Origin: Candidatus Melainabacteria bacterium RIFCSPLOWO2_02_FULL_35_15
GTDB lineage: Bacteria > Cyanobacteriota > Vampirovibrionia > 2-02-FULL-35-15
Assembly (NCBI GenBank): GCA_001784585.1
Contig: MFRN01000037.1
Location: 1 to 45,158 of the forward strand
Direction of reading: 5' to 3'
DNA: 45,158 nucleotides
In this document: piece by piece, positions 1-45,158 of the stretch
How the letters are laid out: every line of letters starts with the position of its first letter
Position numbering within the stretch: the first letter of the stretch is position 1
Notes under the pieces: model-generated
The model's database searches: none
The model's input: the letters and a program-made list of their open reading frames with translations, nothing else
What the model was told of the DNA's origin: nothing
Program-made: the position numbers and the translations under genes

Positions 1-99
1 AGAACCAAAGGCCAGGGCACATTTACCATGGAGTTTGCATGTTATGAAGAAGTCCCTGCAGCAGTAGCAGAGCCTATTATTACTGGCAGGAAAAAATAA
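1..99 (+). CDS. fusA: Elongation factor G, C-terminal end (partial)
   Basis: An open frame runs from base 1 to a TAA at 97-99 and encodes 32 residues. It contains GTFTMEF and EEVPAAVAE and ends in GRKK, which matches the end of domain V of EF-G, the GTPase that drives ribosomal translocation. The 5' part lies outside the window. The call rests on this short tail, so a diverged EF-G paralogue is possible. Confidence 0.7.
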   Translation, partial: RTKGQGTFTMEFACYEEVPAAVAEPIITGRKK

Positions 100-115
100 G
101 CAGAAGGTTTTTCTA

Positions 116-679
116 TTAAAAATCTGAAGGGCATGATTTTTTATTTAATTCAAATTTTAACGGGTTATTGATTGTATATTCACGAATGGCATTTAAATGT
201 TTTTCATTTCGGATAATGGATTCATAAAAACGGGATTGCCATGCAAAATTGGTGAAACCATTTTTGTTACACCAACGTTTTATCGCGGATTTGAACTGGT
301 TAATTATCATTGACAATGATTGTGAAACGGGTTTCGAAAATTTATTGTACGTTCGTACCCGTGTTTGTAGAGACATGCCATGGCATGCCTCTACGGGAAA
401 TAAATCGTCAATAAATATCAATCCATGCAAATGATCCGGCATTATTACAAATTCATCCAATTGTACATTTGGATAATGTTTTGGAATTTCCATCCAAAAT
501 TTTTCAACGGTTTGTCCAATATTCGACAATAACATTTTCCCGTTTGTAATTTCCCCCAAGAAACATTCACGATCCTTTGTACAAATGGTTACGTAATAGG
601 CCCCACATGATGAATAATCCCAATGTTTTAATCGTATTGATTTGATTCTATATTTGTTTTTGAATAATTGGTTTTCCAT
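116..679 (-). CDS. REP-associated tyrosine transposase (RAYT, Y1_Tnp family)
   Basis: The 187-aa protein belongs to the IS200/IS605-like single-strand transposases that act on REP palindromes. The HUH motif is visible as MPDHLHG (His83 and His85, counted from the ATG at 679). The C-terminal FYESIIRN and REYTINNP segments supply candidate catalytic tyrosines. A TTG six bases upstream could also start the frame, but the ATG is preferred. Residues 96-105 (VEACHGMSLQ) are encoded by an imperfect 28-bp palindrome (367-394) that itself looks like a REP element, placed between the HUH segment and the following helix. There is no second transposase gene and no clear IS ends, as expected for a domesticated RAYT. 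Confidence 0.85.
   Translation of the reverse strand: MENQLFKNKYRIKSIRLKHWDYSSCGAYYVTICTKDRECFLGEITNGKMLLSNIGQTVEKFWMEIPKHYPNVQLDEFVIMPDHLHGLIFIDDLFPVEACHGMSLQTRVRTYNKFSKPVSQSLSMIINQFKSAIKRWCNKNGFTNFAWQSRFYESIIRNEKHLNAIREYTINNPLKFELNKKSCPSDF
367..394. repeat. REP-like 28-bp palindrome inside the RAYT gene
   Basis: The arms start GTAGAGAC and end GCCTCTAC around a CATG centre, with one mismatched pair. The element has the same length and arm sequence as those in gltX (28457-28484) and etfB (33779-33806). It is read in the same frame, starting with a GTA codon on the coding strand. Confidence 0.8.
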
Positions 680-685
680 CCCCAA

Positions 686-849
686 TTATTATGAACAATG
701 ATGGTTAAATTTCATGTAACCAGGAGTTACATATGATACCCAGGGTTACAAAGAATAAAAAAACCGCTTGACAAAACAGGTAGTCATAAGCGTTAGAAAA
801 AGAAAAAAATATTTTATTGTGAAAAGATGATGAACTAACATGTGCTAAT
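686..849. other. Intergenic region with a small hairpin
   Basis: No gene is seen here. A short inverted repeat (ATGTAAC at 714-720 and GTTACAT at 726-732, 5-nt loop) lies just upstream of the RAYT. The rest is AT-rich and separates the upstream end of the RAYT from the 3' end of the Cys-rich gene. Confidence 0.4.
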
Positions 850-1725
850 TTATATACACTGACAACCCTCGTTACCAAGGCTGTTAGTAGTCTGCCAAGT
901 TCCTATCCTCTCACCAGTACCAGCATTTGTACAAGGTTTGTTGTTACAAGTATCACTACAAACTAACCCTGCCCCGTTCTGACGACAAGAGTTAGGATAA
1001 GCACAAATACATTGTGCATTATCAGGAGTCGGACGTGTTCCATCATTCGGGTAACCCAAAAGACATTGAAAACCACCAGAGAAAATTCCACCATTTGAAA
1101 CACAGTAAGGATTTCCTCCGAAACATAAAAACCGACCTGATATCTCTTTTTTACAATTCTCTGAGCTACAAACAGGTCGCGGCGCTGCTTGCTCAGCATC
1201 CAAAGAGATTGATGTAAACTGCTCACTGCTACTATCGTCTTCTGGAGACATTCCACATGTTACATCTGGATTAATAGGGCATAGATCAGCAGCATTTACA
1301 ATACCATCATTGTCCTGATCCTCGTTGCTTTGATCAACACCTATACAATTACCATTAGAACAAACATCGTCTGTAGTACATTCATTATCATCATTACAGC
1401 TTGCTGTGTTATTAGTATGTATACAACCAATTAATGGATCATAATTATCATCAGTACAAGTATTATTATCATCACATAACTCATTCGCTGGTTCATCAGC
1501 TGAAACAGATTTATCTATAGCAGTTGCTGCTAGAGTACCTTTACAAGTATCTAAAGCTGCTTGTGCTGCATCTACAGCTGCTTGTTGATTTATACAAGTA
1601 ACAGTCTTAGATACTGGTTCAACAGCTGAAACAGGTTCATCTGTAGCAGCAAAAGATTCACTCCCCCCCCCGAATATTACAGCAAAAATGGCCAGCATGA
1701 AAATCAAACTTATAATTTTTCTCAT
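850..1725 (-). CDS. Secreted Cys-rich protein with slime-mold-like and calcium-binding-like repeats
   Basis: The 291-aa protein has an N-terminal signal peptide (MRKIISLIFMLAIFAVIFGG) with likely cleavage after SFA. Residues about 83-130 carry two tandem Cys/Asp modules of the form CDDNNTCTDD and CNDDNECTTDD, like the repeats in slime-mould and myxobacterial surface proteins. DQDNDGIVNAADLCP at about 137 resembles a thrombospondin type-3 calcium loop. The C-terminal third is a further Cys-rich region with about 16 cysteines. The protein is probably extracellular and disulphide-bonded. A GGGAGAAAG ribosome site precedes the ATG. A run of nine G residues (1663-1671) falls within codons for the end of the signal peptide, which is odd in such an AT-rich sequence. 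The specific function is not recognised. Confidence 0.75.
   Translation of the reverse strand: MRKIISLIFMLAIFAVIFGGGSESFAATDEPVSAVEPVSKTVTCINQQAAVDAAQAALDTCKGTLAATAIDKSVSADEPANELCDDNNTCTDDNYDPLIGCIHTNNTASCNDDNECTTDDVCSNGNCIGVDQSNEDQDNDGIVNAADLCPINPDVTCGMSPEDDSSSEQFTSISLDAEQAAPRPVCSSENCKKEISGRFLCFGGNPYCVSNGGIFSGGFQCLLGYPNDGTRPTPDNAQCICAYPNSCRQNGAGLVCSDTCNNKPCTNAGTGERIGTWQTTNSLGNEGCQCI
1663..1671 (-). repeat. Poly-G(9) tract in the signal-peptide coding region
   Basis: Nine consecutive C on the plus strand (G on the coding strand) encode the Gly run FGGGS about 20 residues into the secreted Cys-rich protein. Gain or loss of one G would frameshift the protein before its mature part. Confidence 0.85.
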
Positions 1726-1874
1726 TTCTTTCTTTCTCCCGTTTAACAGTTAACGCTGTAGAATTTATTCCATAAGAGATATATTTTGAAGCTACATTGT
1801 TTGCTGTGGATTGTGTTTGATTTTTGGGGATAGCCCTGAAAGATGAGAGCCGATATCTCTCCCCGTGTTTTTGC

Positions 1875-1880
1875 TATAAT
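1875..1880 (+). promoter_or_regulatory. Extended -10 promoter of osmC (leaderless type)
   Basis: TGC-TATAAT ends 6 nt before the ATG at 1887, so transcription would begin at or next to the start codon. No ribosome binding site is possible in that space. Confidence 0.55.
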
Positions 1881-1886
1881 TTTTCT

Positions 1887-2297
1887 ATGCCGGTAGAAAT
1901 AAAAGGGAAATATGAAGGAGAGCTAAGAGTAAAACTTACTCATGGTCCATCTGGTTCTTTAGTTGAAACTGATGCGCCGGCTGATAATCAGGGAAAAGGC
2001 GAAAGATTCTCTCCGACTGATTTAGTCGTAGCAGCACTTGGTTCGTGTATGATGACTATCATGGGAATAGTAGCTAAACGGGACGGAATAAAATTCGAAG
2101 GTACTAATTTTTGTGCTCAAAAACATATGGCTGAAAATCCCAGACGTATTGGAAAAATAGTTTTAGAGGTTTATATGCCATCTGATTTAACTGATGAGCA
2201 AAAGAAAAAACTTGAAAGAGCTGCACATACATGCCCTGTACATCAGTCTTTGCACCCTGATATTGAGCAGGATATAAAGTTTATTTATAAAATCTAA
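1887..2297 (+). CDS. OsmC family peroxiredoxin-like protein
   Basis: The 136-aa protein is an OsmC/Ohr-type thiol peroxidase that reduces organic hydroperoxides in the cytoplasm. The two family cysteines are present, Cys54 in GSCMMTIM and Cys116 in HTCPVHQSL, with FSPTDLVVAALGSC as the core motif. The frame stays open upstream to 1824, but the ATG at 1887 gives the usual OsmC N-terminus. A -10 box lies immediately before it, so the upstream extension is unlikely to be translated. The stop codon overlaps the hflX start (TAATG), so the two genes are translationally coupled. The subfamily (OsmC, Ohr or YhfA type) is not decided. Confidence 0.85.
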   Translation: MPVEIKGKYEGELRVKLTHGPSGSLVETDAPADNQGKGERFSPTDLVVAALGSCMMTIMGIVAKRDGIKFEGTNFCAQKHMAENPRRIGKIVLEVYMPSDLTDEQKKKLERAAHTCPVHQSLHPDIEQDIKFIYKI

Positions 2298-3412
2298 TGT
2301 TACAAAAGGCAATTTTAGCGGACGTAATTTCTCCGGACACCTCTAAAGAAGAAGCCTTGCAGAGGCTTGATGAGCTTGAAAACCTGGTTAAAACTTTTGG
2401 CGGAATAGCTGTAGTAAAAGTCATTCAGAAAAAAAACATACCTGATTATAAGACTTATATTGGCTCCGGGAAACTTCAGGAGATTCTGGATGAAAACAAA
2501 TCAAATAAAGCAAATCTTTTAATAGTAAATAATCTCCTTAAACCAATGCAGAATTATAACCTGAATGAGATATGTAAAAAGCATGGAATAGAGGTCTGGG
2601 ACAGGGTGGATTTGATTTTAAAAATATTTGATAAACATGCAAAAAGTGTAGAAGCAAAGTTACAAATTGAACTTGCAGCCATAAAACATATGGGACCGCG
2701 GATCTATGGTATGGGTCTGGAACTTACCCGTCAGGCCGGTGGTATTGGAACACGGGGTATTGGAGAAACAAATCTGCAGATTATGAAACGCCATTTGAAA
2801 AGGCGTGAACAAAAAATAAAAGAAAAGCTGAAGCACTATGATCAAATTCAGGCAAGCCATAGAAAGCAGAGAAGAAGCAAAGATTTAAAAACAGTTTCAC
2901 TTGTAGGTTATACGAATGCAGGTAAAAGCACTTTGTTAAATGCACTTACAAAAAAAGGAGTTTATGTGGCAGATAAACTTTTTGCTACCCTGGAAACTAC
3001 TGTAGGACAGCTTTATCTGCCGTCATCCGGAAGAATTGCTCTTTTGTCGGATACGATCGGATTCATTCAGGATTTACCGCCTGATTTAATAAATGCATTT
3101 AAGTCTACACTTAGTGAAATTATTGATGCTGACCTGCTTTTACATGTGATTGACACAGGTGATCCTTTATATGAGTCAAAAATATTAGTTGTAGAAGATA
3201 TTTTATTTGGCCTGGAAGTTTCAGATAAGCCTAAGATTTATGTTTTTAACAAGATTGACCTGGCTTGTGGACTTGATGTTAAAAATATTTCAAATCATTT
3301 TAGTGATTTTTCTCCTGTTTTTGTTTCTTGTCAGGAAAAAAAAGGATTAGAGGAATTAATAAATAAAGTAGAGGAAAAACTGGCAGTACATACAGTACAT
3401 CAGGTATTATAA
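2297..3412 (+). CDS. hflX: GTPase HflX
   Basis: The 371-aa protein is a ribosome-associated GTPase of the Obg-HflX superfamily, which splits stalled or heat-damaged 70S ribosomes. The HflX signature GGIGTRGIGETNLQ is at about 148-161. The G domain has P-loop GYTNAGKST (204-212), DTIGF (252-256) and NKID (318-321). Length is normal for the shorter HflX forms. The start ATG overlaps the osmC stop, and the methyltransferase gene follows after 19 nt, suggesting one transcript. Confidence 0.93.
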   Translation: MLQKAILADVISPDTSKEEALQRLDELENLVKTFGGIAVVKVIQKKNIPDYKTYIGSGKLQEILDENKSNKANLLIVNNLLKPMQNYNLNEICKKHGIEVWDRVDLILKIFDKHAKSVEAKLQIELAAIKHMGPRIYGMGLELTRQAGGIGTRGIGETNLQIMKRHLKRREQKIKEKLKHYDQIQASHRKQRRSKDLKTVSLVGYTNAGKSTLLNALTKKGVYVADKLFATLETTVGQLYLPSSGRIALLSDTIGFIQDLPPDLINAFKSTLSEIIDADLLLHVIDTGDPLYESKILVVEDILFGLEVSDKPKIYVFNKIDLACGLDVKNISNHFSDFSPVFVSCQEKKGLEELINKVEEKLAVHTVHQVL

Positions 3413-3431
3413 TAATTGAGTCAAAATATCC

Positions 3432-4157
3432 ATGCCGATACCACAGTTTAAATTAAAAGATTCAAAGCCTGACAGGGATTTTATTGAGTGGAATGAAGAA
3501 ATGTCCCATAAGCAGGATATTGATTTGTTTTATGAAGGTTCTCATTACTTTATAAGGTGGGTTGAAGAGCAAAGATTAAAGACAATTACTGGCTTGATAA
3601 AAACACACATGAAAAAAAATAATATAACAGATCCTGTTATTGTTGAAGCTGGTTGCGGTGCAGGTCATGTCCTGGAAAAAATAGCGGATAGCATAAGTAC
3701 CGGTAGTTTAACAGGAGTAGATCCTCTTGAATGGTGGCTGGACAAAGCCAGGAAAAGATTAGGAGATAAAGCTAAGCTGGTTAAAGGGTTTGCTGAAGAA
3801 CTGCCTTTTAAAGACAAATTCGCAGATTTTGTAATTTGTACTGAAGTAATAGAGCATGTAATTGATCCTGTTGTTGTTTTAAGTGAGCTGAAGCGTGTTT
3901 TAAAAAATCAGGGACTTATTATTGTTTCAATTCCAAATGAAAAGCTGATTAATAAATTAAAAGATGTTATTGGGTTTTTGAAGATATATCAAAGACTTTT
4001 TTTTAATATTCCAAGACGAAATGACGATGAATGGCACCTGCATAGTTTTGATCTTAAGTCATTTAAGGAGCATATTCCCTCTGATTTTAATACCCAGGCT
4101 GTTATTCCTGTTCCATCAGTGTTTTTACCGCTTCGATATGTGCTTACTTTCAAATAA
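3432..4157 (+). CDS. Class I SAM-dependent methyltransferase
   Basis: The 241-aa protein has the Methyltransf_11-type Rossmann core. Motif I is VEAGCGAGHVLEKIA at about 69-83, an acidic GVDPLEWW follows beta 2, and motif IV is FVICTEVIEHV. The LKRVLKNQGLIIVSIPNE post-motif is typical of ubiquinone/menaquinone-like or lipid and glycan methyltransferases. The substrate cannot be told. It follows hflX closely and has no clear SD of its own. Confidence 0.8.
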   Translation: MPIPQFKLKDSKPDRDFIEWNEEMSHKQDIDLFYEGSHYFIRWVEEQRLKTITGLIKTHMKKNNITDPVIVEAGCGAGHVLEKIADSISTGSLTGVDPLEWWLDKARKRLGDKAKLVKGFAEELPFKDKFADFVICTEVIEHVIDPVVVLSELKRVLKNQGLIIVSIPNEKLINKLKDVIGFLKIYQRLFFNIPRRNDDEWHLHSFDLKSFKEHIPSDFNTQAVIPVPSVFLPLRYVLTFK

Positions 4158-4162
4158 AGGTC

Positions 4163-4192
4163 TTGACAGTTTCAATAGAACAATTCTTTAAT
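4163..4192 (+). promoter_or_regulatory. Sigma-70-like promoter for the DsbA-like gene
   Basis: TTGACA at 4163-4168 and TTTAAT at 4187-4192 are 18 nt apart. They are followed by a leader with GGAG before the ATG at 4239. Confidence 0.5.
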
Positions 4193-4238
4193 ATTATAGT
4201 CATAGTTAAAAGCAATTAAGGATGGAGTAAATAGTCTC

Positions 4239-4988
4239 ATGGAAAACAATGAAACAAAAAAATTAATCATTATAACTTTAATAGCAGTACTGGTTCTAAA
4301 TCTTTTGGCTTTCGAGTCAAAGAAAAATTTTGAAAAATCTGTTCTGGAAATTATAAAAAAGGGCCCTGCTGTAGCTGATGGTACAGGAAATGTACCACCA
4401 CCAAATATGCCCCCTTTTCCTCCACCAGCTCCGCCAAGCGAAGAAGAACAGTTCAAACAACAGCTCGCAGATAAAGTTAATGTAGATTTAGGAAATACTC
4501 CGATTCAGGGAAACAGAGATGCAAAAATAAAGATTATTGTGTTTAGTGATTTCCAGTGCCCGTTTTCAAAACGAGGAGCAGATACGGTTCATGCACTTAT
4601 GCAAAAATACGGCAACAACTTAATGTATGTCTATAAAAACTTACCTCTTCCATTTCATCCTGAAGCAATGCCTGCTGCAAAAGCTGCACTGGCTGCAGGC
4701 AGACAGGGAAAGTTTTATGAATACCACGATAAACTTTTTGAAAAACAGGGAGAGCTTGGTGAAGCACTATATGTAAAAATTGCACAGGAACTTGGTTTAA
4801 ACATGCAAAAGTTTAATGCAGACAGAAACAATCCTGAAATTGAAACCCAGATAAAAGCAGATCAGGCACAGGCAAACTCACTTGGCTTTAACGGTACACC
4901 AGGATTTGCAGTTAACGGGGTAAAAGTTCTTGGAGCTTATCCTGTGGAACACTTTGAAAAAGTTATTAATGCGCTGGGTGTAGGTTAA
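4239..4988 (+). CDS. Membrane-anchored DsbA-like thioredoxin-fold protein with CPFS motif
   Basis: The 249-aa protein has an N-terminal membrane anchor (about residues 8-25), then a Pro-rich linker (about 52-66), then a Thioredoxin_4/DSBA-like domain. The active-site segment is FSDFQCPFS, so Cys107 is present but the resolving Cys is replaced by Ser110. It is the only cysteine in the protein. The cis-Pro loop GTPGF near residue 218 is intact. Family members act on disulphides outside the membrane. A monothiol CxxS site suggests isomerase, glutathione-linked or holdase-type activity rather than classic oxidase activity. No partner DsbB gene is nearby. Confidence 0.82.
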   Translation: MENNETKKLIIITLIAVLVLNLLAFESKKNFEKSVLEIIKKGPAVADGTGNVPPPNMPPFPPPAPPSEEEQFKQQLADKVNVDLGNTPIQGNRDAKIKIIVFSDFQCPFSKRGADTVHALMQKYGNNLMYVYKNLPLPFHPEAMPAAKAALAAGRQGKFYEYHDKLFEKQGELGEALYVKIAQELGLNMQKFNADRNNPEIETQIKADQAQANSLGFNGTPGFAVNGVKVLGAYPVEHFEKVINALGVG

Positions 4989-5000
4989 GCGGGCAGTTTC

Positions 5001-7079
5001 CTAAGCAGCTAACGAAGCTAATAATTCTCTTGCTTCTTCTGCATTCTCAGCTTTTACAACCTGATATTCCTTATTAAATGCATGGTTGATTTCTGCACCC
5101 TGATATTGTTCCAGTTTATTGGGCTTGTCATGGTGCCAGGTAGGTATAAATGACTGAATATCAAGTGAGTTTAAAAACATTTTAGTTAACCAAAGCGCTC
5201 CCGGGAAAAGAGGAGCTAATTTATTAAATGGTCTTTGCTCAGACGGCGTAGCTATAAAATTAATTTTATTTCTTACTGATTTTTCTATTTCACCAAGCTC
5301 TGTATCGTTTAGAAGATATTTCCCCTGAGCACACTCAATTTTAGAATAATTTAAACACTCTTCGATAAGTAACTGTGTAACTTTTTCCAGTGCTGCCTTA
5401 TCATTGTTCAAAGCTCCCTGTATGACCTCTTCCAGATTAAGTTTATGATTATAAAGTTCAGCAGTTTTTGCAAATATGCCATTCTGAAAAATCTCATTTA
5501 ATTTTTTGTTTCTTGTATCTGTCGAATTAACTGAAAACAGCTCTGTTAATTTAAACAATATTTTGTGCTTTTCTTTAGCCTGATCCAGACTGTATTTTGC
5601 AAGTACATCCTGATATTTTGGATTTCCATACTCATTTTCAATATTTTCATCGTAGAAGTTTGGAACACAGAATTTTATACATTTTCTTGCAAGGGCTGAC
5701 ACACCAGCTATAACCGGGTTATTGTATATTTTTTCTCTTAGTGTCTTTAATGCAGTCAGTGTTTTATCGTCACCTTCTTTCTTTATATATTTTCCAATTA
5801 ATTTTCTGCCAAAGTAAATACTCTGGAAAATACCCTGGGGCAGCCTGCTAAAGAAAATATAAAATCCGGTATAAATAGTAGTGATAGACTTGGCATATCT
5901 GCCAAGCCACTTATCTATAAATGCTGCACTTCCGCCTTTCGCCTGGGCTTCTTCACTTTTATGTTTTCTTCCTAACATTTCAGAAAATAAAATTCCCATT
6001 GCAAACGGACTTGCTGTGTGGAAGAGCATCTCTCCGGAATTTTTTATATCTCTAAGGAGACTCTTTTCATTTGGATCTTTTGAAATTTCTTTTTCTATTT
6101 TTTTACCTAATAATTCCATCCCTTTATAAAAACTCTCGGGCAAAACAGGTTTCAGGTGTTCCCGTTCAGTTACAAAAACTCTCATAAATGCATCTACACC
6201 CTTTGCATATGCTTCAGGCAAAGCCACAAAAATACTTGCTAATTTACTTATACCAAGTATTGGTCTTTGAAAAAATTCACCTACCGAAGACTCACCTCTA
6301 AAAAATTTGGATATAAAATCCAAACCATCTGCTGCATGTATAAGGCATGGCATTGCCGGATTTGCAGTACTGCCAACAGTAAGCATTCTTTCTGCACTTT
6401 TTACAATTTTGTCAAAGTCACTGGCTTGTAATCTGTGATATTCTTCCAGTGATTTATCTCCTTTATCCTCTGCCTTTTTTGCTTTAATTTGTTCTGCTTT
6501 TCTGAATCCATTAGCAATTAATGCCTGAGTATTTCCAAATGCCCATGTATATCCTGTAAAAGCAGTGTAGAGCACATTTAAAGGAGCTATGGCCATATGA
6601 AAAACAGATTTTGTCCAATTTTCAGGATCTAGAAATCTTCCAAAAATATAAAAAAACAAACCATGGCTTGTAAGCCTGTAATCTACCTTCATCCATTCAT
6701 CAAAATTAATAATGTCGTTCTTATTGCCGTTTCCATTAGAAGCAGAATTTCCATTTGTATGATTATGTGACCTTGCTAAAAAATAGTTTTTAAATTCATT
6801 TCCAATTTCTGCAACCGGATAAGAAATAGTAGAAAGAAGACTGAACACCCCGCCAACTTTACGTAAAAATAATGCCGGAAATTGAGAACCTTTTATAAGT
6901 GCTCCAAGTGCTAAAGCAACTGTTCCTCCAGCTCCTGCAACACCTGCACCAATTGCAAATTTCTTTTTTACCTTTTTAAACCTTTCTTCAGCAGAAAGAC
7001 CAGGAGTATCATTTCCATTCTGGCCAGGAGATGCTGGAAAATGAATTCTTGAAGCTGAATCTAAAACACTTGGAATCAT
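5001..7079 (-). CDS. Hypothetical protein, 692 aa, with several hydrophobic segments
   Basis: No family is recognised. The protein has no obvious signal peptide. A Gly/Ala-rich hydrophobic stretch (FAIGAGVAGAGGTVALALGA) is near residues 41-60, an Asn/Gly-rich linker lies near 106-122, and further hydrophobic stretches occur around 160-185 and 400-425. The C-terminal third is Lys/Glu-rich and helical. GAGGTVALALGALIKG resembles membrane-inserting segments of cell-surface or effector-like proteins, but that is only suggestive. An SD-like GAGGAAAAAGG precedes the ATG. It follows dnaJ in the same direction after 143 nt, so co-transcription is possible. Confidence 0.7.
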   Translation of the reverse strand: MIPSVLDSASRIHFPASPGQNGNDTPGLSAEERFKKVKKKFAIGAGVAGAGGTVALALGALIKGSQFPALFLRKVGGVFSLLSTISYPVAEIGNEFKNYFLARSHNHTNGNSASNGNGNKNDIINFDEWMKVDYRLTSHGLFFYIFGRFLDPENWTKSVFHMAIAPLNVLYTAFTGYTWAFGNTQALIANGFRKAEQIKAKKAEDKGDKSLEEYHRLQASDFDKIVKSAERMLTVGSTANPAMPCLIHAADGLDFISKFFRGESSVGEFFQRPILGISKLASIFVALPEAYAKGVDAFMRVFVTEREHLKPVLPESFYKGMELLGKKIEKEISKDPNEKSLLRDIKNSGEMLFHTASPFAMGILFSEMLGRKHKSEEAQAKGGSAAFIDKWLGRYAKSITTIYTGFYIFFSRLPQGIFQSIYFGRKLIGKYIKKEGDDKTLTALKTLREKIYNNPVIAGVSALARKCIKFCVPNFYDENIENEYGNPKYQDVLAKYSLDQAKEKHKILFKLTELFSVNSTDTRNKKLNEIFQNGIFAKTAELYNHKLNLEEVIQGALNNDKAALEKVTQLLIEECLNYSKIECAQGKYLLNDTELGEIEKSVRNKINFIATPSEQRPFNKLAPLFPGALWLTKMFLNSLDIQSFIPTWHHDKPNKLEQYQGAEINHAFNKEYQVVKAENAEEARELLASLAA

Positions 7080-7222
7080 TAATCCCGACCTTTTTCCTCG
7101 GATATATATGAATTATTTGACTATAATACAGGTTATGAAGGCTATAGTCTAGAATTTGTTTTTATAATCTTGACTTATAAACTCAACTTTAATTTATTCT
7201 TAATGATTTACAAATTATAAAC

Positions 7223-8167
7223 TTATTTTTTCTTTTTTTGTAGTTTTAATAATTCCCGATAAAGCTTTTGCTCTTCTTCGGTAACAATCGTTGGAATATT
7301 TATCTTTACTTTTACAAAATGATCTCCGCGGCCTTCTTTTTTCTGGTAAGGCAAACCTTTTCCGCGCAGTCTTAAAATCTTATCGTTTTGTGTGCCGGGC
7401 GGTACAACCATTTTAACCGGCATATCTACAGTCGGGATCTCTATTTCACTTCCTAAAATAGCTTCAGCCGGTGTAATGGCAATTTCTGAATTAATATCAT
7501 CGCCATCAATTTTAAAAAACGGATGAGGTTTTAATTTGACTATCATATATAAATCACCAGGTGCTCCTCCGTTTCTTCCCGGAAGCCCTTCCCCCGCCAT
7601 CCTGATTTTTGAGTTTTCTCTGACATTTGGAGGGATTTTTACTTCAAGTCTTTTTGATTCATGTCCTGGAACATTAATATCCATTTTTCTTATAGTCCCC
7701 TTGTAAGCTTCTTCCAAAGACAAATGTAAATCAATAGACTGATCTTCTCCGCGCCGTTTTGTCTCGTGGCGTGTATATGTCTGTGTAAAGGTTTCACCAA
7801 AAGGAGAAGATCTGCCTTTTAATGCTTCTCCAAAGAGGATTTCAAAAAAGTCACTAAAAGGCGAATCCTGGGTTTTTGTAAAGCCTTTTGAAAAATCAAA
7901 ATTAAAATCAAATCCCGGTGGCGGTGTAAAATCACTGCCTCCTCTAAAGCTGTTTCCTAAAGTATTGTATTTTCTTCTTTTACCGGCATCACCTAAGACT
8001 TCATAGGCCTCATTAATTTCTTTAAATTTTTCTTCAGCATCTTTATTATTTTTATTTGCATCCGGATGATGTTTACGTGCTAATTTTCTGAATGCAGTTT
8101 TTATTTCCTTTTCAGTAGCGCTGCGCGGAACACCTAAAATTTCGTAATAGTCTTTATACTTGACCAT
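7223..8167 (-). CDS. DnaJ/CbpA-type co-chaperone (type B, no zinc finger)
   Basis: The 314-aa protein starts with a J domain (about 5-70) with the HPD motif at 34-36, which stimulates DnaK ATPase. A Gly/Phe-rich linker (GFDFNFDFSKGF) and the two C-terminal beta domains that bind substrate follow (for example GEGLPGRNGGAPGDLYM). The CxxCxGxG zinc-binding region of classical DnaJ is absent, so it is CbpA/Hsp40 type II. Length is normal for CbpA. A TATAAT lies 7 nt before the ATG, so the message may be leaderless. Confidence 0.92.
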   Translation of the reverse strand: MVKYKDYYEILGVPRSATEKEIKTAFRKLARKHHPDANKNNKDAEEKFKEINEAYEVLGDAGKRRKYNTLGNSFRGGSDFTPPPGFDFNFDFSKGFTKTQDSPFSDFFEILFGEALKGRSSPFGETFTQTYTRHETKRRGEDQSIDLHLSLEEAYKGTIRKMDINVPGHESKRLEVKIPPNVRENSKIRMAGEGLPGRNGGAPGDLYMIVKLKPHPFFKIDGDDINSEIAITPAEAILGSEIEIPTVDMPVKMVVPPGTQNDKILRLRGKGLPYQKKEGRGDHFVKVKINIPTIVTEEEQKLYRELLKLQKKKK

Positions 8168-8174
8168 ATTTTTT

Positions 8175-8180
8175 ATTATA
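8175..8180 (-). promoter_or_regulatory. -10 box of dnaJ/cbpA, 7 nt from start codon
   Basis: TATAAT on the minus strand is followed by seven bases and the ATG at 8167. No SD fits in between. Confidence 0.45.
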
Positions 8181-8198
8181 TCGTTTTACAGTGCCAGA

Positions 8199-8377
8199 GG
8201 GGGTGTGTAAAAAAAATCGAGGGTGTTTTACAGCGCGGGTCCTGTCGCCTTCAGGTACCCTTCAGAGCTTCGTCACACAGTTCCTCGCTCTGAACCCTTC
8301 CCTTTCGGTCGCCGTTGGCGAACCTCGCCCCAGGCGGGCGCCACCCGCTTAGATCCTCGAAAGATTTACACGCCCCC
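8199..8377. mobile_element. GC-rich MITE-like element or IS remnant with inverted terminal repeats
   Basis: The 179-bp element is bounded by imperfect inverted repeats of 23-24 bp. The left end (8199-8222) reads GGGGGTGTGTAAA then TCGAGG. The right end (8355-8377), reverse-complemented, reads GGGGGCGTGTAAA then TTCGAGG. The interior is far more GC-rich than any flanking sequence. It lacks a transposase frame, so it would need to be mobilised in trans. The GGGTGTGTAAA ends recall IS256/Mutator-type ISs; that assignment is inference. No clear target duplication is seen. It sits between the stop codon of the last pilin-like gene and the dnaJ promoter. Confidence 0.6.
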
Positions 8378-8378
8378 G

Positions 8379-8993
8379 CTACGGACTCACAAGACTATAA
8401 CCGACAATCGTACTCCACTCTCCGGTTTCATGAAAAAAATCCGGTGAAATACTATAGTTTGATGTAAGCTGAAACCAGTTATTTTTATTTTCCGGATCTT
8501 TGTCAAGAGAAGTTTTACTTAAACCAATTAAAACATCAGTTGGACCATTTGTAGATATCTGACTTAAGTTTGCTGTTTGATTAAACGGAGATAATAATTT
8601 TCCTGCATTTGGATTTGCTTTTGAGCCAGTCTGAGTGGTAAAGCTTAGTGAAATGTCTTTTGGATCTATATTAACCGGTGAATCAGATACATTACTCCTT
8701 TGAGCAGTTAGTTTCCATGAGTTTAAATTTGTTCTTATTCTGATTGATGATGAACCATAGACAACTGAATTATTTAAATCCGGTGTCAGTTTTAAATTTA
8801 CATTTATAGTTGGATTAGTTCCGGATTTATTATCATTTTCACTATCAGTAATAATTAACTTGCCACTGACAGTAATATTTAATGGTACTGTAGCCTGATT
8901 GGATCTGGCTGTTAAATTACTTAAAACAAAAAACACACAACAAGAAATAATAAGCAAAAACAAAAACCTTGTTGTGTGTGTGTTTATAGTCAT
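8379..8993 (-). CDS. Secreted pilin-like beta-rich protein, paralogue 1
   Basis: The 204-aa protein has a signal peptide (about residues 8-32) and a mature domain that starts VPLNITVSGKLIITD and ends in YSLVSP. It shares with three neighbours the blocks LTPDL, IRIRTN.NSWKLTAQR, AGKLLSPF, KTS and PDFF. Short alternating hydrophobic strands, an N-terminal strand resembling a donor strand, and the GTxxxxITYNLVSP-type last strand suggest an Ig-like secreted subunit such as a pilin or coat protein. It is the most diverged copy and lies at the promoter-distal end of the cluster. No cysteines occur in the mature part. Confidence 0.72.
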   Translation of the reverse strand: MTINTHTTRFLFLLIISCCVFFVLSNLTARSNQATVPLNITVSGKLIITDSENDNKSGTNPTINVNLKLTPDLNNSVVYGSSSIRIRTNLNSWKLTAQRSNVSDSPVNIDPKDISLSFTTQTGSKANPNAGKLLSPFNQTANLSQISTNGPTDVLIGLSKTSLDKDPENKNNWFQLTSNYSISPDFFHETGEWSTIVGYSLVSP

Positions 8994-9059
8994 GAAATGA
9001 AAGATGATTTTGGCTAGGAAACTAGTACTTAAAGATTAGTTCTTCTAGTCTAGTAGATA

Positions 9060-9068
9060 TGTCCTATA
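9060..9068 (-). promoter_or_regulatory. TATAGGACA motif upstream of pilin-like gene 1
   Basis: The nonamer (minus strand) occurs here and twice upstream of paralogue 4 (14115-14123 and 14196-14204). It is a candidate operator or promoter element of the locus. Confidence 0.3.
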
Positions 9069-9143
9069 CATCGTCCATTATTTTATAAAAAAATTATATT
9101 TAAGTTAAAAGAGGCAGATGATTTAAAAAGTCTAAGGAAAACC

Positions 9144-9746
9144 CTATGGGCTAACCAGATTATACGTAATAGTAGTTCTCCATGTGCCTGGCTGGAAGAA
9201 AAAGTCTGGCAGAATGCTGTACAGGGTATTAACCTGAAAATAATTATTAGTGTTTGTATTGTCTCTGGCAGTCGATGTTTTTGCTGTACCGCTGATTACA
9301 TCAACTGGTGCTGAAGTAGAAATACTGCTTAAATCTGTGCCTGCATTAAATGGAGCTACAAGTGTTCCTGCCATTGCATTTGCATTTGTACCGGCCTGAG
9401 TAGTTACTGACAAAGTTATATCCATTGCCACAATGTTTGTAGGGCCTGTATCAATTTCTGTGGTTCTTTGTGCAGTAAGCCTCCATGTAGATCTATTTGT
9501 CCTTATCCTGAAGTTTGCATCTCCGGTTACCGGAGCAGTCCCTAGATCAGGTGTTATAGAGAGGTTTACGTTAATGGTTGGATTTTTACCTGCGCTTGAA
9601 TCATTTGAAGCATCAGAAATTGTAAGGGTTCCATTTACAGTTATGTTTACTGGAATAGTGGCTGACTGAGAATAAGATTTTAATGGTGTTATTAGCAAGA
9701 TTAACAACACAAACAGACCTATAAAAATGTAATATTTTCTTTTCAT
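9144..9746 (-). CDS. Secreted pilin-like beta-rich protein, paralogue 2
   Basis: The ATG at 9746 gives 200 aa, the same length as the other paralogues, and puts the positively charged MKRKYY directly before the signal-peptide core. The longer frame to 9785 would add 13 residues and is not favoured. The mature protein starts near ATIPVNITVNGTLTISD and carries the family blocks SITPDLG, FRIRTNRSTWRLTAQRT, AGTLVAPFN, SGTAKTS, NTNNYFQVN and PDFFFQPGTW, ending in ITYNLVSP. A secreted, probably polymerising or surface-bound subunit is inferred from the beta-sandwich-like pattern and the linked usher-like gene. Confidence 0.75.
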   Translation of the reverse strand: MKRKYYIFIGLFVLLILLITPLKSYSQSATIPVNITVNGTLTISDASNDSSAGKNPTINVNLSITPDLGTAPVTGDANFRIRTNRSTWRLTAQRTTEIDTGPTNIVAMDITLSVTTQAGTNANAMAGTLVAPFNAGTDLSSISTSAPVDVISGTAKTSTARDNTNTNNYFQVNTLYSILPDFFFQPGTWRTTITYNLVSP

Positions 9747-9827
9747 TGATTTTATGTAGGGCTGGTACCATGTATTTCTTTCCACAAATTTCTAAAATAT
9801 ATCTGGTAATTTTGTACCAAAAACAGT

Positions 9828-9855
9828 GCAGGTGCTGACTGTAATCAGCACCTGC
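9828..9855 (-). terminator. Rho-independent terminator after pilin-like gene 3
   Basis: A perfect 11-bp stem (GCAGGTGCTGA and its complement) with a 6-nt loop is followed on the minus strand by ACTGTTTTTGG. It lies 18 nt beyond the stop of paralogue 3 and so separates it from paralogue 2. Confidence 0.75.
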
Positions 9856-9873
9856 AAAAGACCGGATTCTCTA

Positions 9874-10476
9874 TTATGGAGAAACCAGGTTATATGTGAT
9901 GGTTGAACTGAATGTTCCCGGTGTGTAGAAGAAGTCTGGTTGTATGCTGTAAGTTGTACCTACCTGAAACCAGTTGTTAGTATTATTAGCATCTCTTGCA
10001 GATGATGTTTTGGCAGTACCAGTAATAACATCTACAGTAGTTGCAGTAGTAATACTTGACAAGTTAGTTTGTGCGGTAAATGGAGCTACCAGAGCACCAG
10101 CATTTGCATTTGCACTTGAACCGGCTGATTTTGCAATGTCAACCAGCACATCAGTGTCTGCAATGCTTGTATCACCAGCATCTGAAGCAGTTCTTTGAGC
10201 TGTAAGTCTCCAGGCAGAACGATTTGATCTTATTCTGAAGTTGGCACTTCCACTTTGCAGTGTATGTCCAAGGTCAGGAGTTACGGTTAAGCTGACGTTC
10301 TTTGTAGGATCTTTTCCAGCCATTGTATCATTGTCACCATCAGAAACAACCAGTGAACCGTTAACTGCGATTGACAATGGTACTGTTCCGGTTTCTGCCT
10401 TTATCTCCGATATTGTTATTGAATTTACACAGAGTAAAAGCAATATCAATAATAGGCCACGCATTTGTTTTAACAT
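9874..10476 (-). CDS. Secreted pilin-like beta-rich protein, paralogue 3
   Basis: The 200-aa protein has a signal peptide (MLKQMRGLLLILLLLCVNSI) and a mature region starting near TVPLSIAVNGSLVVSD. Family blocks are TVTPDLG, FRIRSNRSAWRLTAQRT, AGALVAPF, TGTAKTSSARD, NTNNWFQVG and PDFFYTPGTF, ending ITYNLVSP. A good SD (AAGGAAGG) precedes the ATG. It is the first gene after the usher-like gene in the direction of transcription and is followed by a strong terminator, so it may be co-transcribed with the usher-like gene. Confidence 0.76.
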   Translation of the reverse strand: MLKQMRGLLLILLLLCVNSITISEIKAETGTVPLSIAVNGSLVVSDGDNDTMAGKDPTKNVSLTVTPDLGHTLQSGSANFRIRSNRSAWRLTAQRTASDAGDTSIADTDVLVDIAKSAGSSANANAGALVAPFTAQTNLSSITTATTVDVITGTAKTSSARDANNTNNWFQVGTTYSIQPDFFYTPGTFSSTITYNLVSP

Positions 10477-10692
10477 AGTTTTTCCTTCCTTTTCTTTCTG
10501 GCAACCTGGATGTTATCTGGATAAAAGCTCTTTGATTCAGAAAATAGTTTGGATATAAATTTTTCCTAGCCATAAGAAAAAAATCATCTTCCAAGTCATT
10601 GACCTTTTGTTCCAATAACCTTTTTTGGTTACCTGTTATTTCTATCGGTATAAAATATCTACTCGGTAAAAATTAGGATCATATTACTAGGA

Positions 10693-13353
10693 CTAAAATA
10701 CTTTAATTTCTTCAGGTCTGGTTTTATATCTGATTGGAAGATATAAGTTATCTGTCTTTTCTTTTCCGCGGACTTCAATTTCTATATCTTTCGGGTCAGT
10801 TTCTAATTCTTCCGGAAGAAAATCAGGGTCAACTTTTAATTTATATTTCCCGGGTTTTACATCACCTAGTACAAATGAACCTCCTGTATTTGTTAAGGTC
10901 TCAAAATCAGTACCTTCCAGATAAACTCTAATATCCTGGAGCTCTGGTTCTTCTTCCAGTTTCATTGTAGGTTCATTTGCAAGCTCAAGTTTTCCACCCA
11001 GTGCTCCAAAGTAAGCAAGAATAAAATCAAAATTAGTTTCTTTCCCGGCTTCCACCTTTATATCTACTGATTCCGGTGTAATTGATGTTAAATAGGATGG
11101 CAAATCAGAAAATTCAATTCTTACTCTGTGTATTCCTGGAGTAAGGCTGGGGAATTCAAATGTGCCATCTTTATTTGTAGTAATTGTATAATTCCCGAGA
11201 TTAATTCTTACGTTTTCCATTCCTCTTTCTCTTGTTGTTCCGGGCAGAATAATTTTATTCTGCTCAGTTGGCTTTCTTGGATTTTCTTCCAGTACAATAA
11301 CTTTTCCTTTTATTCTGCCAATGGTTTGCGCTTCTCCAAGGCCAGGCAGGTTACCTGCATTTTTTCCGCGCAGGTTGTACTGGTAGATACCGGAGAGTGA
11401 TGTTAAGAACTTTGTTTTATCATAGTGAAGGCTGAGCTGGTTTTTTTTATTTACCTGATAATTCAGATTCAAACTGTAAAGTGAACTTGGGCTGTCATTC
11501 TGTGGTAGCAGAGCACCGGTTTGTACTAAAAGATTCAATTTATTATCTAAAACAGGTCCAAGATTTATTCCAAATCTTACTTGTTTATACAGCTTACTGC
11601 CCTGTATATAACTCTGTAGTCCAAAAAATCTATTAATTGATTTATTTATATTTAAGTCATAAGTTTGAAACTTGGTTACTGATTTTTCTCCAATTGATGT
11701 TAACTTTAAGGGTTTGTCATCTGCAAAAGTAAAATAATTTATACTTGCGGAAAAGTTTACCGTTCTCCAGTTTTTCATTATGCTTGTTCTAAAAAATGAG
11801 TTGGTTCTTCTTTCTATTAAAGTTTCCAAATCTACTGTGGAAATGTTTGTCATGTTTATAGGAAATAAAACATTGTCAATTGCTCTTGTAGAAGATATTT
11901 GAGAATCATTCTTTGAGTAGCTTGTTAATATTGTTGGACCTTTTTTAAATGGAGTAGCTGAAGCAAAGATATTTGTAACACTGTAGTCATTTGGTTTTTG
12001 AGAGTTTAGATTATATTTTCCAATTGAGTGACTAATGCCAATATTTGATCTTGGAGGTGTTATATTTAATCCAAAAGTTGTTTCATTTCTGTCATGGTAA
12101 AAAGGATTTCCCGATAAAGTATAAAATCCAGGAGAATAATAAGCTCCTTTTGAAAAGAAACTTACCCAGTCTTTTGGTTTTAATCTGACTAAAATATCTC
12201 CGCCAGGACCCTGACTTGATTTTCCTGTAACCTTGTCATTTGAAGCGCCAAAAGCTAAGTTTAAATTTCCTTCAAAATATTTCCCGGTTTTTGTAGCGCT
12301 TAGTGCAAATAAACCTCCGCTTTGTTTTGATCTGACAAGTGAGTTTGTTATGGTGTCATTGTAAGCAGCTTCTCCAATTGAAAACTGCCATGGCTTATTC
12401 GGTGAAGTGGACCATTCAGCGACTTCTGCAAGCCTTCCATATTTTACAAATGAAAGATTTCTGCCTAAGATTTTTCCATTTGTAGGTAAAAAACCTGTTC
12501 CAAAAATAAATTTACTGTCCTTTAATAGTCCGCTAGTCTGAACCTGTACTCCTCTAAGAGTAATTCCTCCGATTAACGGTGACTTGATTAAACTTAGAGG
12601 TTTATCACCTACATGAACCTGAAATGGAGAGGCATTTTTATAATATGAAAAATTCCCGGTATCAAAATTTATTAAAGGTGCATTAGTCCCTGACTTTATC
12701 AGAAAATCAGATGTTATTGCATAATTATCATTATGAAAGCCATTGTTTATTTCTGTCCTTCTTGTGTAAAATGACTGACTTTGTAACCAGTCAAATGAGT
12801 TTGTAACCGTTAAATAGTCTACTAGTAAATCTTTTACACCTTTTCTTGCAAGCGGTTGTACGGTGCCGACAGCATTACTTCCACTTCCAATAGTATTATT
12901 TAATACTAACTTGTCTTCTTCATTATCTTTTGATGTTAATCCAAGCAACATTACCAGTGCATTTGTCGGAACCATTTGTGAATCAGCTCCTGTAATTATT
13001 CTGTTATAGCCAAAGAGGGTTTTAAATGGTCTGTTGTTTATAGTTACTATTCCGTTTCTGACATTTAACTGAACTATTGATTTATCTCTGTACCTTTGAA
13101 TTGTAATTGTGCCATTTACAAGATCTGTGGTTACCCTGTCCTGTAATTTTTCAGCAATTTCTTCAAGTGGAAAAAGCCATATATCGTTGTCAAGAATCGG
13201 TTTTTTGTTAAATATTACTTTTTGATCGTTCAGTATAACTTCAGGCGGTTCAGGTACGAGCTGAGAAATGACAGGTAAAGCAAAAATAAATGAAGTATAC
13301 GTCAATAAAGACAAAACAAATAAAATATTTTTTCTTTTTAAGAAAAATTCCAT
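10693..13353 (-). CDS. Usher-like outer-membrane beta-barrel protein with N-terminal stalk domain and C-terminal Ig-like domains
   Basis: From the ATG at 13353 the protein is 886 aa. The frame extends to 13404, but those 17 codons run over a hairpin, and MEFFLKRKNILFVLSLLTYT makes a normal signal peptide. Residues about 35-150 resemble copper-amine-oxidase N-like stalk repeats (EVILNDQKVIFNKKP, then TGADSQMVPTNALVMLLGL). Residues about 165-660 are rich in alternating aromatic/polar strands, as in a large outer-membrane barrel. The last about 200 residues hold two carboxypeptidase-regulatory-like beta domains (GNYTITTNKDGTFEFPSLTPG and GGSFVLGDVKPGKYKL). Flanking pilin-like genes suggest it secretes or anchors those subunits. 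A homologous usher family is not proven, and no chaperone gene is adjacent. Confidence 0.65.
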   Translation of the reverse strand: MEFFLKRKNILFVLSLLTYTSFIFALPVISQLVPEPPEVILNDQKVIFNKKPILDNDIWLFPLEEIAEKLQDRVTTDLVNGTITIQRYRDKSIVQLNVRNGIVTINNRPFKTLFGYNRIITGADSQMVPTNALVMLLGLTSKDNEEDKLVLNNTIGSGSNAVGTVQPLARKGVKDLLVDYLTVTNSFDWLQSQSFYTRRTEINNGFHNDNYAITSDFLIKSGTNAPLINFDTGNFSYYKNASPFQVHVGDKPLSLIKSPLIGGITLRGVQVQTSGLLKDSKFIFGTGFLPTNGKILGRNLSFVKYGRLAEVAEWSTSPNKPWQFSIGEAAYNDTITNSLVRSKQSGGLFALSATKTGKYFEGNLNLAFGASNDKVTGKSSQGPGGDILVRLKPKDWVSFFSKGAYYSPGFYTLSGNPFYHDRNETTFGLNITPPRSNIGISHSIGKYNLNSQKPNDYSVTNIFASATPFKKGPTILTSYSKNDSQISSTRAIDNVLFPINMTNISTVDLETLIERRTNSFFRTSIMKNWRTVNFSASINYFTFADDKPLKLTSIGEKSVTKFQTYDLNINKSINRFFGLQSYIQGSKLYKQVRFGINLGPVLDNKLNLLVQTGALLPQNDSPSSLYSLNLNYQVNKKNQLSLHYDKTKFLTSLSGIYQYNLRGKNAGNLPGLGEAQTIGRIKGKVIVLEENPRKPTEQNKIILPGTTRERGMENVRINLGNYTITTNKDGTFEFPSLTPGIHRVRIEFSDLPSYLTSITPESVDIKVEAGKETNFDFILAYFGALGGKLELANEPTMKLEEEPELQDIRVYLEGTDFETLTNTGGSFVLGDVKPGKYKLKVDPDFLPEELETDPKDIEIEVRGKEKTDNLYLPIRYKTRPEEIKVF

Positions 13354-13371
13354 AAGAGAAAATAAGTAAAA

Positions 13372-13385
13372 GCGGGCTAACCCGC
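13372..13385 (-). terminator. Terminator-like hairpin between pilin-like gene 4 and the usher-like gene
   Basis: On the minus strand GCGGG-TTAG-CCCGC is followed by TTTTACTT. It lies just upstream of the preferred usher-like start (13353), about 105 nt after paralogue 4. It could terminate or attenuate, setting a high pilin-to-usher ratio. The stem is short. Confidence 0.45.
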
Positions 13386-13489
13386 CATTATTTACATTCC
13401 ACAAATGTTTCCATTAAAAAATATTTTTAAATAAAAAGTACTTTAATCCTAGTCTTATATGTTTAGTAATAATATTCTTTTGCATTTAT

Positions 13490-14092
13490 CTAGGGTGAAA
13501 TCAGGTTATATGTAATTATCGTACTATATGTACCTGGTGAATAGAAAAAGTCAGGAGCTATTCCATAAGTAGTGTTTACCTGGAAATAGTTATTTGTATT
13601 TGTTCCATCTTTTGTACTTGAAGTTTTTGCTGTTCCGCTTACTACACCAGCACTTGAAGCAGTAGGAATACTGTTCAGGTTTGTTAAAGCTGTAAATGGT
13701 GAAACAAGCATCCCTGCATTTGCATTTCCAGTTGAGCCTGCAGACTTTACAACTGATAAAGTAACATCAGTATCTGCAATGCCAGTGGAACCTGCATTGG
13801 AAACAGTTCTTTGAGCTGTAAGCCTCCAGGTAGTTCTATTTGTACGGATTCTAAAGTTTGCCTGACCAGTTACTATAGCTGCACCAAGATCAGGAGTAAC
13901 TGATAAGCTAACATTTATATTTGGATTTATACCAGACATAGAGTCATTTGAAGCATCAGTTATAACTAAAGCCCCGTTTACAGTAACATTTACAGGGACA
14001 GTAGCTGCTGTCTGGGCAGAAGCAATCTCTTCAGATGAATATAAAACAAGGATCGCTGTGACTGCAATTGAAAGAAGTAATTTTTTTACCAT
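13490..14092 (-). CDS. Secreted pilin-like beta-rich protein, paralogue 4
   Basis: The 200-aa protein has a signal peptide (about residues 1-26) and a mature region starting near ATVPVNVTVNGALVITD. It has the blocks SVTPDLG, FRIRTNRTTWRLTAQRT, AGMLVSPF, SGTAKTSS, NTNNYFQVN and PDFFYSPGTY, and ends ITYNLISP. The SD is strong (AGGAGG 5 nt before the ATG). It is the first structural gene of the block, directly downstream of the response regulator, and two TATAGGACA motifs lie in the gap. It may be the major subunit; that is inference from position and SD strength. Confidence 0.76.
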   Translation of the reverse strand: MVKKLLLSIAVTAILVLYSSEEIASAQTAATVPVNVTVNGALVITDASNDSMSGINPNINVSLSVTPDLGAAIVTGQANFRIRTNRTTWRLTAQRTVSNAGSTGIADTDVTLSVVKSAGSTGNANAGMLVSPFTALTNLNSIPTASSAGVVSGTAKTSSTKDGTNTNNYFQVNTTYGIAPDFFYSPGTYSTIITYNLISP

Positions 14093-14114
14093 AGGACCTC
14101 CTGTATTTTTAACG

Positions 14115-14123
14115 TGTCCTATA
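14115..14123 (-). promoter_or_regulatory. TATAGGACA motif, copy proximal to pilin-like gene 4
   Basis: The motif lies 22 nt upstream of the start codon. The identical nonamer is at 14196-14204 and 9060-9068. It may be a regulator site or part of a promoter. Confidence 0.3.
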
Positions 14124-14195
14124 TATCTATATTCGTCATTGCCTGAAAACCTAAATCCTGTAAATGTTCTAGTACACTGGAAAATTTGGTAGAGT

Positions 14196-14204
14196 TGTCC
14201 TATA
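14196..14204 (-). promoter_or_regulatory. TATAGGACA motif, distal copy upstream of pilin-like gene 4
   Basis: Second copy in the 141-nt gap between the response-regulator gene and paralogue 4, about 81 nt from the proximal copy (close to eight helical turns). Confidence 0.3.
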
Positions 14205-14233
14205 GTAATAAGAGTATTTTTTTATCTGCAAAT

Positions 14234-14932
14234 TTATCTTATCCGAGTTATTGACCATTTGTTGTTATATTTTGCAGGCTTTACATGTGAAAAATCCATA
14301 TTTTCATTTTTTTCTTTTAACAATCCAGCTTGAATTGCAATAGCTACTGCCTGAGACCTGTTTGAAATCCCCAGTTTTTTAAATATATTACTTATATGAT
14401 TTCTTATTGTAGAAGTGGTCAAATACAAAACTGATGAGATTTTTTTATTGGTTTCTCCTTTTGCAAGCAATGATAATATTTCCAGTTCTCTGCTTGTAAT
14501 GCCAGCTTCATTTATTATTTCCCGAGCTAAGCCAAGCTCTCTGTTGTTATTTTTAAATTTTTCATGTGTGTAGCGTAACGTGCGAACTATTTGTTTTGCA
14601 CTTACTTCTCCTTTAATAAAATAGCCTTGTGCACCGCTTTGTATAGCTCTTACTACTATATCTTCATCATCAAGACTGGTAAAAATAATCACAGGTTTAT
14701 TATGATAACTGGAATAAAATTCATAAAATGTTTCAAAACCTGTACTATCCGGTAACACCAAATCAAGTAAAACCAGATCAACAATTTTTTCCAGAGCTAA
14801 AGCTATTCCGCTATAAAGACTATTAGCAATAGTAACTTCACAAACACACTCGTTTTTTAAATATTCATTTATTAAAGAAACATCGGCAGGATTATCATTA
14901 ATAATTAGAACTTTAAGATTTTGTTCGTTCAT
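14234..14932 (-). CDS. NarL/FixJ-type response regulator
   Basis: The 232-aa protein has a receiver domain (about 8-120) with the acidic pair ND near 13-14, the phospho-acceptor Asp in VDLVLLDLVLPD, the Thr/Ser of IIFTS and the Lys of YFIKGE. A LuxR-type helix-turn-helix follows (about 145-205; ITSRELEILSLLAKGETNKKI and IRNHISNIFKKLGI). A short basic tail follows the HTH. It lies at the head of the pilin/usher-like block on the same strand and is its most likely regulator; no histidine kinase is adjacent. The ATG is not preceded by a clear SD. Confidence 0.9.
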   Translation of the reverse strand: MNEQNLKVLIINDNPADVSLINEYLKNECVCEVTIANSLYSGIALALEKIVDLVLLDLVLPDSTGFETFYEFYSSYHNKPVIIFTSLDDEDIVVRAIQSGAQGYFIKGEVSAKQIVRTLRYTHEKFKNNNRELGLAREIINEAGITSRELEILSLLAKGETNKKISSVLYLTTSTIRNHISNIFKKLGISNRSQAVAIAIQAGLLKEKNENMDFSHVKPAKYNNKWSITRIR

Positions 14933-15011
14933 TTTTTTCTTTTCATAGTTTTTTCAAAACACCTTGTCTTTTAGCATTTAACCCATAGGAATACTAAACA
15001 AAACCATAACG

Positions 15012-15039
15012 TTTCCATTTGTCATGTTTGCAATATAAT
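15012..15039 (+). promoter_or_regulatory. Promoter-like sequence of a possible small RNA
   Basis: TTTCCA at 15012-15017 and TATAAT at 15034-15039, spaced 16 nt, face an intergenic segment with no ORF. Confidence 0.35.
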
Positions 15040-15045
15040 GTCAAC

Positions 15046-15229
15046 CTTAAATGTGTCTGCAATGTATGAAGATCGTGTGCAGATAATAGCTATTAGTTTT
15101 TTAAATAGACTTAATTTATCTGCAGCAATATAAAACGCTCCCTTCAAACCGACTGTCTCTGGAGCAAGCTCTCGAGTTTTTCGCTCAGGCACAATAAAAA
15201 AAGCAAGCCAGATGGCTTGCTTTTTTTAT
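15046..15229 (+). ncRNA. Candidate small RNA, about 185 nt
   Basis: The segment lies between a -10-like TATAAT and a strong terminator, without an open frame. TGCAGATAA at 15078-15086 pairs perfectly with TTATCTGCA at 15116-15124. CTATT (15090-15094) pairs with AATAG (15104-15108) inside that hairpin. The size is like that of 6S RNA, but I do not recognise a 6S signature. The terminator also serves the convergent gene, so the whole call is tentative. Confidence 0.3.
15196..15229. terminator. Bidirectional rho-independent terminator
   Basis: AAGCAAGCC and GGCTTGCTT form a 9-bp stem with an AGAT loop, flanked by an A-run and a T-run. It works for the minus-strand gene at 15261-15659 and for any plus-strand transcript from 15046. 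Confidence 0.85.
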
Positions 15230-15260
15230 TTTATTTACTCTAGCTAATTATTACCAGTTA

Positions 15261-15659
15261 TTACCATTTAAACGGTTCATAATCAGTAAATTTGCCTGCC
15301 CAGCTGTAGTTTTCTGCTGTCCATGGTTTATCCCAGCCGTACTGGATGCCATCATATGCACCCATTACTATGCCTGATACTCCACCAGCTACTGCACCGA
15401 CAACACCACCGGTTAAAAATCCAACTGTCCTTTGTACTCCGCCATCTTTTTTCCCAAGTGCTTCGGCAGTGGCATCAGTTCCCCACATCCAGCCTTTTAC
15501 AAAGCCTCTGCTTAAACCAACTACCGGTCCTACTACAACTCCTGTAATAATACCTGTAGTTTGTTTGAGAATCTCTTCACCATCAGCTTTAGCTTGCATT
15601 GTGGTCATTGGAAACAAAAAGCTAACAACTAGTAAAAGTAAGAACAAATTCTTTTTCAT
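15261..15659 (-). CDS. Small exported glycine-zipper protein
   Basis: The 132-aa protein has a signal peptide (MKKNLFLLLLVVSFLFP, cleavage near AKA) and two Gly-rich amphipathic segments (TGIITGVVVGPVVGLSRG and GGVVGAVAGGVSGIVMGA) of glycine-zipper type, which usually pack in or on membranes. The C-terminal YEPFKW tail is aromatic. The layout recalls small exosortase-associated-like proteins, but the family is not certain. SD AAGGAG precedes the ATG, and a strong terminator follows, so it is a single-gene unit. Confidence 0.7.
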   Translation of the reverse strand: MKKNLFLLLLVVSFLFPMTTMQAKADGEEILKQTTGIITGVVVGPVVGLSRGFVKGWMWGTDATAEALGKKDGGVQRTVGFLTGGVVGAVAGGVSGIVMGAYDGIQYGWDKPWTAENYSWAGKFTDYEPFKW

Positions 15660-15836
15660 ATTTACACTCCTTATAAGACTTCCCTAAGAAGAACTTTTTT
15701 ACAATGAAGTAGTATATCATCATAAAAAATAATGCAAGTATGTTTATAAAGTTATTGTTTCTGCCATACTGAAGCATTAACAATTTCCATTAGTTCAGGG
15801 TAAATTTTCCCTGATAAACGGGAACTTTTCTGATGC

Positions 15837-15842
15837 TACAAT
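15837..15842 (+). promoter_or_regulatory. Extended -10 box of ispH
   Basis: TGC-TACAAT ends 9 nt before the ispH ATG, allowing a leader of at most a few bases. Confidence 0.4.
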
Positions 15843-15851
15843 AACAAATCT

Positions 15852-16790
15852 ATGGTCAAAAAGATTATTCTTGCATCATTAAGAGGCTTTTGTGCCGGGG
15901 TAATAAGAGCCATTGATATTGTAAATCTTGCTCTTTTAAAGCTTGATCCGCCAATTTATGTCAGGCATGAGATTGTTCACAATGAACATATAAAAAAAGA
16001 TTTTGAGTCCCGCGGGATAATTTTTGTAGATGAACTGGGCGAAGTACCGGATGGAAACTGTGTGATTTTATCTGCACATGGATCGGAAGTAAGAGTTTAT
16101 ACAGAAGCAAATAAAAGAAATCTTGCAGTAGTAGATGCTACATGTCCGCTTGTAATTAAGGTTCATCTTGAGATGGTAAGCGCCTGGAAAAAAGGCTACA
16201 AGGTTATTTATATAGGACATAAAGGGCATCAGGAAGTAATCGGTGCCATGAGTAACCTGCGAGGCGACTCCTGTTTTCTGGTGGGCTCTGTGGAAGATAT
16301 TGATAAGCTCCCCTCTAATCTTGGGAAAGTTTTTATTGCTACACAGACTACACTGTCTGTAGATGATACAAAAGAAATTATTGAATTACTAAAGAAAAAA
16401 TACAAAGAAGTTGTACTCCCCGGAGCACAGGATATTTGTTATGCTACACAAAATCGTCAGGATGCAGTTAAGGAACTGGCAAAAGTTACTGATTATATTT
16501 TAATTATCGGATCAAAAAACTCTTCAAATTCATGCCGGCTTGTAGAAGTAGCCAGGCTTGCCGGTACACCTGCAGAGCTTGTCCCGGATCCTTATACTTA
16601 TAAAGTACCAAAAGAGCTTCATGGGAAAATTGTAGGAATAAGTTCAGGAGCATCTGCTCCGGAGAGCCTTGTAGAAACTTTAATTAATAGACTTAGTGCG
16701 CCGGTTGAAATCCTTAAATTTAAAGATGAAAATGTAAACTTTAAATTACCTGAAATGGAAAAATTAAAAAGACCAGTATCGGCTGCATAA
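15852..16790 (+). CDS. ispH: 4-hydroxy-3-methylbut-2-enyl diphosphate reductase
   Basis: The 312-aa protein is the [4Fe-4S] enzyme of the last MEP-pathway step, converting HMBPP to IPP and DMAPP. The three cluster cysteines are Cys14 (RGFCAGV), Cys98 (DATCPLV) and Cys196 (DICYATQNRQ). Substrate-binding VHNEHI at 42-47 and GHKGHQEV at 122-129, with the proton-donor Glu, are present. Length is normal. The short final tail after LINRL is variable in the family. Confidence 0.95.
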   Translation: MVKKIILASLRGFCAGVIRAIDIVNLALLKLDPPIYVRHEIVHNEHIKKDFESRGIIFVDELGEVPDGNCVILSAHGSEVRVYTEANKRNLAVVDATCPLVIKVHLEMVSAWKKGYKVIYIGHKGHQEVIGAMSNLRGDSCFLVGSVEDIDKLPSNLGKVFIATQTTLSVDDTKEIIELLKKKYKEVVLPGAQDICYATQNRQDAVKELAKVTDYILIIGSKNSSNSCRLVEVARLAGTPAELVPDPYTYKVPKELHGKIVGISSGASAPESLVETLINRLSAPVEILKFKDENVNFKLPEMEKLKRPVSAA

Positions 16791-16929
16791 GTAAATCATT
16801 ACCTTAAAATAGGCTATCTTTGCAACAGTCTCCTAAAAGCAGGACAAATTTCATCCATTTACTTTATTTAATCCTTAATTAATTTTGGGTATAACTCTGT
16901 AAATACCTGACAAGTAACAAGTATAAAAA

Positions 16930-17262
16930 ATGAGTAAAAAATTTAAAATCAAAATTTCCCGGCCAGCATTGTTATTAATGCTGTTTGCATTTGTTTTTAA
17001 TTTGGCTCTTTGCTCTTACGCAGAAGAGTCTAACTACTATGATGTTTCTGATACAGCCAGACCGCCTTCTGCATTTAGCATATGCTGCTGTTTAAAAGAA
17101 AGTGATGATAGCTTTCAGGTTCTTTACAGCTGTAAATATCTTGAAGATGAAAAATGCCCGCTACATTCCAGACAATATAAAACAACTACTGGTGATTGCC
17201 CAAGCAATCTTATCTTTACAAAGTACTTGCCGGAACAAAATCAGAATTCAAAAGACAATTAA
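16930..17262 (+). CDS. Small exported Cys-containing protein, function unknown
   Basis: The 110-aa protein has a signal peptide (about residues 8-31, cleavage near SYA) and a short mature part with six cysteines, three of them consecutive in ICCCLK, plus YSCKYLEDEKCPLH and TGDCPSN. It is probably exported and disulphide-bonded or metal-binding. The family is not recognised. The neighbours (IspH and Rel) do not suggest a role. Confidence 0.55.
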   Translation: MSKKFKIKISRPALLLMLFAFVFNLALCSYAEESNYYDVSDTARPPSAFSICCCLKESDDSFQVLYSCKYLEDEKCPLHSRQYKTTTGDCPSNLIFTKYLPEQNQNSKDN

Positions 17263-17318
17263 CAAATAAGAAGGAACTATTTATGAACTTTTTAATGTGG
17301 GAATCATTTGGAAGATTA

Positions 17319-19553
17319 TTAATCATCTTTAATAGTTTTGTGTGCTCTTCCATTTTTATCTTTACCGTTTGCTTTTTTCTTAAATAAAGCCGATCTTTTA
17401 TTTTCTCCGGATCTAAATACATTCAGGACATCACTAACCCTGCCTATACTGGACATAATTTTTCTTAAATCATAAAGATCTGATACTTCCACTACAATTT
17501 TTAGAACTGCTGTATCGTTTGAAGTTCTTCCTACTACTCTTAAATCACGTACATTTATTTTTTCATCTGCAACCTTATTCAAAATATCTCTTGAAATCCC
17601 GACTCTATCAATACACTCTACTTCAATTGCAGCGCTGTAAGTTTTACTTTTTGATCCGTGCCATTGAACCGGGATTATTCTTTCATTTTCCACTATATCC
17701 AGATTCTGACAATCATTTCTGTGAACTATTATGCCTTTACCTTTGGAAACCACACCTACAATATCTTCTCCGGGAAGCGGTGAACAGCATTTTGCCAAAT
17801 GATGCAGCATACCTTCAAGTTCAGCCACTACTTCCTCGGATTTTTTCTCTGTAACATAAATATCTTTTATAACTTCAATTTCCTGAGACACGAATCCCTT
17901 TAATTTACCTTTAAGCTGTGCAATTGTTACATCACCGCAACCGAGCGACGAGAGCAAATCTTCTTTTGTAGCTCTGTTTAGTTTTTGAATTGCCTGATCA
18001 AAATCTTCTGAAGATAAAATCTCATCAACCTTGTTTTCACCAAATTCGTTTGCAATAAGCTTTTTTCCCTGCTCAATATGAATATCCCTGTGTTGTTTTT
18101 TAAACCATTGGCGGATTTTATTTTTTGTAGAGTTTGTAACTACGTAGTTTAACCAGTCAAGGCTTGGATGAGCATTTTTACCTGTAACAATTTCTACAAT
18201 ATCCCCGTTTTTTAAAGTAGTACTCAAAGGAACCATCCTGCCATTTACTTTTGCACCAATACATCTGTTACCAATATCAGTGTGGATCCTGTATGCAAAA
18301 TCAACCGGCGTTGAGTTTCTGGGTAAGTCTATTACTTCACCTTTCGGAGTTAAAATAAATACTTCGTCAGAAAGAAAATCCAACTTTACTGCATCAATAT
18401 ATTCTTCCGGATCCTTCAGGTCGCTCTGCCATTCTATTAACTGCCTTATCCAGGCGAGTTTGTCATCATACATGTCATCAGCTTTTTTTTGTGATCCTGC
18501 TTCTTTGTATTTCCAGTGTGCAGCAATACCATACTCAGCAATCTGATGCATATCTTCAGTACGTATCTGAATTTCAACCGGTCTGCCATGCGGCCCTACA
18601 ACAGCAGTATGGAGAGACTGGTACATATTAGGTTTTGGAATTGCAATGTAATCTTTAAACTTGCCGGGAATAGGCCTGAAAAGATCATGAATGATACCCA
18701 TTACCTCATAACACTGTCTTTCTCTTTCTACAATTATTCTTATTCCCAGCAGATCATATAGTTCTTTTGAAGCAAGTCTGTTCATTTTTCTGTAAATGCT
18801 ATAGAGATGTTTTGGTCTGCCGTATATTTCAGCTTTAATTTCTGATTTTTCCAGTTCGGTTTTTATCTTTGAAATTATTTCTTTTATTTTCTTTTCGCTG
18901 TACTCTCTGTCACCCATTACAAGTCTTTCAACTTCTTTGTACTTCTCAGGCTCCAGATAAAAAAACGATAAATCTTCCAGCTCATTTTTTGCCTTGTTTA
19001 AACCAAACCTGTTTGCAAGCGGTGCAAATATGTCCCGGGTTTCCTGTGCAATTCTTTTTTGTTTTTCGGGAGACAGGTGATTTAAGGTCTTCATATTATG
19101 CAAACGATCAGCAATTTTTACCAATACCACTCTTAAATCAAGAGCAATTGCCATGAGCATTTTTCGGAAATTTTCTGCCTGATGCTCCTGTGTAGAAACA
19201 AAACTTAATTTACCTATCTTTGTAACTCCTTCTACAAGCTGTGTGATTTCAGATCCAAATTCTTTTTCAAGTTCTACTATATCTATATCAGTATCTTCAA
19301 GAGTATCGTGAAGCAATCCGGCACAGATAGTATCAGAATCACAATTTAAATCAGTTAAAATTTCTGCTACAGAAAGCGGATGAATAATATAAGGTTCTTC
19401 ACTGACACGCTTCTGCCCGCCATGCAGTCTGCAGGCAAAATTTAAAGCTTTTTTTATCTTCTCAAAATCTGTTTTAGGCCTGTCCAGCTTTGAAAATTTG
19501 TCTAAAAATTGTGTTACTAAGGTTGTTTCTGTCTTTTCACTCAAGGATTTCAA
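17319..19553 (-). CDS. rel: Bifunctional (p)ppGpp synthetase/hydrolase (Rel/SpoT)
   Basis: The 744-aa long RSH protein controls the stringent response. It has the HD hydrolase with HDTLED at 82-87, the synthetase with FKDYIAIPKPNMYQSLHT and EIQIRTEDMHQIAEYGIAAHW, the TGS domain (VFILTPKGEVIDLP), a helical/zinc-finger-type region with HHLAKCCSPLPGE, and a C-terminal ACT domain. Both catalytic sites look intact. The start codon is TTG at 19553, supported by GGAG 5 nt upstream. The Lys-rich tail after the ACT domain is a small extension. Confidence 0.95.
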   Translation of the reverse strand: MKSLSEKTETTLVTQFLDKFSKLDRPKTDFEKIKKALNFACRLHGGQKRVSEEPYIIHPLSVAEILTDLNCDSDTICAGLLHDTLEDTDIDIVELEKEFGSEITQLVEGVTKIGKLSFVSTQEHQAENFRKMLMAIALDLRVVLVKIADRLHNMKTLNHLSPEKQKRIAQETRDIFAPLANRFGLNKAKNELEDLSFFYLEPEKYKEVERLVMGDREYSEKKIKEIISKIKTELEKSEIKAEIYGRPKHLYSIYRKMNRLASKELYDLLGIRIIVERERQCYEVMGIIHDLFRPIPGKFKDYIAIPKPNMYQSLHTAVVGPHGRPVEIQIRTEDMHQIAEYGIAAHWKYKEAGSQKKADDMYDDKLAWIRQLIEWQSDLKDPEEYIDAVKLDFLSDEVFILTPKGEVIDLPRNSTPVDFAYRIHTDIGNRCIGAKVNGRMVPLSTTLKNGDIVEIVTGKNAHPSLDWLNYVVTNSTKNKIRQWFKKQHRDIHIEQGKKLIANEFGENKVDEILSSEDFDQAIQKLNRATKEDLLSSLGCGDVTIAQLKGKLKGFVSQEIEVIKDIYVTEKKSEEVVAELEGMLHHLAKCCSPLPGEDIVGVVSKGKGIIVHRNDCQNLDIVENERIIPVQWHGSKSKTYSAAIEVECIDRVGISRDILNKVADEKINVRDLRVVGRTSNDTAVLKIVVEVSDLYDLRKIMSSIGRVSDVLNVFRSGENKRSALFKKKANGKDKNGRAHKTIKDD

Positions 19554-19691
19554 TACTTCTCCTTCAGTTTATAAATTCATCATTGAATCTCTTATATTGA
19601 ATTATAGACAAACAGAGCTGTTTTTATTCACTTCTTTGTAATATCTTCAGAATTTCTTTAAAATTAACAAGAACAAGATAACAGTTTTTTT

Positions 19692-22388
19692 CTATGCTAT
19701 AAGTCTGACCTTAGACCCTTTATCATCTTTTGTAACCAGGATCTGGGCCGGGAAGGCTTCCTTAAGCTCATCCAGGTGAGTAACTACCAGAATTAATTCA
19801 AATTCATTTTGAATGGATTTTATTACTTCCACCAGTCTTTCTTTTCCAGCATCATCCTGAGAACCAAACCCTTCGTCAATAATCAATGTCTGTAATTTTG
19901 CCCCTGCTCTGTTTGCAAGAAGTCTTGATAAAGCTAATCTCAGTGCAAAATCAATTTTAAATGCTTCTCCACCGCTGTAAAGTTCATAGTTTCTTGTACC
20001 GAGATCATCAGCTATAACTACATCCAGTGTCTCAGTTAAACCATCTGCACTCTTCTTTTCCCGCTGCGTTAGCAGGGCAATGTGCATTTGATTTTCAGTA
20101 AGTTTGCTTAAAATCCTGTTTGCCTCTTTTTCTATTTCCGGCACTACGGTTTCAATGATTGCTACCTGAATACCGTTCTTACTGAATGCTTTTCCCAGGA
20201 TCTCAAGCTCTTTTTTCTCATTTAAAAAGTTTTCAATTTTACTTTCTTTCTCTTTCAATAACTGTTTTGCATTTCCTATCTCCTTAAGAATCTGCTCGAT
20301 TACAATTAATTGTTTTTTTATTTCATTTAATTTTGTGTTCCTTTCAAATTCTTTTTGCTTTAATTCATTTATTTCTTTTACCAAAAGATCAATATTTTCA
20401 ATTTGTTTTTTATTTACTCTAATTAAGCTCTCAAGCTCATTTATCTCATTTTTACCGGATGAAATTTTTAAAGTTAAACTTCCGGATTCTTTTTGAAGAG
20501 ATGGGATTTCTGCCTCTGCCTCACTGAGCGAGTTATAAGCTGCAACGATTTCTTCCCTGTTTTTTAAATTCTTTTTTAAATCCTCGTATAATTCAGGTGA
20601 ATAGTTTAAGTTATTTATCTGATTTTTAATATTAGTAATTTTTTCAGTGATCTCTTTAATCCGGCTGCCACTGTTTAAAAATTCATCCAAAGAATTAATC
20701 TCATTCTGAAAAGCATTAATTTCTTTATCCAGGAGTACGATTTGCTCCTTTGTTTTCCGGAATTCACTTCTTGAGACTTCAAGCTGGGATGTTAAAAACG
20801 AAACTGCCTCTGCACCGGTAGCTTTTTCTATCGGTCTTATGTCAATTTCTTCCTGTTTTATTTCTCTTAATTCCGGTAAAATCGAAATTATTATTTTTCC
20901 GAAATTGCTTATTTTTTCTTTTGTGCCTGCATGCTCTTTTCTTTTTGCCTGAAGCTTATTTTCTACAAGCTGAATCTCCCCATTAAGTACTTCTTCTTTA
21001 CTTTCCAGAGCAGTAATATCAGAATTATAAAGTTCAATAATTTTCCCCTTATCTTTTATAGGACTTCTGCATAATGGGCAAGGCTTGGAATTACCGTGTT
21101 CATGCAATGTTTTCATATTTTCTTTTATTTTTTCTTTTTCAGTATTTAATTTTTTTATCTCTGCCAAAATCAGCTCTTTTTTGTGCTTTAACTCCAGACC
21201 TTCTGTTTCAATCTTTGAAAAATTTTCCTGTAACTCTTTAAATATTTTTATTTTACTCTCTGCACGATGTAAAAAATCTCCAAACCTGTTTTCGTTTTTA
21301 AGTTTTTCGTCTAATTTTATTTTAAAACTGTTTCTGTCTTTTAGTTTTGATTTATAAACTGCAAGCTCCTGCTCTGTTTTTTTTATTTTTTCTTTTAATT
21401 CCGCCTCAAGGCAGTTTTTTTCTAAAGTAAGTTTACTAAACTGCTCTTTATTAAACTCAGCAGTTTCATATTCTGTTTTTAACTTTAAATATTCATTGTA
21501 TTCTTTTATGATATGTGACTTACTCTTAATAAGTTCATTGTATTTTTCTTCCTTATTTTTAATGTTTAAAAGCTGTTCTTCCAGAACTTTGATTAGAATT
21601 TCCTGATTTTGTCTGGATTTTTCAAGAGTTTGAATTTGTTTCCCTTTTTCTTTTTTTTCATTTAATTCTTTCTCTTTTGCTTTCAGCAGATCTTTTACCT
21701 TCCTGAGTTCATCTTCTTCACTGGCAACCTGTACAGAAATACCGGAAAAGCTTTCTTTCATTTCATTTTCTCCCTGTATTTTTTCTTTTAAAGATAAATT
21801 GATATTCTGCTCAAGCAATATTCCCTGCTCAATTTCTCTTGCCTGTAATTTTGCAGCTTCACAGAGTCTGTCATAAACTTCAAGCCCTAAAATATCCGCA
21901 AGTATTTGTTTTCTTTCATTTGGTCTTTTTACTGTAAACTCGTCTGCTTTTCCCTGCCTAAGATAAACACTGTTCACAAATGTCTCATAATCCATTTTTA
22001 TTGTCTTTATGATCACTTCCTGAGTTTGCCTCGTAGAGCTGAGTGTAAGTGATTTCCAGCTTTGCTCTTCCGGATTAAAAATCTGAAACTCCAGATTTGA
22101 TTTTCCCTGTGAATTTTTAAGAGCTTTATTTCTGGATCTGTAAACCTTATAAAGATTTTTTTCCATGTAAAAATCCACTTCACAGGACATTTCACCAGTA
22201 CCAAGTTTTATGAGTTCATCAGTTCTGGCTCTGCCTTCTTCCCATAGTGTCCATGTAATGGCATCAAGCAAGCTCGATTTTCCTGCACCGTTTACCCCGA
22301 TTAAGCAAGCCACATGCATACCTGAAAGGTCAACTTCAGCATTTGAATAAGACATGAAATTTTTTAAAATAAGTTTCTTGAATATCAT
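19692..22388 (-). CDS. sbcC: SbcC/Rad50-type SMC-like nuclease ATPase
   Basis: The 898-aa protein has the Rad50/SbcC plan: an N-terminal ATPase half with Walker A GVNGAGKSS (31-39), long coiled coils (about 180-430 and 450-740), a zinc hook CPLC near residue 436, and a C-terminal half with the ABC signature YSGGEAFKIDFALRLALSR and Walker B LQTLIIDEGFGSQD. It pairs with SbcD to process DNA ends and hairpins. No sbcD lies beside it here, although the two are usually adjacent. A TATAAT sits 7 nt before the ATG. Confidence 0.92.
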   Translation of the reverse strand: MIFKKLILKNFMSYSNAEVDLSGMHVACLIGVNGAGKSSLLDAITWTLWEEGRARTDELIKLGTGEMSCEVDFYMEKNLYKVYRSRNKALKNSQGKSNLEFQIFNPEEQSWKSLTLSSTRQTQEVIIKTIKMDYETFVNSVYLRQGKADEFTVKRPNERKQILADILGLEVYDRLCEAAKLQAREIEQGILLEQNINLSLKEKIQGENEMKESFSGISVQVASEEDELRKVKDLLKAKEKELNEKKEKGKQIQTLEKSRQNQEILIKVLEEQLLNIKNKEEKYNELIKSKSHIIKEYNEYLKLKTEYETAEFNKEQFSKLTLEKNCLEAELKEKIKKTEQELAVYKSKLKDRNSFKIKLDEKLKNENRFGDFLHRAESKIKIFKELQENFSKIETEGLELKHKKELILAEIKKLNTEKEKIKENMKTLHEHGNSKPCPLCRSPIKDKGKIIELYNSDITALESKEEVLNGEIQLVENKLQAKRKEHAGTKEKISNFGKIIISILPELREIKQEEIDIRPIEKATGAEAVSFLTSQLEVSRSEFRKTKEQIVLLDKEINAFQNEINSLDEFLNSGSRIKEITEKITNIKNQINNLNYSPELYEDLKKNLKNREEIVAAYNSLSEAEAEIPSLQKESGSLTLKISSGKNEINELESLIRVNKKQIENIDLLVKEINELKQKEFERNTKLNEIKKQLIVIEQILKEIGNAKQLLKEKESKIENFLNEKKELEILGKAFSKNGIQVAIIETVVPEIEKEANRILSKLTENQMHIALLTQREKKSADGLTETLDVVIADDLGTRNYELYSGGEAFKIDFALRLALSRLLANRAGAKLQTLIIDEGFGSQDDAGKERLVEVIKSIQNEFELILVVTHLDELKEAFPAQILVTKDDKGSKVRLIA

Positions 22389-22395
22389 TTATTTA

Positions 22396-22401
22396 ATTAT
22401 A
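22396..22401 (-). promoter_or_regulatory. -10 box of sbcC, 7 nt from start codon
   Basis: TATAAT on the minus strand, then seven A/T bases and the ATG at 22388; this implies a leaderless message. Confidence 0.45.
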
Positions 22402-22503
22402 GAACTCTAATAAGGTATGTACGTATGATTGACTAAGTTAAGATCTCCAAGTACAATGTACAAGTTATTTATTTAAGAAAAAAATCAAAACTATGGAGGA
22501 TTT

Positions 22504-22896
22504 GTGTCAATTGACCTTTTAACAGCACATGATAAAGTAAGAACAATTCGTACAGATGCACCGTTCTTAGAACCTAAACCTGGAGTCAAAACAGGATACA
22601 AATTATTTACGGTTGAATCAATAGAACATGAATTAAATAAATTAAGATCTGAGAAAAAACTTATTTTAGAAGATATAACAGTAAAAGAAATAATTAACAC
22701 AGGACAGGTACAGCAAGCCGTTTTAAAAATACCTTCACATACTATTCACCCAAAAACACTTGATGTAGTAAGAATGTGGTTATGGAATAAAGGAAACGGA
22801 ATAGCTGTAGTCTTTGATAAAAATCCATACATACCTACGAGTAAAGTTAGTGCTAACAAAGACTACTTTACAATTATAGAAAAAGAATTTAAATAA
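22504..22896 (+). CDS. Hypothetical protein, 130 aa
   Basis: The GTG start at 22504 is supported by GGAGG 3-4 nt upstream. The sequence is soluble and mixed alpha/beta, with KLRSEKKLILEDITVKEI and a C-terminal MWLWNKGNGIAVVFDKNPY. I do not recognise a family. It is transcribed divergently from sbcC and followed by the HicB antitoxin 64 nt later, which has its own promoter. Confidence 0.65.
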   Translation: MSIDLLTAHDKVRTIRTDAPFLEPKPGVKTGYKLFTVESIEHELNKLRSEKKLILEDITVKEIINTGQVQQAVLKIPSHTIHPKTLDVVRMWLWNKGNGIAVVFDKNPYIPTSKVSANKDYFTIIEKEFK

Positions 22897-22904
22897 AATT
22901 AACA

Positions 22905-22934
22905 TTGTGTTCTAACAAATAACAGTGATATAAT
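22905..22934 (+). promoter_or_regulatory. Promoter of the hicBA module
   Basis: TTGTGT (22905-22910) and TATAAT (22929-22934) are spaced 18 nt, with an AGGAGA SD before the hicB ATG. Confidence 0.6.
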
Positions 22935-22960
22935 GACTTAAGTTTAGGAGACTTTTTTAT

Positions 22961-23209
22961 ATGTTGCTTGATTACTTAAATGCGGCTTTAAAAAAAGCAA
23001 AGTATGAAGTTATAAAAAATGAAAAAGAAAAATATTATGCAGAAATATCTGTATGTAAGGGTGTTTGGGCAACAGGTAAAAGTTTAAAAGAATGCAGGAA
23101 AAATTTATTGAGTACCCTTGAAGGTTGGCTAATTATTCGTTTACAAAGAAAACTCCCGATTCCTAAAATAGAAAATTATGATCTAAAGCCACTAAAAGTA
23201 AGATATTAA
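22961..23209 (+). CDS. hicB: HicB family antitoxin
   Basis: The 82-aa protein has the partial RNase-H-like HicB fold: YYAEISVCKGVWATGKSLKECRKNLLSTLEGWL matches the family pattern of a strand, the G-W/ATG turn and a helix with E..xNLL. It lacks an obvious C-terminal DNA-binding extension; the tail LKPLKVRY is short. It would neutralise the HicA product encoded 4 nt downstream. Antitoxin-first order is a common variant. Confidence 0.82.
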   Translation: MLLDYLNAALKKAKYEVIKNEKEKYYAEISVCKGVWATGKSLKECRKNLLSTLEGWLIIRLQRKLPIPKIENYDLKPLKVRY

Positions 23210-23213
23210 ATTA

Positions 23214-23435
23214 ATGGGGCAAAGATTACCTCCAGTTAAATGGAAAGAGCTTGTAAAAAAATTACAACAATTTGGTTTTAGCGGACCATTTATTGGTGGC
23301 AGACATCCTTATATGGTAAAAGGTAATTTAGTTCTGACAATTCCAAATCCGCATAAGGGAGATATTGGAATAGTATTACTTCTGAAAATCTTGAAACAGG
23401 CAAGGATTAATAAGGATGAATGGCTGAACCAGTAG
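23214..23435 (+). CDS. hicA: HicA family mRNA interferase toxin
   Basis: The 73-aa protein has the small dsRBD-like HicA fold. The catalytic His is His31 in GGRHPYMVKG, preceded by the K..LV..L.QFGF helix and followed by TIPNPHKGDIGIVLLLKILKQA. All key elements are present, so the toxin is probably active. It forms a module with hicB, directly upstream of the ATP synthase genes but separated from them by a promoter. Confidence 0.85.
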   Translation: MGQRLPPVKWKELVKKLQQFGFSGPFIGGRHPYMVKGNLVLTIPNPHKGDIGIVLLLKILKQARINKDEWLNQ

Positions 23436-23443
23436 TAATAAAA

Positions 23444-23473
23444 TTACATTCTATATTTCCTTAATGTTATAAT
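23444..23473 (+). promoter_or_regulatory. Promoter of the ATP synthase gene cluster
   Basis: TTACAT (23444-23449) and TATAAT (23468-23473) are spaced 18 nt. The -10 is framed by an inverted repeat, CCTTAA (23459-23464) and TTAAGG (23476-23481), which could be an operator. Confidence 0.55.
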
Positions 23474-23518
23474 CCTTAAGGTTAAAGTCAGTTTTGCTTA
23501 GAAAATACGGAGGAAAAC

Positions 23519-23797
23519 ATGGATCCAGTTTTAATTGCTCAGGCTGCAGAAGCTGTTGGTAATAATTCAGACTTAGTAAAGATGGGATTAGCTATTGGTG
23601 CAGGTATAGCTGTAACTGGTGTTGGTGGCCCGGCACTGGGGGTCGGTGTTGCAGCCAGTAAGGCATTAGAAGGAATGGCACGTCAGCCGGAAGCTACCGG
23701 AAGATTGCTTGCAAATACACTAATATTTGCAGCTCTTAGTGAAGCACTGGGTTTATTTGCATTCTTAATTTCAATTCTTTTGTTTATGAAATTATAA
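23519..23797 (+). CDS. atpE: ATP synthase F0 subunit c
   Basis: The 92-aa, two-helix membrane protein forms the rotor ring. The loop ARQPEATG is conserved, and the ion-carrying Glu75 is in ALSEALGLF. Where Na+-type rings have GxGQG in helix 1, this protein has GPALGVG without the Gln, so H+ is the likelier coupling ion. A strong GGAGG SD precedes it. No subunit a gene (atpB) lies upstream, which is unusual. Confidence 0.95.
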   Translation: MDPVLIAQAAEAVGNNSDLVKMGLAIGAGIAVTGVGGPALGVGVAASKALEGMARQPEATGRLLANTLIFAALSEALGLFAFLISILLFMKL

Positions 23798-23830
23798 AAC
23801 ACGCTTGAGATAAGCTTTTGGAGATAAATC

Positions 23831-24277
23831 ATGTTGCTTGAGATAAATTTTACTCTTGTATTGTTTGCCATTAGCTTTCTGGTATTTATTTACCTTTTAA
23901 ATCTGACTTTATACAAACCTGTAGGGAAGATAATTGAATCCAGAAAAAGGCTGATTGACGGGGAATATGCAAAAGGAAAAGAATTAACCCACACAGCGAA
24001 TGAAATGCTTGAAGGCTATAAAAATAAAATAAAAAATGCAAGACATGAATCTCACATTATTATCCAGGATGCTACCAAACAGGCACAAAAATTAAAAGAA
24101 GAAAAAATATCACAACTCTTAATAACTTTAAACAAAGAAAAAGAAGAGTCATTTGAAAAGATTGAAGAAGAAAGGAAAATTGTAATGCAAAAACTTGAAA
24201 AAGAAATAAAAATTCTTACTGATTTAATTACAAATAAAATCTTAGGAATGGAGAAAACTCTTGTCAGCTCACACTAG
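23831..24277 (+). CDS. atpF': ATP synthase F0 subunit b' (second stator subunit)
   Basis: The 148-aa protein has one N-terminal membrane helix (FTLVLFAISFLVFIYLLNLTL) followed by LYKPVGKIIESRKRLIDGEY and a long Lys/Glu-rich coiled coil. It differs from its downstream neighbour and is named b' because it comes first after subunit c, as in Cyanobacteria. The b/b' heterodimer forms the peripheral stalk. Its last 17 bases overlap the start of atpF. Confidence 0.88.
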   Translation: MLLEINFTLVLFAISFLVFIYLLNLTLYKPVGKIIESRKRLIDGEYAKGKELTHTANEMLEGYKNKIKNARHESHIIIQDATKQAQKLKEEKISQLLITLNKEKEESFEKIEEERKIVMQKLEKEIKILTDLITNKILGMEKTLVSSH

Positions 24278-24803
24278 TAAAACCCAGGCTCATATAACAC
24301 ACCATGAAGCCGGTCCATGGCAAATCCTTGTAGAATCAAATTTTTTAAATGTTTTAATTCTGGCTCTTGCATTTGTTTATCTTGGGAATAAATTTTTACC
24401 CAGGATTATGGATCAAAGAAAAAATCAAATAAGCAAAGAACTGGAAGATGCAAAGCAAGCCAGGATAAAAGCAGAGGAAGAACTTAAAACCATTAAGAAA
24501 AAAACAGAAAATATAGCCTCTGAAATAGAACAGGTAAAAAATGATGCTAAAAAAACCGCTGAAATAATTAAAAAACAAATACAGAAAGAAACAGAAAAAG
24601 AACTGGAGCAGGCAAATCAAAAAATCAAAAGAGAGATTACCTCAAATCAGGAAGAAACCATTCAGACCATTAAAAAATCAGCCAGTGAATCTGCCATAAA
24701 ACTAGCTGAAGAAGCACTTGGCAAAATAGTCAGTAATTACGAGGTACAAAAAAAACTTATGGAGGATTTTGTAAGAGACCTGGATAAACCAAGTAAAAAT
24801 TGA
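24261..24803 (+). CDS. atpF: ATP synthase F0 subunit b
   Basis: The 180-aa protein has a membrane segment at about 24-44 (VESNFLNVLILALAFVYLG), then DQRKNQISKELEDAKQARIKAEEEL and a long coiled coil ending in a delta-binding tail. The start is a TTG at 24261, inside the end of the b' gene, with GGAG upstream. This suggests translational coupling of the two stalk subunits. Confidence 0.9.
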   Translation: MSAHTSKTQAHITHHEAGPWQILVESNFLNVLILALAFVYLGNKFLPRIMDQRKNQISKELEDAKQARIKAEEELKTIKKKTENIASEIEQVKNDAKKTAEIIKKQIQKETEKELEQANQKIKREITSNQEETIQTIKKSASESAIKLAEEALGKIVSNYEVQKKLMEDFVRDLDKPSKN

Positions 24804-24804
24804 T

Positions 24805-25350
24805 ATGAAACAATCCCAAAAAATTGCAAAAAATTATGCCCAAGCTCTCCTTGAGCTTACAAACAATGATTTACAACTGCAGGAAATCATGCTAAATGAA
24901 ATAAAAACTATAACTGAGTCTTTAGATAAAGTTAAAAACTCATGGGGATTTTTTAACAGTCCCGGAATTTCAAAAGATGAAAAAAAAGAATTTATAAAAA
25001 AAATGTTCTCTGGAAAAATCAATGAAAAGATTTTAAATCTTTTATTTTTACTAATTGATAATAAAAGATTTAATATCCTTTCTGAAATACAAAATCAACT
25101 GAGCAAACTTGTAAATAAATCCAGAGGAACTACAGTAGCTGAAGTTTACTCAGCAGTTGATATTGACAGTAATACCATGGAAAAGCTAAAACAAAGCATA
25201 GCAAATACAATTGGACATAATGAAAAGGTAGAAGTAGAATCAAAGGTTGAACGCTCGTTAATAGGCGGTATAAAAATTAAAATAAATGATCTTGTTTATG
25301 ATGGAAGCATTAAAGGACGACTGGAAGCCTTGAAAGAAAAATTATGTTAA
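24805..25350 (+). CDS. atpH: ATP synthase F1 subunit delta
   Basis: The 181-aa protein connects F1 to the peripheral stalk (OSCP family). It starts KIAKNYAQALLEL and has the C-terminal signature KVEVESKVERSLIGGIKIKINDLVYDGSIKGRLEAL. Length is normal. Its ATG follows the atpF stop after 1 nt. Confidence 0.92.
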   Translation: MKQSQKIAKNYAQALLELTNNDLQLQEIMLNEIKTITESLDKVKNSWGFFNSPGISKDEKKEFIKKMFSGKINEKILNLLFLLIDNKRFNILSEIQNQLSKLVNKSRGTTVAEVYSAVDIDSNTMEKLKQSIANTIGHNEKVEVESKVERSLIGGIKIKINDLVYDGSIKGRLEALKEKLC

Positions 25351-25379
25351 CGGGAAAACAAAAATTGGGGGCTTAATCG

Positions 25380-26903
25380 ATGGCAATTAAAACAGATGAA
25401 ATAGTAAGCATATTAAAAGAACAAATAGATCAATATCAGGGAAAACTGACTGTAAGTAATGTCGGAACTGTTATTTCTGTAGGAGACGGCATTGCCAGGA
25501 TTCACGGACTTGAGATGGCTATGTCCAGTGAGCTTTTAGAATTTGATGATAAAGATAAAACATTAGGAATGGTTTTAAATCTTGAAGAAGACAGTGTCGG
25601 TGTGGTTTTATTTGGAGCTGCAAAAGAAGTCAGGGAAGGAACACAGGTAAAAACACTTGGAAGGATTGCATCTGTTCCTGTAGGTGATGCATTGATTGGG
25701 CGTGTTATAAGCCCTATTGGAAAACCACTTGACGGGAAAGGTGAAATTAAATCTAACAAATTCAGACCGGTTGAAAAAGTTGCTCCCGGAATTATAAAAA
25801 GACGTTCAGTCTGTGAACCGCTTCAGACTGGAATTGCTGCTATTGACTCCATGATTCCAATAGGACGCGGTCAAAGAGAATTAATCATCGGCGATCGCCA
25901 AACCGGAAAAACTGCGATTGCAATTGATACCATTATTAATCAAAAAAATCAGACAAATAGACCCATCTGTATTTATGTAGCTATTGGTCAGAGACAGGGA
26001 ACAGTGGCACAGATTAAAAAAGTTCTGGAAGATGCCGGTGCCATGGAATACACAGTTATTGTAACTGCTGCTTCCACTGACCCGCCTGCACTTCAGTTTA
26101 TAGCGCCGTTTGCAGGAGCTTCTATCGGTGAAGAGTTTATGGAAGCCGGCAAGCACGTTTTAATTATTTATGATGATCTTACAAAACATTCATGGGCATA
26201 TCGTGCAATGAGTCTTCTTTTAAAGAGACCTCCCGGGCGTGAAGCATATCCCGGAGATGTTTTTTACTTACACAGCAGACTTCTGGAACGTGCAGCAAAG
26301 CTAAGTGATAAACTAGGCGGCGGTTCAATGACAGCTCTTCCAATCATTGAAACACAGGCAGGAGATGTTTCTGCATACATCCCTACAAACGTTATCTCTA
26401 TTACTGACGGACAGATATTTTTAGAAACAGATTTATTTAATGCCGGTACAAGACCTGCAATTAATGCTGGTATTTCTGTAAGCCGTGTCGGCGGTGCAGC
26501 ACAGACAAAAGCCATGAAAATGGTAGCAGGAAAACTGAGACTGGATCTGGCACAATTCAGGGAAATAGAAGCATTTGCACAGTTTGCATCTGATTTAGAT
26601 CCTGCTACACAGCAGCAGATCAAACGTGGCCAAAAACTTACAGAAGTATTAAAACAGCCTCAGTATTCACCTCTTTCAGTGGCTCAGCAGGTTTCAGTAC
26701 TCTATGCAGCAAATGAAGGTGTACTGGATAATGTAGACACAAAAGAAATTCAGGGATTTAAAACTGACTGGTTTAAATACTTTTCAGCAAATTCCAAAAA
26801 ATTAGAAGACAAATTAAACACTGGTACAGCTCTTGATGATAATGAGAAAAAAGAATTAAGAGCAACACTGGAAAAGTTCAGAGATAGTTTGTTTACTGCT
26901 TAA
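25380..26903 (+). CDS. atpA: ATP synthase F1 subunit alpha
   Basis: The 507-aa protein is the regulatory nucleotide-binding subunit. The P-loop is GDRQTGKT at about 171-178, and the conserved Arg lies in [12 protein letters not shown]. The N-terminal beta barrel and C-terminal helical domain are complete. The SD is a GGGGG run. In most operons atpG, atpD and atpC follow, but here an MscS-type gene follows after 4 nt and the other F1 genes are absent from the window. Confidence 0.97.
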
Positions 26904-26907
26904 AGAC

Positions 26908-27426
26908 ATGTCATCTTTTATTTCATTCTCCCAAAGCTTTTTTGAAACCCTCAGTACATGGGTTCTTCCAAGTATATTTAAAGTTTTGTTCATAATAGCA
27001 GTTGCCTTTTTTGTACAGCGTTTAACTAATACTGCCACTGATAATTTTTTAAGAAAGTTAAAATTAATCAGAAGAAGTGAGACTATACGACAAATTATTT
27101 CTTCAAGCAGCCATATAGTAATTATTGCAATTGCGTTTATGATGATCCTGCATGAGCTTGGCTTTGATGTACGACCTATACTTGCAAGCGCAGGATTGCT
27201 GGGAGTAGCTTTCAGCTTAGGTGCCCAGCACCTCATGAAAGATGTAATAAACGGATTTCTTATTTTGTTTGAGGATCAGTTTGCAGTAGGTGATAAAGTA
27301 AAACTCGGTGATATTTCAGGCACTGTAGAGAAAATGAATCTTAGAACAACTACTGTAAAAGATTTAAATGGAAACACTCATATAATTCCAAATAGCGAGA
27401 TTAGACAGGTGACAGTGTTAAAATAG
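26908..27426 (+). CDS. Short MscS-family mechanosensitive channel protein
   Basis: The 172-aa protein has two or three membrane helices, the pore-lining segment with ASAGLLGVAFSLGAQHLMKDVINGF, and the beta domain (FAVGDKVKLGDISGTVEKMNLRTTTVKD). It ends at HIIPNSEIRQVTVLK, the end of the beta domain, so the C-terminal alpha/beta vestibule of classic MscS (about 286 aa) is missing. No frameshift remnant is seen in the 7 nt before gltX. It would act in turgor release, possibly with altered gating. Confidence 0.85.
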   Translation: MSSFISFSQSFFETLSTWVLPSIFKVLFIIAVAFFVQRLTNTATDNFLRKLKLIRRSETIRQIISSSSHIVIIAIAFMMILHELGFDVRPILASAGLLGVAFSLGAQHLMKDVINGFLILFEDQFAVGDKVKLGDISGTVEKMNLRTTTVKDLNGNTHIIPNSEIRQVTVLK

Positions 27427-27433
27427 TCATATT

Positions 27434-28900
27434 ATGCCAAACACAGAAATCCGCGTTCGTATAGCACCAAGCCCAACTGGCAGTTTGCATTTAGGTACTG
27501 TCAGAACTGCTCTTTATAATTATTTATTCGCAAGAAAAAATAAAGGAAAATTTATTCTTAGAATAGAGGATACTGACCAGGAAAGAAATAAAGATGAATA
27601 CACAAAAGAAATTTTAGACGGCTTTAACTGGCTAAATATAAAATTTGATGAAGGCCCTTACTATCAAAGTGAAAGAATGGATCTCTACCGTAAGCTTGCA
27701 CAAAAATTAACGAATGAAGGAAAAGCATATCATTGCTTTTGTACACAGGAAGAGCTGGATGAACTTAGAAAGATTCAAAGAGCAGCCAAAGTCCCTGAAA
27801 GATATGACAACAGACACAGAAATCTAACAGAAGAGCAAAAGAGAAAATTTATTTCTGAAAACAAAAAGCCAGTAATTAGATTTAAACTTCCTGATCACCT
27901 GGACATTAAATGGGATGATGAAATCAGAGGACATATCTGTGTAAACACAAACGATCTTGGTGGAGATCCAGTCATTATGCGGGCTGACGGAGTACCGCTT
28001 TATAACTTTGCTGTAGTAGTAGATGATGGAGATATGAAAATAAGCCATGTAATCCGCGGAGATGATCACTTACATAACACAGCAAAACAAATACCAATCT
28101 TTGAAGCTTTAGGTTATTCGGTCCCGACTTTTGCACATGCCCCGCTTATTTTTACACATGACAGAGAAAAACTCAGTAAAAGAAAACACGGTGACATTGC
28201 AAATATAGATAAGTACCAAAAAGAAGGCTATTTACCAGAAGCACTGGCAAATTATCTGGTTCATATGAGCTGGACACAGCCTGATAATCCGGAAGCTGAG
28301 ATATTTAAGCTGGATAAGGTTATAGAAAAGTTTGACCTTGGCAGGATAAGTAAAAGTTCTGCTGTTTATGATCTACCGAAACTTCACTGGTTTAATAATC
28401 ACTACATAAAAGAAAAATCTGTTGAGGAGATTTACAACCTTGCGAAACCGTTTCTTGTAGGGGCGTTTCATGAAACGCCCCTACAGTCTATGTACCCAAA
28501 AGAACAGCTTTTACAGATGATTGATTCAGTAAGGGCCGGAGTAAATAAGCTTGATGAAATATCGGGTTTAATCAGGTTTTTCTTTGACGACAAGTTTAAT
28601 TTAAATGAAGGTGAAAACCAAAAAGCACTAAGCAGTGAAAATGCAAAAAAAATCTTAGACAAAATTTTAAAATCAACAGATTCTTTTAACTTTAAAGATT
28701 CACATGAATGTAAAAAGAAAATTGATGATATTGGTAAAGAGTTAGGCTTAAAGGGAAAAGATTTATACTGGCCTGTTCGTATAGCACTATCTGGCTCAAA
28801 CAAAGGCCCTGACCTGGGTTTAATAATTTCATTGCTTGGAAAAGATAAGATAAAAGTTAGGATTGAAAAAGCATTACTTTCAGTCATATCACCCTATTAA
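27434..28900 (+). CDS. gltX: Glutamyl-tRNA synthetase
   Basis: The 488-aa protein is a class I aminoacyl-tRNA synthetase that charges tRNA-Glu (and perhaps tRNA-Gln). The HIGH-type motif is [10 protein letters not shown] (about 12-21), the KMSKS-type motif is KLSKRKHG near 246, and [10 protein letters not shown] is conserved. In the C-terminal anticodon-binding part, residues 342-351 ([10 protein letters not shown]) are encoded by a perfect palindrome matching the REP-like family, so this surface loop is element-derived. The 3' end overlaps the convergent hisI by 17 bp. Confidence 0.95.
28456..28485. repeat. REP-like perfect palindrome inside gltX
   Basis: A perfect 30-bp palindrome (28-bp core 28457-28484) with arms GTAGGGGCG and CGCCCCTAC around TTTCATGAAA. 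It keeps the gltX frame and is much more GC-rich than the gene around it. Confidence 0.85.
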
Positions 28901-29231
28901 AAAAACAGCTTTTCTTTCCTGTATGACATGCTACTGTACCAATCTGTTCTACTTTTACCAAAATCGTGTCATTATCACAGTCATAATAAAGCTCTTTTAC
29001 TTTCTGCACATTACCGGATTTATGTCCTTTATGCCAAAGCTCATTTCGTGAGCGGGAATAAAAATATGTTTCTTGTTTTTCTAATGTAAGAGTTATAGAT
29101 TCTTTATTCATAAATGCAACCATGAGAACTTCATTGTCTTTATAGTCCTGAATAACGGCAGGAACAAGACCGATATTGTTCCATTTGATTTTTGAAAAGT
29201 CTACTTTATTTATTATTTCTTGATAATTCAT
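28884..29231 (-). CDS. hisI: Phosphoribosyl-AMP cyclohydrolase
   Basis: The 115-aa protein catalyses the third step of histidine synthesis. [28 protein letters not shown] and the metal-binding [22 protein letters not shown] are all characteristic. The HisE pyrophosphatase domain is absent, so the protein is monofunctional. It is a single gene with no other his genes beside it. Its stop lies inside the 3' end of convergent gltX. Confidence 0.95.
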
Positions 29232-29326
29232 TGATAATATTTAACCATTTCTTAGTTGACATAGCGGGCATTAATTTGCGATGATTAATTTATAAGGATT
29301 AACCAACAGGTGCAAAAAAGGACACT

Positions 29327-30358
29327 TCAGGAAGCAGCGATAGCTAACGCTGTTTTTTGCCTTTTCTGGATTTCCAGATAGTTATCTTTTGCTGCTCCAA
29401 AATGTGGCATTATACAAGCTGAAGTTAAAGCTCCTCTTGTACCCAGATCATACAACCACAGTCCGCTTTTCATATATCCCAGAATTGGTCCGTTTACATT
29501 TGCTGCCATTGTAGTTTCATCACCTAAGACAAATTGATGAGTCGAGATTTTTCCTTCAAATGTTCTGCCTGTGATTTTTACATTTGTGGAAATTGGTTTT
29601 TTAGGATTCTTTGTATCTACAATTCCACCGGTAGTTACTCTGTCCCTGGAACAGACATTTGCAAGCTCAAGCATAATATCATCTGCATGTTCCATGTGAT
29701 GAAGCTCTAAAATACCGTTTCTTTTTTCCAGCTCTTTCATTACTTCTTTATCAGTCATCTTTGAAACTATTTCAGGATTAAACCCGGGAAGATGAGCAAT
29801 GTCTTCGCGGATAGTGGCTTTGTACATTTCCCAGTTAGCTATACCTACACCAAATGTAATAGTCACATCCAAAACTTCTACAAATGACTGTGCAGCCAGT
29901 GCTGCTGCTGCTGTCAGTAATCCGGGAGTTGCTCCGCAGCCAGTGAGATATAAAATATCAGCCCTCTTAAGATCAGAATCAAGTCTTTTAATCATTTCAA
30001 CTGCTTTTGTTCTTTTTAATGCATCCACAATTACACCTTTATATCTAATTGAAATTATTTCCTGCGCAATATTTGGAATGAACTCATTGGGCAAATTTGG
30101 AAGTGCTATAAAAATCGCATCAATTTTATCTTTGTAATTTGAAATCAAATCTTTTATGGAGTTAGTTGATTTTACTGAACCGTGAACTTTTTCAACTGAG
30201 TTTGCATCTTTTACGATTAGTCCGGAAATACCTTTTTCATCAAAGAAATATGCATTACGATCACAAATGCCGACAAGTTTAAAATCTTTTTTCTGCTCAA
30301 TTAGCAAAGCCATATTCTGACCTAATCCACCGCATCCAAGAATTGCAATATTTACCAT
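29327..30358 (-). CDS. NAD(P)-binding oxidoreductase, saccharopine dehydrogenase-like
   Basis: The 343-aa protein starts with a Rossmann motif (NIAILGCGGLGQNMALLI) and has ALPNLPNEF and a long domain with TGCGATPGLLTAAAALAAQSF. Such saccharopine-dehydrogenase-like proteins are found in Cyanobacteria and relatives, and their substrate is not known to me. SD AAGGAG is just before the ATG. It is transcribed alone, divergent from the ferredoxin reductase gene. Confidence 0.7.
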   Translation of the reverse strand: MVNIAILGCGGLGQNMALLIEQKKDFKLVGICDRNAYFFDEKGISGLIVKDANSVEKVHGSVKSTNSIKDLISNYKDKIDAIFIALPNLPNEFIPNIAQEIISIRYKGVIVDALKRTKAVEMIKRLDSDLKRADILYLTGCGATPGLLTAAAALAAQSFVEVLDVTITFGVGIANWEMYKATIREDIAHLPGFNPEIVSKMTDKEVMKELEKRNGILELHHMEHADDIMLELANVCSRDRVTTGGIVDTKNPKKPISTNVKITGRTFEGKISTHQFVLGDETTMAANVNGPILGYMKSGLWLYDLGTRGALTSACIMPHFGAAKDNYLEIQKRQKTALAIAAS

Positions 30359-30467
30359 TTCATTTTTTCTCCTTGTCAGAATTTGTAAATTCTACTTCTT
30401 ACCAAAACAATATTTTATTATAACGTGTTTCAAATTTGACGTTTTTGTTGTATAAATATAAGGAAAT

Positions 30468-31532
30468 ATGAACAAGACATACGATGTAATAATAATTGGT
30501 GGCGGGCCGGCAGGTTTAATGACTGCATTTTACTGCGGTACAGGCGGAATGAAGCCAATGATTTTAGAAGCTCTTGATTTTTTAGGAGGACAATCTGCTG
30601 CTCTTTATCCTGAAAAACCTGTTTATGATGTTCCGGGAATATTAGAATGCACTGGTCAAGAGCTTTCTGACAGCTTAACTGAACAGGTTATGCAGATCGA
30701 ACCTGATGTTGAGTTTAATCAAAGTGTAGATGAAATAAAACAGGTAAATGGGATTTGGAATTTAATCTGCAAATCAGGAAAAGTTTATCAGACAAAAGCT
30801 GTAGTAGTAGCGACCGGAAAAGGTGCATTTTCACCAATAAAACTTGGTGCCCCCGGTGAAGACGAATATTATGGGAAAGGCCTTTCTTATACAGTTAAAC
30901 ACATTGGAGATTTTAAAGGGCAGGATATTTTAATAGTCGGTGGCGGTGACAGTGCAATGGACTGGACATGTACCCTTAAAGACGTAGCAAAGAGTGTTAC
31001 TCTGATTCACAGAAGAGATGGATTTAAAGCACATATAGGTGCGGTAAATCAGATAAAAGCAATGGCAGATGCCGGTGAAATTAATATGTTTATTCCGTAT
31101 GAAATTAGAAAGATTGAAGGTCAGGGAAAAGTAGAAAAAGTAACTGTTTTTAATAACCAGACCAATGAAGAAAAATCTATGCCAATTCAGAGCATAATTA
31201 TCTGTGCCGGATTTAAACCTACCTCGGATGCCCTTAAAAAGTGGGGTTTAGACTTAAACGAAAAAGGATTTATTAAAACACACGAGATGTGCAGAACTAA
31301 TCTGCCAGGTATTTTTGCAGTAGGTGATGCTACTGAATATCCGGGGAAAAGACATTTAATAGTAATGGAATTCGGTGAAGCAGCCAGTGCTGCAGGTGCT
31401 GTCTCCACCCATATTTACGGCAAAGGTAAAGGTGGTGCAGAATGGTGGGCAGGTCCTAAGAAGAAGAAAACTGGTAACACTGAAATAGATAAAGACAATG
31501 ATACGAATAAACAGTCTGTGGGTGTTAAGTAG
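30468..31532 (+). CDS. Ferredoxin-NADP reductase, thioredoxin-reductase-like
   Basis: The 354-aa flavoprotein has the FAD motif IIGGGPAGLMTAFYCG at about 10-25, the NADPH motif ILIVGGGDSAMDW near 166-178 and the C-terminal FAVGDATEYPGK. The redox CxxC of thioredoxin reductase is absent, which fits the YumC/TrxR-like FNR type that shuttles electrons between ferredoxin and NADPH. The end is a Lys/Asn-rich hydrophilic tail after WWAGP. Confidence 0.88.
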   Translation: MNKTYDVIIIGGGPAGLMTAFYCGTGGMKPMILEALDFLGGQSAALYPEKPVYDVPGILECTGQELSDSLTEQVMQIEPDVEFNQSVDEIKQVNGIWNLICKSGKVYQTKAVVVATGKGAFSPIKLGAPGEDEYYGKGLSYTVKHIGDFKGQDILIVGGGDSAMDWTCTLKDVAKSVTLIHRRDGFKAHIGAVNQIKAMADAGEINMFIPYEIRKIEGQGKVEKVTVFNNQTNEEKSMPIQSIIICAGFKPTSDALKKWGLDLNEKGFIKTHEMCRTNLPGIFAVGDATEYPGKRHLIVMEFGEAASAAGAVSTHIYGKGKGGAEWWAGPKKKKTGNTEIDKDNDTNKQSVGVK

Positions 31533-31537
31533 TTTTA

Positions 31538-31636
31538 TTACTGCCCTCTTGAAAGTTTGGACATTTCTTTATAATATTCAATCATTTCTGGTGTAATAGA
31601 AGATGGTCTCTTTTCAATAGCTTGAGTAATAACGTA
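31538..31636 (-). pseudogene. Possible C-terminal gene fragment
   Basis: An open stretch of 33 codons on the minus strand encodes AIEKRPSSITPEMIEYYKEM and ends in a proper stop. It is cut off upstream by an in-frame TGA and has no good start. The sequence looks protein-like and may be the tail of a decayed gene; it could also be chance. Confidence 0.25.
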
Positions 31637-31646
31637 TCAAAAAGAA

Positions 31647-32414
31647 TTAGTGTATCCTCACAATATCAGCCCCGTTTTTAACAGCTAACTCAATTATTTC
31701 TTTTGATTTTTTTTCAATATTTTCTCCAGGAAACAAATTTTTAATAAAAGACTTTCTGGACGGTCCGACCAAAACAGGAAATCCAAGCAACTTAAACTCT
31801 TTCAAATTTTCAATTAATAATAAATTTTCTTCAGCTGTTTTCCCAAAGCCCAAACCAGGATCAATAATTATATTTTCTTTTTTAATGCCATTTGTTATAG
31901 CCTGATCTGTTTGTCTTTTAAGCCAAGTATAGATTTCAGGAATAATCTGACATGAAGCAGTATCCGGCTTTGTAGCCGGTATTCCTCTATTATGCATAAT
32001 TACAACTGGACAATTTGCCTTTGCTGCTACATGAATCATATCAGGATCCATTGTTAAACCTGAAACATCATTAATCATTTTTGCACCGGCATTAAGAGCC
32101 AGCTGTGCAACATTTGCTTTATAAGTATCAATTGAAATAAAAATATCCTGGAATATTTTTTTCATTTCATAAATTACAGGAATCACTCTTTTTAACTCTT
32201 CTTCTTCTGAAATCAGCTTGGCACCTGGTTTTGTAGATTCTCCGCCAACATCTATAATATCTGTTCCATTTTTTATCAGATGCTCCACATGCTTAATAGC
32301 ATTTTCAATTTGAAAAAATTTCCCGCCATCTGAAAAAGAATCAGGAGTAATGTTTAAGATGCTCATAGTTATGGGCTTTTTAAATTTAAGTAAACTTGAT
32401 ATCCCGGTTTTCAC
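31647..32414 (-). CDS. folP: Dihydropteroate synthase
   Basis: The 255-aa protein condenses DHPP with p-aminobenzoate in folate synthesis. Signatures are SILNITPDSFSDGG, DIIDVGGESTKPGA, AKMINDVSG, DPGLGFGKTAEENL and GPSRKSFI. The start is a GTG at 32414, giving the usual short N-terminal segment before LNITPDSF. It lies 27 nt downstream of etfA on the same strand and is probably co-transcribed. Confidence 0.95.
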   Translation of the reverse strand: MKTGISSLLKFKKPITMSILNITPDSFSDGGKFFQIENAIKHVEHLIKNGTDIIDVGGESTKPGAKLISEEEELKRVIPVIYEMKKIFQDIFISIDTYKANVAQLALNAGAKMINDVSGLTMDPDMIHVAAKANCPVVIMHNRGIPATKPDTASCQIIPEIYTWLKRQTDQAITNGIKKENIIIDPGLGFGKTAEENLLLIENLKEFKLLGFPVLVGPSRKSFIKNLFPGENIEKKSKEIIELAVKNGADIVRIH

Positions 32415-32441
32415 TTTAATTCAGATGCAGTGCTTTGAATA

Positions 32442-33458
32442 TTATGATTTAGCAGCTGTGCACTCTTTTCCAAGCAGTTTACAAAGCTCTTCTTTTAATA
32501 CCGGCACCACTTTAAACAAATCATCTACTATTCCATAATCACATTTTTTAAAAATCGGGGCATTTGGATCTTTATTTATGGCTACGATAACCTTTGAACT
32601 TCCCATTCCTGCAAAGTGTTGTATTGCACCGGAAATACCACATGCTATGTAAAGCTGCGGTGAAACGGTTTTCCCTGTTTGTCCTACCTGCATGCTGTGC
32701 GGTGCATAGCCAGAGTCTACTGCAGCACGGGATGCTCCTACTGCAGCACCAAGTACTTCAGCAGTCTCAAATAAAATTTTGTAATGATCCCGGTTTCCCA
32801 TGGCACGGCCGCCGGAAATAATAATACCTGCTTCTGTAAGTGGAACTTCTTTTGATTTTGATTTAATAACTTCTTTAATTTTTTGCTTAACTGAACTTTG
32901 ATCAATATTTGGTTTTTCAGTTATTACTTCTGTAGATTTTGGTGAAACATCTTTTGGCATAAGACTATTTGGTCTGAATGTTGCTAATTTTGGCTTACGC
33001 TTATCATCAAATTTCACTTTAACAATGACTTTATTTGAGTACATTGTCTTAGAGACTGTTAGTATTGAGCCATCCAAATGTATCTCAGTGCAATCCATTA
33101 TGAGATCGCCATTTGTATGAAATGATGCAGCCGGAAAGAGATCCATGCCGACTAATGAATTAACCCCAAAAATAAAATCAGGATTTTGCTCTTTTATAAT
33201 TTTTATAAACAGCTTTGTATAAATTTCAGAATTGTAATTTGCCAATAAGGCATTATCTACTAAAATAGCTTTATCTACGCCACAGTGACTAAACTGTTCT
33301 TTTGCTTTTGCAGCATTCAAATCACTGCCTATTAATACTGAAATTAAATTACCACCGATTTGATTTGCCAGATTACGTGCAGTCTTTAAAATCTGAATAG
33401 AAGGCTTCGTTAAATCTTTGTCTTCATGTATCTCTGCTAAAACCAAAATATCTGGCAT
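32442..33458 (-). CDS. etfA: Electron transfer flavoprotein subunit alpha
   Basis: The ATG at 33458 gives 338 aa beginning MPDILVLAEI, the normal EtfA start; the longer frame to 33500 would run through the divergent promoter. The C-terminal FAD domain has ISGGRAMG and PQLYIACGISGAIQHFAGM with the conserved IVAINKDPNAPIF. It forms the ETF heterodimer with EtfB, which is encoded divergently rather than in the usual etfBA operon. Confidence 0.94.
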   Translation of the reverse strand: MPDILVLAEIHEDKDLTKPSIQILKTARNLANQIGGNLISVLIGSDLNAAKAKEQFSHCGVDKAILVDNALLANYNSEIYTKLFIKIIKEQNPDFIFGVNSLVGMDLFPAASFHTNGDLIMDCTEIHLDGSILTVSKTMYSNKVIVKVKFDDKRKPKLATFRPNSLMPKDVSPKSTEVITEKPNIDQSSVKQKIKEVIKSKSKEVPLTEAGIIISGGRAMGNRDHYKILFETAEVLGAAVGASRAAVDSGYAPHSMQVGQTGKTVSPQLYIACGISGAIQHFAGMGSSKVIVAINKDPNAPIFKKCDYGIVDDLFKVVPVLKEELCKLLGKECTAAKS

Positions 33459-33484
33459 AAGTATAATCATTATATAATAAAGAA
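33459..33484. promoter_or_regulatory. Compact divergent promoter between etfA and the etfB unit
   Basis: Only 26 bp separate the etfA ATG (33458) from the small-ORF ATG (33485). TATAAT at 33473-33478 on the plus strand is 6 nt from the small ORF. On the minus strand TATAAT or TATACT boxes lie within the same segment. Both transcripts would be leaderless or nearly so and would compete for polymerase. Confidence 0.5.
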
Positions 33485-33604
33485 ATGACAAATGTGACAA
33501 ATCTACAAACAGGAATTATTGTAACGGCTGGTGTAATATTTTTTAATCTAATAATTTTTGCTTTAATCCCGTTAGGTCTAAAGAAAATGATTAGGAAAAA
33601 ATAA
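33485..33604 (+). CDS. Small membrane protein, 39 aa, upstream of etfB
   Basis: MTNVTNLQTGIIVTAGVIFF begins a single hydrophobic helix (about residues 9-31) followed by a basic KKMIRKK tail, a typical one-span topology. It starts 6 nt after a TATAAT box and stops 3 nt before the etfB ATG, so it occupies the whole leader of etfB. It may be a small membrane partner or a translation-coupling leader peptide. Its reality rests on position and composition only. Confidence 0.45.
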   Translation: MTNVTNLQTGIIVTAGVIFFNLIIFALIPLGLKKMIRKK

Positions 33605-33607
33605 ATT

Positions 33608-34396
33608 ATGAATATCATCGTTATTATAAGGCAGACCCCGGACACTGAAACTAAAATTAAGTTAGATTCAGAAGGTAAGAAAATTGATACTACCGGGATT
33701 ACCTGGATAATTAATCCTTACGATGAGTTTGCAGTTGAAAAAGCGCTAAAAATAAAAGAAAAAGTAAATGCTGGTGAAGCAGAGATACACTGCAGTGTGT
33801 CTCTACTGGCATGCGGACCATCCCGAACAGAAGAAGCTATACGACAAGGTCTTGCAATGGGGGCTGACAGAGCAGTTTTTATTAAAGATGATGCCCTGGA
33901 ATATGCAGATCCGTTTACAATTTCAAAGTTAATTTCATCAGAACTAAAAACCATGTCATACGACCTGATTCTTTCAGGGAAAAAAGTAATAGATCTGGAA
34001 TCTGCCCAAATCCCGATCTTTATAGCAGAGGAGTTAGGTTTAACACATGTTAGTTTTGTAATGAAGTTTAACGAAATTGATCCGGTGAAAAAAATTATAA
34101 TCTGTGACAGAGAGGCAGAAGGAGAACATGAAATAATTGAAGTGCAATTACCTGCTTTAATTACCTGTGATCGCGGTGAGGATTTTCCACGCTATGCTTC
34201 AATAACAGGTATTATGAAAGCAAAGAAGAAAGAAATCACAGTTAAAACTCTTTCTTCGTCAGATTTTCAAAGAACAGAAATTACAGGTATGGAGTTACCA
34301 CCGAGCAGAAAAGAAGCCAAGATATTTGAAGGTGAAGTTCCTGAGAAAGTAGCAGCACTGGTTAAAGCTCTTCGTGAAGAAGCAAAAGTTATCTGA
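33608..34396 (+). CDS. etfB: Electron transfer flavoprotein subunit beta
   Basis: The 262-aa protein has INPYDEFAVEKALKIKE, the AMP-binding GLAMGADRAVF segment and the later GMELPPSRKEAKIF. It forms ETF with EtfA, carrying electrons from acyl-CoA or other dehydrogenases. Residues 58-67 (AEIHCSVSLL) are encoded by an imperfect 28-bp palindrome of the REP-like family. By comparison from memory, the loop before the ACGPSRTEEA helix is a few residues longer than usual. Confidence 0.93.
   Translation: MNIIVIIRQTPDTETKIKLDSEGKKIDTTGITWIINPYDEFAVEKALKIKEKVNAGEAEIHCSVSLLACGPSRTEEAIRQGLAMGADRAVFIKDDALEYADPFTISKLISSELKTMSYDLILSGKKVIDLESAQIPIFIAEELGLTHVSFVMKFNEIDPVKKIIICDREAEGEHEIIEVQLPALITCDRGEDFPRYASITGIMKAKKKEITVKTLSSSDFQRTEITGMELPPSRKEAKIFEGEVPEKVAALVKALREEAKVI
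33779..33806. repeat. REP-like 28-bp palindrome inside etfB
   Basis: The arms begin GCAGAGATACAC and end GTGTGTCTCTAC around a CTGCAG centre, with two mismatched pairs of 14. Length, arms and reading frame match the copies in the RAYT gene and gltX. Confidence 0.7.
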
Positions 34397-34405
34397 CTTC
34401 TTAAA

Positions 34406-35374
34406 TTATCTTCTTGTCCCTATCCTAAGCAGCCCGGCAATCGGGTTTCTATATGTTTTTAATTCGTCAAGCTCTTCAGTTTGTTCTTTTATTATTTGTT
34501 TTAGTCTTAAGATTTCCTGCTCGTGTTTTCTTTGCAGTGTTAGGAGCTCTTTTCTGTGCTGCTCACCTGTCTTTGAATAAAAATTATCCCATTCATTTTG
34601 TTTTTTCTGAATAAGTCCTTCAATCTGTTCTCTTAAGCTGGATATCTGTTCATGATATCTTTCCTCAACCTCAAGCTCCATCTCAGCAATCTCATCTTCC
34701 ATAAGTCCTATTCTCTCTGATAATTCAAGTACTTGATCTTTACTTTGATTTAGCTCAGCGGTTAGCTCTTCATTTTTCTTTTTAATTTCAGTAATCTCAA
34801 GATCTTTTTGGGTAATTACCTGATATAGCTCTTTTGCTTTTTTGCCTTTTATCTGAGATTGCCCGTTTTTAGATAAGGTAATCTCTGAAAGTTTTCTGTC
34901 CAGGTTATTAATAGTTTTTTGTTTTGCATCAAGTTCAGCATGAAGCGCTGCAATAGTTTCAGATGGCGGGGAAGAACGAGTCTGAATCTCCCTGTTTAAA
35001 GCTTCTTCAAGCTCATGTGCTTTTGCTTTTATGGATTCAAGTTCCTGTTTGGCAAGATTTAGTGACTGTTTTAATCTGTAGACTGGTGATAAAGATAAAA
35101 GTCCTTTTATTTTTTCCTGACCTTCAAAATCTACATTTTTTAAAACTTCAGTAAACGAAGACAACAGTTTAATTTCATTATAGGTAAGTCCTGACTCACG
35201 CAGTTTGTGAAACATTTCAATTGATTCAAAATCTTCCTGTGTAAAGTTCTCCAGACTTAATGAATTTGGATCCTGGTCTATTTCAAGTTCATGTTCATAT
35301 AAGGATAAAGATTCTTCAGTAAGATTAAGCTTTTTTAAAACTTCTTCGCGGGTTATTTTTTCTTTGTTTGTCAT
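34406..35374 (-). CDS. MerR-like HTH protein with long coiled coil
   Basis: The 322-aa protein has an N-terminal winged-HTH-like region (ITREEVLKKLNLTEESLSLYE, then FTQEDFESIEMFHKLRESGLTYNEIKLL) that resembles MerR DNA-binding domains. About 200 residues of heptad coiled coil follow (about 105-305) and a basic tail (LLRIGTRR). There is no effector domain. It could be a DNA-binding structural or segregation protein rather than a metal-type activator. It is convergent with etfB, with a 9-nt gap. Confidence 0.6.
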   Translation of the reverse strand: MTNKEKITREEVLKKLNLTEESLSLYEHELEIDQDPNSLSLENFTQEDFESIEMFHKLRESGLTYNEIKLLSSFTEVLKNVDFEGQEKIKGLLSLSPVYRLKQSLNLAKQELESIKAKAHELEEALNREIQTRSSPPSETIAALHAELDAKQKTINNLDRKLSEITLSKNGQSQIKGKKAKELYQVITQKDLEITEIKKKNEELTAELNQSKDQVLELSERIGLMEDEIAEMELEVEERYHEQISSLREQIEGLIQKKQNEWDNFYSKTGEQHRKELLTLQRKHEQEILRLKQIIKEQTEELDELKTYRNPIAGLLRIGTRR

Positions 35375-35480
35375 ATTTTATTTACCTTGTCTGTAATTAT
35401 TTTATCTTAAAAATATTCCTTTATATATTACCATTAGAGCATATTGCAAAACAGTCTGATTGGATAAAATAATAAATAAC

Positions 35481-36386
35481 ATGAAAAAAATAAAGATTCT
35501 TAAACCAAGATTAAATAAATTTCATTTAAGCAATATAGGGCCTTTAATCCTCTTAATCTTCTTTACGGGTTACTGTTTCGCACAAACTTCTATAGTGCCA
35601 TTTGAAACACTTATTAAACCCGGGACTCCTGTTCTTGGGGATACTGTCTCCATAAAAATTGCAAAGCTTCCCCGCAGCAGGGGCATACCTAAGATTTTTT
35701 TTGATAAAACAAAAGCACCGGTTTTTACTCTGGAAGAGAACTGGTATAGAACTCTTTTACCAATCAGTGCAGATTTTAAACCAGGCAGCTACCCGCTTGA
35801 AATATTTTATGATGGACATGTAAAAAGAATTAATCTTACTATTAAAGATACAAAATATCCACTTCAGGATTTAACTCTCCCTAAAAAAGTATCAGAATTA
35901 AAAGCAAGCAGAATTGAAAAAGAGCTGGTTGGTAAAGTGCTGGACACTTACAGCAGTGAAAAATTCTGGAGCGGAAAATTTATTTTTCCGTCAGATGGGC
36001 CATTATCTACTGCTTATGGAGTAAAAAGAAGAGTAAACGGAGTCATTAATCCTGATTATTTTCATAAGGGGCTGGATTTTGCAGCAGCTTTTGGCTCTAA
36101 TATAAAAGCTCCGGAAAATGGAAGAGTAGTACTTATAGGTTTAGTATCAAAGGGATTTGTTGTAAACGGAAACTGCATTTTTATAGACCACGGACATGGA
36201 GTAATAAGCGGATACTTACATCTAAGCTCAGTTTTAGTAAAAGAAGGAGACTTTATAAAAAAAGGACAGGTAATTGGTAAAGTTGGGAGTACTGGAATTG
36301 CCAGCGGACCACATTTACACTGGGGTGTGTATGTACTTGGAAAAACAGTAGAGCCACTGGTATGGACAAAAAGTGTTATTGATTAA
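35481..36386 (+). CDS. M23-family metallopeptidase (peptidoglycan endopeptidase)
   Basis: From the ATG at 35481 the protein is 301 aa; a TTG at 35460 could add 7 residues. A basic N-terminus and hydrophobic segment (IGPLILLIFFTGYCFA) form a signal peptide. After a beta-rich region, the LytM/M23 domain (about 170-295) has the zinc ligands in YFHKGLDFA and in PHLHWGVY, plus HGHGVISGYLHL. Both zinc motifs are complete, so it is probably an active periplasmic cell-wall hydrolase. Confidence 0.9.
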   Translation: MKKIKILKPRLNKFHLSNIGPLILLIFFTGYCFAQTSIVPFETLIKPGTPVLGDTVSIKIAKLPRSRGIPKIFFDKTKAPVFTLEENWYRTLLPISADFKPGSYPLEIFYDGHVKRINLTIKDTKYPLQDLTLPKKVSELKASRIEKELVGKVLDTYSSEKFWSGKFIFPSDGPLSTAYGVKRRVNGVINPDYFHKGLDFAAAFGSNIKAPENGRVVLIGLVSKGFVVNGNCIFIDHGHGVISGYLHLSSVLVKEGDFIKKGQVIGKVGSTGIASGPHLHWGVYVLGKTVEPLVWTKSVID

Positions 36387-36535
36387 TTTTATTATCTCAA
36401 GCTAAAAATACTACGTATTACATCTTGTTTATATAAATTGAATTTTAAATTTCCGGTAAAAATTATAAGTTACAATAATTATGTTAAGATTTTTTAGTTT
36501 GTAAATAAGTTAAGGAAAGAAGGAGATAAAGAAAA

Positions 36536-36805
36536 ATGTTAAAGAAACTTACATTATTGTTTTATGCAGTTATGTTAATGATCTATATGACTGCCTGTGC
36601 TGCACCGAAACCAAAGGAAGAAACTGAAGAACCGGAAGAAGAATCACAGGAAGCTGAAGATGAAGCTGAAGAAGCTGGTGAAGTTGAAGAACCAAGCGAC
36701 GAAACCGGAACTGAAGAAGCCGGGGAAGAAGCTGCTCCAGCAGAAACCAAAACTCCTGAAGGAATGTCAGCTGCTGAACCAGCAATGCCTGCACCAGCAC
36801 AATAA
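36536..36805 (+). CDS. Small acidic lipoprotein
   Basis: The 89-aa protein has a lipoprotein signal with lipobox YMTAC (Cys21). A highly Glu-rich low-complexity mature part and an Ala/Pro-rich end follow. A good SD (GAAGGAG) precedes it. It is probably a membrane-anchored acidic tether; no fold is expected. A second lipoprotein gene follows after 23 nt. Confidence 0.7.
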   Translation: MLKKLTLLFYAVMLMIYMTACAAPKPKEETEEPEEESQEAEDEAEEAGEVEEPSDETGTEEAGEEAAPAETKTPEGMSAAEPAMPAPAQ

Positions 36806-36828
36806 TTAAAAATCTGAAAGGAAAATAA

Positions 36829-36975
36829 ATGAAAAAAATATTGCTTACAATTTTAGCAATTCAGTTAATGGTTGCTTTAACTGGCTGTTGTTGCCCATGT
36901 GCAAAGAAAATGCAAGAGCAAAAAGAGCCGGCAGAAGAAAGTACTCCAGCACCTGAAGAAAAATCAGCCGAATAA
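36829..36975 (+). CDS. Very small lipoprotein, 48 aa
   Basis: MKKILLTILAIQLMVALTGC is a textbook lipoprotein signal with lipobox LTGC at residue 20. CCPCAKK follows, giving four cysteines within five residues, then a short Glu/Pro-rich tail. An AAAGGAAA SD precedes it. It is tandem to the acidic lipoprotein, with the same plan, so the pair may be an ancient duplication. A strong palindrome follows the stop. Confidence 0.65.
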   Translation: MKKILLTILAIQLMVALTGCCCPCAKKMQEQKEPAEESTPAPEEKSAE

Positions 36976-36989
36976 ACAAATATTCTGCT

Positions 36990-37021
36990 CCACAGAGGCA
37001 CAGTTAACTGTGCCTCTGTGG
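36990..37021. terminator. Perfect 32-bp palindrome, terminator or intergenic REP-like copy
   Basis: Arms CCACAGAGGCACAG and complement around TTAA, followed by GGTTTTGATATT. It lies 14 nt after the lipoprotein stop, so it can act as a terminator. The AGAGGCAC/GTGCCTCT core also resembles the REP-like elements found inside three genes. It abuts the promoter of the next gene. Confidence 0.6.
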
Positions 37022-37028
37022 GTTTTGA

Positions 37029-37034
37029 TATTAT
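37029..37034 (+). promoter_or_regulatory. -10 box of the SirB1-family gene (leaderless type)
   Basis: TGA-TATTAT is followed by 6 nt and the ATG at 37041. Confidence 0.4.
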
Positions 37035-37040
37035 GTTTAT

Positions 37041-37895
37041 ATGAAAACATTACCCAGGTCTGAAATAAAAGCCATAACAAAACTTTTAAAGACCAGCGAT
37101 AAGGAAACTTTTAAGTTACTTGAAGAACAGTTTAAAACTTTTGATATAAAAATCTTAAAAGAAATAAACAGTGAGATTTCTCTTGATGACATTGAATTGC
37201 AAAGAAATTTTGCAGAACTTGCACTCAGAATAAAAAGAGAGCAACTTAAAAATGACTTTAACAATTGGAGTAAAAATAATTCAAATGATCTGGAAGAAAG
37301 TGTTTTTCTTGTAGCAACTTTTGCAAGTCCTTTGCTGGACATGGAACATTATTTTAAGTTAATAAGCAACTGGGTTGGTTTAATTTCCAATAATCTAAAA
37401 AAAATCAAGTTAAACAATGATCCTACTTCAATAATAAATGAAATTAATCATTTTCTGTTTATGGAGCTGGGGTTTAAAGGAAATAAAAATAATTTTTATG
37501 ATCCGGAAAACAGTTTTATAGATAAGGTAATAGAAAAAAAATCAGGAAATCCGATTTTATTGTCGATGATTTACCTCCTTATTACAAAGAGGATTGGCTT
37601 ATCTTTTAGTGGTGTAAATATGCCTGCTCATTTTCTAATACAGTACAAGGACTTTTTTGAACCAATTTTTATAGATCCCTTTAACCAGGGAGAAATAATT
37701 ACAAAATCTATGTGCCAGGAAAGAGTTAAAGCACTGAAATTAACCTGGCAGGAAGATTACCTGTCCAGCCCGACAAATAAACAAATCATAGTTCGCATAC
37801 TGCAAAACCTGATTAATATTTATCAAAACAACAAACAATTTGATTTAAAAGAATATTTAGAAGATTATGTAAACGTTATAAAGAGAGGCATGTGA
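37041..37895 (+). CDS. SirB1-family (transglutaminase-like core 2) protein
   Basis: The 284-aa protein has the family pattern: INHFLFMELGFKGNKNNFYD, KKSGNPILLSMIYLLITKRIGL, GVNMPAHFLIQY and IDPFNQGEIIT. Members are conserved in many bacteria and lack the usual catalytic Cys; their role is not established. The gene lies 13 nt before purL on the same strand. Confidence 0.85.
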   Translation: MKTLPRSEIKAITKLLKTSDKETFKLLEEQFKTFDIKILKEINSEISLDDIELQRNFAELALRIKREQLKNDFNNWSKNNSNDLEESVFLVATFASPLLDMEHYFKLISNWVGLISNNLKKIKLNNDPTSIINEINHFLFMELGFKGNKNNFYDPENSFIDKVIEKKSGNPILLSMIYLLITKRIGLSFSGVNMPAHFLIQYKDFFEPIFIDPFNQGEIITKSMCQERVKALKLTWQEDYLSSPTNKQIIVRILQNLINIYQNNKQFDLKEYLEDYVNVIKRGM

Positions 37896-37908
37896 TTTTT
37901 CTTTTCCC

Positions 37909-40149
37909 ATGACCACCTGTACTATAAAACCAAACAAAGAACTTCTTACCAAACTAAAACTTACTGCTGATGAGTATTTAAAAATAGTTGAATTGATCGG
38001 CAAAGAACCAAATGAAGTAGAACTTTATATGTTTTCTGTGATGTGGTCAGAGCACTGTTGTTATAAAAACTCAAAAGCTCTCCTGAAAGAATTTCCTACA
38101 AAAAATAAGCATGTAGTAGTAGGACCTGGAGAAAATGCAGGGGTGGTTGATTTGGGAGACGGGATAAGAATTGCATTTAAAATTGAATCTCATAATCGCC
38201 CTACTGCTGTAGAGCCTTTTCAGGGTGCTACTACCGGGGTTGGTGGAATCCTGCGTGACATTTTTACCATGGGAGCAAGGCCTATTGCAGTTTTAGACAG
38301 TATTAGATTTGGAGATTTGAAATTACCAAGATCCAGATTTTTATTTTCAGGTGCTGTAAGTGGAATAGGACACTATGGAAACTGTACAGGCATTCCAAAT
38401 ATAGGCGGAGAAGCATATTTTTATCCTACCTATAATGAAAACCCTCTTGTAAATGCCATGGCCATTGGACTGATTGAAACAAAGGAAATAGTTAAATCAA
38501 ATGCCAGCGGCCCGGGGAATCCTGTTTTTTACGCAGGTTCAAAAACCGGCAGAGATGGGCTTGGTGGAGCTAGTTTTGCAAGCAGCGGACTTACAGAAGA
38601 CAGCCATAAAGACAGACCTGCTGTCCAGGTAGGAGATCCTTTTTGTGAAAAGGTTTTAATAGAAGCCTGTCTTGAGGCTTTTAAAACAGGTTATATAGTA
38701 GCAGCTCAGGATATGGGGGCAGCTGGACTTACATGTTCTACTTCGGAGATGGCAGCAAAAGGAAATGTAGGAATTGAAATTGATCTGGACAAAGTACCAG
38801 TACGAACTGGAACTTTAACACCTGTTGAATATATGCTTTCTGAGTCGCAGGAGAGAATGCTTTTTGTGGTTAAAACAGGATTTGAAAAAAATATAATTGA
38901 TGTTTTTTCAAAATGGGGATTAGACTGTGTTCAGATAGGAGAAATTACTGATACAAAAAAAATAACAATTAAACACAAAAATAAAATTGTTGTTGATATG
39001 GATGCAAAAGCCCTGGTAAACAATACACCGGTTTATAAAAGGGAAAAAAGGGAACCAGAATATTTTAAAGAAAATCAAAAATTTAACCAGGATTCAATAC
39101 CCGATCTAAAAAGAGAAGAAGTAGTACCTATTCTAAAAGAACTGCTTGCTTCTCCCAATATAGGTTCAAAAAAATGGATTTATTCAAAATATGATCATCA
39201 GGTACAGGCAAATACAATTATAAAACCTGGTGGTAGTGCAGGTTTGATAAGAATCAGATCGTTACATAATGACATGACAACAAAAGGATTAGCTGCTACC
39301 TGTGATGGTAACTCTGCTTATGTTTATCTGGACCCCTGCCTGGGATCAAAAATTGCAGTAGCTGAAGCAGCAAGAAATATTTCCTGTACAGGAGCTCTCC
39401 CTATTGCTATAACTGATAATTTAAATTTCGGTAACCCTGAGAAACCTGAAATATACTGGCAGCTGTCTGAATCTGTCAGAGGCATAAAAGAAGCATGTTT
39501 AGAGTTTGATACCCCTGTTACTGGCGGAAATGTAAGTTTGTATAATGAATCAAACGGTGTAGATATATGGCCTACGCCTGTAATTGGCATGGTTGGCATA
39601 ATTGAAGATGTAGAATTAGTAATTAACCACTCATTTGACAAAGCAGGAGATATAATCTTGCTTTTAGGAAAACAAAAAAATGAAATCGGGGCTTCTGAAT
39701 ATCTTTACTTACGTATAAAAGAAATAAAAGGCAGAGTACCTGAACTGGATTTTAATCTGGAGAAGACGGTTCAGTCATCTGCAAGGGAACTTGTTAAAAG
39801 AAAACTTATTAAGTCTGCACATGACTGTTCTATAGGAGGATTGCTTGTAACCCTCTGTGAAAGCGCCTTCCCAAATGACTTAGGATTTCAGCTAATAGCC
39901 GATTGCCCACAGCCAATAGCCAGACTGGATGCTGTATTATTCGGTGAAACACAAAGCAGAATTGTAATTAGCACTGATAAAAATAATTTACAAGAAGTAG
40001 AAAATTTTTTAAAAGAGGCCAACTGTCCTTATGAAGTCATAGGAGAGGTTATAAAAGAAGAAATTAAAATAAAATCTTTAAACTTAGTTACTAAAACTGC
40101 TGATTTGAAACTTATCTGGGAAAATGCATTAGCAAAATTTTTTGAATAA
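37909..40149 (+). CDS. purL: Phosphoribosylformylglycinamidine synthase subunit PurL
   Basis: The 746-aa protein is the small-type PurL that works with PurS and PurQ in purine synthesis. The P-loop-like SHNRPTAVEPFQGATTGVGG, GDPFCEKVLIEAC, AAQDMGAAGLTCSTSEMA and the second-half VTGGNVSLYNES are all present. Length is normal, and the glutaminase domain is absent, as in the multi-subunit form. purS and purQ are not in the window. It ends 1 nt from the convergent sulfotransferase gene. Confidence 0.96.
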   Translation: MTTCTIKPNKELLTKLKLTADEYLKIVELIGKEPNEVELYMFSVMWSEHCCYKNSKALLKEFPTKNKHVVVGPGENAGVVDLGDGIRIAFKIESHNRPTAVEPFQGATTGVGGILRDIFTMGARPIAVLDSIRFGDLKLPRSRFLFSGAVSGIGHYGNCTGIPNIGGEAYFYPTYNENPLVNAMAIGLIETKEIVKSNASGPGNPVFYAGSKTGRDGLGGASFASSGLTEDSHKDRPAVQVGDPFCEKVLIEACLEAFKTGYIVAAQDMGAAGLTCSTSEMAAKGNVGIEIDLDKVPVRTGTLTPVEYMLSESQERMLFVVKTGFEKNIIDVFSKWGLDCVQIGEITDTKKITIKHKNKIVVDMDAKALVNNTPVYKREKREPEYFKENQKFNQDSIPDLKREEVVPILKELLASPNIGSKKWIYSKYDHQVQANTIIKPGGSAGLIRIRSLHNDMTTKGLAATCDGNSAYVYLDPCLGSKIAVAEAARNISCTGALPIAITDNLNFGNPEKPEIYWQLSESVRGIKEACLEFDTPVTGGNVSLYNESNGVDIWPTPVIGMVGIIEDVELVINHSFDKAGDIILLLGKQKNEIGASEYLYLRIKEIKGRVPELDFNLEKTVQSSARELVKRKLIKSAHDCSIGGLLVTLCESAFPNDLGFQLIADCPQPIARLDAVLFGETQSRIVISTDKNNLQEVENFLKEANCPYEVIGEVIKEEIKIKSLNLVTKTADLKLIWENALAKFFE

Positions 40150-40150
40150 G

Positions 40151-41074
40151 TTATTTATATCCATACCTGGAGAGCAAAGGAAACGTACAAACAGTTGAAA
40201 TTAGTTTATCAAAACTGTTTAACTTGCTCTTCCATTCATCATCAACTTTAAGTTCTATTCTGCCGGTTTTAAATCTGCTTGGATTTCCCCATGCTGAGTG
40301 ATTCACGGAAAGTTCTACTTCACCAGCAGAAACAAACGGTGTTGAAGCACCTGATTCAGAAATAAAATCAAGGATAGTATTAACTGTCATTTTTGGTTTT
40401 CTGGCAAAATCTTCATATTTGATCATTAGATATTTATCCTTGTTTTGTTTCCATAAATATTCAGCCAGTAAGTTTCTTGTATTCCACTTTAAAGAACTAT
40501 CAAAAGAATTAAATCTTTCAATATAAATTGTCTTTTCTTTGTCTGGCTGGAGCATTTTCTTCTTTCGTGAATATGCAATTCCTCTTGGATCTCTGATTAG
40601 GTGAATACTATAGACATCCAGATTATCCATAAGAGAGAGTAAATAACCCCATAGGGGAGATTTTGTCGTATCTATTATAACTTTGCAGTGTGTAACTTCC
40701 CAGACAGAAAGAAACAATTTTTCTATTTCAGGAATGGACAGTGCATAAGATTTAAAATATTTTTCTCCAAACGGTAAAAGCTTTATAAGAGCGAGCCTTG
40801 AATAGTAAGTAAATTTTAATTTCTTTAATATTTCTGTAACATTAACTTTATTCATGCCACTAAATCCATTATCAAAAACTTTTTTCCAGAAATCACATTC
40901 TCTTACAGTTACGCCACAACCACAGAGTCTGTTATCTAACAATGACAGCTTCCAAATATTTCTTAATTCCCCGCCAAAGAAAAAATCCCGGCAATTACCC
41001 AGAACACTTCCTAAGATGGTGCTCCCACTTCTTCCCCAGCCTGTAATATTTAAAACCTTTACTTTTTGCTTCAC
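40151..41074 (-). CDS. Sulfotransferase family protein
   Basis: The 307-aa protein transfers sulfuryl groups from PAPS. The 5'-phosphosulfate loop is GWGRSGSTIL (about 12-21) and the 3'-phosphate motif is HLIRDPRGIAYSR. CGCG and CDFWKKV near 50-65 are typical of bacterial sulfotransferases that act on carbohydrates or lipids. The start is a GTG at 41074, with TATACT 6 nt upstream. The acceptor is unknown; no sulfate-activation genes are beside it. Confidence 0.85.
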   Translation of the reverse strand: MKQKVKVLNITGWGRSGSTILGSVLGNCRDFFFGGELRNIWKLSLLDNRLCGCGVTVRECDFWKKVFDNGFSGMNKVNVTEILKKLKFTYYSRLALIKLLPFGEKYFKSYALSIPEIEKLFLSVWEVTHCKVIIDTTKSPLWGYLLSLMDNLDVYSIHLIRDPRGIAYSRKKKMLQPDKEKTIYIERFNSFDSSLKWNTRNLLAEYLWKQNKDKYLMIKYEDFARKPKMTVNTILDFISESGASTPFVSAGEVELSVNHSAWGNPSRFKTGRIELKVDDEWKSKLNSFDKLISTVCTFPLLSRYGYK

Positions 41075-41080
41075 TTTTAT

Positions 41081-41086
41081 AGTATA
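41081..41086 (-). promoter_or_regulatory. Extended -10 box of the sulfotransferase gene
   Basis: TGC-TATACT on the minus strand is followed by 6 nt and the GTG at 41074. Confidence 0.4.
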
Positions 41087-41104
41087 GCAAGGGCTGTGAA
41101 ACAG

Positions 41105-42358
41105 TTACTCTTCATCCTCTTCTACTAAATCTTTCCATTCAGGATTTTCTCCCAGCTCTGATGCAAGATTTGATACTTCCTGTGATTTAGGTTTCTTTGG
41201 TTTTAAAATATTTACTGATTTAGTTTCTTCCTTGTCTGGTTTTTCATCTTCATATTCAATAACCAATCCTTCATCGAGTTCTTCTGCTTCTTCTTTTGTT
41301 CTCTCCGAGATGTTACCTGTATTAAGTTTTTTCTTTTGTTTAGGTTCTTCTTTTTCTTTACTTTCTAAAGCTTTTTGTTCAGCACTTTGTATTATTTCTT
41401 TCGGGATATTCAGGACATCTTGCTCCTGAAGCTCTTCAAGCTCTTCATCTTTCAGCTCAAGCGATGAGGGAGGTGATATTAACTGTTCACTTGAGACAAA
41501 GGGTAAAGGTCCTTCGTATAAAAGCTCTTCTTCTAAAACTTTTTTTTCAGCTTCTGTTAATTCATCTTTATCTTTTTGGAAAGATTTTTCTTCCTGTTCA
41601 ACTTCTACAAACAATGCTTCTTTAACAGCTGATATTTCTTCATTTATTTCTATGTGCGGTTCAATAGTATCAATGTGGTTTATTAAATCTGTCAGTGCCT
41701 GCAACTGAGTGGAAAATCTTGCGTCCAGCTGACCGGATTTTGTTTCCACTATACAGCTGCCAGGATCCACAGAATCATTTGCTAATGGAATAATATCAAT
41801 ACCTGAAGGGAAAAGTCTTTCCATTTGAGGAATACTTTCTTCAAGGGTCTTTAAATCATTTGGATTTACAAAAACCTGAACCCTGTCTGCCTCTGATGTA
41901 GCTTTTTTAATAGCTTCAATAACCTGGGTTTGTAAAATATTTGGATCCAGTGACACTTTATATCTGATAATCTTTTCAGCCAGATCCAGTGCAATTTTTA
42001 TAATTTCTTTATTTGCCCGGGTAAGGGCTTCTCTTTTTACTTCAAATAACTCTCTAAGCACCATCTTTGCCTGCTCTTTTATTAATTCAGCCTCTTCATT
42101 AGCTGCCTGTATTGTCTCCTGGTAAACCTTTTCTTTAATAGCTTTTGCTTCAAGATTTGTATTTGAAATAATCTCTTTTGCTTTAGCTTCAGCTTCTTTT
42201 AATTTTTTTTCTGACTCAGCTAAAATTAACCGCGCGTCCTGCTTAATCTGTTTTGCTTCCTGCCTTGCTTTATTCATCTCACCATACTCAGGCTGAAGTG
42301 TTCTGGCAGTACTTTTACTGTTACTTATGCTTATAAGCTTTCTTTTTTTAATTAGCAT
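41105..42358 (-). CDS. FliH/SctL-like (or V-type E-like) coiled-coil protein with long acidic tail
   Basis: The 417-aa protein has an N-terminal Ala/Glu/Lys coiled coil (about 25-110) and then a FliH/HrpE-type globular part (about 110-230): KIALDLAEKIIRYKVSLDPN, VQVFVNPNDLKTLEE and VDPGSCIVETKSGQLDARFS. In flagella and type III secretion such proteins are stators of the export ATPase. A Glu/Lys-rich tail of about 185 residues follows (about 230-417), absent in typical FliH (about 230 aa). No flagellar or secretion ATPase gene is adjacent. The partner gene is immediately upstream. Confidence 0.65.
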   Translation of the reverse strand: MLIKKRKLISISNSKSTARTLQPEYGEMNKARQEAKQIKQDARLILAESEKKLKEAEAKAKEIISNTNLEAKAIKEKVYQETIQAANEEAELIKEQAKMVLRELFEVKREALTRANKEIIKIALDLAEKIIRYKVSLDPNILQTQVIEAIKKATSEADRVQVFVNPNDLKTLEESIPQMERLFPSGIDIIPLANDSVDPGSCIVETKSGQLDARFSTQLQALTDLINHIDTIEPHIEINEEISAVKEALFVEVEQEEKSFQKDKDELTEAEKKVLEEELLYEGPLPFVSSEQLISPPSSLELKDEELEELQEQDVLNIPKEIIQSAEQKALESKEKEEPKQKKKLNTGNISERTKEEAEELDEGLVIEYEDEKPDKEETKSVNILKPKKPKSQEVSNLASELGENPEWKDLVEEDEE

Positions 42359-42372
42359 TTTATGATTCCTTC

Positions 42373-42765
42373 TTAATCATGCTTTAATTCTGCGAGATAC
42401 TGATCAATAACTTTTATTACCTCCTGGGTTAAAAAAACAGGTGCTCCTTTTCTTTGTTTTCCTAATTTGAGCTGCAGGTATTCCTTGATTTTTGGTCTTT
42501 GTTCATTTGCTGCTGAAATTAATTTCTGCATTTTTATCTCTTCCTTGCAATCGTTCAATATTTTTTTTAGCTCAGGCCAGGTTTGATAAAGCGGTGTCCA
42601 GTCAAGCTTTTCCACATCTATTCCTGTTTCCTGCTCAATCTGAGTAAGTCTTTTAACAACTTCAGGGGTAAAATGTGCTAAAAGCAGGGATTGTTGCTCC
42701 TTTGACATAGTACGCAGGATAAGCGAAAGCGTTAATAATTTAATATCTTTTGATAAGGTGACCAT
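42373..42765 (-). CDS. Small helical protein, possible FliG-like or stator partner
   Basis: The 130-aa protein is all-helical by appearance. LTLSLILRTMSKEQQSLLLAHFTPEVVKRLTQ resembles the helical repeats that occur in FliG and related motor or scaffold proteins, but the match is weak and I do not assign the family. It lies 14 nt upstream of the FliH-like gene on the same strand, so the two products probably act together. Confidence 0.5.
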   Translation of the reverse strand: MVTLSKDIKLLTLSLILRTMSKEQQSLLLAHFTPEVVKRLTQIEQETGIDVEKLDWTPLYQTWPELKKILNDCKEEIKMQKLISAANEQRPKIKEYLQLKLGKQRKGAPVFLTQEVIKVIDQYLAELKHD

Positions 42766-42947
42766 GGCAAATTTTCAATCCTAATAATTAGCAAAGGCCC
42801 TGATTATAGCCCTTAAATCTCATATGCCCATTTAATGCAACTAAAATCGACTGAGAAAAGCTTTGAAGAAAGGGATTCATGGATATCCCTTGGAATAATT
42901 GTACTTGATTATTATCTTTTAATTCATTTGGATGGAATTAAAATAAG

Positions 42948-43727
42948 CTACATAAACATTCCGCCATCTACGACAATAACTTGTCCTGTGACATATGATC
43001 CGCCTGTACAGAAATAAAAAGCTGCTTCAGCAACATCTTCAGGCTGACCAAAGCGTTTTAGTGGAATAAACTCAAGATATTTATCTTTAATTTCAGGTTT
43101 TAGTTTTTGAGTCATCGGAGTATCTATAAATCCTGGCGCTATAGCATTACAGGTAATATTTTTTGAAGCATATTCTTTTGCCAGCGTTTTAGTTAAAGCT
43201 ATTACTCCGGCTTTTGATGCTGCATAATTTGCCTGACCAAAATTACCATGAAGACCTATTACACTTGCAATATTTACTACCCGCCCATAATTTGCCTTTG
43301 ACATGTTTTTTATAACAGACTGTGTTACCTTAAATACGCTGGTAAGATTTGTTTCAATAACTGCGTTCCACTCTTCCAGCTTCATCCTCATAAATAAAGT
43401 ATCTTTTGTAATACCGGCATTGTTTACCAAAATATCAATCCGGCTATATTTTTCCATAACAGTGCTGGTCATTTTTTCAATGCTTTCAGGATCTGTTACA
43501 TTACATACTGTTGAAAAAGATTTTAATCCTGAACTTGCAATTTCATTTGCACCTGAATCAGCTGATTCTTGTGTAATGTCTGTTATTATTACAGCAGCTC
43601 CTGCACCTGCCAGTTTTTTTGCAATAGCCAAACCAATTCCACGGCCTGAACCTGTAACAATTGCAACTTGATCTTTTAACAAATCATGATGGGACATTTT
43701 AGCCTCCGTTAAAGTTTGTGTGGACAT
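42948..43727 (-). CDS. fabG: 3-oxoacyl-[acyl-carrier-protein] reductase
   Basis: The 259-aa short-chain dehydrogenase performs the first reduction of fatty-acid elongation. The cofactor motif is TGSGRGIGLAIAKKLAG, followed by NNAG and the catalytic Ser-Tyr-Lys in IASVIGLHGNFGQANYAASK. Length of the core is normal. Two starts are equally supported: ATG at 43727 with GGAGG 4 nt away and in-frame ATG at 43697 with its own GGAGG 5 nt away, giving proteins that differ by 10 residues. The tail VVVDGGMFM is normal. Confidence 0.95.
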   Translation of the reverse strand: MSTQTLTEAKMSHHDLLKDQVAIVTGSGRGIGLAIAKKLAGAGAAVIITDITQESADSGANEIASSGLKSFSTVCNVTDPESIEKMTSTVMEKYSRIDILVNNAGITKDTLFMRMKLEEWNAVIETNLTSVFKVTQSVIKNMSKANYGRVVNIASVIGLHGNFGQANYAASKAGVIALTKTLAKEYASKNITCNAIAPGFIDTPMTQKLKPEIKDKYLEFIPLKRFGQPEDVAEAAFYFCTGGSYVTGQVIVVDGGMFM

Positions 43728-43786
43728 AAAACCTCCATTTTGAGAATGTGCTAAGGAGAATTATACAAAATTTAGAGCTTTAAAAA

Positions 43787-44350
43787 TTAATTGCTAACAA
43801 TACGGTTCTTTTTTCTTAAATTAAGGATTTCTATTAACGTATTGTTTAATTCTTTTTGATCAAAAGCAGTTATTGCAAAAGTTGTCTTAAATGCATCTTC
43901 CAGTTCCATAGTGAATTTATCAAGAAAACATTCAGAGCTTTTTTCATTAAATCTTCTATAAATAAGAATTCTGGGTTCTATATAACAATCAAACAAATTC
44001 CCTTCTTCAGAGTCTTTGTGCCTTACTGGTTTACAGGATTTATTTTGCTCATCCAGATATCTGTCTAACTGAAATTCAATATATTCCTTTAAGGCTTTAA
44101 ACGGGAAATTTGTAATATTGATAATGGCTAGATCATGCCCTGTAACAAATCTTGATTTATCAGCTTTAATAAAATCTTTTCTTTCTTTTGGATGAAAACT
44201 TATTTCAAATCCAGAATTAGAAACTATATCATAAACTTCATCAAGATCAATTTTATAAGATGAGCATAGAGCTGACGGCTCTATAAAATATAATTTAAAT
44301 CGAGAATATGAGTTAACTGTTAACGCCATAAAATTAGTTCTAAGCAACAA
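43787..44350 (-). CDS. Hypothetical protein, about 187 aa
   Basis: No family is recognised. The protein is soluble and mixed alpha/beta; FYIEP-like and ILIYRRFNEKSSECFLDKFT strands are visible, and there is no signal peptide. The frame starts with TTG at 44350, which is 5 nt from a TACAAT box with a preceding TG (extended -10). An ATG at 44329 would give 180 aa and has no SD. It is a single gene upstream of fabG on the same strand, 60 nt away. Confidence 0.6.
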   Translation of the reverse strand: MLLRTNFMALTVNSYSRFKLYFIEPSALCSSYKIDLDEVYDIVSNSGFEISFHPKERKDFIKADKSRFVTGHDLAIINITNFPFKALKEYIEFQLDRYLDEQNKSCKPVRHKDSEEGNLFDCYIEPRILIYRRFNEKSSECFLDKFTMELEDAFKTTFAITAFDQKELNNTLIEILNLRKKNRIVSN

Positions 44351-44483
44351 AGCTTATTGTATCAGCGTTACTTGGTTTAAATAAAATTGCTCTTGACATA
44401 CGGCTTATTTTACATCCACCAGTATCTTGTATAATAGTGTCTGATTTAATCAAATAAAAGTGAGGAGTTAATAGCTGTGCATT

Positions 44484-44554
44484 GCGGGTGTAGTTTAATG
44501 GTAAAACCAAAGCCTTCCAAGCTTTTGTTGAGGGTTCGATTCCCTTCGCCCGCT
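44484..44554 (+). tRNA. tRNA-Gly (anticodon TCC)
   Basis: A full 71-nt cloverleaf: acceptor GCGGGTG pairs with CGCCCGC, the D arm has GTTTAATGGTAAAAC, and the anticodon stem AAAGC/GCTTT carries loop CTTCCAA. The T arm AGGGT-TCGATTC-CCTTC is regular, and the discriminator base is T. CCA is not encoded. A TATAAT at 44430-44435 lies 48 nt upstream. Confidence 0.93.
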
Positions 44555-44603
44555 CATTTTGCAGAGCAAAATGAGCGAGGCTCGCTCAAGCGGAGCTTGA
44601 GCG
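44552..44603. repeat. Tandem hairpins fused to the tRNA-Gly 3' end
   Basis: Perfect stem GCTCATTTTGC/GCAAAATGAGC (44552-44576) begins within the last tRNA bases. A second stem CGCTCAAGC/GCTTGAGCG (44583-44603) follows, and the joining sequence GAGCGAGGCTCGCTC is itself an inverted repeat. There is no T-run, so these are more likely repeat or processing structures than an intrinsic terminator. Confidence 0.6.
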
Positions 44604-44631
44604 GCCCGCTTCCTCAAGTAACAATAAAACC

Positions 44632-44823
44632 ATGTACTTTGTTTACATACTTCAAAGTCTAAAAGATGGCAAAACATATGTCGGTTACACAAATAATTTA
44701 GATGAAAGATTAAAACGACATAATTCTGGATTAGTTACTGCTACAAAACACTGCATACCATTAAAATTAATTTATTCAGAACAATTTGAAACTTTACAAG
44801 AAGCTAAAAAAAGAGAACAGTAA
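44632..44823 (+). CDS. Truncated GIY-YIG nuclease-domain protein
   Basis: The 63-aa product has the GIY-YIG core: YFVYILQSLKDGKTYVGYT, then LDERLKRHNSG and HCIPLKLIYSE, as in small UvrC-like (UPF0213-type) proteins. It stops at EAKKREQ, whereas relatives usually run another 15-30 residues, so it looks truncated or frameshifted. The catalytic Tyr, Arg and His of the N-terminal part are present, but the C-terminal helix is missing. Confidence 0.65.
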   Translation: MYFVYILQSLKDGKTYVGYTNNLDERLKRHNSGLVTATKHCIPLKLIYSEQFETLQEAKKREQ

Positions 44824-44888
44824 GATGGTTTGATAGATTGAAAAGTTAAAAAAATAGCAGCAATACAAAAAGTGAGTAAGATTTATTG

Positions 44889-45158
44889 CTAGTTTGGATA
44901 CAACTTCCTTGACATTTCAATTAAAGATATAAAGTCTAGGGCAGCGATTTGTGGTATTAAACCTATTGGAGCAGATGCTGTTGAAATATTATTTACAACC
45001 AGAGAAACTCTTGTACATCCTTCTTTTTTTAAATTTTCTATTTCATCGTTTGTGAGAGGATGAGTTGAATTTATAAAAAAACTTACTTCCTCATCATCTT
45101 TTGTTGTATCTTTTAAAGAGTAATAGTAAGGATCAATCTTTTGATTTATAGCTCTTGT
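44889..45158 (-). CDS. C-terminal part of a protein with a subtilase-propeptide-like domain (partial)
   Basis: An open minus-strand frame runs in from the right edge for 89 codons to a TAG at 44889-44891. VSFFINSTHPLTNDEIENLK, GCTRVSLVVNNISTASAPIG and ALDFISLIEMSRKLYPN resemble the inhibitor_I9/propeptide-like segment that precedes subtilisin-type catalytic domains (the IEASRxLYP ending). Here the protein stops right after that segment, so it is not followed by a protease. The start lies outside the window. Confidence 0.5.
   Translation of the reverse strand, partial: TRAINQKIDPYYYSLKDTTKDDEEVSFFINSTHPLTNDEIENLKKEGCTRVSLVVNNISTASAPIGLIPQIAALDFISLIEMSRKLYPN

Follow-up and report, generated by a model that had tools for sequence, protein, structure and literature searches.

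Does a locus that encodes pilin-like subunits and an usher-like barrel, with no chaperone gene beside them, represent a fibre machine of a new kind, or a known kind that has become hard to recognize? The locus lies at 8379-14092 on the minus strand of the window (the whole stretch of DNA that was analysed, 45,158 nt), whose closest relatives among named records are Candidatus Melainabacteria genomes. In the order of transcription it encodes subunit 1, an 886-aa protein and subunits 2, 3 and 4. We conclude that it is very probably a divergent chaperone-usher (CU) pilus or fibre system, most likely a distant CU branch that is missed by standard annotation. The features of the locus, including two on a second contig of the same genome (C41), are as follows.

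8165-8378, minus: GC-rich, repeat-containing spacer, the site where the conserved locus breaks off; relatives have subunit 5 and the chaperone here
8379-8993, minus: subunit 4, 204 aa, the most divergent of subunits 1-4
9144-9746, minus: subunit 3, 200 aa counted from an inner ATG (213 aa from the listed GTG start at 9785)
9827-9856, minus: terminator-like hairpin between subunits 2 and 3, 13 pairs followed by a T-rich tail
9874-10476, minus: subunit 2, 200 aa (ORF and alignment), clade s2
10693-13353, minus: usher-like outer-membrane protein, 886 aa (Pfam, AF2, Foldseek)
13490-14092, minus: subunit 1, 200 aa, with signal peptide, N-terminal donor-strand-like segment ATVPVNVTVNG, WRL motif and C-terminal strand ITYNLISP
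14234-14932, minus: NarL/LuxR-type response regulator, 232 aa (Response_reg and GerE), upstream neighbour
15261-15659, minus: secreted glycine-zipper-like protein, 132 aa (family F3), upstream of the locus
C41:34959-35516: subunit 5 of the window's genome, which follows subunit 4 in relatives
C41:35552-36490: chaperone of the window's genome, 312 aa, following subunit 5

The original prediction, made from the sequence alone, described four secreted paralogues of about 200 aa with shared sequence blocks, and both descriptions proved accurate. The four ORFs encode 204, 200, 200 and 200 aa, the others are 41-48% identical to the first, and an alignment of the four has a mean column identity of 68%, with 63 invariant columns that include the W and L of a W-x-L motif. 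The block WRLTAQRT is exact in three of the four and reads WKLTAQRS in the other, and all four end in YNLVSP, YNLISP or YSLVSP. After the signal peptide, subunits 1-4 carry an alternating strand of the ATVPVNITVNG type (consensus A-T-V-P-x-x-I-T-V-N-G), and a strand of the ITYNLVSP type stands at the end. The subunit tree supported the clades s1 (98/95), s2 (100/99) and s4 (100/100); s1, s2, s4 and s5 each form a single orthologue group across species (s5 with weak support), and s3 does not quite form one. Since the positions have their own orthologues in related species, the likeness of the four subunits is far beyond chance, and the subunits have separate roles that have been kept. The hairpin between subunits 2 and 3 is a candidate for setting subunit ratios. 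The four small proteins matched no curated family in Pfam, and in NCBIfam subunit 3 gave one weak match to a sortase-type surface protein (0.00054, far below the cut-off).

In the 886-aa protein, a Cu_amine_oxidN1-like N-domain (Pfam, residues 41-148) is followed by a barrel (about 177-689) and two CarboxypepD_reg-like C-domains (about 706-877). We built an AF2 model with 11 family members (pLDDT 72, pTM 0.48) and compared it with the PDB using Foldseek. Matches 1-13 were all FimD or PapC (E 4.7e-21 to 3.6e-11) and spanned nearly the whole length of the model; the first non-usher matches came at 2.7e-9. TM-scores against the ushers were low (0.3-0.5) and identity was about 9-13%, so that the model gives good support for the kind of protein and leaves its details uncertain. 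As modelled, it would be an outer-membrane usher with a periplasmic N-domain, a wide barrel and two C-domains. FimD and PapC carry a plug domain inserted in the barrel. The 27 strands predicted at 177-689 are separated by gaps of at most 34 residues in this model of moderate confidence, which leaves no Ig-sized insert, and an inserted plug domain is therefore not visible. The likeness to the type 1 and P pilus ushers thus extends over N-domain, barrel and both C-domains, whereas the low identity, the lack of a visible inserted plug and the families matched by the N-domain (Cu_amine_oxidN1) and the C-domains (CarboxypepD_reg) set the protein apart from them. The Usher family (PF00577) had no match in the 886-aa protein or anywhere in the window's genome, and a tblastn search of plasmids with the 886-aa protein found none.

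TonB-dependent receptors stood lower among the structural matches, at about 1e-7. They would suit a role of the 886-aa protein as a substrate porin or receptor, extended by Ig-like domains, with the small proteins being independent surface proteins. We consider this very unlikely, since ushers are ahead by many orders of magnitude and both protein families occur in exactly the same eight of 146 genomes. The original prediction had named two findings that would speak against it, a large protein that is a soluble repeat protein or known porin, and small proteins that occur without the barrel. The model resembles neither kind of protein, and none of the 146 relatives has the small proteins alone.

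Those eight genomes are among the 11 of family f1. The conserved gene order in the relatives is usher, three subunits, a short subunit and the chaperone. A first subunit often precedes the usher; two relatives (L057 and L059) lack it. In all seven f1 relatives with the locus, subunit 5 and then a PapD-like, two-domain Ig-like periplasmic chaperone, a secreted protein of 287-350 aa, come directly after subunit 4 (families F0 and F2). In the window's genome the same pair lies at C41:34959-36490, and the chaperone there is intact and the sole copy of its family. The absence of a periplasmic chaperone, the key argument of the original prediction, thus holds for the window contig but not for the genome or the seven relatives, and is a property of the contig only. 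A new, chaperone-independent fibre system, whose subunits exchange strands with one another at least in the window's genome, would agree with a contig that has no chaperone gene beside the locus. Such a system is highly improbable, since the genome's only chaperone of the family is intact behind subunit 5 on C41 and seven relatives have theirs within the locus; the arrangement argues for a broken divergent CU system instead.

The locus breaks off in the spacer at 8165-8378. A 97-bp part of this spacer recurs without change close to the end of contig C2 (C2:10314-10410), and weaker copies occur at C38:884-913 and C13:46544-46581. It resembles a dispersed repeat, and it sits at a synteny break. 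An RNA gene in the spacer was unsupported by Rfam. Relatives have a radical-SAM gene and DnaJ side by side, some 45 kb downstream of the pilus locus. Here the two are separated, DnaJ standing next to subunit 4 in the window and the radical-SAM gene next to subunit 5 on C41. Both new junctions fit a circular excised element, which we therefore considered for the 45-kb segment that separates subunit 4 from DnaJ. We rejected this element because C41 runs past the segment and shows no overlap between its ends, and because a 2.8-kb part of the segment otherwise on C41 was found elsewhere on the window contig (31646-34405, compared with G001:C4:50907-53701). Mapping of the window contig and C41 on a relative revealed further break points, which together with the 2.8-kb piece point to a real genome rearrangement or a misassembly at repeats. 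Ordinary rearrangement or misassembly is therefore our preferred explanation for the split.

The subunits, the 886-aa ORF and the response regulator are all on the minus strand, as the original prediction had stated; its further claim that the locus is under this NarL-type regulator found no support in the comparison with relatives. Six relatives have contigs that reach far enough upstream; in none of them does a response regulator stand between the locus and the 132-aa gene, and all six have the 132-aa protein upstream. We thus rejected control by the regulator as a conserved feature. Several other observations were made in this region. L058 and L059 have two copies of the 132-aa protein, and in the window a perfect 18-base inverted repeat (15193-15230), capable of a strong hairpin, lies downstream of its gene. 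Between the response regulator and subunit 1 (14093-14233, minus) one frame translates as KILLLL*DNSTKFSSVLEHLQDLGFQAM, perhaps what is left of a receiver domain. Where the window has the response regulator, L058 (8039-8479) and L061 (7079-7594) have genes that by eye look like tandem CsrA-type RNA-binding domains.

The chaperone was modelled with a pLDDT of 80, and no C-terminal membrane helix was predicted. Its top structural match was WxLIP of Enterococcus (2.7e-10), followed by CfaA (7e-9), PapD (4e-8), FimC (9e-8) and EcpB (2e-7), with DraB and Caf1M also among the matches. The PapD_N family (PF00345) found no match in the window's genome, the chaperone on C41 included. A cyanobacterial homologue detected with the chaperone profile (L135, 1.5e-27), which is flanked by small secreted proteins and by a large CarboxypepD_reg protein, passes the PapD_N cut-off (26.4 against 23 bits). 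Through this intermediate the chaperone family can be linked by homology to PapD, and its membership of the PapD superfamily gains support. The predicted folds of usher and chaperone both match CU proteins and the locus of the relatives includes the chaperone, which speaks against the view that the locus lies outside the CU kind. The pilin-like subunits, the usher-like barrel, the two Ig-like (CarboxypepD_reg) C-terminal domains and fibre assembly were judged correctly in the original prediction.

The best structural match of the chaperone raises another explanation, a WxL/WxLIP-like surface complex in a diderm, in which the 312-aa protein would hold WxL-type proteins at the surface or wall and the barrel would serve another purpose. 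The WxLIP_PGBD family (PF06030) matches the chaperone weakly (3.5e-5, 24.3 bits, below the cut-off of 27.3), a homologue in L139 passes that cut-off with 28.3 bits, and the W-x-L motif of the subunits has an invariant Trp and a nearly invariant Leu. The predicted insertion of a WxLIP strand into WxL (PMC10599100) resembles donor-strand complementation. Unlike the WxL/WxLIP clusters of Gram-positives, however, the system has subunits that do not match the WxL domain (Pfam, up to E 1), a chaperone with no predicted C-terminal membrane helix, and a predicted usher as partner in the outer membrane; W-x-L is also missing from the subunits of other orders. We regard this explanation as improbable and retain the CU reading.

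Subunit 5 is shorter than subunits 1-4 and begins at the segment that follows their N-terminal strand. The strand is absent in all eight genomes, and the protein is Cys-rich in all but one of them. Since it can accept a strand and has none to donate, subunit 5 is likely the tip subunit. In two genomes of other orders (L063 and L064) the subunit adjoining the usher likewise seems shorter at the N-terminus. From the CU parts we infer donor-strand exchange, this tip position, polymer formation and adhesion as the function. Sec would export the subunits as incomplete Ig-like domains, and once in the periplasm these would borrow a beta-strand from the two-domain chaperone (C41:35552-36490). Next, the 886-aa usher would take the chaperone-subunit complex via its periplasmic domains. 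Cys-rich subunit 5 would go first, the N-terminal strand of each incoming subunit would replace the chaperone strand, and the chain would be threaded out through the barrel.

Several findings count against a CU system. No window protein matches PF00577, PF00345, PF05229 or PF04449, the chaperone and the usher are on different contigs in the window's genome, and the usher model combines low TM-scores with the pLDDT and pTM given above and no visible plug. Searches of the PDB by sequence and by profile, with the subunits, the chaperone and the usher as queries, returned no relevant match to a pilus protein, and hhalign found nothing when profiles were compared with individual Ecp proteins of E. 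coli K-12. The markers of the archaic class (spore coat U, PF05229) and of the alternate class (the major subunit family Fimbrial_CS1, PF04449) had no match in the window proteins, which places the locus, by curated models, outside the named CU classes.

Among these classes, the alternate (class 5) pili, such as CFA/I (CfaA chaperone, CfaB pilin, CfaC usher) and the CS1 type, are similar in several respects. The chaperone fold matches CfaA, the subunits have an N-terminal donor-like strand and a C-terminal end strand, and a cyanobacterial usher-like protein resembles CooC_C (E 0.048). Separate systems in the bacterial class of the window include a subunit resembling CS1 pilin (E 0.037, 14.6 bits against the PF04449 cut-off of 21) and a chaperone resembling TcfA (2.6e-4). 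In contrast to alternate pili, the window locus has no curated family match, no two-domain adhesin and a different usher N-domain, and its host lies outside the beta- and gamma-proteobacteria to which the alternate class is restricted (PMC4654587). Archaic (sigma) CU pili (cccS/cccP/slr0019) have already been described in Cyanobacteria (PMC4390875, PMC4654587), and CU pili are therefore not new to the phylum. They share with the locus the phylum and the three component types, but carry PF05229, PF00345 and PF00577, none of which is found in the window proteins. As far as the literature searched shows, what is new here is a CU branch without PF00577 and PF05229; the search found no paper joining Melainabacteria with pili and usher.

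Related operons appear to occur through the Vampirovibrionia and also in photosynthetic Cyanobacteria and on plasmids of Deinococcus. Of 386 genomes drawn from the phylum, 44 matched the chaperone profile. Profiles revealed neighbourhoods of related chaperone, subunit and usher-like genes in other orders of the class (L063, L064, L065, L098-L101, L103) and in cyanobacteria (L135-L138, L140) that are presumably photosynthetic, as judged by class label and genome size; lineage names beyond those in record titles are likewise presumptive. A simple script called the genes in these other genomes, and some starts may be wrong. The distant usher-like proteins are recognized mainly by their C-terminal domains and position, so that their equivalence to the 886-aa protein is inferred. 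Subunit families of different orders align over their full length (F7 with A4, probability 92%), and W-x-L was seen only in family f1. Related neighbourhoods on two Deinococcus plasmids consist of genes annotated as hypothetical or carboxypeptidase-like. These are four-gene sets (L125:5851-11536 and L126:4920-10493) of a secreted protein, a chaperone homologue, a small secreted protein and a CarboxypepD_reg protein of 1,013-1,090 aa. In the cyanobacterial L141 (3883-7278) two proteins of about 425 aa come after the chaperone in place of a single large barrel protein, perhaps a split usher.

The likeness of the chaperone to WxLIP, together with the strand insertion reported for WxLIP and WxL (PMC10599100), makes common ancestry worth testing; our literature search found no paper joining WxL with PapD. 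It is conceivable, if rather doubtful, that the CU pili of diderms and the WxL/WxLIP complexes of Gram-positives descend from one strand-lending machinery, and that the Cyanobacteriota-Deinococcota branch, with chaperones that are PapD- and WxLIP-like, W-x-L in its f1 subunits and a plugless usher, keeps an intermediate form. We offer this as a conjecture because the subunits match no WxL domain and W-x-L was found in f1 only.

This structural link between CU chaperones and Gram-positive WxLIP proteins is the most interesting side of the locus, and the chaperone family could be used to test for a common ancestry of WxLIP proteins and PapD-type chaperones. For the bacteria themselves, the locus points to a pathway for surface fibres that escapes standard family models, and its annotation would add attachment organelles to lineages known mostly from genomes.
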